A DNA stretch of 40,566 bases from a virus, in the IMG/VR virus record IMGVR_UViG_3300006802_000025, positions 1 through 40,566 of that record; one strand, given 5' to 3'. Below are positions 1 to 40,566 of the stretch, one piece after another. The first letter of the stretch is position 1; each line of letters begins with the position of its first letter. A model generated the notes under the pieces. The model did not search any database. It was not told the DNA's origin and was given only the letters and a program-made list of their open reading frames with translations. The position numbers were made by a program, and so were the translations under genes.

Positions 1-112
1 CTTGTTACAACAGCATCAGATTGAACCATTCTTAATGGCCGTTAAAGATGGTTCATTAACTAAGTTAGCTAAGGCTTTCCTAGAAAACCAATGGAATGAG
101 ACTAAATTGTAA
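1..112 (+). CDS. 3' end of small early protein (duplicate of 40217-40555)
   Basis: This is the last 36 codons and stop of the gene that is complete at 40217-40555. It appears here only because the circular molecule was opened inside that gene. The bases are identical to 40444-40555, so it is not a second gene. The frame starts at base 2 and ends with TAA at 110-112, followed by a strong terminator at 125-160. Confidence 0.9.
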   Translation, partial: LLQQHQIEPFLMAVKDGSLTKLAKAFLENQWNETKL

Positions 113-124
113 TTATTGAACAAA

Positions 125-160
125 AGACTAGGTGCATGAATAGTGCGCCTAGTCTCTTTT
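125..160 (+). terminator. Rho-independent terminator after the first early gene
   Basis: An 11-bp stem (AGACTAGGTGC at 125-135 with GCGCCTAGTCT at 145-155, one T-G wobble) encloses a 9-base loop and is followed by CTTTT. It sits 13 bases after the stop codon of the 40217 gene and probably separates it from the 178-408 gene. Confidence 0.8.
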
Positions 161-177
161 AACGTGAGGCATGACAC

Positions 178-408
178 ATGATTCCAGAAAATAATTTAGA
201 AAATCAAGGCGCACGGAACGTGAAGCGCCCTAAAAATAGCAGTTTCCCCGACTCAAGCGCCAAGCTTCGCCCGCTTGGTATCACGATCACCAGAAAAGAG
301 CATGACCTTATTTTCGATATACTCGCACTACCTACCGATAGCCTAGATTCAATTTTAGAGCGCCAAAATCACCTCATGCAAGCAGTTAGGCTAGTCTTAA
401 ACCACTAG
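178..408 (+). CDS. Hypothetical 76-aa early protein
   Basis: I do not recognise the family. The protein is small and mixed-charge, with a basic, Asn/Ser-rich N-terminal third. The C-terminal half looks helical (motifs ITRKEHDLIF and LDSILERQNHLMQAVRLVL) and could be a small DNA- or protein-binding unit. The ATG follows a GTGAGG-like ribosome site about 9 bases upstream. It lies alone between the terminator at 125-160 and the palindrome at 439-462. No promoter is obvious in front of it, so it may depend on readthrough from the promoter at 40144. Confidence 0.6.
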   Translation: MIPENNLENQGARNVKRPKNSSFPDSSAKLRPLGITITRKEHDLIFDILALPTDSLDSILERQNHLMQAVRLVLNH

Positions 409-438
409 CCTAGCGCCTCGATTCTTAAGCCAGAATAG

Positions 439-462
439 AAAATCTTACACGTGTAAGGTTTT
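439..462. terminator. Palindrome: weak terminator or operator
   Basis: The perfect 14-bp palindrome CTTACACGTGTAAG (444-457) is extended by a T-G pair and AAAA/TTTT arms. As RNA it gives a roughly 10-bp stem with an ACGT tetraloop followed by T-rich sequence, fitting a low-GC terminator for the 178-408 gene. As DNA, the CACGTG core could be a dimeric protein site. Confidence 0.45.
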
Positions 463-464
463 TC

Positions 465-487
465 ATAATATCCGAAGTTGTCACACT
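465..487. repeat. Exact 23-bp direct repeat, copy 1 (copy 2 at 788-810)
   Basis: The 23-mer beginning ATAATATCCGAAG and ending TTGTCACACT occurs at 465-487 and again without mismatch at 788-810, 323 bp downstream in the same orientation. Both copies end in TGTCACAC, which shares the TGTCAC/GTGACA core with the other motifs of this region. Confidence 0.85.
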
Positions 488-682
488 GTCACACTTCAAA
501 ACGCCTAAACACTTCTAGGATTTTATACAACTAGCTTTTTGGACAGTGCGTTATTTTGTACCATTAAAAACTCTTTTATTAAATATTATCCGTGACATAG
601 TGACTAATTCAATTTTAAAGGCTATTTTTAAGCGTTTAACGCCTCACTAACTGCCATTCCTATCCGTGACAAAGTGTTACAT

Positions 683-870
683 GACGCATCTCACCCGTGA
701 CAGCATCCCCGAACCTTAACAAAATTCAGTGCCATTTTGACACCACCAGTGCCACTTTGACACCATTAACGCACAATCCAAGATCAAATAATATCCGAAG
801 TTGTCACACTTAGCCGAATTTTGTACCACTTTGTCACGGATCGACGCACCTCACCCGTGACAAAAATCCC
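683..870. repeat. Paired CTCACCCGTGACA motifs and related TCCGTGACA elements
   Basis: The segments at 683-710 and 843-870 share GACGCAxCTCACCCGTGACA and a nearby ATCCC/ATCCCC. Related TATCCGTGACAxAGTG elements occur at 587-604 and 659-675, and an inverted CACTTTGTCACGGA copy lies at 827-840. The shared GTGACA core in both orientations suggests recognition by a dimeric or multimeric protein. Confidence 0.65.
727..765. repeat. Tandem GTGCCA-TTTGACACCA repeats (third copy at 1121-1145)
   Basis: Two 19-bp units, CAGTGCCATTTTGACACCA at 727-745 and the same with one change at 747-765, are spaced exactly 20 bp apart. A third copy lies at 1121-1138, and copies 2 and 3 continue identically into TTAACGC. 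Degenerate copies lie at 1088-1105 and, inverted, near 1068-1085. Each contains TTGACA, but I find no well-spaced -10 element, so they look more like protein-binding iterons than promoters. Confidence 0.75.
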
Positions 871-1213
871 TGTAAGAATGCATCGCGCATCAAGCACTTA
901 ACGCACCTAACATTCCCATAACATTTATTTAGTATTTTATTTCTTACATCTGAAAAGAGAAAAAATGACGCTATTTCTATCGAATAATTCGATACTAGAA
1001 CCTATATCATTATATACAAAAATTTTTTTGTTCCGAAAAAAGAACGGTTCATAATGGCACCGATTCGAGGTCAAAGTGACACCAGTTAGTGCCAAAATGC
1101 TACCATGTAAACTCTGGAATAGTGCCATTTTGACACCATTAACGCTTGCGAGTCATTAAATAAAATCAATAACTTAGAAACTTGGCACGCTTCCTGAATT
1201 GAGATTTTCAAAA

Positions 1214-1242
1214 TTTTCAAACTATTCACGAATAGCTAATAT
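1214..1242 (+). promoter_or_regulatory. Candidate sigma-70 promoter for the early operon
   Basis: TTTTCA (1214-1219), a 17-bp spacer and TAATAT (1237-1242) stand about 35 bp before the first gene of the plus-strand operon. Each box matches the sigma-70 consensus at four of six positions. The palindrome TAACTAGTTA (1246-1255) overlaps the expected start of transcription and could be an operator. Confidence 0.4.
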
Positions 1243-1278
1243 ATTTAACTAGTTAGATATCTACAACAAGGATTTACT

Positions 1279-1605
1279 ATGACTAAGCTATGTAAAAAGA
1301 AGAAGGGTAAGAAGCTTAAAGCTATAAAGCTAACTAAGGTATCTACCCACGAGCACAATTTACTACACCTATTGTTTATCTGCCAGTATAAAGGTGTTTT
1401 AGAGTCGTTTGTCACTAACCTAGAATCTCTGCACGGTGGATTAGATTTCGCTGATTTACTCATGGAGCAGGAGAATTTGACTATTTTCTCTGCATTTCCA
1501 TGGGCGCAATCTGGCGAAGGTGATAGATGGAAGAGTATTAAAAACGAGATTGAAGTATCCCTTCAATACCCAACATTTACGGAGCGATCAAATGTCGAAG
1601 ATTAA
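1279..1605 (+). CDS. Hypothetical 108-aa early protein, basic N-terminus
   Basis: I do not recognise the family. The first 20 residues are very lysine-rich (KKKKGKKLK), consistent with nucleic-acid binding. The rest alternates hydrophobic and acidic residues with no membrane span. An AAGGA ribosome site lies 7 bases before the ATG. It is the first gene after the repeat-rich region and overlaps the next gene by 14 bases, which indicates translational coupling. Being first in the operon fits an early host-takeover or regulatory role, but nothing specific supports this. Confidence 0.65.
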   Translation: MTKLCKKKKGKKLKAIKLTKVSTHEHNLLHLLFICQYKGVLESFVTNLESLHGGLDFADLLMEQENLTIFSAFPWAQSGEGDRWKSIKNEIEVSLQYPTFTERSNVED

Positions 1606-2107
1606 AGAAAGCGAGCTTAAGGCGGGGATGATTATTCATCACACTGACCCTACGGTTAACAGATGCGTTATTCTACTGGAAAGATTCAAACAGAACGACG
1701 TTTATTACTTCAGATGCATGAACCTTCTTGACCATTCAGGAGTCGAGGCAGATAGGGCAGATTTTCACTTACCTGTTTCTGCGATTGTTAAATCTAGTGA
1801 ACTTATCACAATTACTCAACTGGCGAGTTTAATGTACCAGTACCACGTTTCAAGTCACCTAGACCTTGCTAAGAAGGCGTGTGATAAGGCAGATGCTCCA
1901 CGATTCAGGTACTCAGATGTTGCGACTTTGAAGAAAGATTTCATGCGTTGGCCGCCAGAGGACATTATTGACGGCTGGCTTACAAAGTACTTTAACACTG
2001 AGGATAAGGGTGACGTATTAATTCCACTGGCACTTGATGCTTTGATTGGTAAGAATGAGGACAGGTTTTACCAGATGTTATTTGAATGTCAAAAACCACT
2101 GAGGTAA
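1592..2107 (+). CDS. Hypothetical 171-aa protein
   Basis: The frame is open from 1520, but the start at 1592 is preferred because it has a GGAG ribosome site 6 bases upstream and a typical MSKIKESEL N-terminus. Residues 1-70 look like a small beta-rich domain (KAGMIIHH, CVILLERF, VYYFRCMNLL). The C-terminal half is helical and acidic. No family is recognised and no membrane segment is seen. It lies between the early 108-aa gene and a small membrane protein. Confidence 0.7.
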   Translation: MSKIKESELKAGMIIHHTDPTVNRCVILLERFKQNDVYYFRCMNLLDHSGVEADRADFHLPVSAIVKSSELITITQLASLMYQYHVSSHLDLAKKACDKADAPRFRYSDVATLKKDFMRWPPEDIIDGWLTKYFNTEDKGDVLIPLALDALIGKNEDRFYQMLFECQKPLR

Positions 2108-2110
2108 TGC

Positions 2111-2383
2111 ATGAAGGCGCTTAACGAATCACCACAATTCTCGGAATACATGGGCCAATTAAATAGGCAGGTGGGTACTAGGAAAAGAAGTATGGTTATG
2201 AAAACTTCTGACAGGTTTTTGGTTAAGTTTGCATTGGTTTCACTGGCGGTACTGCTGGTGAAACTGGGTGCCGAATACACGTTTCAAGAATTTAAATACT
2301 ATTATCTCTGCAATTTCGCAGAGAAAAACTCAACAGGAGAGAATTTATGTCAGCATCAACAATTGAAGTATCGTACAAAGTAG
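2111..2383 (+). CDS. Small single-span membrane protein (90 aa)
   Basis: One clear transmembrane helix (FLVKFALVSLAVLLVKLGA, about residues 36-54) follows a basic N-terminal region containing RKR, which suggests an N-in topology. A GAGG ribosome site lies 6 bases before the ATG. The last 12 codons overlap the start of the ubiquitin-like gene at 2347 in another frame, so the two are probably translationally coupled. Function is unknown; inner-membrane location is inferred from the span. Confidence 0.65.
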   Translation: MKALNESPQFSEYMGQLNRQVGTRKRSMVMKTSDRFLVKFALVSLAVLLVKLGAEYTFQEFKYYYLCNFAEKNSTGENLCQHQQLKYRTK

Positions 2384-2562
2384 TGGGTGGGAAACTTAAG
2401 ACTATTGAACTAGCACAAGGGGCTAAGGTTAGCGACCTTGTTAAAGCGGCCGGATTAGAAGGGAACTACGCAGCGACTATTGGTTCAAATCCTGCTGAGA
2501 TGTCTGATACACTAGCGGAAGGTCACACTGTATTCTTGTCGCTTCAAGTAAAAGGCGCTTAA
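2347..2562 (+). CDS. Ubiquitin-like beta-grasp modifier (ThiS/MoaD/Ubl type)
   Basis: The 71-aa protein has the length and pattern of a beta-grasp fold. A beta hairpin (TIEVSYKVVGGK, LKTIELAQG) is followed by a helix (KVSDLVKAAGLE), a strand (YAATIG) and the final L-x-E-G-H-T-V-F-L-SLQV strand typical of ThiS/MoaD and Ubl proteins. The tail ends K-G-A instead of the usual Gly-Gly, so a peptidase may have to remove the last Ala before activation. A strong GGAGAG ribosome site lies 6 bases upstream. E2, E1 and JAB genes lie downstream on the same strand, making this the likely conjugated modifier. Assignment is by pattern and context, not by database search. Confidence 0.7.
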   Translation: MSASTIEVSYKVVGGKLKTIELAQGAKVSDLVKAAGLEGNYAATIGSNPAEMSDTLAEGHTVFLSLQVKGA

Positions 2563-2593
2563 TCGAAAGTCAGAATTGTAACGGGTTCACACT

Positions 2594-2613
2594 GGGTGCT
2601 CTTAGGAGTGCCC
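2594..2613 (+). terminator. Hairpin after the Ubl gene (attenuator-like)
   Basis: GGGTGCTC and GAGTGCCC (8 bp, two G-T wobbles) enclose a TTAG loop and are followed by TTTGTG. Outer CACA/TGTG segments can extend it. It lies 31 bases after the Ubl stop. The T-run is short, so partial termination or RNA stabilisation is more likely than full termination. Confidence 0.4.
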
Positions 2614-2635
2614 TTTGTGCGTTGAGAGGTGCAAA

Positions 2636-2907
2636 ATGTCTAAAACTAAACAAGAGATATGGGAAAAAAAGCAGATAAATATTTCCCTAAGGAATATTCG
2701 CCAAACAGTCCAGAATATACTTTATTTGTTCGTGGATTTACACAAGCTAGATTTCTAGCTGAAGAAGAAATGTATGACTTAGAAAAAGCTACCAAAATAT
2801 CAAGAGACGCACTTCTTCAAGCATATCTTGATAGTAGAAAACTATTGAGGTCTTTAAGGAAGCAATTGAAGGATGAGAGATGTCTAAAAAGAAACAAGAG
2901 CCAGTAA
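2636..2907 (+). CDS. Hypothetical protein, probably made by -1 frameshifting (90 aa)
   Basis: The well-initiated ATG at 2636 (GAGAGG ribosome site about 6 bases upstream) opens a frame that ends at 2758 after 40 residues. At codons 11-12 it contains the heptamer A-AAA-AAG (2665-2671). A -1 shift there enters the frame that stays open to 2907, giving a 90-aa protein: 12 residues (MSKTKQEIWEKK) joined to 78 residues starting ADKYFPKEY. The only other start for the long frame is ATG 2659, giving 82 aa, but its purine-rich site is just 2 bases away. The product is charged and helical, of unknown function. A missing A in the seven-A run would look the same. Confidence 0.55.
2665..2698 (+). promoter_or_regulatory. 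-1 ribosomal frameshift signal: A-AAA-AAG plus hairpin
   Basis: The slippery heptamer A AAA AAG (2665-2671) is in the correct phase for the ATG at 2636. Six bases downstream, AATATTTCC (2678-2686) pairs with GGAATATT (2691-2698) around a CTAA loop with one bulged T. The spacing matches known -1 stimulatory structures, and the heptamer is the one used in E. coli dnaX. The stem is AU-rich and therefore weak. Confidence 0.5.
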
Positions 2908-3086
2908 TATTCTCGCAGTACCAATGCAGAATGATGCTCTGGATGCACCAGAACCATGTGCCTTGGCGCGATATGGTAGGACAGTATGGGCTTAATAAGT
3001 TCCAAGTGCTGAGGTTCTTGAGGTTATTGAAAGAGGGTAAATTGCCACGTATGCGTAAGCGTGTGGCCTATAAAACTGAGGAGTAA
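2880..3086 (+). CDS. Hypothetical 68-aa basic protein, possible HTH
   Basis: The segment PWRDMVGQYGLNKFQVLRFLRLLKEG reads as two helices around a turn, like a small helix-turn-helix. The C-terminus is strongly basic (RMRKRVAYK). Together these make DNA binding plausible but unproven. Its start overlaps the end of the preceding gene by 28 bases, and an AAGGA site lies upstream within that gene. The next gene begins 2 bases after its stop, so translation is likely coupled. Confidence 0.55.
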   Translation: MSKKKQEPVIFSQYQCRMMLWMHQNHVPWRDMVGQYGLNKFQVLRFLRLLKEGKLPRMRKRVAYKTEE

Positions 3087-3088
3087 AT

Positions 3089-3298
3089 ATGACTATCTGG
3101 CTGATTATTATGATTAAATGTGTTCAGATGCCGGCAGATAAACCGCCGTATCAAGTGTCGTGTTACACGACGACTGCCTCTAGGGGAGATTTCAAGACTA
3201 AGAAGAAATGTGAAGAGGGCATGAAAGAATTGCTCAAAGACGATGTTATTCCTCTGGATGCGAAGTGCGTATCTGCCAAGGTTTGGAGGGACAAATGA
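3089..3298 (+). CDS. Hypothetical 69-aa protein with hydrophobic N-terminus
   Basis: The first residues (TIWLIIMIKC) are hydrophobic but short for a membrane anchor; they could be a signal or the core of a small fold. The remainder has four further cysteines and a lysine-rich middle (KTKKKCEEGMKELLKDD). The cysteines suggest either export with disulfides or metal binding, but I cannot decide which. A GAGGAG ribosome site overlaps the end of the previous gene. Its stop overlaps the next start as ATGA. Confidence 0.55.
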   Translation: MTIWLIIMIKCVQMPADKPPYQVSCYTTTASRGDFKTKKKCEEGMKELLKDDVIPLDAKCVSAKVWRDK

Positions 3299-3387
3299 GA
3301 ATCAATTGGTTAAACATGTTAGTATGGGTTTTCATACTATGTTTCTGCACTGCATTCTGGGCATTTGTACTTAGTTTAATTTTCTAA
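3295..3387 (+). CDS. 30-aa single-span membrane peptide
   Basis: A short frame begins at ATG 3295, overlapping the preceding stop as ATGA, with a GGAGGG ribosome site 4-5 bases upstream. It ends at TAA 3385-3387. After MRINWLN nearly the whole peptide is hydrophobic (LVWVFILCFCTAFWAFVLSLIF), enough for one transmembrane helix. Perfect operon spacing and the strong ribosome site argue that it is translated. Its role is unknown; it could act on the host membrane. Confidence 0.55.
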   Translation: MRINWLNMLVWVFILCFCTAFWAFVLSLIF

Positions 3388-3400
3388 TTTAGAGGGTTAC

Positions 3401-3835
3401 ATGGAAGAAGATAAAAAACCTGAGTTCTACGAGGGAGTAGAGGTAAAAAAATTCAAGGCTTTTGGTGAGCCTTTGACTATTAAAACCTGCAAGCAAGGCA
3501 GAAAAGTAAACCTAGAAATGCTTGTTAAGGGCGACAAGCTAAATAAGATCGGCAGGCATCACACTAAGGGCTTTGGTGAGGGAGTTCGTAAGAGGCATAG
3601 AGGTGAAGACCCAATGAAGCTTAGGCTCACGGCGTACAATATTATTAAGCACCCGAAAGCTAGCCCTAAACAGATTGAAGTCGCTAAGATTTTTCTGGAA
3701 TTGTATGGGCACCACGATGCAGAGAATATCCGAGAAAATATTGAAAAGTTAAGAGAAGCGAGAAAACTAGCTAAGTATTTTGATATGTGTAGCTTATTGA
3801 CAGCTATTGCTAAAACACTGGGGAAGTATAAATGA
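3401..3835 (+). CDS. Hypothetical 144-aa protein coupled to the E2 gene
   Basis: No family is recognised. It is basic, with a Lys/His/Arg-rich central stretch (GRHHTKGFGEGVRKRHRGED) and a helical C-terminal half (ASPKQIEVAKIFLELYG, EKLREARKLAKYF). That pattern is compatible with a nucleic-acid-binding or adaptor protein. The stop overlaps the E2 start (ATGA at 3832), so the two proteins are probably made in fixed ratio. It may belong functionally to the conjugation cassette, for example as target or adaptor, but this is inference from position only. Confidence 0.65.
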   Translation: MEEDKKPEFYEGVEVKKFKAFGEPLTIKTCKQGRKVNLEMLVKGDKLNKIGRHHTKGFGEGVRKRHRGEDPMKLRLTAYNIIKHPKASPKQIEVAKIFLELYGHHDAENIRENIEKLREARKLAKYFDMCSLLTAIAKTLGKYK

Positions 3836-5949
3836 GCGACGAGTCAATATTGTCTCAACAACTAACAGGAAGACAACTTCGTGGGCGCAGTGCCACTTAT
3901 GTGGTGTTAGATGAAGCGGCTAATCCTGCCATAAATCTGGAAGCTGGGGCATTGAATCTTAGAGATCATCAGAGAGATGCCATGGACTATATAAACGAAA
4001 GCCCTGTCAGAAGATTCTGGGCTATTCCTAATGATGACGACCGACCATGGCAAGTCGAGTACCTAGGTGAGATTCAGCCTAGGGAATTAAAACCAAAAAA
4101 GAAAAAACGAGTGGTCAATGACCCGAATATTAACCAAGGAGATACTATGAGCGATCAAGCTGCAGAGGCAAGCCCGTTTGACAGCGTGCCATTTGCACCG
4201 AATGAAGTGTTAACTGCGCCACCAACATTGCAGGAATTAACCTTAACTCTGGGGGATTTCAAAGACCCCGCCAGACACGTGATTCTACTTAACGATCTAA
4301 TGGAGAAAAGATTCATCTCTCCAAAGGCCAAGGAAAATGACAATAGTTTCCTGACCGAACAAACCCAGTGCCTTGAAGTCATTCTTCAACTGGCAGGTGA
4401 TGTTGAGCACTCTGATTCAATTATGTTGCACCAATTCATTCAACCAATTTCTAGGTCTAATACCAGAAGACTCGTATCTACAACTGCTGCCATGAACATT
4501 GTCTTCCATAATCACAAAGTGGAGATTGAAAAAGCCAAGATTGAAGCAGAAAGATTAGAGCGACTTAAGAATTTCGATAAGGTGCTGAAGGAAAAAATGA
4601 TGGTGGTTCCCGCTTCACTTCCTAAGATTGCTAAGTCTTCCGCACTTATGCGTCAACTCGACAACTATCAGGTAAACCTTGAGAACAACACGTACCAGAT
4701 TGAGGATTTAAACGCTCAAATTTTTAGTCTAAGAACCGAGAACACTGGTTATATTAAACAAATTCGAGAGATTAGGGCTTACCTCAAAAATATACATGGG
4801 GGCGCTGAAGACCTAGATGAGTTAAGCGAGTTCCTTGCCTTTACTCAACGAGCGGACGGTGTGAAGTTTCCATTCAAATTTATCGGGATCATTCCTCAAA
4901 GAAACAATAGCGAGAAAATCAGATTCCTATTCTCAAAAGATGATTTTACTCTGCGCGACAAGGACACTGAGATTGATTGGCTAATTCCTAAACTGAACGT
5001 CATTATTGATCTAACCAAGAGCTACGATACAGGGCTTTGGAGCTATGGGATAATGGCACCGACCTCTTATGTTCTTGGCAATAACTTAGGCGTTATTTTC
5101 CCATACAACAGCAGTGATGACTCCAGAAATGGTAACTCTATTATCCACCCGCACATTAAAGAGGAAGGGCATATCTGCCTAGGTAACGCCGCCGAAATGC
5201 TTCAAGGTATGGCGACGGATATTAGTAAGATTGAGGACTCATTGCTCGTTATCAATACACTGATGAACAACTACAATCCATCATCTCCGTACCAAGGTAT
5301 CGTTAACTACTACCAGTATTCTGCGAAGTATCTAAGAAACATTGCGTTGAATAATCGAATGGGGCAGGACTCTTTCACTAAGAACCTATCGAATAAAGTT
5401 TTCAAGGGAGAGATCACTTTCAAGGAATTATTCGCCGAGTTTTGCGATAAGAATATGCAGATTGTGCGCCATAGATTAATGACTATGCATCTAGCTAACG
5501 GTTACACTCTTGAAAATTGGGGAGATGCTGGATGGACTATTGATACTTTCAAAAGTTTATTAGACTCAACATCAGAAAGTTACTCTTGGAGTACTTCACT
5601 TAAACAGTACCGACCATTCAGTAACTCAGACGATCAGTATAATTTCATTAATAACTCTAAGTACTTCATGAATCCAAGGAAATATGGGTATCATTTCGGC
5701 AATTTCTACGAGTTGTATTATATTAACTCTAGATCTCCAGAAGCTAACTACTATGTGCAGAATGATATCATCGAGGCGCTTGAGATATATAACGAGATTG
5801 TTAAGGCTGATATTCTTAAAGTCGTCGAAATTAAAATCAAGAACCTAGAGAATTGTTTTACTAATAACTACGATGTTCCTTTCAGCACTAACCTAGATTT
5901 AGGTTCGATGAGCTTTAAGAAATGGTTCACAGAAATAAGGAAAAAATAA
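3832..5949 (+). CDS. E2-like ubiquitin-conjugating enzyme, large (705 aa)
   Basis: The central segment carries the hallmark of prokaryotic E2/UBC domains. H439-P-H441 is followed after seven residues by C449-L-G, then helical sequence leading to N-Y-N-P-S-S-P-Y. Cys449 would carry the Ubl thioester. Sequence before it (VIIDL, GVIFPYN) fits the E2 beta-sheet. Residues about 230-320 are coiled-coil-like and may hold dimers or partners. The C-terminal 230 residues are unrecognised. A second start at 4147 has its own AAGGAG site and would give a 600-aa form. The stop overlaps the E1 start (TAATG). At 705 aa it is several times the size of a bare E2 domain (about 150 aa). Confidence 0.75.
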   Translation: MSDESILSQQLTGRQLRGRSATYVVLDEAANPAINLEAGALNLRDHQRDAMDYINESPVRRFWAIPNDDDRPWQVEYLGEIQPRELKPKKKKRVVNDPNINQGDTMSDQAAEASPFDSVPFAPNEVLTAPPTLQELTLTLGDFKDPARHVILLNDLMEKRFISPKAKENDNSFLTEQTQCLEVILQLAGDVEHSDSIMLHQFIQPISRSNTRRLVSTTAAMNIVFHNHKVEIEKAKIEAERLERLKNFDKVLKEKMMVVPASLPKIAKSSALMRQLDNYQVNLENNTYQIEDLNAQIFSLRTENTGYIKQIREIRAYLKNIHGGAEDLDELSEFLAFTQRADGVKFPFKFIGIIPQRNNSEKIRFLFSKDDFTLRDKDTEIDWLIPKLNVIIDLTKSYDTGLWSYGIMAPTSYVLGNNLGVIFPYNSSDDSRNGNSIIHPHIKEEGHICLGNAAEMLQGMATDISKIEDSLLVINTLMNNYNPSSPYQGIVNYYQYSAKYLRNIALNNRMGQDSFTKNLSNKVFKGEITFKELFAEFCDKNMQIVRHRLMTMHLANGYTLENWGDAGWTIDTFKSLLDSTSESYSWSTSLKQYRPFSNSDDQYNFINNSKYFMNPRKYGYHFGNFYELYYINSRSPEANYYVQNDIIEALEIYNEIVKADILKVVEIKIKNLENCFTNNYDVPFSTNLDLGSMSFKKWFTEIRKK

Positions 5950-6662
5950 TGGAAGCTAAAAAACTACAAGAGACAAGTTTATATTCACGTTTTCACGATG
6001 TTATTAACAGCAAGCACACTGACCAGAGAGTCGTGATCTTTGGGTGTGGAAGCATTGGGTCATACACTGCACTGGCGTTATTCAAGATGGGCTTCAGGAA
6101 TCTGACGTTTATTGATTACGATATTGTCGAGGCAGAGAACATTGGAACTCAGTTATTTTACGAGAGTGACATTGGTGAGTTCAAGCACCACGCACTGCCC
6201 GAGAACCTAGAGCTAATGTCGAATGAATCACAGCTTGGCTTTATTAGCATGGAACACAAGTTCGAGTACGACATGGCAAAAGATTTCATGGCGCTCAACG
6301 AGATATGCCAAGGTGCAATTATCGTTTGTGCAATTGACAGCATGAAGGCCAGAGAATGGCTGTTCAAACTGGCACCGAGCATGGGTGCGCTTCGATTCAT
6401 TGATGGGCGCATGGCGATAGAGTTCCTCGATGTTTACTCGGTGAATCCTAATGTTCCAGAAAGCGCTGAAAAGTACAGGAAAACATTGTTCTCGGACGAT
6501 GATGCAGTCCCTATGCCGTGTACCAATAAGTCAATCGGTTATACTGCCATGATTTCTGGCGGTGTAATTGGCAAGATGGTCAAGGACGTGGTGACAGGCA
6601 AGGCAGAGAATTACCAGAACTTTAAATTCGATATCAACCTTTTAGGTGGGGAGTGTATGTAA
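5949..6662 (+). CDS. E1-like ThiF/MoeB-family adenylating enzyme (237 aa)
   Basis: The N-terminus has the Rossmann nucleotide loop GCGSIGSY after strand VVIFG. It is followed by the ThiF signature F-I-D-Y-D-x-V-E-x-x-N-x-x-x-Q and a later hydrophobic strand and Asp (IIVCAIDS). This family adenylates the C-terminus of a beta-grasp modifier and passes it to a cysteine. Cys191, in PMPCTNKSIGYTA, lies where catalytic cysteines of compact E1 proteins are often found. The start is the ATG overlapping the E2 stop, with AAGGA 7 bases upstream. The protein is about the length of a bare ThiF domain, with no second inactive adenylation domain. It lies directly between the E2 and JAB genes. Confidence 0.85.
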   Translation: MEAKKLQETSLYSRFHDVINSKHTDQRVVIFGCGSIGSYTALALFKMGFRNLTFIDYDIVEAENIGTQLFYESDIGEFKHHALPENLELMSNESQLGFISMEHKFEYDMAKDFMALNEICQGAIIVCAIDSMKAREWLFKLAPSMGALRFIDGRMAIEFLDVYSVNPNVPESAEKYRKTLFSDDDAVPMPCTNKSIGYTAMISGGVIGKMVKDVVTGKAENYQNFKFDINLLGGECM

Positions 6663-7783
6663 TGGCTTCAGGACAAGTACAATTAAAAATCAGAATCATG
6701 CGTCAAGCATACACAAAACTATTCTACTTCGTTGATAAGTGCGACGTAGAGATCGGCTTCATGGGCAAGGTAGTGTTTAACCCTGCCAAGATGAGCTATG
6801 ATATTCTCTCGGTTCACGTGCCAGAGCAAGAAGTCACAGGTTCTACGACTGACCTCGATGCGCAAGCCGTGGCCAAACTAGACTGCGATACTATTGGTGA
6901 GAAGGGGCACCTTAACGCTTGGCTACACAGCCACGTTAACATGGGTGTGTTTTGGTCCGGCACCGATAAGGATACGATCAAAGAGATCGGGGAGCAGGGG
7001 CTTTGCGTGGCAGTAGTTGTCAACAAGAAGCGTGAAATCCGTGGTGCTATTTACTGGAAGGGTAACTCAGAGAAGCAAGATGATTTCTTCCCATGCTTTC
7101 CAGTCGAGGGCTTTGTTGATGAGGTTCCGGTCGAAGTTGTTGACGTTGTTAACGATATGCAGGAATGGAACAAAGAACTTGAAGCCAAGGTTAAGAAGAA
7201 AGTTTACGAGTCTAACTACCCTCACGGCAGATATAATAATCAGACGGGAAAATGGGAGTACAACTATACGGGAAAGCACAATCCTTCCACTACGACGGCT
7301 ACGGTGATTGGCGGTGGGGGGACGACTATTAACAACGTGGCGTACTATCTTGACCAGATTGAGACATTCAAAGAGCAACTTCAAAAGACTTGCACTGTTG
7401 GTTCCAACGGTCAGTTAATCCTGACACACAAGCAGAAGAAACGCCTCGACTATCTGACCGGCAGGTTACTAATGGCAGAACAGAAGGAACGTGAGCAAGA
7501 GGGCAAAAGAGCGGTCGAGAAACAATTGGCCCTTGTTAAGCCAAGCGAAGAACCGGCCAAATTCTCTGGCACAATGGACGGCGATCAGCTATACACTGAT
7601 GAGCAACTCTTCGAGCTAAGCTTCACTGACCTTAAGGCAGAGCTTGACCACTTAGTTAAGACACACATGATCTCACCCGGTGAGGCGGAAGATGTTGTGG
7701 TGCAGTGGAGAACTTGCCTTCCTAGATTAGAAGCCAAGAAGAAAGCAGACGGTACTAACTTTAATCCAGATGGGGGATGCTAA
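6662..7783 (+). CDS. JAB/JAMM metallo-isopeptidase (373 aa)
   Basis: The complete JAMM zinc motif is present: E30 in VEIGFMGKV, then H89-S-H91, S99 and D102 in HSHVNMGVFWSGTD, matching H-x-H-x7-S-x2-D. Such enzymes cleave ubiquitin-like modifiers from targets or trim modifier precursors. The JAB domain covers about residues 5-140. The C-terminal 230 residues include a Gly-rich linker and charged coiled-coil segments of unknown role. The start at 6662 overlaps the E1 stop (TAATG) and has a GGTGGGGAG site. It may also mature the Ubl, whose tail ends in Ala rather than Gly. Confidence 0.85.
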   Translation: MASGQVQLKIRIMRQAYTKLFYFVDKCDVEIGFMGKVVFNPAKMSYDILSVHVPEQEVTGSTTDLDAQAVAKLDCDTIGEKGHLNAWLHSHVNMGVFWSGTDKDTIKEIGEQGLCVAVVVNKKREIRGAIYWKGNSEKQDDFFPCFPVEGFVDEVPVEVVDVVNDMQEWNKELEAKVKKKVYESNYPHGRYNNQTGKWEYNYTGKHNPSTTTATVIGGGGTTINNVAYYLDQIETFKEQLQKTCTVGSNGQLILTHKQKKRLDYLTGRLLMAEQKEREQEGKRAVEKQLALVKPSEEPAKFSGTMDGDQLYTDEQLFELSFTDLKAELDHLVKTHMISPGEAEDVVVQWRTCLPRLEAKKKADGTNFNPDGGC

Positions 7784-8037
7784 TGGCACACAAGAAATGG
7801 GTAATTGCAATTACAAATGAAGAGATAATGCCCGGCCAAGTTATATACTTTGCGCCGGCAAGAGAGGATGGGGGAGTGAAAGCTCTCCTCCACATGACAG
7901 AGGCAATGAAGTTCTACTCAGAGAGTCAAGCCAATGCCTTCATCAAAAGACACTTAACACTAACCAAGGGCGCAGAGGCTAAGGCTGTGCTCTATGTTAG
8001 AGGAGGGAACGGCGATGTTTTGTTGGAAGAAAGGTAG
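7783..8037 (+). CDS. Hypothetical 84-aa protein after the JAB gene
   Basis: The start at 7783 overlaps the JAB stop (TAATG) and has a GGGGG ribosome site 6 bases upstream; an in-frame ATG at 7777 is the alternative. The sequence has short strands (KWVIAITNEE, GQVIYFAPA) and a helix around ESQANAFIKRHL, so it is a small alpha/beta protein. No family is recognised. Tight coupling on both sides places it in the Ubl cassette transcript. It overlaps the next gene by 23 bases. Confidence 0.6.
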   Translation: MAHKKWVIAITNEEIMPGQVIYFAPAREDGGVKALLHMTEAMKFYSESQANAFIKRHLTLTKGAEAKAVLYVRGGNGDVLLEER

Positions 8038-8356
8038 GCAAGGCAACTATTCAGTGCTAACTTTATTCTCTATCTGGTTCTTTGATTTCCATATCATCAA
8101 GATTCCAGATGGCGTTGACGTACCATGGCACACGGACTCGGTTGCAGGCAAGCGCCACTTCAGAATTAACTTTCATATCAATGAGAACCAACGCATCCGG
8201 TACATGGGCGAGAATCTTAAGAGCTATTTATCTGGCAGAATAGTTTACTTTCGCCCCGACTTAAGACTGCATATGGTCAAGAAACATGGTGGCTATAACA
8301 GCAATAAGAGACCGACTATCATACTCTCATTCGGATGGGTAAGGAGCATAGCGTGA
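8015..8356 (+). CDS. Possible Fe(II)/2-oxoglutarate-type hydroxylase-like protein (113 aa)
   Basis: The start at 8015 is chosen because AGGAGGG lies about 7 bases upstream; the frame is open from 7994. The protein reads as a compact double-stranded beta-helix. VPWH39-T-D41 would supply the HxD metal ligands, followed by RHFRINFHI strands, GRIVYFRP, distal H86 and KRPTIILSFGW. This spacing resembles aspartyl/asparaginyl beta-hydroxylase-like folds, but it is shorter than most enzymes of that class. It is the last gene of the Ubl cassette. A hydroxylated protein substrate is possible, but assignment rests on a short motif only. Confidence 0.45.
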   Translation: MFCWKKGRQGNYSVLTLFSIWFFDFHIIKIPDGVDVPWHTDSVAGKRHFRINFHINENQRIRYMGENLKSYLSGRIVYFRPDLRLHMVKKHGGYNSNKRPTIILSFGWVRSIA

Positions 8357-8432
8357 TAAGAAAATAATTTTTCAGATTGAAAAAAATTAGACTGTCCATT
8401 AAGCTAAGAGTTCACACAACAGGGAAAGCACA

Positions 8433-10802
8433 TTGGAAGCCAATAAGATTCAGCTTATCAAGTATCGGGAAGGTCTTGATAGGAAGACAAGTAAACCTTA
8501 TATTTATCACGAACTTATACCTCATATTGAGATTAGTTCTATTGAATCTTTGTTCAAGAATCTGGACAAGATCATCGACGCTATTCCAGTAGAGGACAGA
8601 TGGAACGTGCATTACACTACGGCCAACTGTTTAGCGCCGGAGTTGATCGGTACGCGATGGAAAAACCTGAGGCAGTTCAGCTATCAAGAGATGATACCCA
8701 TCGACCTCGATGGCATAGACCTCGCCAAGGCTGAGGAATACATTAAGCTCACCCTCGATTTTCTCAAGGTCGATTATAACAAGACCGGCATTTTCAATTC
8801 GGGGCACGGCTTGCATTTTGTTATTCTCCTCGACTCGCCTATCGAAAGTGTAAAGGATTTAGAATTTCTTCAGCCTTATTATACAGAACTTTGCGTCCAA
8901 CTTGGAGCATTATTTTTCAAGAACGGATTAAAAGGTGAGGCTGACCCGATCAGATTGTGTGAAGCGGCAACGCTCAGGCTTCCAAAAACATGGAATAGAA
9001 AACAGAATAAGCCAGAAGTTTTATCTTCTGTGATTCAAGGGACAGTGGAAAGACAACCGTTCTACCTTGACAGGCTAGTTACTCCGCCTACTCCTCAGGA
9101 GAAGCTAGCTATGGCAGGGTATAACGTGGACTCTGCCGCTGTCCTTTCTGGATGCGAGTTCCTTAAGCACTGCTATGCGAATCAGGAAACATTGAGCGAA
9201 CCTGAATGGTACGCGATGCTCGGCACAATGGCTTTCATTCCTGACATTGGCAGGGAGTTATGTCACACGTATAGCGAGAAGCATCCGACATATTCCCGTG
9301 ACGTTACCGATCAGAAAATCGACCAAGCTATTGGCTTCGGTAGGCCACGCCTATGCTCTGGAATCAATGAGGTATTCACAGGGTGCGTCAACTGTAAGCA
9401 CTTTCTCAAGTGCAAAACTCCACTTCAAATTAAAAGCGAAGAATTTATCGCTACCGAAAAGACCGGATTCCATGAGGTAATCTTTGATGCCAATGGCAAT
9501 CCATCTAAATTCATTCCATCATACTCGGACTTAGTGAAATACTTTGCCCGATCTCATCAGTACTGCGTCGACAAGAAAACTAAAATCGTTTACATATTCA
9601 ACGGAAAACATTGGGAAGAAAGAACCGAGCTTGAGCTTGACGCATTTGCTACGTCCAACTTCCAGCCAGTGGCAAACAATACCAAACGCTCCGAGTTCCG
9701 CGGGCTACTATACTCTACCAATGTAGTGGATGATGATTTCTTTCACGGTAAAACCGACGGGTTTATCAACTTCAATAACGGTATCCTACACATAGCATCA
9801 AGAACCTTGACTCCTCACTCGGCAGAGAAAGGCTTTAAGTACGTGCTCCCTTATGACTACAATCCACAGGCCAAGTGCCCTACGTTTGATAAGTTCATGA
9901 ACGACATCACGCTAAACGATGTCGATTTACAAAAGATCATTCTCGAATTTATGGCTTACGCAATCTCTGGCTTTGACCCGCACTGGGGTCAGAAAGCTTT
10001 AATCATGGTAGGGATTGGTTCCAATGGTAAGTCAACTTTAATCCAAGCAATGCAGGATTTAGTGGGGCCTCAATCATATACCACCGTCTCGCTGTCACAC
10101 ATGGCCAACGAGAACATGAGGGAAACGCTAGTCAATAAGCTCTTTAATATCTCAGAAGAAGAAAAGTACGACGCACTCAGAGACTCCAGTGAGTTTAAAA
10201 ACCTAGTCACTGGAGGTAACACGATGGTAAAGAGAATGTATCATCAGCCCTACACCACCAAGATCATGGCAAAGTTAATCATCGGGTGTAACGAAGTACC
10301 ACCTACTAATGACCATACACAGGGTACATATCGAAGACTATTAATCGTTCCACTAAGGGCAGTGTTCAATAAAGAGAATGGCAACCTTGATCTTGATATG
10401 AAATCAAAACTCAGAAGCGAGATGAGCGGTATCTATAATAGAATCCTAGAGGGATACGAGCGCCTTGTTACCAATAAGAAGTTCAGTGAATCCACGATTG
10501 TTAACGAGGAGCTTGATAAATATAAGCAAGACAATGACTTCGTTGCTCAGTTCTTCTCAGAGGTTATCGAGAATACCTTAAACGATATGGACTTCCTATC
10601 TAGTGAGGAGATTCTGGCAGAGTATAACGAGTGGCGCAGAGTCAATGGCGTTAAGCTAGAGTACACCTCGGTCACATTAATCAAGAGAATTAAATTGATT
10701 TTGAATAATAGGGAACCAACACAAAGAAGAGTTAAGACAGGAATGGTTAAGAGAGGAATGGCAGGCATCAGGTTTAAATATAGAATGGCCGTTACAATGT
10801 AG
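8433..10802 (+). CDS. Primase-helicase: AEP-like primase plus D5/SF3 helicase (789 aa)
   Basis: It probably primes and unwinds DNA at the phage fork. The N-terminal domain has archaeo-eukaryotic-primase-like motifs: IPIDLDG (acidic metal ligands), SGHGLHFVI, and a downstream Arg/Lys region (LRLPKTWN). A cysteine cluster near residues 307-330 (CSGI...CVNCKHFLKC) may bind zinc. The C-terminal SF3 ATPase has Walker A GIGSNGKST (Lys533), an acidic NISEEE segment and the sensor region LIIGCNEVPPTND followed by YRRLL. The start is TTG at 8433, preceded by AGGGA; no ATG gives a full primase domain. DNA polymerase, SNF2 helicase and nuclease genes follow. Confidence 0.85.
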   Translation: MEANKIQLIKYREGLDRKTSKPYIYHELIPHIEISSIESLFKNLDKIIDAIPVEDRWNVHYTTANCLAPELIGTRWKNLRQFSYQEMIPIDLDGIDLAKAEEYIKLTLDFLKVDYNKTGIFNSGHGLHFVILLDSPIESVKDLEFLQPYYTELCVQLGALFFKNGLKGEADPIRLCEAATLRLPKTWNRKQNKPEVLSSVIQGTVERQPFYLDRLVTPPTPQEKLAMAGYNVDSAAVLSGCEFLKHCYANQETLSEPEWYAMLGTMAFIPDIGRELCHTYSEKHPTYSRDVTDQKIDQAIGFGRPRLCSGINEVFTGCVNCKHFLKCKTPLQIKSEEFIATEKTGFHEVIFDANGNPSKFIPSYSDLVKYFARSHQYCVDKKTKIVYIFNGKHWEERTELELDAFATSNFQPVANNTKRSEFRGLLYSTNVVDDDFFHGKTDGFINFNNGILHIASRTLTPHSAEKGFKYVLPYDYNPQAKCPTFDKFMNDITLNDVDLQKIILEFMAYAISGFDPHWGQKALIMVGIGSNGKSTLIQAMQDLVGPQSYTTVSLSHMANENMRETLVNKLFNISEEEKYDALRDSSEFKNLVTGGNTMVKRMYHQPYTTKIMAKLIIGCNEVPPTNDHTQGTYRRLLIVPLRAVFNKENGNLDLDMKSKLRSEMSGIYNRILEGYERLVTNKKFSESTIVNEELDKYKQDNDFVAQFFSEVIENTLNDMDFLSSEEILAEYNEWRRVNGVKLEYTSVTLIKRIKLILNNREPTQRRVKTGMVKRGMAGIRFKYRMAVTM

Positions 10803-10809
10803 GAGGAAT

Positions 10810-12270
10810 ATGAAATATGACGGATTACTCAGAGGTCTTGCGGTTGAGCCTTATAAACATCAGCGAGAGGCATTGGTTTTTGCTCAAGATAAACCGCACG
10901 TGGCGCTGTTGTGGGAAATGGGAACAGGAAAAACCGGGGGAGCGATACTTCTTGCGAGGTCTAGATACTTCGACGCAGGACGTATACTACGTACACTTAT
11001 TGTTACCCCACCCGTCACAATTACTAACTGGAAGGACGAGTTTAAAAGATGGAGTCACATTCCAGAGAACCTCGTACACGCCCTTCTCCAACCGAGTGGA
11101 AAAAAGAAGGCAGAGTATCTGCACAATAGAGTCATTCCAAGCTTTGATGGAGGAGTTGTCATCACCAACTATGAGGCACTGCTTACAGAATGTCTTTTCG
11201 ATGCCATTGAGAAATGGAAACCTGAGCTTATCATCTTCGATGAGGTACATTACGTTAAGAGTGCCAAGAGAAAGCGATCTAAACTTTCGCAACGACTGGC
11301 AACAGCGGCAAACTTTATTATCTCTCTTACTGGAACCCCGATTCTTAAGGACGTACGTGACGTATACGGCATATTTAGGACGGCAGATGTGGGACTTCTC
11401 TTTGGCAGAAACGAACAGCTATTTGCATTTAGATACCTTATTGATGAGAACGCAGGCTGGGCTGGAAAAGCATCTTACTTCCCTAAATGGAAGAATAATC
11501 CGGCAACCTTCCCCGAGCTTAACGAAAAGATTTATTCTAAGTCTCTTCGGAAATTAAAGAGCGAGTGCCTAGACTTACCGCCACTTGTCAAGATAAAGCG
11601 CAGTGTTCCAATGTCACCCGATCAAGCTAAGGCGTATAAGGAAGTCGAGAAAGATTTCTACTCGTCACTTAACTCGGACGGTGCCACGGTCTCAGCTAAC
11701 CTTGCCATTGTTAAAGCGCTCCGCCTATTGCAGATATGCACTGGATTTGTAGGGACTGATGAAGGTGATGAGCACGTCTTTGAAACTAATCCAAGGCTTG
11801 AGCTTTGCGAGGAATATCTAGCGGAACTCACGCCTAATCACAAGGTCATTGTGTGGTGTAGCTTCAGGCAGAACTATAAAATGTTAGAGGGCTTATGTAA
11901 AAAATTGGGGGTTAAATATGTCATGCTCACAGGAGATACCAAAGATAAAGGAGGTGCCGTTGACACGTTCCAGAATGATCCTGAATGTCGCGTCATTATT
12001 GCTAACCGTGGCGCTGGTGGGGTCGGCGTTAATCTTACAGCCGCTAGTTACTCCATTGTTTATAGCCGAAACTTCTCACTTGCAGAGGAGCTTCAGTCTG
12101 AAGCAAGAAACCACAGAGGCGGTAGCCAGATACATGACCAGATTGTAAAGATAGATTTGTTCGCGACCGATACCATAGAGGAAACGGTTCTCGAATCACT
12201 GACCAATAAACAAGAGGGGGCCACGGCGGTTCTCGATAAAATAAGAGGTGGCAATGGAATTAGAAGTTAA
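10810..12270 (+). CDS. SNF2-like DEAD/DEAH-box helicase (486 aa)
   Basis: It is a superfamily 2 ATPase acting on DNA. Visible motifs are a Q-like N-terminus (EPYKHQREAL), Walker A GTGK41T, motif Ia TLIVTPP, motif II D144-E-V-H, motif III SLTGTP, motif IV/V VIVWCSF and ANRGAGGVGVNLT, and motif VI QSEARNHRGGSQ. The layout and size match phage SNF2-type helicases found next to replication genes. An AGGAGG site lies 4 bases before the ATG. It may remodel or anneal DNA during replication or recombination. The next gene overlaps its end by 17 bases. Confidence 0.88.
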   Translation: MKYDGLLRGLAVEPYKHQREALVFAQDKPHVALLWEMGTGKTGGAILLARSRYFDAGRILRTLIVTPPVTITNWKDEFKRWSHIPENLVHALLQPSGKKKAEYLHNRVIPSFDGGVVITNYEALLTECLFDAIEKWKPELIIFDEVHYVKSAKRKRSKLSQRLATAANFIISLTGTPILKDVRDVYGIFRTADVGLLFGRNEQLFAFRYLIDENAGWAGKASYFPKWKNNPATFPELNEKIYSKSLRKLKSECLDLPPLVKIKRSVPMSPDQAKAYKEVEKDFYSSLNSDGATVSANLAIVKALRLLQICTGFVGTDEGDEHVFETNPRLELCEEYLAELTPNHKVIVWCSFRQNYKMLEGLCKKLGVKYVMLTGDTKDKGGAVDTFQNDPECRVIIANRGAGGVGVNLTAASYSIVYSRNFSLAEELQSEARNHRGGSQIHDQIVKIDLFATDTIEETVLESLTNKQEGATAVLDKIRGGNGIRS

Positions 12271-12595
12271 CCAAACATTTACTGGAATCAAGGGCGAGGC
12301 AATGCGTGTCGTTGACATTAAAGACGGAGTCGTATTGTTCGGTCTATTTGAGAGCGAGTTCGCGGGCAAAGGGCCTGTGGAAAATTTCTCGAAGCTGGCG
12401 ATTAATAAGATAGATATGCTTGATTACAAGAAGAGATGCGTTGCCATGAAAATTTTCCAGAGTGAGAAGAAGCATGGGTCAGCATACGAAGATCACTTAA
12501 TGTTCTATGAACAGATTAAAGATAAACCGGACAGCCTCATCGAGGATATGTTCATTAACTATGGGGGATTCCATGACTACAGAAAACTTGATTAA
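12254..12595 (+). CDS. Hypothetical 113-aa protein in replication operon
   Basis: An upstream GTG at 12248 is possible, but ATG 12254 has AGAGG 5 bases before it. The N-terminal third looks like a small beta-barrel (FTGIKGEAMRVVDIKDGVVLFGLF). The rest is helical and acidic, ending in FINYGGFHDYRKLD. No family is recognised. Its position between the SNF2 helicase and genes leading to DNA polymerase suggests an accessory replication role by context only. Confidence 0.65.
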   Translation: MELEVNQTFTGIKGEAMRVVDIKDGVVLFGLFESEFAGKGPVENFSKLAINKIDMLDYKKRCVAMKIFQSEKKHGSAYEDHLMFYEQIKDKPDSLIEDMFINYGGFHDYRKLD

Positions 12596-13073
12596 CGATC
12601 ACGCAGACTTTGACATGACACCTACTGTCGAAGTAACTACTGCCGAACTGGATGCTAAGGTGCAGGCGTATCAGGAAGCCAGAGAGGAAGCGGATAAGAA
12701 GAAAGCGGTGTACTCGGAAGCTAATAAGCAAGCCGATGCACTTGAGGCAGAGCTAATTCTAATGATGCAAGCCTGTAAAAAAAGTTCATACAAAGTTGAT
12801 GGCGTTGGAACCATTTCTGTGTATGATAAATTTTCCGTTAAGGTTCCTTCAGATGGCGAATCCAAAGATCAGTTCTTTGCTTTCATCGAAGAGAAGTATG
12901 GGAAGGAAGGCTTGGATAAGTACAGGTCAGTAAGTTCAGCGGCACTCAACTCTCTTTACAATCAGCTAGTTGAGGACGAGGGCATCTTAGAAATTCCGGG
13001 AGTGGGTATGCCTACTGCCAGAACACAGTTAAGTTTAACACGTGCCAAAGGCAAGAGAACAGGGAGCAAATAA
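12573..13073 (+). CDS. Hypothetical 166-aa coiled-coil protein in replication operon
   Basis: The start at 12573 has a GGGGGA site 4-6 bases upstream and gives MTTENLIND; the frame is open from 12507. Residues 20-70 form an acidic and lysine-rich coiled coil (AYQEAREEADKKKAVYSEANKQ). A small beta region (GVGTISVYDKFSVKVP) and helices follow. This architecture recurs in short phage proteins near recombination or ssDNA-binding genes, but I cannot assign a family. Its stop overlaps the next start (TAATG). Confidence 0.65.
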   Translation: MTTENLINDHADFDMTPTVEVTTAELDAKVQAYQEAREEADKKKAVYSEANKQADALEAELILMMQACKKSSYKVDGVGTISVYDKFSVKVPSDGESKDQFFAFIEEKYGKEGLDKYRSVSSAALNSLYNQLVEDEGILEIPGVGMPTARTQLSLTRAKGKRTGSK

Positions 13074-13450
13074 TGGAGACAAGAACTATGAAGAAAGAGA
13101 AACTGGATGAGCGTTACGCAATGAAAAGAATCGTCGAGATCGTTGGAGATTTAAGACCTTTGTTAGATGATCGCATGAGAGCAATTACTCCAAGCGGTTT
13201 TGTTTTATCAGAGTGCTTAAAAGAAATCGAAGATATCGCTAAAGCTTATGGAGGAATCATTGAACCTAAAGGAGAGGAAGACAATGGAGCAAGCACCGAA
13301 CTTAGTACCCCAACTGGAATTACTGAACGACCGCATACGGACACTGGAACTCCAGCTTTACAAACAGCAGACGGAGTATCAGCAAGTAGAAAGTCAAACG
13401 CCAGAGAACGCCATGCGCAAGCAATTGCTACTGGCGAGCTTAAAGTCTAA
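13073..13450 (+). CDS. Hypothetical 125-aa protein with overlapping tail
   Basis: GGGAG lies 6 bases before the ATG. Residues 1-65 look like a genuine helical domain (YAMKRIVEIVGDLRPLLDDRMRAI, FVLSECLKEIEDIAKAYGG). From about residue 70 the sequence becomes low-complexity Ser/Thr/Gly/Pro. There it runs out of frame over the next gene (13284-13523) for 167 bases. The tail may be a tolerated by-product of missing an earlier stop. Function unknown. Confidence 0.55.
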   Translation: METRTMKKEKLDERYAMKRIVEIVGDLRPLLDDRMRAITPSGFVLSECLKEIEDIAKAYGGIIEPKGEEDNGASTELSTPTGITERPHTDTGTPALQTADGVSASRKSNARERHAQAIATGELKV

Positions 13451-13523
13451 ACTAGAATTTACACAGAATACACTGGCATCGAACTACTCGGTGCTACAAC
13501 TTCTAACAGGAAAAAGAAAATGA
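13284..13523 (+). CDS. Small coiled-coil protein (79 aa)
   Basis: ATG 13284 has a strong AGGAGAGGA site 7 bases upstream. The frame is also open from 13248 but without a good site. The protein is an almost continuous heptad-like helix (LVPQLELLNDRIRTLELQLYKQQTEYQQVES, then LLASLKSKLEF). It lies inside the 3' part of the previous gene in another frame, and overlaps the next start by 4 bases. Such small coiled coils often tether partners. No specific function is visible. Confidence 0.6.
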   Translation: MEQAPNLVPQLELLNDRIRTLELQLYKQQTEYQQVESQTPENAMRKQLLLASLKSKLEFTQNTLASNYSVLQLLTGKRK

Positions 13524-14269
13524 AAAAAGAAACAGCAAATGAAACGGCCCTTACCACAACAACAGAAGCACAGGCACCAGCTACCATTCTTAATACCGAC
13601 TTTACCGGTGTCGAGATGGACGCAAACGATTTCCTTCCCACTAAGATTCTATTGATGCAGGGTATCTCACAGCAGGTTGCAGATAGAAAGGCTAACATCG
13701 GGGACTTCGTAAACAACATGACCGGAGAGATCGTAGGTACTGCTGGCACAAAGCCGGTAAAACTACTGCCATTCGCGGTTAAGAAGTACTACGCGGTTGA
13801 GAAATACAACGGCAGTAAGTTCGTTTACAGTCACACTGAAGAAGACAAAGGGATTAAACTTCCTAATGACTTCGAGCTTAACGGTGTGAAGTATAGAAAC
13901 ATGCACACCTACGTATTCTTCTGCATGACTGAGGCGATGGACATTCCAGTAACGGTAAGCTTTAGATCGACTTCCCACAAGGAAGGACAGAAGCTTCTGA
14001 ACTATATGTCTAATCAGGCCAGAAAGAAACCTACTCCTCAACCACCATTCGCAAACTGGATTAAGCTAGACGCTATGCCAAAGAAGAATGACCTTGGTAA
14101 CTTCATGGTTCTAGTCGTGAACCCTGATAGTGAGTCAACGGAAGAGGAAAGAAACGAGTGTCGCACTTGGATTCCAGTAGTGCGTGAGATCAAGAACCTT
14201 GGTGAAGAAGCTGCTGATGATATCGGCACATCAGCACCGGCTCAACCTGCACCGAATGTAAGGTTCTAA
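13520..14269 (+). CDS. Putative ssDNA-binding/replication accessory protein (249 aa)
   Basis: The gene sits immediately before DNA polymerase with TAATG coupling. The central 150 residues are beta-rich (GTKPVKLLPFAVKKYYAVEKYNG, YRNMHTYVFFCMTEA, VTVSFRST, NFMVLVVNP), suggesting an OB-like fold. The N-terminus is Thr/Ala-rich and flexible. The C-terminus is an acidic stretch followed by a Pro/Ala linker ending in Phe, reminiscent of the protein-interaction tails of phage ssDNA-binding proteins. I do not see a diagnostic family motif, so the call is contextual. Confidence 0.45.
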   Translation: MKKETANETALTTTTEAQAPATILNTDFTGVEMDANDFLPTKILLMQGISQQVADRKANIGDFVNNMTGEIVGTAGTKPVKLLPFAVKKYYAVEKYNGSKFVYSHTEEDKGIKLPNDFELNGVKYRNMHTYVFFCMTEAMDIPVTVSFRSTSHKEGQKLLNYMSNQARKKPTPQPPFANWIKLDAMPKKNDLGNFMVLVVNPDSESTEEERNECRTWIPVVREIKNLGEEAADDIGTSAPAQPAPNVRF

Positions 14270-16089
14270 TGCTCGTCAATAGTGTCCAGCAAGTTATAGA
14301 AATGTTCAGGGCGAGTTTAATCCTCGCCCTTGATACAGAAGCCATGGGTCTTGACTGGAATGACCGAATGTTTTCTATCCAAATAACAGATAGAATCAAG
14401 ACAGCTTATCTAAATTTTCACGATAAGTATAACGCACCTTATGCTTATCCAGTGCTACCTAGGAGCGACCTAAAGCTTCTGCAACAGGAACTCTTGTCTG
14501 ACCCGAAGAGGTATTGGTTTATTCACAATGCCAAGTACGACATGAGAAGACTGGAGATGGAAGGGCTGGAGATCATGGGCGACATACACGACACGATGTT
14601 AATGGAGCGATATGTTAGAAACAATTACCTTAAGTATTCTTTGGATGCGTGTTTACAAAGACGTGGGAAAAGTAAAAATGACACAGTTGAAAAGTGGATT
14701 GAAAAGAATAAAGCTTTCACATTGGTTCCAGTTGTTGGCAGAAAGAAGCCTGATAAGCGTAAGCATTATGATCGTGTCCCGCTTGATATTATTGTTCCTT
14801 ATGGGTGTGACGACGTTGTTGATTGTTTCGATATTGGGATGGATCAGTTGGAACACTTTAGGAAAAACCCTGATCTATCTGGAATTGTGGCTAACGAACT
14901 TAGACTCGTCAAAACAGTTTACCGTATGGAATCCAGAGGAATCAGAGTCAACAAAGACTACTGTGCCAGAATGTTCGATCGCGAGATGATGCTGGTTAAG
15001 GAATGTGAAGAACGCATCAACGAATTAACAGGGAAGAAATTTAAAACAGGGCCGAACTTTTTAGAGGAGGTATTGCGTGAGCAAGGAGTCGAGCTACAGT
15101 ACAACGAAGAAACGGGGAATCCTATTCTCAATAAAAACACCCTACCTAATATGGATAATGCAGTTGCCTCTACAATTCTGGAACTTCGAGAGCATGAGAA
15201 AAGGGCAGTCGCGTCCTACGCATCCTACTCACGGTACACAGGTGACGATGGGATTCTACACCCAAACTTTAACATCGGAGGAACTAATACAGGACGTTTT
15301 TCCGGCAGTAACCCTAACCTTCAACAGGTTCCAAAGGAAGAAGAGCTTGAAAGTATGGAAGAAAACCCAGTACGAGGGGCGTTCATACCGCGAGATGGAT
15401 ACATATTAGTATCAATCGACTACGACCAGATGGAGTACCGTCTCATGGCAGACTACGCTGGAGAGTTAGAGATGATCGCGGCGATCAACGGTGGCGAAGA
15501 CCCGCACACATACGTTGCCAAGCTTCTCGATATCGCCAGAAAGAAAGCGAAGACTGTAAACTTCGGGCTACTCTACGGCATGGGATTAAACTCTCTGGCC
15601 GGAGCGCTTAAGGTTGGGGTCAACGAAGCCAGAAATTTGAAGTACTCATACTTCAGAAGACTGCCTAGAGTTGAGAATCTTTTCGGGGCAAGCAAGACAA
15701 TAGCCCTGAGCCGAGGTTATATCTACAACAAGTATGGCAGAAGAATCTTTCTTGACGACCCTAAGTTCGCGTACAAGCTGGTCAATTATTTGATTCAAGG
15801 TACGGGGGCTGACGTAGTCAGGCACGCGATGCCCAAGATAGATGCAATGTTCCAAGAGAACAAAGCTTTATCCGGTATGCTTGCACAGATTCACGATGAA
15901 CTTCTATTCGAGATTCATGAATCAGAGCTTCACTTAATCGCTAAGTGCAGAGAGATTATGGAGAACGAGTACGAACCATTCAACGGAATGAGGCTTACGG
16001 CAGGAGTTTCTTGGAGTAAAAAATCGTGGGCAGTTAGAGATCAGATAGACGGAATACCAACACTAGAAGAAATAAGGAGATCGGCATGA
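14269..16089 (+). CDS. Family A DNA polymerase with 3'-5' exonuclease (606 aa)
   Basis: It replicates the phage genome. The exonuclease domain has Exo I (D22-T-E24 in LALDTEAMG), Exo II (FIHNAKYDMR) and Exo III (YGCDDVVD), so proofreading looks intact. The polymerase domain shows motif A (D384-Y-D-Q-M-E-Y-R), motif B/O-helix (RKKAKTVNFGLLYG, Phe432 at the E. coli 762 position) and motif C (H542-D-E). The length is typical of compact phage PolA enzymes, without a 5' nuclease domain. The ATG overlaps the stop of the previous gene, and a coiled-coil gene overlaps its end by 4 bases. Confidence 0.95.
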   Translation: MLVNSVQQVIEMFRASLILALDTEAMGLDWNDRMFSIQITDRIKTAYLNFHDKYNAPYAYPVLPRSDLKLLQQELLSDPKRYWFIHNAKYDMRRLEMEGLEIMGDIHDTMLMERYVRNNYLKYSLDACLQRRGKSKNDTVEKWIEKNKAFTLVPVVGRKKPDKRKHYDRVPLDIIVPYGCDDVVDCFDIGMDQLEHFRKNPDLSGIVANELRLVKTVYRMESRGIRVNKDYCARMFDREMMLVKECEERINELTGKKFKTGPNFLEEVLREQGVELQYNEETGNPILNKNTLPNMDNAVASTILELREHEKRAVASYASYSRYTGDDGILHPNFNIGGTNTGRFSGSNPNLQQVPKEEELESMEENPVRGAFIPRDGYILVSIDYDQMEYRLMADYAGELEMIAAINGGEDPHTYVAKLLDIARKKAKTVNFGLLYGMGLNSLAGALKVGVNEARNLKYSYFRRLPRVENLFGASKTIALSRGYIYNKYGRRIFLDDPKFAYKLVNYLIQGTGADVVRHAMPKIDAMFQENKALSGMLAQIHDELLFEIHESELHLIAKCREIMENEYEPFNGMRLTAGVSWSKKSWAVRDQIDGIPTLEEIRRSA

Positions 16090-16550
16090 CACAAGGTATC
16101 GAGATTAACGGACAGACGCACGTGGCGAAACAGTATCAAATTCCATACGATGCATTTGAAAAGTACATCAATGGTCTTGACCCAAAGAAAATGAAGATGA
16201 TGTCAGCACTAGACTTAATGCGCAAGTCGTTTGAGTTTGGATACATTTACGTGGCACTGGATAAAGAAGACATGAACTCTCGTATTGCCAACCTGACCGA
16301 ACAAAACCTAAAATGGTTTAAGAAGGCAGATGCATTGGAGGCAGAGTGTATAGCGCTAAGAAAACAACTTCAAGAACTAAAGACTTCAGGAGCAACGGAA
16401 GAGGAGTTAAAGAAGCCACTTTCCAACGGAAATTTATCGCCCGTCTTAGAACAGAGTTCGATGGAATCCGAGTCATTGTCAAAGAGGCAGGAAGTATTAG
16501 AGGACTCGCAGACCTCTACGGATGCTACTGCGGTGCCCACTTTGAGCTAG
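16086..16550 (+). CDS. Hypothetical 154-aa coiled-coil protein with overlapping tail
   Basis: AAGGAGA lies before the ATG, which overlaps the polymerase stop. Residues 1-75 form a small alpha/beta region (IPYDAFEKYINGLD, LMRKSFEFGYIYVALD), followed by a clear coiled coil (NLTEQNLKWFKKADALEAECIALRKQLQELK). After about residue 110 the sequence turns Ser/Glu/Thr-rich where it runs out of frame over the nuclease gene. Function unknown. The overlap with the next gene is 205 bases. Confidence 0.55.
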   Translation: MTQGIEINGQTHVAKQYQIPYDAFEKYINGLDPKKMKMMSALDLMRKSFEFGYIYVALDKEDMNSRIANLTEQNLKWFKKADALEAECIALRKQLQELKTSGATEEELKKPLSNGNLSPVLEQSSMESESLSKRQEVLEDSQTSTDATAVPTLS

Positions 16551-16759
16551 AAGTTAAGAAGAACGAACAAGAATCTAAAGGTAACACTGGAAGAGTTGTG
16601 CTCCAAAGGCGAGAGCTTCAAAGGTGCAGGGCTTCCGGTGGCTTTGGTGAGTTTGTTTACCCAGAAAATGCTGATGAAATAATTCAAAAACTTAGGGAGT
16701 ATTTTAATGACAAGAAGAGATGTATCAGAGAAAGCGATCAAGTTACTATGCCACTTTGA
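16346..16759 (+). CDS. VRR-NUC family nuclease (137 aa)
   Basis: It is a PD-(D/E)XK nuclease of the VRR-NUC type, a family of structure-specific endonucleases, some of them Holliday-junction resolvases. The core runs from E23-A-T-F-Q-R-K-F through VKEAGSIRGLAD56L to FELEVK (E69, K71), then the VLQRRELQR helix and the GFGEFVYP strand. It probably resolves branched replication intermediates or degrades host DNA, like T7 gp3. The start is GTG at 16346 with GGAGG 4 bases upstream. The first 20 residues precede the conserved core. It begins inside the previous gene in a different frame. Confidence 0.75.
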   Translation: MYSAKKTTSRTKDFRSNGRGVKEATFQRKFIARLRTEFDGIRVIVKEAGSIRGLADLYGCYCGAHFELEVKKNEQESKGNTGRVVLQRRELQRCRASGGFGEFVYPENADEIIQKLREYFNDKKRCIRESDQVTMPL

Positions 16760-17249
16760 GGGTGAGAGAAATCCAAAGTGTGGATGGGATGCCAAGAGAA
16801 ATGTTTACTTTCCGTATGTAGACCCAGTCGGGATTCCTACTATTGGTATCGGTACTATTATGTATCCGAACGGCAAGAGGGTCACAATGAAAGATGGGCC
16901 TATAAGCGAGAAGCAGGCGTATGAGTACATGAACTACGAACTCAACGAGAAAGAGGATGCTGTTGCCAGAATGGAGCAGAGAGCCGGTCTTTTCTTTAAC
17001 CAAGACCAATTTGACGCTCTTGTTTCTATGGCATACAATTGTGGTATCGGTATCCTAGAAGTAGGAACATCATTGAGGACAGCATTAATGTCAAGAGACC
17101 TAAAGAAAATTGAATCTGCCATGAATCTTTATGTTAAAGGTACGGTAGGTAAAGGAATCTTTAGAAGAAAAATCACACTTGCTGGTCTAGTCAGAAGAAG
17201 AAAATCAGAGTTTACACTATATTCAACTGGTCAACTAAAATTTTATTAG
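16707..17249 (+). CDS. GH24 lysozyme/endolysin (180 aa)
   Basis: It cleaves peptidoglycan at lysis. The T4-lysozyme-type catalytic triad is visible: E18 in CHFEGER, D39 in YVDPVG and T45 in IPTIGIGT. YNCGIGILEVGTSLRTALM is the usual GH24 C-lobe helix. The size matches GH24 endolysins. No signal peptide is seen, so release would need a holin. GGGAG lies 7 bases before the ATG, which overlaps the nuclease gene by 53 bases. It is the last plus-strand gene, far from the minus-strand membrane genes that may act with it. Confidence 0.88.
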   Translation: MTRRDVSEKAIKLLCHFEGERNPKCGWDAKRNVYFPYVDPVGIPTIGIGTIMYPNGKRVTMKDGPISEKQAYEYMNYELNEKEDAVARMEQRAGLFFNQDQFDALVSMAYNCGIGILEVGTSLRTALMSRDLKKIESAMNLYVKGTVGKGIFRRKITLAGLVRRRKSEFTLYSTGQLKFY

Positions 17250-17276
17250 GAAACTTTTTGAGATGGTGTGTTGTCG

Positions 17277-17300
17277 GGGCGCATGATGCGCCCTTATTTA
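17277..17300 (+). terminator. Rho-independent terminator at the convergence point
   Basis: GGGCGCA (17277-17283) and TGCGCCC (17287-17293) form a perfect 7-bp GC-rich stem around TGA, followed by TTATTTAT. It ends the plus-strand arm 28 bases after the lysozyme stop. On the minus strand the hairpin is not followed by T residues, so it works mainly in the plus direction. Confidence 0.85.
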
Positions 17301-17624
17301 TCTGCCACAAGAACTTAATTGGCCCTTTAGAATGTTAATCTCTTTCTGTTTGTCGATACCCCATGAAAGAAGTCTTCCAAAATATTCTGGATCAACAAAG
17401 ATATCTCCAGCCTTTATTTCACATGGAGCACCGTTAGCCATTGTAGGAACTTGCTGATTAGCGCATGATCCTTTGCCGGGTTCTGATAATGCAATGCCTA
17501 GAGTTCCCTGAGGAATATCATTCTTCTTGCAACTACTTGCCAGCAATACGCTTACTAAGAGCAACGATACCATTCTTACGTTCAGTGTCGTTTTTAGCGA
17601 GGATAATTTTGTCCAGTTCTGCAT
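17298..17624 (-). CDS. Small lipoprotein (possible outer-membrane spanin)
   Basis: A hydrophobic stretch followed by a lipobox-like site (MVSLLLVSVLLASSC) predicts export and lipidation at Cys. The start at 17624 has AAGGGAG 6 bases upstream; ATG 17573 would give a shorter signal peptide but has no good site. The mature part has three further Cys and ends in a helical SSCGR tail. Being last in the late operon, near a single-span coiled-coil protein, it could be an o-spanin, but the sequence itself is not diagnostic. It overlaps the upstream gene by 92 bases in another frame, as Rz/Rz1 pairs often do. Confidence 0.55.
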   Translation of the reverse strand: MQNWTKLSSLKTTLNVRMVSLLLVSVLLASSCKKNDIPQGTLGIALSEPGKGSCANQQVPTMANGAPCEIKAGDIFVDPEYFGRLLSWGIDKQKEINILKGQLSSCGR

Positions 17625-17763
17625 AGATTTCTCCCTTGAATTCATCGAGACCATCGTTCTTTCTGTCCACGTTCATTTGAATCAGCGTATCTTTCAGTTC
17701 TCTGACTGCCGACACCAGTTCAGGAAAGGCCTTTATGAAAGCTACAATTTCTGCCACGCCCAT
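17533..17763 (-). CDS. Hypothetical 76-aa helical protein
   Basis: AAAGGAGG lies upstream of the ATG, one of the best ribosome sites in the window. The product is almost wholly helical and amphipathic (EIVAFIKAFPELVSAVRELKDTLIQM) with a charged C-terminal half. There is no true membrane span. Its 3' end overlaps the start of the lipoprotein gene, which suggests paired expression. It belongs to the lysis/membrane end of the late operon; the role is unknown. Confidence 0.65.
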   Translation of the reverse strand: MGVAEIVAFIKAFPELVSAVRELKDTLIQMNVDRKNDGLDEFKGEIYAELDKIILAKNDTERKNGIVALSKRIAGK

Positions 17764-17779
17764 AAAGGCCTCCTTTTAA

Positions 17780-18073
17780 TTAAGCTTTTTCTACTTCTTC
17801 GATTGACTCTACCACTTTCATAATAAGAGCAACAATCTCTGACTTATCAAGGTCTTGAAGCTCAGCCTTGATTAAGTTAGCATCCTTTGCTCCGGCAGTG
17901 TAAACTGGCACGTTCTGGATTTCAGAAGTAATTAGTTCAATTGCCTTTGGAAAATCTGAAGCATCTACTCCATCCTTTACAATGTCGCGAACTTTTTTAC
18001 CTGCTTTGATCGCAAGAACTACAGCATCTAATGCTTCGTTAGTTTCTTTTGTTCCTAATTTTTGTTCAGTCAT
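17780..18073 (-). CDS. Hypothetical 97-aa acidic protein
   Basis: GGGAGA lies 5 bases before the ATG. The sequence is helical and acidic (EALDAVVLAIKAGKKVRDIVKDGVDASDF, IVALIMKVVESIEEVEKA) without a membrane span or signal peptide. It resembles small proteins found near lysis genes of several podoviruses, but I cannot name a family. Confidence 0.65.
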   Translation of the reverse strand: MTEQKLGTKETNEALDAVVLAIKAGKKVRDIVKDGVDASDFPKAIELITSEIQNVPVYTAGAKDANLIKAELQDLDKSEIVALIMKVVESIEEVEKA

Positions 18074-18082
18074 AATGTCTCC

Positions 18083-18346
18083 CTACTTAGAGTGGCGTAA
18101 TTGCCTCTCCTCATTTCTTTGTGCAAATTGTAGCAGAGTATCCAACTTCCCGTCCATAGTCGCTTGTCTATTTTCTAGATCAGCTTGCCTAGTTTCCAGT
18201 GCTGTTATTCTGACACCGTGCGCTTGAACTGTGGCCTGCGTTGACTCAGTTCTAACTGCAAACCAGAAGATTGCAACAACGACTGATGTCAATGACCCCA
18301 ATGCAAAAGCTTTGACGTGATTGAAAATAAACCCAAGAATACTCAT
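18083..18346 (-). CDS. Single-span membrane protein with coiled coil (holin or i-spanin candidate)
   Basis: The start at 18346 overlaps the preceding stop (TAATG), giving 87 aa; an upstream start at 18364 is possible. One transmembrane helix (AFALGSLTSVVVAIFWFAV) near the N-terminus is followed by a heptad-like coiled coil (RITALETRQADLENRQATMDGKLDTLLQFAQ). This layout fits either a single-span holin-like protein or an inner-membrane spanin projecting into the periplasm. It lies in a cluster with a lipoprotein, favouring a lysis function. Confidence 0.6.
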   Translation of the reverse strand: MSILGFIFNHVKAFALGSLTSVVVAIFWFAVRTESTQATVQAHGVRITALETRQADLENRQATMDGKLDTLLQFAQRNEERQLRHSK

Positions 18347-20151
18347 TAGTATAATCCCTTGCAATCAAGATTTCCAAAAGAGTCAACATATCCTTCAGTG
18401 GTAGTTCTAACCGTACCAAAACTTAAAGTACTGCAATTAGAACAAGACAAACCAGAACTAGTGCTATAACCAACTGTTGCTTGTGAGGCACCAAACGACG
18501 ATAGGGTACATTTTAATTTTATATACGTTTTTCCTGCGCTCAATGTGTATTGTCCAGTTGTCGCTGTTTTTGAGACAGAAGCTGAAGAACCTATATTATC
18601 GTTGTATGCGCAAACCGCACTAGGCGTGGAACATACAGTCGTAGCCGTAGCCCCGTAACTAACACTAAAAGTATCAATCCTTGCACCTGCATTTGGTACT
18701 GTTGGTACGTTTTCAAAACTCCCTACTATCGTAGAACCATTAGTCCAACCAACAATCGGAACATCAAACTTAAACATAATCGAATCACTGGAAGCAAAGG
18801 TAGTAGGATTTACATTATCTACTGCAGCTGATTGTCCAGAAGTACTTACAACAGGTCTATTGATCTGTACAGACGTACTTCCAATACCTCTTACTTGACC
18901 GTAATAGGTTGTTCCGGCTGATGAGTCAAAGATCCACGCAATACCAAACGTATTTCTTAAGTTTGCAGAGTTAGGAACTTTGTTAGTGTCAATTACATAT
19001 CCTGTAGGTAATGTTAAAGTTAAATCTGCTGCTCCCGGAGTACCAGATAAAAGAACAATTCCTTCAAAGTAAGCCCTGTCTCCTCTTCTTGTAACCCATG
19101 CAGTAGTCGTACTGTTAGTAAAGTTACTTGTAATAGTTATTGGTGTAGCACCAAAGTCTGCACTGGCTTGTGAGTAAACCGAAGCCGACGATGCCTTGTA
19201 ACTATTACCTGCTTTCTGGCAGATAATATTTATAGGCCTATTTGCCGCTGTACCAGAAGCATCCACCTGAACGATAATGTCAGTAGAGGTTACGTTTGTT
19301 CCAATGTTTATCCCATAAGAAGCTACGTCGCCATAAAATGCGCCGCAATTGGGAGTTGCACCCACAAACATTGAAGTGTTATACGGGCAGGTAAAAATAG
19401 AGTTGTTTGTTCCTGACAAAGCACAGTTACCTGTTAGCCATGCGGTATCATTTTCATCCGTCACTGTCCCGGCGGCAGAAACTTTTGCAGTAAAGGTGTG
19501 ATCTAGTTGAAGATTCTGAAGACCCAATCCCTGCGCCACGATAGCCGAGTCGACAAAAATGTTCCCGGTACAAGTGCCGTTAGCAAATACTCTTACGCCC
19601 GCGCTTGTTGAACCAAAGACTAAAGGGACTTCAATCTCATGATAAGCGTTATCAAAGACAAGTTTAGAAGTCGGAACTTCAGTTTGGGTTGACCCATCGA
19701 CCAATGTTCTGAGGACAAATGAGGTCGAACAAGTGGTTGGAACTTTGTACGCAATGCGCATAAACCCCTGCTTCTGGATTCCAGAAGTAGTTGTCACTGT
19801 TTGCGATACGTCGATCTGGTTAGATGCCGGAACAATTTTCATTGCCGATAGGCCAGAGGTGAACTCACCTGCCGTTGTAGTCCTAGTACAAGTACCAGTC
19901 GTACACGTCCATCCCGTAGGAGTGCCCGTTGCCGTGCCCTCAAACTCACCATTGACCAGCATATTTTTATTGCCGGTCTCGATAATCCCACCAATAGGAG
20001 TTTTGATCGCTTGATTGTATGGGACAACTAGCTTTGGAGAAGCAAACTTAGATGCCGAACTTTGCCCTTGAAGGGTAGTGATTGGCTCTGACTGTCCCCA
20101 AGCAGTAGTGACAATTAACGCGTAAATAAATCCTGATAAAATGTATCTCAT
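18346..20151 (-). CDS. Tail-associated or exported beta-rich protein with signal peptide (601 aa)
   Basis: The N-terminus (MRYILSGFIYALIVTTAWGQ) looks like a Sec signal peptide cleaved after Gly or Ala, unusual for a virion gene. The region around residues 60-200 begins NGEFEG and contains GWTC and alternating strands, like jelly-roll carbohydrate-binding modules. The rest is Ser/Thr/Gly-rich beta sequence with many Cys. AAGGAG lies 7 bases before the ATG. It directly follows the tail-fibre gene, so it may be a receptor-binding accessory or an exported glycan-binding protein. Both calls are inferred. Confidence 0.6.
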   Translation of the reverse strand: MRYILSGFIYALIVTTAWGQSEPITTLQGQSSASKFASPKLVVPYNQAIKTPIGGIIETGNKNMLVNGEFEGTATGTPTGWTCTTGTCTRTTTAGEFTSGLSAMKIVPASNQIDVSQTVTTTSGIQKQGFMRIAYKVPTTCSTSFVLRTLVDGSTQTEVPTSKLVFDNAYHEIEVPLVFGSTSAGVRVFANGTCTGNIFVDSAIVAQGLGLQNLQLDHTFTAKVSAAGTVTDENDTAWLTGNCALSGTNNSIFTCPYNTSMFVGATPNCGAFYGDVASYGINIGTNVTSTDIIVQVDASGTAANRPINIICQKAGNSYKASSASVYSQASADFGATPITITSNFTNSTTTAWVTRRGDRAYFEGIVLLSGTPGAADLTLTLPTGYVIDTNKVPNSANLRNTFGIAWIFDSSAGTTYYGQVRGIGSTSVQINRPVVSTSGQSAAVDNVNPTTFASSDSIMFKFDVPIVGWTNGSTIVGSFENVPTVPNAGARIDTFSVSYGATATTVCSTPSAVCAYNDNIGSSASVSKTATTGQYTLSAGKTYIKLKCTLSSFGASQATVGYSTSSGLSCSNCSTLSFGTVRTTTEGYVDSFGNLDCKGLY

Positions 20152-20160
20152 AAAGGCTCC

Positions 20161-21726
20161 TTATTTAATTAACCATTGAATCGCGTATTTACAATCCCCA
20201 TCAGCGCCCGCAAAGATTGATACGTTTGCCTTACATGGAACAAAAGCTGATCCCTGACCTGAACTCAAGTCATTAGATGATGAGTTCGCAGTACCGCCAA
20301 TCTCCCAGTATAAAGTTCCAGCAGACTCTAAATGGTTTTTAATCATAAAACCTGTTGCACCTGTAGGAGCATTGATTGTAGCCGAAGTACTTGCGGTCTG
20401 AGTTCCTTTTGAAATCTGGCCCGTAGTATTAGACTCGTTTACGTTTAAGTTATCCGAATCAGCCGCTAGAACTACTGGAATAGACGTAGTCTTTAACCCT
20501 TGCCCGATAACCGGAATCCTGTTAAACAGAGTTGTCCAGTTCTGCATACCCCTTTTAATAAAAGAGATTACAGAAAAAGAACCTGTGTCTGTAGTTGCGG
20601 CCGAATCTGCCTGAGCACCCAAGTTTGTATTGGTTGTTCCAATTGCAGTAATAGTTGTGTCTTGCTTAGATTCAGTAGCTAAGAGATTCAGACGAGTAAT
20701 CTGTGTGTCTTGCTTAGATTCAGTAGCTAAGAGATTCAGACGAGTAATCTGTGTGTCTTGCTTAGATTCAGTAGCTAAGAGATTCAGACGAGTAATCTGT
20801 GTGTCTTGCTTAGCTTCAGTAGATGCGCCAGTTGGAAGAACTGATTGACGCACATCAACTCGTCCATTTCCGGTATTGTCAACGTGCCACGCATGGGCTG
20901 TTACCCCTGTGTGTCCACCAATGGCTTGGAATTTTGTCGTTGGCGTACCGCCATCGTTAGTGATAGTGTCGTCCATTAATTCTACTGATGTCTTAATAGC
21001 ATCAAGGGTTGCTTCAGTCGCTAAGTCAGTCGCATTTAATGTAACCAATTCTGCATAGACTTTAGAGTCATGCGTCTGCATATCTAAATCGGTAGTGATT
21101 GCCGCGTACTTTCCAGTGCCATCGCCAATTCTTGTTGAGTCAAAGTTGACCCCCTCGGCAGAGGTTTGGATATTGATATCGCCCGCATTGATGGTGATGT
21201 TTGTTCCATCTACTGCCTTAATAAGGACAGGGATAGCAACAACATCTAATGGGTTAGTAGAATCTTCTACAGTTTCAATCACTCCGTTTTTAATAATCTG
21301 TAATGGCGGCGATACTACTGTTGCCAAAGAAGACCCGTCTGGTGCAACTCTTTCAAACACAGGCTTATAAAGATCGTATGTATCCCCAGCCTCTAGTGTA
21401 TTTGATAAGAACGCAGACAACTTAATTGTATCTGCATCAATGATTTCGTCGATAAGAATTTCTTCTTCAATGATTGGATTGGTTGAACTTGTGATTCTAA
21501 TCAACCAGCCTTCCTTTGCTCCGTGTCCAGTTTTAACAAGAATGTTATCTGTTGAGTTTGCCTCTACAATTTGGCCAGTTGAAACCTCGGCAAACTTTCT
21601 GCCAATAGTATCAAGTGAAACACGACCGCTTCCAGTTTTTCCAAGTGTAGCAAAAATGTATTGATCTCTTAGGGTGGAGACGTTGTTTTCCATCTTCCCA
21701 GTAAACTGACGACCTTTGACAGACAT
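20161..21726 (-). CDS. Tail fibre/tail spike protein with 16-aa repeats (521 aa)
   Basis: The N-terminal region could anchor to the virion, and the body is beta-rich. Residues about 300-370 contain three exact 16-residue repeats of the type ESKQDTQITRLNLLAT plus flanking partial copies, a likely trimeric coiled-coil or beta-helical stalk. The C-terminus (GTLYWEIGGTANSSSN, FVPCKANVSIFAGADGDCKYAIQWLIK) looks like a compact distal domain. GGAGG lies 8 bases before the ATG. It follows the large ejection proteins and precedes the signal-peptide protein, as expected for fibre genes. Confidence 0.7.
   Translation of the reverse strand: MSVKGRQFTGKMENNVSTLRDQYIFATLGKTGSGRVSLDTIGRKFAEVSTGQIVEANSTDNILVKTGHGAKEGWLIRITSSTNPIIEEEILIDEIIDADTIKLSAFLSNTLEAGDTYDLYKPVFERVAPDGSSLATVVSPPLQIIKNGVIETVEDSTNPLDVVAIPVLIKAVDGTNITINAGDINIQTSAEGVNFDSTRIGDGTGKYAAITTDLDMQTHDSKVYAELVTLNATDLATEATLDAIKTSVELMDDTITNDGGTPTTKFQAIGGHTGVTAHAWHVDNTGNGRVDVRQSVLPTGASTEAKQDTQITRLNLLATESKQDTQITRLNLLATESKQDTQITRLNLLATESKQDTTITAIGTTNTNLGAQADSAATTDTGSFSVISFIKRGMQNWTTLFNRIPVIGQGLKTTSIPVVLAADSDNLNVNESNTTGQISKGTQTASTSATINAPTGATGFMIKNHLESAGTLYWEIGGTANSSSNDLSSGQGSAFVPCKANVSIFAGADGDCKYAIQWLIK
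20656..20819 (-). repeat. 48-bp tandem repeat inside the fibre gene
   Basis: A 48-bp unit, equal to 16 codons, starts at 20661, 20709 and 20757, with a fourth diverged partial copy from 20805. The three full units are identical at the DNA level, including silent positions, which points to recent duplication or ongoing copy-number change. Confidence 0.9.
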
Positions 21727-21778
21727 AGATAACCTCCGCTCTTACGGCTTCTTCGCGCTATAATGTATAAGTTTAATG
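21727..21778. other. 52-bp gap between ejection and fibre genes
   Basis: Apart from the GGAGG ribosome site of the fibre gene and an AT-rich stretch with TATACATTATAG on the minus strand, I see no convincing promoter pair or terminator here. Confidence 0.5.
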
Positions 21779-24295
21779 TTAGTTGTCTAACTTATCAAGC
21801 CATTTAATTAAATCTTTCTCCATTCTTTTCTTATCTTGAATAATAGGGGCAAGAAGTAATGTGCCGCGTAGAGGCAATACGTTCTTGGCAAGATCAGCAA
21901 CTTCTTTTGCCGTAGCTTTATTGATTGGTTTTCCAGTCTTGGCCATAGATTCCATTGAAGCACGGGCAATATTGAATGGTGCAAAGTATGTTTGCATTGC
22001 AGGAGATGCCAGTAATGGCGATCTTGAATCTGGATCAGCAGACATAATGACATCGCCTAAAATACCAAGCCCATAACTTTCTGCCATAAGCTTCAGCATA
22101 TTTTCTTCAGGCTTTCTTTCAAAGTCCCTTACGATTTCATCGTGGTTCTTTCCTTCGCTCAATTGACGAACGTACATAACCAAACCACCAGCCATCATTG
22201 CTGTAAGAATAGTTGCCGCATAGTGCTGGTAAGCTTTAGGGTCAGTTAATGCGGAGTTAATCCAATTTGCGCTGGCCTTATCTTTACCTGTGCGAAGTGA
22301 AATTAAGTTCTGCATATCCATGAATGTCTTTATCAATACTGTTTTGTACTGATGAGCCGCTGAAAAAATCCAGTAAGCTGGTGAGTTTGGATCAAGTGTT
22401 TTAACAGCAGACGCGTTAACAGCCTGAACCATTCTAACTTTCATATCTCTTGTAGGGATAGGAGAGAATTGTTTTACGTTCTCAATCACAAGATTGTTTA
22501 GTCTTTGTGAGATTAAACGCTGGTACTTTTCCCCTGAAATCTTTAATGGGTTATCATTAAAGTTCGCTTTGTCAGGAATAAAACCAAGCTGTGATGGAGA
22601 TTTAATTCCATACTTCTGAATGATTGGCTGTAAAAACTTAAGATCATTGTGTGTTAGTGAATACTTTGCCAACCATCGCGTAGTCTCTGGCGTAGGATTT
22701 GCATCACCTAAGATTCTATTAACAGACTTGAATGCTGTGACGTATGAGATTCTGTTCATTACCTCTGCGCCTGAAAGTCTATACCCAACTCGCGCAACCT
22801 TTGAGGAAATGCCAGTTGAATCTTGCAGTAATTCAGCCAGTGTTTCTTCCTGCATAATTTCAGCAGTGTGGTACATATATCTCATTGATTCTGTTTTGAA
22901 TGTGGCAGGAATTACCGCATCTGGAATAGAAGTAATGTAGTCATTCATTACGTTAAAGATTGCGACAGGGAAAGATTTACCTGACTTCGTATAATAGTGA
23001 AGACCAATTGATGCAGGGTCAAATAACTGCGATACGGCAGAGTAACCTAAATTTGCTAGGGCGTTGGCTGACATAACAAACTGACCAACCTTAGCAGTCT
23101 TGCTATCTGGAATAGGTAATCCTTCAGCGTTAATTCTGTATCTTTCTTCTAGCTTAATTCGATCTTCTTTCTTTAGACCATTAAATGTCTCTGCATAATC
23201 TAAAAGGTCTTGGAATCCTCTATTAGGGGAGCCTCCAAATTGCGAAATAAAAGCATTTTCTTTGGCTACGTTTTTAGCGTCGGCCATGAAAGCATCGTAA
23301 AGAGTAGGGTATCTACCAAACTCTCTATTGTAATTCATCCATGACTGTGCGTCTTTAAACACGTATGTTCTACCTCTTGTTCTGATCTCGGCAGTTGAGG
23401 CTTTTGGATTTTCATAGATCAACGGCGATCTGTACTCTTGAGTGACAGGGTCAAACATAGATTGAAAACGTGTATAGTCTTCAAATAATCTATCCACTAC
23501 GTCGTTTGTGCCAATCATGGTTTCAAGATCAATACCTTGACTTAACGCGTTACTAATAGCTTGTTTATCGTTTACGGAGATATCTTTAAAGTATTCAGTC
23601 ACCTTTGTATTGTTCAGAATATTAACTGCCCAGTCTTGAAACTTAGCTGAACCAATTTTTTCTGGATCGTGAAATGTTTTAGTTAGATATCCATCCCTAT
23701 ATGAAACAGGAATCCCTGACTGAACCTTTGCGTGATATAGTCTGTCTGTAAAATTCTTATATGTGTCACCGAGAAACCTTACGGTTGAATCAGCAGGCTC
23801 TACCTTGTCCATTAGGTACTTTGCTATTTCCAGATCGTAGTCGCCAGAGCGGAAATTGTTGAGCATATTTCTAGAACCAAGAACGTGAACAAAATTATCC
23901 ATAAAACTAGAACGAGCGCCATTAATCTTTGACACAATATTCTGTCCCGAACCCGGTGCAATTGATGATGTTTCTCCAAGCATTGAATTGATTGCAGCAT
24001 AAGCATTACCCTCAAATGCAGGCTGGTTTATGTAAGCTTCGTTCGCCATAAATTTGGTGACACGATCCCACTCAATAAACATACCCGTCATGTGCTTAGT
24101 TTTGAACTCGTTAATAAAATCTTTCAATAAAATGGTCTGAACTTCACGGTCAGGATTTTCTGCTTTAATGATTTCCCATCGGTCAATCATTTGGTCAACC
24201 AATTCTTTCTTGGTCTGATTATCGCCATCTTCACCTGCAATCATTTTGTAGATAGCAGTACGACAATAAGATTTACCTTTAGAAAACTCAACCAT
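21779..24295 (-). CDS. Large internal virion/ejection-type protein (838 aa)
   Basis: Its size and position between the gp12-like tail block and the fibre match the large inner-core proteins of T7-like phages (gp15/gp16), which are ejected to form a channel for DNA entry. The sequence is mostly helical. A hydrophobic segment near the C-terminus (HYAATILTAMMAGGLVMYV) could insert into a membrane. I find no lytic transglycosylase motif. It starts 2 bases after the preceding stop. Residues around SGIPVSYRDGYLTKTFHD recur in phage virion proteins, but I cannot name the family. Confidence 0.65.
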   Translation of the reverse strand: MVEFSKGKSYCRTAIYKMIAGEDGDNQTKKELVDQMIDRWEIIKAENPDREVQTILLKDFINEFKTKHMTGMFIEWDRVTKFMANEAYINQPAFEGNAYAAINSMLGETSSIAPGSGQNIVSKINGARSSFMDNFVHVLGSRNMLNNFRSGDYDLEIAKYLMDKVEPADSTVRFLGDTYKNFTDRLYHAKVQSGIPVSYRDGYLTKTFHDPEKIGSAKFQDWAVNILNNTKVTEYFKDISVNDKQAISNALSQGIDLETMIGTNDVVDRLFEDYTRFQSMFDPVTQEYRSPLIYENPKASTAEIRTRGRTYVFKDAQSWMNYNREFGRYPTLYDAFMADAKNVAKENAFISQFGGSPNRGFQDLLDYAETFNGLKKEDRIKLEERYRINAEGLPIPDSKTAKVGQFVMSANALANLGYSAVSQLFDPASIGLHYYTKSGKSFPVAIFNVMNDYITSIPDAVIPATFKTESMRYMYHTAEIMQEETLAELLQDSTGISSKVARVGYRLSGAEVMNRISYVTAFKSVNRILGDANPTPETTRWLAKYSLTHNDLKFLQPIIQKYGIKSPSQLGFIPDKANFNDNPLKISGEKYQRLISQRLNNLVIENVKQFSPIPTRDMKVRMVQAVNASAVKTLDPNSPAYWIFSAAHQYKTVLIKTFMDMQNLISLRTGKDKASANWINSALTDPKAYQHYAATILTAMMAGGLVMYVRQLSEGKNHDEIVRDFERKPEENMLKLMAESYGLGILGDVIMSADPDSRSPLLASPAMQTYFAPFNIARASMESMAKTGKPINKATAKEVADLAKNVLPLRGTLLLAPIIQDKKRMEKDLIKWLDKLDN

Positions 24296-24297
24296 TG

Positions 24298-26688
24298 TTA
24301 GTTCCTTGATGTGCAGACTTTGGTGGCCTTAGCCGCTTGTTCGATGTCTTCCATCGTAACATTTAAGTATTCCTTTTCAAAGTCGTTCAGCATTATTTCT
24401 AGTGCCTGAGCTTGCTTTGACTTAGGAGCAAATTTTTGCATCGCCTTCTCAATCTGGGCACGCTTTTGATCTAACACTTCAAGTCGTTTTTCTCTGACAG
24501 CTTCCAGAGTTAGCTCATCAACAGACTTTGGCGTGACTGCCATATCTGCGTTTGCCTTCTCATTAAACATCTGTGTGAACATGGCAGTAGATTCAGCCTC
24601 TAAACTTTCTAGTTTTTCTAGTTGTTTAGATAGCTCAATGTACTCAAGGAAAGAGTCTGGAGCAAGACCCGCAGCCTTCAGAATTTTAAACTGTTCCTTT
24701 TCCTCTAAGCGGTTAAATGTAATGATGTCATTAGCCTGTGCCATCGCTTGTCTTTCAGCGTCCATGGTCGCATCAAAGTCTTGGCGCAGTTTAATTTCCA
24801 TTAATTGCTCCTTAACCTTTTCAGGAATAAGGCCGTATTTTTTTACAGTATTCGTAATATCTCTTGAGCTACCTTCCTCAACCACACGGTTAATGTCGTC
24901 AATCATTTCCTTAGAAAGAGTATGGACATAGTCCATCGTGATTGACTGAGCATTTTCTGGAGATTCATACAGAAGCTCTGTGTCAAAATAACCGTTAGGA
25001 TCTAACTTGATTTTCTTTCCATTAGAAAGATAACCGTCAGCCTGCAGATTATAAGATTTAGTCGTCGTGTCAATTGGTCCCATGCCTATTCTTGGTTGAG
25101 TCATTGCCCCATAGAAAGGATCAAAGCCAATCTTTGTTGACTTAAGAGATTCCATTCTGCTGACTTCATCCATGAATGGATTGTGTTCAATCTTTTTTGT
25201 ACGAGAGGCAGTCATGTCTGGCAAGGCTATAGAGTTATTTAAAGCCTCAAGGTCTTGAGCGGTCTTGATTGTATGGTCAAAAAGATATTGCACCTCGACC
25301 CCAGTTGAAGTCATGTAGCTAATACCTCCGTAACCTTTGCCAGTAAGATCATTCTGAAGAATAATCTCTGCGGCTCTAAAGTCGTCGCCAACTTTTTCTA
25401 TTGAATACTTAATAAGGTCATTTAAATTTTTAACTTCTTTAGGTACAGTGATTCCTTGCTCTGCGTATATTTCAACAGCAGTCTTGAAAATTTTACCTTG
25501 CTCTTTTGATAGCCTAGTCATTTCTGATTTAAAAAATGCTGGCGCATCTGCCGGAGCAGTCATAGGTGAAGCTGAAAGAATGTTAGCATCAGCAAGTGAT
25601 ACTCGGTACATCATTCCTATTTCTTTTGAATCTAGTGCCGACGCTCTGATTAATGTCTCAGGGCCAGTAAATAGGGCTGAACCAAACCTCGGCTCTGTTC
25701 CTCTGAATCCTTTCGGATCACTGGAAGACCTAAAGCCAAAGACAAATTCTCCGTTCATGTCTGAGTATCTAGCCTCAGTAAACTGTGCGTTTTGATAAAC
25801 CCTAGCTGAATCCTCAGTAAAAGTGGTTGTTCTTTGCCCGGCCAACTCTTCGTCAAAAGCTGAAGCGGCTCTATTATAAGCGTCGCCCATACTTTCTGCC
25901 ATTCGCGCATCTGCTTCTGAGAGAATTTTTCTCTTCATTACAGCATCTAATCCCCATAGTCCAACTTTCTTTAAGCCAGATGAACCCATGTGAACCGTAA
26001 ATGCACCCGCAATATTCCCTGCCATTTCTTCAGCGAATTCTGCGGCACCGTATTTATCATTGAAATAATCTTTAGCTACGATTTTTGTAGGCGCATTAAA
26101 CAAGGCTGTCGCAACCGTACCGTCTAGGATATCTTTCCCGATCTGGTACTTAAGTCCACCCTTTGCCACGGCTTGGGCTACATTTGGCGCAAATCTTCCC
26201 AATGCTAATGACGAAGCTCCTGCTGTCATTGCCCCTGTTGCCAGAGATTGAGGGTCTAAAATTGCACTAGCAATCCCATACCCAAATTGAGAAACACTTC
26301 CTGCCTCTCTAATCTTTAACGCCTGCTGGAATCTAAAATCTGCCGTAGCCTGATCGTAAAGAGTCGATGCTCTTAACAATGTCATGCTTTGACCTTCAGG
26401 AAAAATCCCATCTGGCGCATCAGGATACATTGCTTTTAGTTTTTCAGAGTCATAAAGATTTCTGTCGCGTTTTGCTCCGCCAGTTAGGAAGTTGTCTACG
26501 CTCGGAAACTTATCCGCCACATAGTTTAACCCCCCCAGCATCCATCCTTTGTTTCCTGCTGAGTCAATACCGGCATCAATAGTATCTAAAATACCAACGT
26601 CTGGAACAGATTGAAGGCTGTCAAGCTGATCTTCAAAAGTCCGTCTTTGAGTAGATGGTGGAGAATATAGATCGTAAATAGAACTCAT
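24298..26688 (-). CDS. Large internal virion protein with possible ART-like domain (796 aa)
   Basis: The start overlaps the preceding stop (ATGA). Residues 135-250 contain hydrophobic and Gly/Ala-rich segments compatible with membrane insertion after ejection. Residues about 313-485 (FVFGFRSS, FGSALFTGPETLI, MMYRVSLADANIL, GKGYGGISYM, VQYLFD) resemble the ADP-ribosyltransferase-like domains of phage polyvalent proteins, which carry a G-x-x-G-I-x-Y strand near their end. The C-terminus is coiled-coil. It probably enters the cell with the DNA. The ART-like call is weak and needs a profile search; a purely structural role is equally possible. Confidence 0.55.
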   Translation of the reverse strand: MSSIYDLYSPPSTQRRTFEDQLDSLQSVPDVGILDTIDAGIDSAGNKGWMLGGLNYVADKFPSVDNFLTGGAKRDRNLYDSEKLKAMYPDAPDGIFPEGQSMTLLRASTLYDQATADFRFQQALKIREAGSVSQFGYGIASAILDPQSLATGAMTAGASSLALGRFAPNVAQAVAKGGLKYQIGKDILDGTVATALFNAPTKIVAKDYFNDKYGAAEFAEEMAGNIAGAFTVHMGSSGLKKVGLWGLDAVMKRKILSEADARMAESMGDAYNRAASAFDEELAGQRTTTFTEDSARVYQNAQFTEARYSDMNGEFVFGFRSSSDPKGFRGTEPRFGSALFTGPETLIRASALDSKEIGMMYRVSLADANILSASPMTAPADAPAFFKSEMTRLSKEQGKIFKTAVEIYAEQGITVPKEVKNLNDLIKYSIEKVGDDFRAAEIILQNDLTGKGYGGISYMTSTGVEVQYLFDHTIKTAQDLEALNNSIALPDMTASRTKKIEHNPFMDEVSRMESLKSTKIGFDPFYGAMTQPRIGMGPIDTTTKSYNLQADGYLSNGKKIKLDPNGYFDTELLYESPENAQSITMDYVHTLSKEMIDDINRVVEEGSSRDITNTVKKYGLIPEKVKEQLMEIKLRQDFDATMDAERQAMAQANDIITFNRLEEKEQFKILKAAGLAPDSFLEYIELSKQLEKLESLEAESTAMFTQMFNEKANADMAVTPKSVDELTLEAVREKRLEVLDQKRAQIEKAMQKFAPKSKQAQALEIMLNDFEKEYLNVTMEDIEQAAKATKVCTSRN

Positions 26689-27380
26689 TTAACCGTCCAG
26701 TCAACTGGGTAATCGACTGACTGATTTCCGTTTAAAATTTTAAGCGGAGCAGTCTTTCCGTTTTTACCACGAATCATTAGTCTTAATGTACCAGAACCGC
26801 CAAATGGGTCAACACCATCGTAGCTTAAATCATAGGTATTAAGAAATTGTTCTTCTTTTGTTCTTGCTTGGAACATTTTAGACTGTCCTGACTTTCTGCC
26901 AAGTAACGTAGCGTTAAGCTCTGGGTACTGAGCGTAATCAATTTTAACCTTTCCAGATAGAATATCTTTTTTCAATGAATCAATTTTTTGCTCTGCCTCG
27001 TTTACGATTGTGTCAACATCAGAAACTTTAGGAAATACTCCTCTGATGTTTTTCTCGTTTACAGAAGTGACTCTAGATGAAATATGTTTATCGAACTCTT
27101 GATCCATCAAACTTTCAAGCTCAGACTCAGACATACCAAGTCTAGACTTCTGAAGTACAGAAGCAATGACAGGGTCTTTTAATGCCTTAAGAATAGGCTG
27201 TGATTCTTTGGTCGCATCACCATACAATGCCGGTAGTTTGTCTTCAACAAGCTCATTGAATCTTGCTTCAACAGACTTAACCATCTTTCCTGACTCAGCC
27301 CCAAAGGTTGAGTTGAAATTTTTATAGATAGTTTCTCTGCTTGATTTAGTGTTCAAATCTTGAATCTCGGCTAGTTGCAT
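26685..27380 (-). CDS. Downstream part of a frame-split virion protein (231 aa or more)
   Basis: The listed start is the first ATG, but it has no good ribosome site. The same frame remains open upstream to 27566 and reads as ordinary protein there (VQKVIQNIAG, AVRGKLVKELVKS). It is helical and charged, with KSGQSKMFQARTKEEQFLNTYDLSYDG near the C-terminus. It probably forms one polypeptide of about 876 aa with the 27542-29317 gene, made by a -1 frame change, or the gene is broken or carries a one-base assembly error. A CTG at 27428 with GGAGGG upstream is a possible separate start. Confidence 0.55.
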   Translation of the reverse strand: MQLAEIQDLNTKSSRETIYKNFNSTFGAESGKMVKSVEARFNELVEDKLPALYGDATKESQPILKALKDPVIASVLQKSRLGMSESELESLMDQEFDKHISSRVTSVNEKNIRGVFPKVSDVDTIVNEAEQKIDSLKKDILSGKVKIDYAQYPELNATLLGRKSGQSKMFQARTKEEQFLNTYDLSYDGVDPFGGSGTLRLMIRGKNGKTAPLKILNGNQSVDYPVDWTVK

Positions 27381-27566
27381 AGATGAAAGATTGTCTCTGT
27401 CTGCACCACCTAAGAATGAATAAGCCAGTGTTGAACCCTCCGCCGAATCACCAATAGCTCTACTTTTTACTAGTTCTTTTACAAGCTTTCCTCTTACTGC
27501 CGGATCAACGCCCGCAATATTTTGGATAACTTTTTGAACTGCTACAGGCCCTGTGACTGTGCTCTT
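27381..27566 (-). other. Coding-like sequence lacking a start, between two virion-protein frames
   Basis: On the minus strand this stretch has no stop in the frame of the 26685-27380 gene. The nearest upstream stop is TGA at 27567-27569, 22 bases before the stop of the overlapping upstream gene at 27542-27544. No ATG, GTG or TTG occurs in that frame here. The window for a -1 shift is thus only about 25 bases. An extra G in the GGG run near 27547-27551 would restore one continuous frame. Confidence 0.65.
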
Positions 27567-29317
27567 TCAAGCGCAATGTTTAGGTTGTTAACGGACGGCT
27601 TAAAGATAATGGAATCGTCTGTCGTCCCCGCAATACCAAAGTTTCGAGTAAGCTTATCCATGGCGCTTTTCTGTTGCGCAATGACGTTCATATTGAATAC
27701 GCCATTTGTATCAACACCAGAGTTAAACATTTTCTGGTATCTTGCGTTACCATATTTCTGCATAAAAGCTACTTTATCTCTAGCAAATAGAGACTTCATA
27801 CTTCTGAATTCGCGTTTAACTTCTTGGTTCATAGGCCCTAAAATAGTAGCCCCCGCCTCTGGTCTTTGTAATTCTGCAAGAGCAGGATCATTAGGGGCAA
27901 ACACTCTTCCCGCCACGCCCAATGCAATAGCTTTAGCTCTCTCATCAGTCATTTCATAAGATGGCCCAAAGGTAATTAAATCATCAGAAGCTTGCTGAAT
28001 AACCATATTCTTGGCAAATTTCATTACCATTGTACCGGCTTCAGTAGGAGTAACTCCTGCCTCTGATCTCATTGGAGAGTTCATAAGCTGGGTTAATCTG
28101 GCTAAAGAGTAGCCAGTATTTAGCTCACTTCTTTTGTTGTTAAAAGTATCAACGCCCGGAGCAGCAATGATATTATCAAGCTGTAGACGATATTCTTTTT
28201 TCTGAGACTCATTGATTTCAAACTTCTGCTTAAGGATTTTTTCATAAAAACTGATCTTCTCCCTAGCAGGAAGTGCGTTAAAGTATTTTGTACTTCTATT
28301 CTCGACTCTCCCAAAAGAAGGATCGACAATATCTGGCAATTTAACTCTGTCTCTAATTGTGCCGTCAATGCTCATAACGTCTAGCGTAATGGCGCCATTC
28401 TCGTCCATTTGGGGAGTAACACTACCAATATTATCAGCAGATACTTTTGACTGGATCGCGCCCAATTCTAATAGGCGCTGAATTTTTCCGGCAGATTGCT
28501 GTAGATAGTCGTTGATAATGTTCTCGCGCTCTGTTTGAGACACGTTAGACTTTAACCAGTCGACGAGGTATTTACGTTGTGTTGGGTCAAAGATAATGTT
28601 TACGCCAGTAAATTCGCTAAGAACTTTTCCCGTTGACTCTACTTCAGTTAGGTGAAGAGAAGTGTATTTATCAGCAAGAGTTCTACCACCCTCAAGCAAA
28701 ATAGCGTCGCTTGTTTTCTTTTTGGAGTCTTGATCGAATGTCCCAATAATGTCGTTTGCTTCCATTAGGTTAGCATCCATCTTATCTACAACAAAATCTT
28801 TGGCTTCAATGCTATTGATGTCGACAGCTTCAGAACTAATCTTTTGAGCGTTCTCAATGTAGTAAAGGGGTGCCGCTTGAAGTTTGCGCTGTTGTGTTTC
28901 CGCTACACCGCTAACCTTTGTCTGAAGATCGTCAGGTCTAATCATTCGAGTAAACATTTCACGCGTATCAGCATCAGTGATACCGTCAGAGATTTGCTTA
29001 GAAACGTCGTCTGATCTTTTAGAAATGAACTGCGAGTACGGAACATTGTCCACGTTCCCAAGTTTATCCCACTGGCTCTTGGCTTTGATTTTGTCGTTTG
29101 CTAGTTGAGACGTGTACTTAGAATAAGCTTCCCATGCGTCAGCCTTCCTTTTGATCTCCATGTCTTTCTGGTAAATAGCGTTTCCAAGATTGGCCGCATC
29201 TGAACCTAAGGCAGATAAGGCGCGGTATGTCCCAGCATTTGGGTCAGATGAAACATCTGCAACGCCAACAGACTTTGAAATGCCTAATCCATATCTTCCC
29301 AAATCAATTTGTGCCAT
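27542..29317 (-). CDS. Internal virion/ejection-type protein, upstream part (591 aa)
   Basis: The start overlaps the previous stop (TAATG) and has AAGGGAT upstream. It begins MAQIDLGRYGLGISKSVGVADVSS and continues as mostly helical, charged sequence with several coiled-coil stretches and no obvious enzymatic motif. Its place after the gp14-like protein and before other giant virion proteins matches T7 gp15-like core proteins. Its C-terminus (ALERAQSQGL) ends abruptly where the -1 frame continues as protein-like sequence, so this is probably the first two-thirds of a longer protein. Confidence 0.65.
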   Translation of the reverse strand: MAQIDLGRYGLGISKSVGVADVSSDPNAGTYRALSALGSDAANLGNAIYQKDMEIKRKADAWEAYSKYTSQLANDKIKAKSQWDKLGNVDNVPYSQFISKRSDDVSKQISDGITDADTREMFTRMIRPDDLQTKVSGVAETQQRKLQAAPLYYIENAQKISSEAVDINSIEAKDFVVDKMDANLMEANDIIGTFDQDSKKKTSDAILLEGGRTLADKYTSLHLTEVESTGKVLSEFTGVNIIFDPTQRKYLVDWLKSNVSQTERENIINDYLQQSAGKIQRLLELGAIQSKVSADNIGSVTPQMDENGAITLDVMSIDGTIRDRVKLPDIVDPSFGRVENRSTKYFNALPAREKISFYEKILKQKFEINESQKKEYRLQLDNIIAAPGVDTFNNKRSELNTGYSLARLTQLMNSPMRSEAGVTPTEAGTMVMKFAKNMVIQQASDDLITFGPSYEMTDERAKAIALGVAGRVFAPNDPALAELQRPEAGATILGPMNQEVKREFRSMKSLFARDKVAFMQKYGNARYQKMFNSGVDTNGVFNMNVIAQQKSAMDKLTRNFGIAGTTDDSIIFKPSVNNLNIALERAQSQGL

Positions 29318-29754
29318 TAACTATATCCCTTGTATTTAGAGTACCCACCAATAATAGTGGATGCCGCATTTAAAGTTCCCTCAAGCATAGCGCTTTTTGC
29401 GCGTTTGTCATACTGACCTGCTTCCTGCATTGAAGTTTCAGCCTCAAATGCCGCTTCTTGTCTAATATAATCTGCCTGCTGTGAGGCTTTATCTTTTAAA
29501 ACATTTAATGAATCGAAGTCTGTAGGATTGAATCTAAACCCTGCACTTGCTTGGTTTACCGCATAAGAAGTCTGGTCTAATTCACCCTGTCTGATTTCAG
29601 CTTGCGCGTTAATTTCGCCACGACGACGAATTTCATTAGCTCTTTTTCTAAGAGCTTCAGCCTGTGCCTTTGCCGCTTTTTTTGCAGAATTGGCTCCTAC
29701 TAAGCTAGACGCTACCTGTAAACCAACTCCTGCAACTAGTAATGGTGCCGCCAT
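29317..29754 (-). CDS. Small internal virion protein, gp14-like (145 aa)
   Basis: The N-terminus is a Gly/Ala/Val hydrophobic segment (APLLVAGVGLQVASSLVGA). It is followed by an Ala/Lys/Glu/Arg-rich coiled coil (KKAAKAQAEALRKRANEIRRRGEINAQAEIRQ), the pattern of small ejection proteins such as T7 gp14 that insert in the outer membrane. It lies directly after the gp12-like tail protein and overlaps the next core protein by one base. The ATG has AGGGG upstream. Confidence 0.65.
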   Translation of the reverse strand: MAAPLLVAGVGLQVASSLVGANSAKKAAKAQAEALRKRANEIRRRGEINAQAEIRQGELDQTSYAVNQASAGFRFNPTDFDSLNVLKDKASQQADYIRQEAAFEAETSMQEAGQYDKRAKSAMLEGTLNAASTIIGGYSKYKGYS

Positions 29755-29755
29755 A

Positions 29756-32161
29756 TTATTCCCCTGAGTTGCTTAGTCCTCTTAATGCTACACCAGAAAT
29801 GTTCAAAGGGGTACATTCATCTGTTTCAATAACAAAAAATTGTTCCCTGTCAGAACTCTGTGGTAATTCATAAGTATAATCTTTTGTAGCAGTAAGTCCA
29901 GAGGCTAATCCTTCCGAAGCATAGAGAGGAGTATCTAATGAGCCGTATTTGAACTTTCCGCTTTTGTAACACTGTACGGTTACTCGGTCAATTCTATGAA
30001 CATCTCCAACTGGAGACCCATATTGTGAACCTTGGTACTGAGGAAGTGCTCTAATTCTTGATTTGTAGGGTACTCCAACAACATAAGGCTTCCCTGTCTC
30101 CTGTGCCGCCAAAAACTCGGCAGAAAGAGTAATGTCTGTGTCGACCATTGAGCTTGTCACAATGCCAACATCACAAACAACACCCTCTGTGTAGAATACA
30201 ATTCGTGCATCCCCGATCATTCTGACAATATTAATTGCCACATAACGAATATCTTCAACATCAGAAGAAAATGTATAAGAAAGAAAACTATCTAAGTGAA
30301 GCCTATCGTCAACAGGGTACTGCTCTGTTGAATCAGTATTGTCGTCAACAGCTTGAATACCAATTGCTTTAATATCAGAAGCCACTCCGCTATAGTCAGA
30401 TAACGCATTGTATATGATGTAACAGATATCTGTTGTCGCACAAATATCATCAACATTTACTGCATACAGCCACGGTGAAAATCCTGCAACTTGAGTGTTA
30501 GAATCTAATGAAAGAGCATAAACCTTTTTTTCTGGGGTCAGAATTAAAAGAATACGCATTTTCTCAAACCACTGCATCTTTTCAATCTTAAATGGTAGGC
30601 CAGAAAGAATTGTGCTTAGTTTGATATCGACTGACTCATAATCCCTATCTTCAACAGAAATAGCTCTTAGCTCAGAGCCATTGTTGGCACTGTAAATGAT
30701 CTTTCTGTCTCCATCTGCTGGCTGAATAAAGTCTGAATTAATTGAACCGAAACGAATTTGAGCCGCAGTATCCCTAGAGAATACTCTATCAACTGTAATC
30801 TGGTATTCACCTGAAGAAGTTCCTAAGTGAAGTCTTCTTCTAGACCCCATCCATCTGATTTCCTGCCCATTTCCATCACTAAACGAAAGCGAAAACCCAC
30901 GTCTATTGGCATTGGCAGAATCAAAGTACAACATTCCTGAAACATCAGAAGTCGAAGCATCTTGGATAAGAGTATCTGCCATCATACCTTGATAGTCCAA
31001 GGGAGAACTGTTGTTAATCGCCGCGGCAAAAACAGTGGAAGTATTATCGTTCCCAGAGTTTGCAAATAAAAGTCTGCTCAGGTATGTGCCACAAACTTTT
31101 GGAAATCCGGCCCCAAGGTTCCATGTGGAGATAGTAAAGAAAGATTCTCCAAGAGCATTTATTTCACCACCTACTGTTTGAATAGCTCTGTATCTTTGAT
31201 ATTCAACACCGCTTCGTGTAATTGTACCCGGAATAGGGAATGTTAAAAAGAAAACAGCTTCTTTTGAATCTACTGTTTTAATTCTAATATAAGCACCAGT
31301 AAAAAAACTCGAAGATAATGTATCTGGAATAATGGACAATGGTATATCTACAAGGCGAACAAATTTCATGTCGTCTGTAGTTAAAATTCCCGGAGTCGTC
31401 AGTGAGCCAGTTTGACCTGACTGTTCAAGTAAGAACACAAGTGTTGATGTTGAAGTATTAGTAAAGTTAAACGGATAGTTTGTGCAGTACATTGGATTTG
31501 CATAAGGAACGGCACTTGGAAAAGTCCCATTCTTTAGCAATGCCTGTAAATTTACAAAGTACGGGTACATTATAAATGTGCGCACAGGTCTAGAATTTGG
31601 GCCAATGTCTTTTGTTTCTGTATCTACAAGAGAAACTGCAAATGGAAAACTGTCCGTAGTAAAAACAACAGTTCTGTCACTGATCTGCGTATATTGTATA
31701 ATTGTTAGGTACTGATTTAAGTATTGCTCAAGGCTTGAGTCAACACCCCCTAAAGAAGTATTAAACGCTCTCATTCTTGGCATAGTAGATGAGCCAGAAG
31801 AATCCGCCCCAAAGACTTGGACATTGGTTCTTGCGCCACCGTCAATTCTTAGGTACTGAGGATATGCTGTGCCTAGCGTATCAACTTCATTAAAGGCATA
31901 TCTTTTATTAAAGCTAAAAAGATAACTTACCCCAAGAAGTTTAAATGCAAAATTTTGAACCGTATCAGTAGAGCTTGCATTGTCAATGTAGCCAAGTGAG
32001 ACATTTAAGCCTTTTCTTCTGCGAGTTGCCCCAATGGAATCAATCCAATTGTTCTGGAACTCTTCGGCAGATGAGTCAATCCCTTCAATATCTTTTCTAC
32101 CCCTGACAAGAGGAGAACATAGACCGTTCTTAAATGTCGCAATTAATGTATTGTACTTCAT
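29756..32161 (-). CDS. Tail tubular protein B / nozzle, gp12-like (801 aa)
   Basis: The N-terminus shows the typical opening of this family: a short strand, F-K-N-G-L-C-S-P-L-V-R-G-R-K-D, then NNWIDSIGATRRRKG. The rest is a long beta-rich propeller-like sequence without membrane spans. In T7-like and BPP-1-like phages this protein closes the short tail and contacts the receptor. The start overlaps the stop of the gp11-like gene (TAATG), so the two tail proteins are coupled. Confidence 0.8.
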   Translation of the reverse strand: MKYNTLIATFKNGLCSPLVRGRKDIEGIDSSAEEFQNNWIDSIGATRRRKGLNVSLGYIDNASSTDTVQNFAFKLLGVSYLFSFNKRYAFNEVDTLGTAYPQYLRIDGGARTNVQVFGADSSGSSTMPRMRAFNTSLGGVDSSLEQYLNQYLTIIQYTQISDRTVVFTTDSFPFAVSLVDTETKDIGPNSRPVRTFIMYPYFVNLQALLKNGTFPSAVPYANPMYCTNYPFNFTNTSTSTLVFLLEQSGQTGSLTTPGILTTDDMKFVRLVDIPLSIIPDTLSSSFFTGAYIRIKTVDSKEAVFFLTFPIPGTITRSGVEYQRYRAIQTVGGEINALGESFFTISTWNLGAGFPKVCGTYLSRLLFANSGNDNTSTVFAAAINNSSPLDYQGMMADTLIQDASTSDVSGMLYFDSANANRRGFSLSFSDGNGQEIRWMGSRRRLHLGTSSGEYQITVDRVFSRDTAAQIRFGSINSDFIQPADGDRKIIYSANNGSELRAISVEDRDYESVDIKLSTILSGLPFKIEKMQWFEKMRILLILTPEKKVYALSLDSNTQVAGFSPWLYAVNVDDICATTDICYIIYNALSDYSGVASDIKAIGIQAVDDNTDSTEQYPVDDRLHLDSFLSYTFSSDVEDIRYVAINIVRMIGDARIVFYTEGVVCDVGIVTSSMVDTDITLSAEFLAAQETGKPYVVGVPYKSRIRALPQYQGSQYGSPVGDVHRIDRVTVQCYKSGKFKYGSLDTPLYASEGLASGLTATKDYTYELPQSSDREQFFVIETDECTPLNISGVALRGLSNSGE

Positions 32162-32721
32162 TAGCGCCTCGCTGATGTAAAGGCGTTAATAATCCACTCC
32201 ATAGGGATACCTTGCTGAGCGGAGTATGATCTGCACGACCTTAACATTTCATTTACTCTAGCGTCTAATTTTTCTTGAAACGTCGAAGACTGAGTTAATT
32301 GAAAGCTAATATCAAACGCCAGATATAACGCTAGAACTTCGACAAACATAGGGTCAAATAGGTCAGTATCAGTAACTCTTTTAATGTATTTTAATTTGAG
32401 GTCTTCATTCCCATTTGTAAGAATGTAATTTCCTTCCCTCGTCCATTTAGTATAAGGACAATCATCAACCTCTAAAGGTCTTAAGCAATCGGAAGGAAGT
32501 TCAAAGCGGTACAGCCAACCAAACGCAGGTGGAGTTGGGTCAACTGTTAAGATAGTTCTTTCAAGTGAAAACTTAAATGGATAGTGATAGAGAAGCATGT
32601 CTCTAATAATCGGATACTGCGTTGAAACTGTAATAGCTCTTTTGTTATTATCAGCCAGCGAAGTAATTTTTTCAGACCCCGCTTTAATTAGAGCAGAGTT
32701 ACAGATAGATAATTCAGACAT
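32161..32721 (-). CDS. Tail tubular protein A / adaptor, gp11-like (186 aa)
   Basis: LSICNSALIKAGSEKITSL, followed by HYPFKFSLERT and FELPSDCLRP, matches the gp11-like tail adaptor family that joins portal to tail. The length (186 aa) is right for the family. GGGAG lies 7 bases before the ATG. It follows a strong terminator, so its transcript may rely on readthrough or a separate promoter that I do not see. Confidence 0.8.
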   Translation of the reverse strand: MSELSICNSALIKAGSEKITSLADNNKRAITVSTQYPIIRDMLLYHYPFKFSLERTILTVDPTPPAFGWLYRFELPSDCLRPLEVDDCPYTKWTREGNYILTNGNEDLKLKYIKRVTDTDLFDPMFVEVLALYLAFDISFQLTQSSTFQEKLDARVNEMLRSCRSYSAQQGIPMEWIINAFTSARR

Positions 32722-32735
32722 AGTGTTCTCCCAAT

Positions 32736-32754
32736 AAAAAGGGGCCGAAGCCCC
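32736..32754 (-). terminator. Rho-independent terminator with UUCG loop after the head genes
   Basis: On the minus strand GGGGC-TTCG-GCCCC is followed by TTTTT (plus positions 32736-32754). A 5-bp all-GC stem with the very stable UUCG tetraloop is a textbook terminator. It lies just after the small post-capsid gene and should make capsid transcripts more abundant than tail transcripts. Confidence 0.92.
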
Positions 32755-32760
32755 TGTTGA

Positions 32761-33087
32761 TTAGTCTAACACATATTCAATGAATACGTAAATATCTGTT
32801 GACGGAGAAGCTCCAACCGTAAAGGTTACAACTGTTTCCGCAGACATTTGCGCCATTGGTGCTACTGAATAAGAAGGAGAAGTTCCCCCGCCTACGTTAG
32901 AGCAACGAAGAACTCTTGCGCCTTTTGGTAGCTTACCAATGGAAACAACGTCAGCTTCTACTGCTCCACCTGCCAGAATGTAGTCAAGAAGAACTCTCAC
33001 TCTTCCGCCCATTGACCCCGGTTCAGCTTGCTCGCTAGGTACATTGACAAATTCTTTTGCGTAATTAACGCCATTTTTTGCAGCCAT
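32761..33087 (-). CDS. Small post-capsid structural protein, cement-like (108 aa)
   Basis: The protein is beta-rich and small (VRVLLDYILAGGAVEADVVSIGKLPKGARVLRCS, VVTFTVGASPSTDIYVFIEYVLD). It lies directly after the capsid gene, the place of the Bbp16-like cement protein in BPP-1. GGAGA lies 6 bases before the ATG. A terminator follows at once, so it shares the capsid transcript and probably is made in high copy. Similarity to Bbp16 is by layout and overall pattern. Confidence 0.65.
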   Translation of the reverse strand: MAAKNGVNYAKEFVNVPSEQAEPGSMGGRVRVLLDYILAGGAVEADVVSIGKLPKGARVLRCSNVGGGTSPSYSVAPMAQMSAETVVTFTVGASPSTDIYVFIEYVLD

Positions 33088-33105
33088 AAAATCTCCAAAT
33101 TGGTT

Positions 33106-33127
33106 ATAGGGGAGGTCAGTCCCCTAT
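33106..33127 (-). other. Hairpin between capsid and cement-like genes
   Basis: ATAGGGG (33106-33112 as ATAGGGG on plus) and CCCCTAT (33121-33127) form a 7-bp stem with an 8-base loop. No T-run follows on the minus strand, so an mRNA-stability or attenuation role is more likely than termination. Confidence 0.5.
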
Positions 33128-33131
33128 TAAA

Positions 33132-34073
33132 TTATAGTTCAGAAGTAACTACTTCAACAACCTTTACTTCTTCCATACGAGTTGCCCCGATTGTCATAGA
33201 AGTGAAAATTTGAACAGAGTAGTTTTTACCCGGTAACTCGTCGATTCTAGCTACAATGTCTTGAGCCTTAGCGAAAAGAATACCTGTCTTCTCCCAAGCG
33301 ATACATCTGCGACCTTTAGACGCTGTAACTGTACCTGTTCCTGCACCGTAGACACCGTTTGTTACAGTGTAAGTTACGTTTGAAGCAGGGCGTGGAAGTC
33401 TTTCAGAGTGGATAAAACGGAAGCCCATGAATGAGTCAACCGCACCTTGAACTAGCGCTTTTACGTTAGCGTAGTCGGCAGAAGTAACTTCTGTTTGACC
33501 AAGTAACGAGTCTTGCTCCTCAGCAGAGTAAGCGAAGAAAAGCTCAGTTGTGTCAACTTCGTTTTGGTTGAACTTCTTTTTTACCGCTCTTAGCGTTTTC
33601 ACGTTAAGACCAACACCTGTAGTAGTCGCGCCGTCAAAAGCAACAACCTTTTGAGTGTTTGGAAGAACTACTGGAATAGTCCCGTCTTTTCCTGTGTACG
33701 CTGTACCTAAAGCGGCTTCGATGATTACGTCGTCCATCGAACGGCCCATTGCGTTTCTAGCCGCAATTGAGTACTCGTTTTCTGGATCGTAGATCATACG
33801 AAGTTTGTCGACTTTATCGACTAGATCAGCGTGATCGAAGTCGTCGATGAAGCAAGCACGTCTTCCATGCGGAGTATCTGAGTAAACAGTATCCGAGTGA
33901 CGGCCTGTTCTGCGTCTCGCCGATACTGTCCCAATGAAGTCATAAAAGTCTTTTTCGCCTTTCTGCATTTCATTGCGGCAGTGCATAGCAAAGCGCGAAC
34001 CTTTTTGTTGTGATAAGTGAAATACGTTACTTGAGTACGCATTTACAAAATTTACAGGAACTAAGTTTGACAT
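33132..34073 (-). CDS. Major capsid protein (313 aa)
   Basis: It is the major head protein, called by position after scaffold and portal and by features of BPP-1-type (HK97-fold) capsid proteins. These include an N-terminal arm with FHLSQQKGSRF, a beta E-loop-like region (GRRACFIDDFDHADLVDK), DVIIEAALGTAYTGKDG and a C-terminal strand block (NYSVQIFTSMTIGATRMEEVKVVEV). AGGAGA lies 5 bases before the ATG. A private promoter and long hairpin lie upstream, consistent with high expression. Confidence 0.85.
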   Translation of the reverse strand: MSNLVPVNFVNAYSSNVFHLSQQKGSRFAMHCRNEMQKGEKDFYDFIGTVSARRRTGRHSDTVYSDTPHGRRACFIDDFDHADLVDKVDKLRMIYDPENEYSIAARNAMGRSMDDVIIEAALGTAYTGKDGTIPVVLPNTQKVVAFDGATTTGVGLNVKTLRAVKKKFNQNEVDTTELFFAYSAEEQDSLLGQTEVTSADYANVKALVQGAVDSFMGFRFIHSERLPRPASNVTYTVTNGVYGAGTGTVTASKGRRCIAWEKTGILFAKAQDIVARIDELPGKNYSVQIFTSMTIGATRMEEVKVVEVVTSEL

Positions 34074-34181
34074 AAAAATCTCCTAAGAATTAAAGTTACT
34101 TTTTGCATTTCAGCTAAAGATTATCCCTAATGGGGTCTTTAATTTAAGGAGAGTGATACTACTTGTTGTGGGGCTTTAAAA

Positions 34182-34223
34182 GCTTATCCTAGAATCATTC
34201 TCTCTATGACTACTAGGATAAGC
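34182..34223 (-). other. Long hairpin upstream of the capsid gene
   Basis: GCTTATCCTAG (34182-34192) pairs perfectly with CTAGGATAAGC (34213-34223). Inside, six more pairs form with one bulge around an AGAGAGA loop (minus-strand reading), then TTTT follows on the minus strand. It could terminate scaffold transcripts, protect the 5' end of capsid mRNA, or both. Confidence 0.7.
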
Positions 34224-34244
34224 GCAATGCGTTTTTTCTGTCAA
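34215..34244 (-). promoter_or_regulatory. Candidate sigma-70 promoter for the capsid gene
   Basis: On the minus strand, consensus TTGACA (34239-34244) lies directly after the scaffold stop, with an 18-bp spacer and TATCCT (34215-34220, four of six). Transcription would start near 34208, inside the hairpin arm and about 135 bases before the capsid ATG. Confidence 0.5.
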
Positions 34245-35150
34245 CTATTTTTGCATTAAAATTTCTTGATATTTTAACATATCTTTTAGTCTATCACCGT
34301 GTGATGGGTTAGACTTATCAAGGTATGCCTTATCAGTAAATAATGCGTTGATAGCTTTCTGAGCTTCATCTTTACTCATTCCGTACTGAGCAGTGATGTC
34401 TTTCTGGAATACGTCCTCTTGTTTTAGTTTAGAGCCAATCATGGCAAAAACCTCAATAAGTTTCGGATCGTCACCTAAACCTGTTTGATTTAAGTAGTCA
34501 ATGAAAGAGTCTCCGCCAAAATGCTTAGCCGTTAGGTTTGAACGATGGGCGTTTTTCTTGAAACCTTCTTCCCCCCACTTCTCTCTTAGCCCTTGAATTC
34601 CTTGCTGTCTTTGTTGGATAGTCTCAGTTTCGTCAGCCTTTACTAATGAGTCTAGTTCAGAAGTAACGTAGTCCATTACAGACTGAAGTTGGTTTGGAAG
34701 AATGTTATTTTTTAGAGCCAATTCTTTTAGCGCCTTTGACTTTTCGCCAGAAAAAATTGACTGTTCCGCCAACTTAACTTCATACTTGTCAGGTGTTTCT
34801 GGAAGTCCTAGCTTACTAATGTATGCTTTGATCTCTTCTGGAGAAGCATTTTTGCCCGGAACTACAACCTTGTCAGCCCCAACCATTCTTGCCGCATGGA
34901 CATAACTCTTTACTACAGAGCCAATATCCTTATGGTTTTTCATGATTGGATCGTTGATTAGGTCAGCGTCAATACCTTTCAGCCATTCTGGAGTCTGTGC
35001 TCCTCCGGCATTTGGATCGGGATTACCTCCGCCAGCGCCACCCGCATTTGGATCAGGGTTTCCACCACCTGCTCCTGCTCCTCCGCCTCCGGCACCGCCA
35101 TCCCCTCCCATGGTTGTGTTCATTAGAAATTCTTTCTTAGCAAAAATCAT
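34245..35150 (-). CDS. Scaffolding/capsid assembly protein (301 aa)
   Basis: The N-terminus carries a long Gly-rich stretch with two copies of GGGNPDPNAGGA. The rest is helical and charged (LPETPDKYEVKL, then a long Lys/Glu-rich region), typical of phage scaffolds. It lies between portal-side genes and the capsid gene. The ATG at 35150 overlaps the preceding stop and has AAGGGAG upstream; a second ATG at 35123 has a weaker site. The function should be to template head assembly and then leave the prohead. Confidence 0.75.
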   Translation of the reverse strand: MIFAKKEFLMNTTMGGDGGAGGGGAGAGGGNPDPNAGGAGGGNPDPNAGGAQTPEWLKGIDADLINDPIMKNHKDIGSVVKSYVHAARMVGADKVVVPGKNASPEEIKAYISKLGLPETPDKYEVKLAEQSIFSGEKSKALKELALKNNILPNQLQSVMDYVTSELDSLVKADETETIQQRQQGIQGLREKWGEEGFKKNAHRSNLTAKHFGGDSFIDYLNQTGLGDDPKLIEVFAMIGSKLKQEDVFQKDITAQYGMSKDEAQKAINALFTDKAYLDKSNPSHGDRLKDMLKYQEILMQK

Positions 35151-35419
35151 CTTCGTCTCCCTTCTGATTGTCCCTCGCGTAGAATCTCTTCTAGCATAGC
35201 GGGATCAGTGTTTATGGTTTTTAGAATACGTAGCACTACGCTACGCGCTCCCTCGTTGTATGCTGTCTGGTATGGATCATCTGAGATTGTAGAATTAAAG
35301 ACGTGGAATGTTCGGCACATGTCTGCCAGAATTGCTCTGCCGTCGTCTGTGTTGAATAATGCTCGATACTTAAGAAGTAACTCAGCCTTCTTGCTTCTAC
35401 CTACAAATGGAATTTCCAT
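35147..35419 (-). CDS. Bbp19-like small head-module protein (90 aa)
   Basis: The pattern LLKYRALFNTDDGRAILADMCRTFHV...EGARSVVLRILKTINTDP resembles the Bbp19 family found between portal and scaffold genes of BPP-1-like phages: an early TDDGRxxLADM helix, then an EGxR motif. The precise role in assembly is not known. It starts 1 base after the portal stop and overlaps the scaffold start by 4 bases. Confidence 0.65.
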   Translation of the reverse strand: MEIPFVGRSKKAELLLKYRALFNTDDGRAILADMCRTFHVFNSTISDDPYQTAYNEGARSVVLRILKTINTDPAMLEEILREGQSEGRRR

Positions 35420-35420
35420 A

Positions 35421-37031
35421 TTACTCCTGTGCTGCTTTTGCCACGTTTACGGCAGTCTTAGATTGAACTTCGCTATTTGCGATTTGTCTCTCTTCTTCGA
35501 GTTGTTGTGCTCTAGACTGTCTCATCTTATCAATTGCCTCTTGTTCGTTCAGCAATGATAAATTAGTTCCGTATGATTTGAAAGCAAAATTTACTGCCTT
35601 ATCTCCGTTAATCAAATCAAGTACTTGCGGTTGTGCCTTAGCAATTTCCATTGACATTGCCCAAGAGCGCATAAAGTTTTCTGCGTCCACTGACTCTTGT
35701 GCACGGGCAAGCTGAGATACGAATTTGATTTCGAGCTTCTTATCTTTAAGCTCCGGTGGAAGTGCTGGAAATAATCCTCTCCTAGCCATAATTCCGAATA
35801 CGCGTTGAACAGTTGGTCTAAGGAACTCATTCTGTAATCTTCCCAAGATTGGTGACATTGTTCTAAGGTATTCATCTCTTCTCTGCATTACTTCAACCGT
35901 AGTCATTCTGTCGTTTTCGACTAAGTGCAGTTGGTCAATGTAGAACGCTTGTTTAATTTTCGCGTGCACTCTTTCCAGAATATCGTCGCCAATAGATAGG
36001 TTCCCGCCAATGTTTAATGGCTCGATTCTATCCTTAGTTCCAGCTCTGTAATAGTTGGTCCCGCGTGGTTCAAGTTTTACAGGTAGTAATACCCCCTCAT
36101 CTGGAACTTGTAAAGGTGGAGCAATAACAACTTGAGCTTGCTCAATGAACGCTTTCATCATCGCATCTGCCATCATGATATCCGGCAATGCTTTCATGGC
36201 CGGCGATCTACCTAGCATCTCTCCAGAGATTTTTGACATTCTTGGAGTGATACATGGATTCTCTTCAAATCCCGACTTCTTAAGAATCACGTTCCATTCT
36301 TTAAGAACATGGATAGAAGTAATCGGTAATACTGCGTGACGTAGTTTTGGAGGAAGTCTATTGCTTGGCTCAATGGCATGAATAATGCATACCTTTTTAA
36401 GAGGATCTTTAAACCTCATCTCTTCCAATTCTTTAGGAATTGTATCTGGATACGCCTCAGACAATTGGTCTAAAGTGTATTCGTATTTATAGTAATGTGT
36501 GTCAATAATACCTAAGTGGTTCTCAGATACCGCTGACTCGTAGATAGGTCTTGAGGTAAATCGAACAACGTCAAGCTCATCTTCCTCAATCTTCATGTGC
36601 CCTGTACCAATAGAGCATAGCTCTTGATACACTTCATGAATCTCAGATTGGAAATTAGAGTTGTTCATTACAGAGATCATCAATCTCGCCGAGTCCTGTA
36701 GCCATTTTGCAACGGCAGGAAGGCTGTCAATTAGAGGATCGCCACAAGATAAAGAGAACCAAACGCTTGCTGGGTTGGTAAGCATACCGTGAAACGCGGC
36801 AGAAAGCCTGTCTACGCAATGCACTCCGATAGCATCATACAACTGCCAGTCCTTCATCTCGCCGGGAACTTGGCCACCAAATACGAAATCCTTATTAGGC
36901 ATCGTGTACTTTGCAATTGTTTTCCAATGTGTCTTCCACACGCCCATTGCGGCATCAAGCTTTGCATACTTGTTACAAATATACTCAACTGTGTCGCTAG
37001 AATTTCCGGTCATTGGTACTGTAGTTGCCAT
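35421..37031 (-). CDS. Portal / head-tail connector protein (536 aa)
   Basis: It forms the dodecameric DNA gateway of the head. The opening (YAKLDAAMGVWKTHWKTIAKYTMPN), followed by QLYDAIGVHCVDRLSAAFHGMLTNPASVWFSL, is characteristic of T7-like/podoviral portal proteins, as is the length. LDLI and a long C-terminal helix with many Gln/Glu fit the crown region. The ATG overlaps the preceding stop (TAATG). TerL upstream and scaffold downstream complete the packaging-head module. Confidence 0.88.
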   Translation of the reverse strand: MATTVPMTGNSSDTVEYICNKYAKLDAAMGVWKTHWKTIAKYTMPNKDFVFGGQVPGEMKDWQLYDAIGVHCVDRLSAAFHGMLTNPASVWFSLSCGDPLIDSLPAVAKWLQDSARLMISVMNNSNFQSEIHEVYQELCSIGTGHMKIEEDELDVVRFTSRPIYESAVSENHLGIIDTHYYKYEYTLDQLSEAYPDTIPKELEEMRFKDPLKKVCIIHAIEPSNRLPPKLRHAVLPITSIHVLKEWNVILKKSGFEENPCITPRMSKISGEMLGRSPAMKALPDIMMADAMMKAFIEQAQVVIAPPLQVPDEGVLLPVKLEPRGTNYYRAGTKDRIEPLNIGGNLSIGDDILERVHAKIKQAFYIDQLHLVENDRMTTVEVMQRRDEYLRTMSPILGRLQNEFLRPTVQRVFGIMARRGLFPALPPELKDKKLEIKFVSQLARAQESVDAENFMRSWAMSMEIAKAQPQVLDLINGDKAVNFAFKSYGTNLSLLNEQEAIDKMRQSRAQQLEEERQIANSEVQSKTAVNVAKAAQE

Positions 37032-37348
37032 TAGTAGCCCCCTCCGCCCATAACTGTTTGTTGTGTGGTAACACCAGCAGTTTGAAGTCTCTTTTGCGTT
37101 TCTTTCATATTCTTGTTATTTTTGATAGCAAGTTGTTGCTCTGCCGTCAAGTTAACCATGCTCGGGTCAAAATCAACTTCAGTTTTCAATCCTGTGTTTT
37201 TGTCCGTTAGGTATGCTTTATTATTGTATAATTGTTCCCAGCTTCCACCTAAAATGGTTTTACTTGGATCATATGTTCTACCCGGGGCATATGGAGCCAG
37301 CCCAGATGAACCATTATTCTTTTTAAATAAATCACTAAGAAACGCCAT
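37031..37348 (-). CDS. Hypothetical 105-aa protein between TerL and portal
   Basis: AGGAGG lies 5 bases before the ATG. The protein is Gly/Asn/Thr-rich with a short N-terminal amphipathic helix (MAFLSDLFKKN), a helical middle (LTAEQQLAIKNNKNMKETQKRLQ) and a GGGGY tail. No family is recognised. It may be a minor head component or packaging accessory, judging only from position. Its stop overlaps the portal start. Confidence 0.6.
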   Translation of the reverse strand: MAFLSDLFKKNNGSSGLAPYAPGRTYDPSKTILGGSWEQLYNNKAYLTDKNTGLKTEVDFDPSMVNLTAEQQLAIKNNKNMKETQKRLQTAGVTTQQTVMGGGGY

Positions 37349-37350
37349 AT

Positions 37351-38682
37351 TTACCTCCTAAAAGGATTATGATTAAACTCCGCGTGACGTGGCAATTCTT
37401 TCATTTTATTCGATCTATGTGGGGAATGTACAGTAGCAAATACACGAAATCCATCTGCGCCATGAGATGCCCAGTTATGAAGAGGTGTATCTAGGAAGAT
37501 TTTATTCTTCGTATCCCATTTACGCTCATAGTTCCTTAAACAATCGACCCCGCGCTGAACGGCAGGGTTTGCCGTGTTGAACCAACATTTAGGCAGCAAC
37601 ATTCGTACCGCATTAATACCATCATCAACTGCCTGTCTAGGAGCAATACGTGCCGAGATTCCTAGCGTTCTAAGAGTCTCTTGTCTCGTAGTCCCTGTAC
37701 CAAGTTCCTTTGCCGCACCGTCATGTGGAATCCAGTGTTCATGGTAAACGTAAGGCCTATCTTTCAACTGCCGTGCGTACCACTCTAATCCGACCCCAGC
37801 GTTCTCAATATAGTCCACGATCCTGATCTCTCTACCAACCATCTGGACAAACCAAATCGTCGTAGAGTCACCAATACCTAAGTCCCAGAACGTAGAGACA
37901 GGTACACTTGGCTCGTAAGGAACAGACGTTAATCTACCCTGAGACTCAAGGTCATTAATGTATTTGCCGTAGTAAGCCCCAACTAGGGCCGCGGAGAATG
38001 AGCACTCGAACTCTTGTTCGTACTCTTCCTCGGACATCTCCATCTTGGCACCTCTAAGTTCTTCTTCGTCAATGATGCCAGTAATTGAAGCCTTTGCCAC
38101 AAATACAAACCACCCGAGATGCTTGAACTCTTCTTGTTGGAATTTGACCGCCTGTTTATACATATCGTAAAAAGCGTTCATCCCCTTTGGCGTACCAATA
38201 AAGATTGCCCATCCCTTCCTATCCGAGAGCGCTGGTCTTACAACCTGACCCCAGATCGTTGGATCACACTGAGCGTACTCATCTAAGATAACTCCATCTA
38301 AATAGAGTCCTCTAATTGAGTCTGGATTCTCAGAACCAAGTAGCCAGATAGTGATCTTATCACCACGGTCTGGTCTATAAATCTCGACTCTAAGCTTTGC
38401 CTCATTGATTTTAACTGTAGGGATATCCTTAACGTGATCCTTAAGATAAGTCCACGCCACACGTTCCGCCTGCCCATAAGTAGGAGCAACGTAGGCATAG
38501 TTAGGGTTAAGCTTCTCATTCTCAAACGCTTTAGTCAGTAAATGCGCCAGAGAAAACCTAGTCTTCCCAAAGCGTCTATGGCACACGATTACGTTAAACC
38601 TTCGCACCTTTCTATGAAGAAAGTCCTGCAAGGGTCTAGGCGAGTAACCAATACCAATCTTGACTACGTTTGTTTGCTCCAA
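37351..38682 (-). CDS. terL: Terminase large subunit (443 aa)
   Basis: It is the DNA-packaging motor and nuclease. The N-terminal ATPase has Walker A C34-H-R-R-F-G-K40-T41, an adenine-binding-like FN-VIV strand before it, Walker B GVILD134E135YA, and the coupling motif FIGTPKG. The C-terminal RNase-H-like nuclease begins with STFWD267LGIGDSTTIW, where D267 would be the first metal ligand. Length and motifs are complete. It follows two small genes and terS. Whether it cuts at cos or pac, or makes direct terminal repeats, cannot be told from the sequence. Confidence 0.93.
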   Translation of the reverse strand: MEQTNVVKIGIGYSPRPLQDFLHRKVRRFNVIVCHRRFGKTRFSLAHLLTKAFENEKLNPNYAYVAPTYGQAERVAWTYLKDHVKDIPTVKINEAKLRVEIYRPDRGDKITIWLLGSENPDSIRGLYLDGVILDEYAQCDPTIWGQVVRPALSDRKGWAIFIGTPKGMNAFYDMYKQAVKFQQEEFKHLGWFVFVAKASITGIIDEEELRGAKMEMSEEEYEQEFECSFSAALVGAYYGKYINDLESQGRLTSVPYEPSVPVSTFWDLGIGDSTTIWFVQMVGREIRIVDYIENAGVGLEWYARQLKDRPYVYHEHWIPHDGAAKELGTGTTRQETLRTLGISARIAPRQAVDDGINAVRMLLPKCWFNTANPAVQRGVDCLRNYERKWDTKNKIFLDTPLHNWASHGADGFRVFATVHSPHRSNKMKELPRHAEFNHNPFRR

Positions 38683-38952
38683 TTACTTCTTCCCTTTTTT
38701 CTTCTTAAGCGCCTTAACCACATTCCTAGTGATCTGTTCCGCCATATCAGCCCCTCTCTGAGAGTCTTGCTCGGCAATCTGCTTCTGCGCTGGATTCTTA
38801 ATGCTGTACTGCATAGTCTCCTCCGCACCTTTAAGATCGCCCTTCACAGCTTGCTCTTGAGCCGTGGCAACGTATGTATTCTCATTAGGAATGCCAGTAG
38901 CGCCCTTCTTGCGCATAATCTGGGCAAGTGTCTTTTCTTTTGCACTAGGCAT
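38683..38952 (-). CDS. Hypothetical 89-aa basic protein between TerS and TerL
   Basis: It is rich in Lys, Gln and Ala with a polylysine tail (KALKKKKGKK) and no hydrophobic core, suggesting a DNA- or RNA-binding or intrinsically disordered protein. Its start overlaps the end of the 38945-39139 gene by 8 bases, and its stop abuts the terL start. A packaging-accessory role is possible by position. Confidence 0.6.
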   Translation of the reverse strand: MPSAKEKTLAQIMRKKGATGIPNENTYVATAQEQAVKGDLKGAEETMQYSIKNPAQKQIAEQDSQRGADMAEQITRNVVKALKKKKGKK

Positions 38953-39139
38953 TTGATACCGCCTTAGAACCTTGTTTCGGCTTCGATGCCTTCGCCTTCG
39001 GTTCCTTCACTGGTTTCGGAGATGCCTGTTTCTCTCCATCTGTCGGTAGAGAGTTCGATGGCAGTGGTTTCGATTGTTCCTCTGTCGAGTTCGGGTCTAG
39101 TTGATTCACTCCCCCGTAAAGCTGAATGTGTTTCTTCAT
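38945..39139 (-). CDS. Small Lys/Pro-rich protein overlapping terS (64 aa)
   Basis: ATG 39139 has AGAGGG 7 bases upstream. The 64-aa product (KKHIQLYGGVNQLDP, then KPVKEPKAKASKPKQ) is Lys/Pro/Ser-rich and probably disordered. It lies mostly inside the 3' end of terS in another frame, overlapping by 176 bases. The good ribosome site and the 8-base overlap with the next gene support translation. The alternative is that it is an incidental frame. Confidence 0.45.
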   Translation of the reverse strand: MKKHIQLYGGVNQLDPNSTEEQSKPLPSNSLPTDGEKQASPKPVKEPKAKASKPKQGSKAVSNA

Positions 39140-39731
39140 TTATATACCCTCTGAATTCTCCGTTCGCATCTACTTCGATGTTCACAGATGTTGGTTGCTG
39201 AGTCTTAACGCCAGTATCAATGATAACAGTAATACCGCCACCATTACCAGAACTTTCTTTCTTGGCTCCGTATCTTTGCGAATCATCCTTCTCCGCCGCC
39301 CATTGCAGGGTAGACACCGCAAGCTTTAACCCCGGCTGCATTTCCTTCGGAGCAGTAATAGCCTGCATCGCAATAGCAATCGCCTCATCATGGTAATACT
39401 CCGCCCGATCCCGGTACGCGAGTTCCATCCTACGCTTAAACTCTGGGTTCTGCGCACGCCATAATCTAATGGCAGAGATTGGAGGCATTGAAGCATCCTT
39501 ACTAATATCTGTAAGCGATTTACCACGTGCCAGTGCATCGACAATACGATCACCGATCTCATGTGTATAGGACACCGATGTAGAGCTAAGGTTCTTGTTT
39601 TGGGGAATATAGTTCGCGACTAGGCGACCCGTCTTTAAATCCAGTGCCTCGTACTTATTAATACGCTCATTCCAGATAAGCTGGATATCATGGTTGCCGT
39701 CCAATGTCTCAAGTGCTGTTGAATCACTCAT
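38964..39731 (-). CDS. terS: Terminase small subunit, Sf6-like (255 aa)
   Basis: The central region (EIGDRIVDALARGKSLTDISKDASMPPISAIRLWRAQNPEFKRRMELAYRDRAEYYHDEAIAIA) has the HTH and oligomerisation helices of Sf6-type TerS proteins, which recognise phage DNA for packaging. The C-terminal 70 residues are Glu/Thr/Ser-rich and run out of frame over another gene. The start at ATG 39731 is preferred. A TTG at 39767 would add 12 residues, but neither has a ribosome site. The -35/-10 pair at 39739-39767 puts the RNA start on or near the ATG, suggesting leaderless translation. Confidence 0.75.
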   Translation of the reverse strand: MSDSTALETLDGNHDIQLIWNERINKYEALDLKTGRLVANYIPQNKNLSSTSVSYTHEIGDRIVDALARGKSLTDISKDASMPPISAIRLWRAQNPEFKRRMELAYRDRAEYYHDEAIAIAMQAITAPKEMQPGLKLAVSTLQWAAEKDDSQRYGAKKESSGNGGGITVIIDTGVKTQQPTSVNIEVDANGEFRGYINEETHSALRGSESTRPELDRGTIETTAIELSTDRWRETGISETSEGTEGEGIEAETRF

Positions 39732-39738
39732 AGGTTTC

Positions 39739-39767
39739 AGTATGGCAGAGTATATGGGTCGGGTCAA
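39739..39767 (-). promoter_or_regulatory. Candidate promoter immediately at terS start
   Basis: On the minus strand TTGACC (39762-39767), a 17-bp spacer and CATACT (39739-39744) lie seven bases before the ATG at 39731. The predicted start of transcription coincides with the start codon. It could drive a leaderless terS mRNA. Confidence 0.4.
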
Positions 39768-39776
39768 TAGTTAAAA

Positions 39777-39797
39777 GGCACGGGGCTATAAACCCCG
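39777..39797 (-). terminator. Hairpin between two tandem minus-strand promoters
   Basis: CGGGG (39781-39785) pairs with CCCCG (39793-39797), loop seven bases. On the minus strand it is followed by TGCC and TTTT. It lies between promoters at 39853-39881 and 39739-39767, so it could attenuate transcripts from the upstream one. The gap before the T-run makes it a weak terminator. Confidence 0.4.
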
Positions 39798-39852
39798 CAC
39801 CTCTCAACAAGGAGGTATCCAAGTGCCCACTGGAGAAAGCAAGGATGAAGCC

Positions 39853-39881
39853 AGTATATAAATATAGGGGCTGTGGGTCAA
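39853..39881 (-). promoter_or_regulatory. Candidate sigma-70 promoter for the late operon
   Basis: On the minus strand TTGACC (39876-39881), a 17-bp spacer and TATACT (39853-39858) give five of six matches in each box. It is the best-placed promoter for the packaging-head-tail operon. Confidence 0.6.
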
Positions 39882-39945
39882 GTACTAACATTAGTAGCAA
39901 ATAGTAATTGATTAGTAGATCAAAAAGGTCGGGTATAGTTTCTAC

Positions 39946-40051
39946 AATCTCGGCTCGGTGTGACGCGTGAGGGGAGAGATCATCAGCACGCGGGCGTGGG
40001 GGCACGTACCCCGTGCCTAGGCTCATGCGACATGGGACTCCTGCCGAGATT
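39946..40051. ncRNA. Candidate structured RNA or DNA element (multibranch fold)
   Basis: A perfect 9-bp inverted repeat (AATCTCGGC at 39946-39954, GCCGAGATT at 40043-40051) encloses three hairpins: CGCGTG/CACGCG (39964-39969, 39987-39992), GGCACG/CGTGCC (40001-40006, 40012-40017) and CTCATG/CATGGG with one wobble (40022-40027, 40031-40036). The segment is clearly more GC-rich than its surroundings. A TATAGT box ends 6 bases before 39946 on the plus strand, but no good -35 is present. It is not a tRNA (no T-arm motif). Its strand and role are unknown; it could also be a packaging or replication site. Confidence 0.35.
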
Positions 40052-40054
40052 CCG

Positions 40055-40138
40055 GTTACTAGTAACAAGCCCGAGGACTAAGCGCCTATGAGCAATCAAC
40101 GTGGTCTTAAGGTTAGTGATACAAGATGCTGTAATCAC
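40055..40138. other. Palindrome and inverted repeat upstream of the early promoter
   Basis: GTTACTAGTAAC (40055-40066) is a perfect 12-bp palindrome. GTGATACA (40116-40123) and TGTAATCAC (40130-40138) form an inverted repeat with one bulged base, ending 5 bp before the -35 of the early promoter. Either could be an operator. The rest of 40052-40143 shows nothing else. Confidence 0.4.
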
Positions 40139-40143
40139 GATAC

Positions 40144-40172
40144 TTGACATACTTAATCAGGTTATGTAATAT
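40144..40172 (+). promoter_or_regulatory. Strong sigma-70 promoter for the first early gene
   Basis: Perfect TTGACA (40144-40149), a 17-bp spacer and TAATAT (40167-40172) preceded by TG. The expected RNA start is near 40179, leaving a leader of about 38 bases before the ATG at 40217. Confidence 0.8.
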
Positions 40173-40216
40173 TGCGATCGAGGCAATTAAGCCTTGTTTA
40201 ACGATAGGAGATACTT

Positions 40217-40555
40217 ATGACAACTGAGACAATGACCTCACAACCGACAATCGAGCAACTTACTGCGATGGTAGCCGAGCTAACTAAGAAGCTCGAGGCT
40301 AAGCCTAAGACTAGTGGCGCAGGTGTAAAACACTCGATTATGAAGACAGTGGATACTAAGACAGGTAAAAAGATGCTATTCTTCACCACGCCTAGCATGA
40401 TTGCCCACTCCGAGGCTAAGGGTAAGGACTATCAAGCTAGTATCTTGTTACAACAGCATCAGATTGAACCATTCTTAATGGCCGTTAAAGATGGTTCATT
40501 AACTAAGTTAGCTAAGGCTTTCCTAGAAAACCAATGGAATGAGACTAAATTGTAA
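40217..40555 (+). CDS. Hypothetical 112-aa early protein
   Basis: It is the first gene after the strongest promoter in the window, with AGGAG 7 bases before the ATG. A flexible N-terminus (PTIEQLTAMVAELTKKLEAKPKT) is followed by a compact region (GVKHSIMKTVDTKTGKKMLFFTTPSMIA). The C-terminal part, HQIEPFLMAVKDGSLTKLAKAFLENQW, is helical. No family is recognised. Strong early expression from its own promoter and terminator (125-160 across the join) suggests an abundant early protein, perhaps acting on the host or on phage DNA. Confidence 0.75.
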   Translation: MTTETMTSQPTIEQLTAMVAELTKKLEAKPKTSGAGVKHSIMKTVDTKTGKKMLFFTTPSMIAHSEAKGKDYQASILLQQHQIEPFLMAVKDGSLTKLAKAFLENQWNETKL

Positions 40556-40566
40556 TTATTGAACAA
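40444..40566. repeat. 123-bp terminal direct repeat (assembly closure)
   Basis: Bases 40444-40566 equal bases 1-123 without mismatch. The repeat lies inside a coding sequence and its terminator, which is more like an overlap left by assembling a circular or circularly permuted molecule than a true terminal repeat, though a real short DTR is not excluded. Confidence 0.9.

Follow-up and report, generated by a model that had tools for sequence, protein, structure and literature searches.

A candidate ubiquitin-like conjugation pathway encoded beside the primase of crAss-like and other phages

Introduction

Bacterial ubiquitin-like conjugation is chiefly known as anti-phage defence. Bil and Bub are bacterial operons in which a separate ubiquitin-like modifier (Ubl) is encoded together with E1-, E2- and JAB-type partners. 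In type II CBASS, Cap2 is an E1-E2 fusion and the C-terminus of the CD-NTase is conjugated (PMC10097602). In the bacterial E1/E2/JAB/Ubl operons, the JAB peptidase is thought to process and to remove the Ubl, and the phage cases described in the available part of the same work are lambda/T1-type tail genes pairing a Ubl with a JAB, without E1 or E2 (Iyer, Burroughs and Aravind 2006, PMC1779556).

The window analysed here, i.e., the whole of a 40,566-nucleotide stretch (IMG/VR record IMGVR_UViG_3300006802_000025), is a podovirus-type phage of 40 kb infecting bacteria. It encodes a Ubl, an E1, an E2 and a JAMM peptidase, and this set very probably represents a complete, phage-owned ubiquitin-like conjugation kit that functions as a pathway, whatever its target.

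Results

Organization of the locus

A sequence-only reading of the window had proposed a Ubl conjugation pathway at positions 2347-8356, and all four genes were found at the coordinates that it gave, on the plus strand. The Ubl modifier (71 aa, C-terminus LSLQVKGA) is encoded at 2347..2562, the E2-like conjugating enzyme (705 aa) at 3832..5949, the E1-like adenylating enzyme of ThiF/UBA fold (237 aa) at 5949..6662 and the JAMM/JAB metallopeptidase (373 aa) at 6662..7783. The proposed coupling of the last three genes by overlaps is borne out by a TAATG at both junctions, at 5947-5951 for the E2 stop and E1 start and at 6660-6664 for the E1 stop and JAB start. With starts at 5949 and 6662, the residue numbers of that reading are correct; the alternative upstream ATG at 5922 would yield an E1 of 246 aa, in which Cys191 becomes Cys200, and the alternative GTG at 6653 a JAB of 376 aa (E33, H92, H94, S102, D105). 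Within the proposed span, four small genes separate the Ubl from the E2, and two more small genes occupy 7777-8356, with no link between them and the pathway detected. A primase-helicase-type protein (D5_N/DUF5906 by Pfam and PHROGs) is encoded downstream of the set at 8433..10802, on the plus strand. Promoter and terminator scans returned chance-level signals only.

The window also carries DNA polymerase A, primase, helicase, terminase, portal and capsid genes, and neither an integrase nor a repressor was found by Pfam among its 44 ORFs, which fits the earlier description of the locus as a virulent phage early operon; the set is placed in the early gene region. Among the best 25 of 59 PADLOC rows, those for ZorD, DpdE, DrmD and BrxH most likely correspond to an SNF2-type helicase at 10810-12270 and not to defence.

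Components of the set

On its own sequence, the E1 passes the Pfam cut-off, while the Ubl, E2 and JAB each score below theirs and were each retrieved through homology with phage families assembled for this analysis. The match of the E1 to Pfam ThiF reached 8.8e-24, and a profile excluding the window recovered it at 2e-53. The solved structures closest by profile were UBA5, UBA6, UBA7, MccB, ThiF and MoeB, with BubCD among the PDB matches. The ThiF/MoeB-type assignment with a GxGxxG motif is thus upheld, G41 and G43 (numbered from the 5922 start) being invariant in the E1 alignments together with D65, D67, N73, Q77, K88 and D139. Cys191 (codon 6519..6521, plus strand), or Cys200 from the 5922 start, is invariant in both the crAss-type and the window/planctomycete-type alignments, a conservation that designates it as the putative catalytic cysteine. 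In the E1s of the phage sets, other residues replace the arginine following the Asn of the ThiF/MoeB motif N-x-x-R-Q, and the details of adenylation may therefore not be the same.

The AlphaFold model of the Ubl, a prediction that the sequence-only reading had proposed as a check of its beta-grasp assignment, indeed adopts this fold (pLDDT 83). Its best Foldseek matches were ISG15 (E 1.6e-4), ubiquitin and SUMO, and VIA-align gave a Z of ~9 against ubiquitin-fold chains, while curated ThiS/MoaD-type models gave the Ubl 17 bits at best. In BLASTP, the window Ubl shares 34-39% identity with the Ubls of related phages (best E 2e-8). In nearly all Ubls, across all three lineages, a single glycine is followed by a tail of 1 to ~240 residues. 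The crAss-type Ubl carries a long C-terminal extension, and the window Ubl ends in ...QVKG|A, with the conserved glycine one residue before the C-terminus. The C-terminal glycine for adenylation is therefore present, and trimming would be required. Because nearly all Ubls bear such a tail, a peptidase would be needed and the JAMM enzyme is most likely the one that matures the tag; from the glycine conservation, the predicted maturation site covers the Gly70-Ala71 codons (2554..2559, plus strand), with a cut after Gly70.

The E2 carries the HPH...CLG signature announced earlier (H439-P440-H441...C449-L-G451). H439, P440, C449 and G451 are invariant in one E2 alignment, and H439, H441, C449 and G451 across 35 E2 cores. 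The codon of the predicted catalytic Cys449, in HPHIKEEGHICLG, lies at 5176..5178 (plus strand), within a catalytic core spanning residues ~355-500. A profile built without the window matched the window E2 at 2.8e-14, and Pfam UQ_con matched its core at 1.5e-4, below the cut-off. In profile-profile comparison, the window-type E2 family aligned with eukaryotic UBC (E 6.5e-6, probability 85%) with the active-site cysteines superimposed, and the score of 37.6 compares with at most 13.5 for decoys, about a third. The crAss-type E2 profile matched the window-type profile at 8.8e-5 and gave no match to eukaryotic UBC directly (E 0.55). Against PDB sequences, the E2 profile retrieved Ube2N only, weakly (E ~0.5); Prok-E2_D weakly matched one of the 35 cores, and the AlphaFold model of the full 705-aa protein, from a nine-sequence alignment, had a pLDDT of 41 and a pTM of 0.25. 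Profile comparison, on which the assignment rests, identifies this protein as a UBC-type enzyme with Cys449 as its predicted active site.

Then, the JAMM motif of the peptidase, E...HxH(x7)S(x2)D, was found with its E, H, H, S and D invariant in 15 sequences, confirming E30, H89, H91, S99 and D102. A profile excluding the window recovered the window JAB at 5e-10, and the JAB family profile, which matches archaeal and eukaryotic Rpn11 at 4.7e-12, places the family nearest to the Rpn11 isopeptidases. As to the pathway as a whole, the components named beforehand are all real and have intact catalytic residues, and related phages retain the set as one unit.

Distribution among phages and cells

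More than 100 IMG/VR contigs carry the set, usually adjoining a primase; contig IMGVR_UViG_3300025889_015459, identical to the window, was excluded from the count of independent relatives. In GenBank, 74 phage records matched the crAss-like version by the Ubl and 74 by the E2, including crAss001, DAC15 and Flavobacterium psychrophilum phages. Full four-gene sets were present at 72 of 87 loci, mostly crAss-type, and also on most of the window/planctomycete-type phage contigs examined. A related version occurs in Planctomycetota MAGs, with full sets in 44 of 67 cellular loci. In crAss-type phages the set adjoins the primase, with replication genes, and in three relatives of the window (L093, L096 and L104) it lies upstream of the primase, as in the window. 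Searching GenBank phages by tblastn gave no match to the window E2 or JAB, and neither the E2 nor the Ubl of the window is reached by the corresponding crAss-type profile; the window was linked to the crAss-type sets via intermediate lineages. As the set is widespread in phages, it would represent a recurrent phage system and not a single phage's capture of a defence operon.

ThiF and metalloprotease genes of this kind go unmentioned in the crAss001 paper, in a survey of crAss genomes and in the Crassvirales review, the latter two having been searched for ubiquitin and JAB as well. In the open-access literature, crAss-like phages are nowhere joined with such a system, and subscription papers may hold an earlier notice.

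Discussion

Proposed function

According to the proposed mechanism, the JAMM enzyme would cut the Ubl precursor after its conserved glycine and could later take the tag off again. The exposed glycine would be adenylated by the E1 and the tag held on Cys191, before moving to Cys449 of the E2 and then onto an amine of target proteins. The choice of these targets may lie with the extended N- and C-terminal regions of the E2, which would stand in for an E3. Such a pathway would be active in early or middle infection. Transcription of the crAss001 middle genes, whose functions are described as mostly those of replication, takes place from 10-30 min (PMC8375218).

Since the set belongs to the core gene block beside the primase in unrelated phages, its targets may be components of the replication and transcription machinery, either the phage's or the host's, a suggestion drawn from gene position that we put forward tentatively, as likelier than host defence proteins. 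More broadly, it is conceivable that a widespread and ancient tagging pathway owned by phages, and no borrowed defence operon, forms part of the core of the replication programme in crAss-like, Flavobacterium and several podovirus or large-phage lineages, tagging viral or host replisome and transcription proteins to run infection.

Instead, conjugation could serve counter-defence, host immune proteins being tagged and thereby inactivated. We regard this as possible but doubtful: known Ubl operons do work in phage-host conflict, as in type II CBASS (PMC10097602), and the early location of the set would suit such a role. However, the set keeps a constant place beside the primase in distant phages, and an anti-defence gene cluster was not identified around it. 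Accessory anti-defence genes usually differ among close relatives, and the core replication-block position speaks more for a replication-stage target than for an accessory anti-defence role. It is unlikely that the tag modifies virion proteins or assembly proteins for structural or maturation purposes. This reading recalls the lambda tail genes, where a Ubl (TAPI) is paired with a JAB peptidase (TAPK) (PMC1779556), and the long extension of the crAss-type Ubl resembles that of TAPI, but the set lies among replication genes and not tail or head genes, and gp76-gp79 of crAss001, which are its E1, JAB, E2 and Ubl, respectively, go unmentioned in the body text of that phage's virion atlas.

It is highly improbable that the phage captured a host defence operon and retained it against competing phages, acting as CBASS or Bil would in the cell. 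The PADLOC E1-E2 models gave a partial-model match to the window E1 and none to the E2, and the Planctomycetota MAGs hold related sets; yet neither a CD-NTase nor an effector domain appears in the Pfam matches of the 44 window ORFs, nucleotidyltransferase being absent from the 19 families matched, and the window E1 falls in a phage-only clade, which argues against recent capture. The least probable reading, a ThiS/MoaD-type sulfur carrier with its E1 adenylyltransferase serving phage nucleotide or RNA modification without protein conjugation, draws on the fit of the Ubl model to MoaD and TtuB and on the E1 scores against ThiF-family models, but curated ThiS/ThiF/MoeB models did not reach cut-off (best ThiF model, 75 bits vs 159), no sulfur-transfer enzyme was recognised among the 44 window ORFs, and the full sets include a JAMM peptidase and an E2 with an invariant cysteine; ThiS/MoaD sulfur transfer is not known to require an E2.

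A complete, phage-owned pathway would mean that bacterial viruses run their own protein tagging, with the set beside the primase in unrelated phages that include the cultured crAss-like crAss001 and DAC15. A specific function would be given to genes currently labelled thiamine biosynthesis, metalloprotease or hypothetical, including those of human gut crAss-like phages, and cultured phage-host pairs allow immediate testing. Besides, the E1, E2 and Ubl sequences that are added are numerous and divergent, and they are relevant to the origin of the ubiquitin system.

Comparison with known systems

The PRTRC cassette, found on plasmids and integrative elements, resembles the set by its ThiF, JAB and small Ubl-type proteins, and its models weakly matched the E1 and JAB. 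However, the scores are far below the curated cut-offs (PRTRC ThiF, 30.1 vs 144.75 bits; PRTRC protein A, 12.8 vs 101.8 bits) and the PRTRC gene partners were not seen. Compared with Bil and Bub, the former by description and with Bil-named models not among the matches of the family scans, the set is phage-encoded, its Ubl has a single glycine plus a tail and its E2 is much larger. With type II CBASS Cap2/Cap3 it shares E1 and E2 activities and a JAB peptidase (PMC10097602), whereas the window E1 and E2 are separate ORFs and the Ubl is dedicated. TAPI and TAPK of lambda are likewise a phage Ubl with a C-terminal extension and a JAB peptidase but, as described in the available text, they are located in the tail genes and have no E1 or E2 (PMC1779556). 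Finally, the bacterial E1/E2/JAB/Ubl operons bring these four kinds of component together in a single gene cluster and, in contrast to the phage cases described in that part of the work (PMC1779556), the sets reported here are full and lie inside phage replication gene blocks.

Gene content and assignment of the four proteins

The window, a viral record of 40,566 bases, carries podovirus-type genes for a head-tail connector, a capsid, an Sf6-type small terminase and a large terminase, together with a T7 gp14-type internal protein, DNA polymerase A, an SNF2/DEAD-type helicase and a lysozyme. A Pfam scan of 44 ORFs detected neither an integrase nor a repressor, and its portal is about 38% like that of HTVC010P-type Pelagibacter phages. 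A sequence-only reading had claimed a phage ubiquitin-like conjugation pathway, and all four of its genes were located, i.e., Ubl (2347-2562), E2 (3832-5949), E1 (5949-6662) and the JAMM peptidase JAB (6662-7783); its residue numbers are right, given E1 and JAB starts within the TAATG overlaps found at the E2/E1 and E1/JAB junctions. Such overlaps fit translational coupling. Four small function-unassigned genes (2659-3835) separate Ubl from E2; Ubl lies directly 5' of E2 in relatives such as the L095 locus. The intergenic region 5' of the early genes (465-1145) holds repeated GTGCCA(C/T)TTTGACACCA and CCGTGACA(A/T)AGTG elements, some direct and some inverted, which resemble operator or origin sites.

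The window E1 exceeded the Pfam ThiF cut-off (8.8e-24), and its nearest solved relatives in a profile search were UBA5, UBA6, UBA7, MccB, ThiF and MoeB. In ThiF and MoeB the N-x-x-R-Q motif includes an arginine, whereas this residue is absent from the E1s of both phage lineages (crAss-type and window/planctomycete-type alignments). By itself the window JAB fell below the Pfam cut-off; a profile of phage homologues excluding the window recovered it at 5.4e-10, all JAMM residues were invariant (15 sequences), and the family profile matched archaeal and eukaryotic Rpn11. The window E2 matched UQ_con weakly (0.0017 for the whole protein, 1.5e-4 for the core alone) and was recovered at 2.8e-14 by a phage-E2 profile built without it. 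The H, H, C and G residues were invariant across 35 E2 cores, whose profile matched a eukaryotic UBC profile, made of three sequences, at an E-value of 6.5e-6 with the active-site cysteine aligned (score 37.6, against at most 13.5 for reversed or column-shuffled decoys). The AlphaFold model of the window E2 was uninformative. That of the Ubl is a beta-grasp (pLDDT 83) with structure matches to ISG15, ubiquitin and SUMO, and BLASTP matched the protein to the Ubls of related phages (best E 2e-8).

Distribution of the set

The initial E1 search of GenBank phages led to crAss-like and Flavobacterium phages, in which E1 is accompanied by a C-terminally extended Ubl, an E2 with H-S-H...C-x-G and a JAB. 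This locus is flanked by primase on one side and by a function-unassigned gene, then uracil-DNA glycosylase, on the other. The cr128_1 Ubl and E2 each matched 74 GenBank records, with identical per-organism counts, and the set genes are labelled there as thiamine biosynthesis protein, metalloprotease domain or hypothetical. Cultured phages with the full Ubl-E2-JAB-E1 set include crAss001 (gp76-gp79), DAC15, Fpv1 and others (loci L002, L003 and L007-L011); a fifth conserved, function-unassigned gene (crAss001 gp75) comes after E1. The JAB gene of the Flavobacterium phage Fpv1 (L003:6075-7070) is broken into two parts, separated by an ORF on the minus strand (6238-6987), and is a single 423-aa ORF in the near-identical L029. 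The E2 genes of L050 and L071 seem similarly split.

An alignment scan of IMG/VR reported 250 E1 relatives, 80 of which were retained, and all four genes were present in 72 of the 87 loci examined. A second scan, which started from the lineage of the window itself, yielded 61 loci, most of them complete. Close phage relatives found among these (within L092-L099 and L104) share with the window 54-58% identity in large terminase (L092, L095, L096, L099), 55% in portal (L092), and 31-39% in primase and 42-47% in helicase (L093, L096, L104), and carry the set 5' of primase. The E1 tree places the window with L092 (100/97), within a clade of phages only (96/88).

A third lineage spans cellular loci and phage contigs of up to about 190 kb, and the C-terminus of its E2s is Cys-rich, resembling a zinc-binding tail of the E3 type. 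GTDB genomes yielded 67 cellular loci, mostly in Planctomycetota MAGs, with all four genes in 44; some of these MAG contigs may be viral. Related Ubl-E2-JAB-E1 loci in Planctomycetota MAGs (L151-L217) often occur several per genome; a conserved AAA ATPase gene follows them, and in many of them DUF2958 and HSP90-type ATPase genes lie on the 5' side. At L152, whose contig was assigned by binning to a Thermoplasmata archaeon, a single JAB and a single E1 are surrounded by E2-like genes (three) and Ubl-like genes (two). Two E2 and JAB gene sets with differing Ubls lie side by side on one phage contig (L127 and L136), one Ubl being a 221-aa apparent tandem fusion. In one phage lineage (L039, L045, L052, L069, L091, L107, L111), E2s carry long Cys-rich terminal repeats (31-52 Cys per protein), which may be built-in E3-type zinc domains.

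Proposed mechanism and role

The domain of nearly every Ubl collected closes with K/x-(S, E, D, K)-G, and at least one residue lies beyond this Gly (A in the window, between 1 and about 240 residues in others). An E1 could use the Gly of such a precursor only after trimming, a step for which the conserved JAMM peptidase is the natural candidate; it is a likely deconjugase as well. According to the established chemistry of the E1, E2 and JAMM families, the peptidase would remove the tail after the Gly, E1 would use this Gly to charge its predicted catalytic Cys191, and the tag would pass to Cys449 of E2 and then to an amine on a target protein.

The place of the set beside primase is kept in unrelated phages. 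Because of this core position, a role at the replication stage is favored over a removable anti-defence role, although counter-defence is a serious rival. Transcription of the crAss001 middle genes, largely of replication functions, occurs 10-30 min after infection (PMC8375218). From gene position, gp76-gp79 would be among them. Tagging of the virion and sulfur transfer are less likely.

Comparison with known systems

The features tested for CBASS, whose Cap2/Cap3 have been characterised (PMC10097602), and for PRTRC were not found in the family scans of the window, whose set is therefore assigned to neither. Bacterial E1/E2/JAB/Ubl clusters have been known since 2006 (PMC1779556). We found no description in the open-access literature of phage-owned full sets in replication blocks, including those of cultured crAss-like phages.
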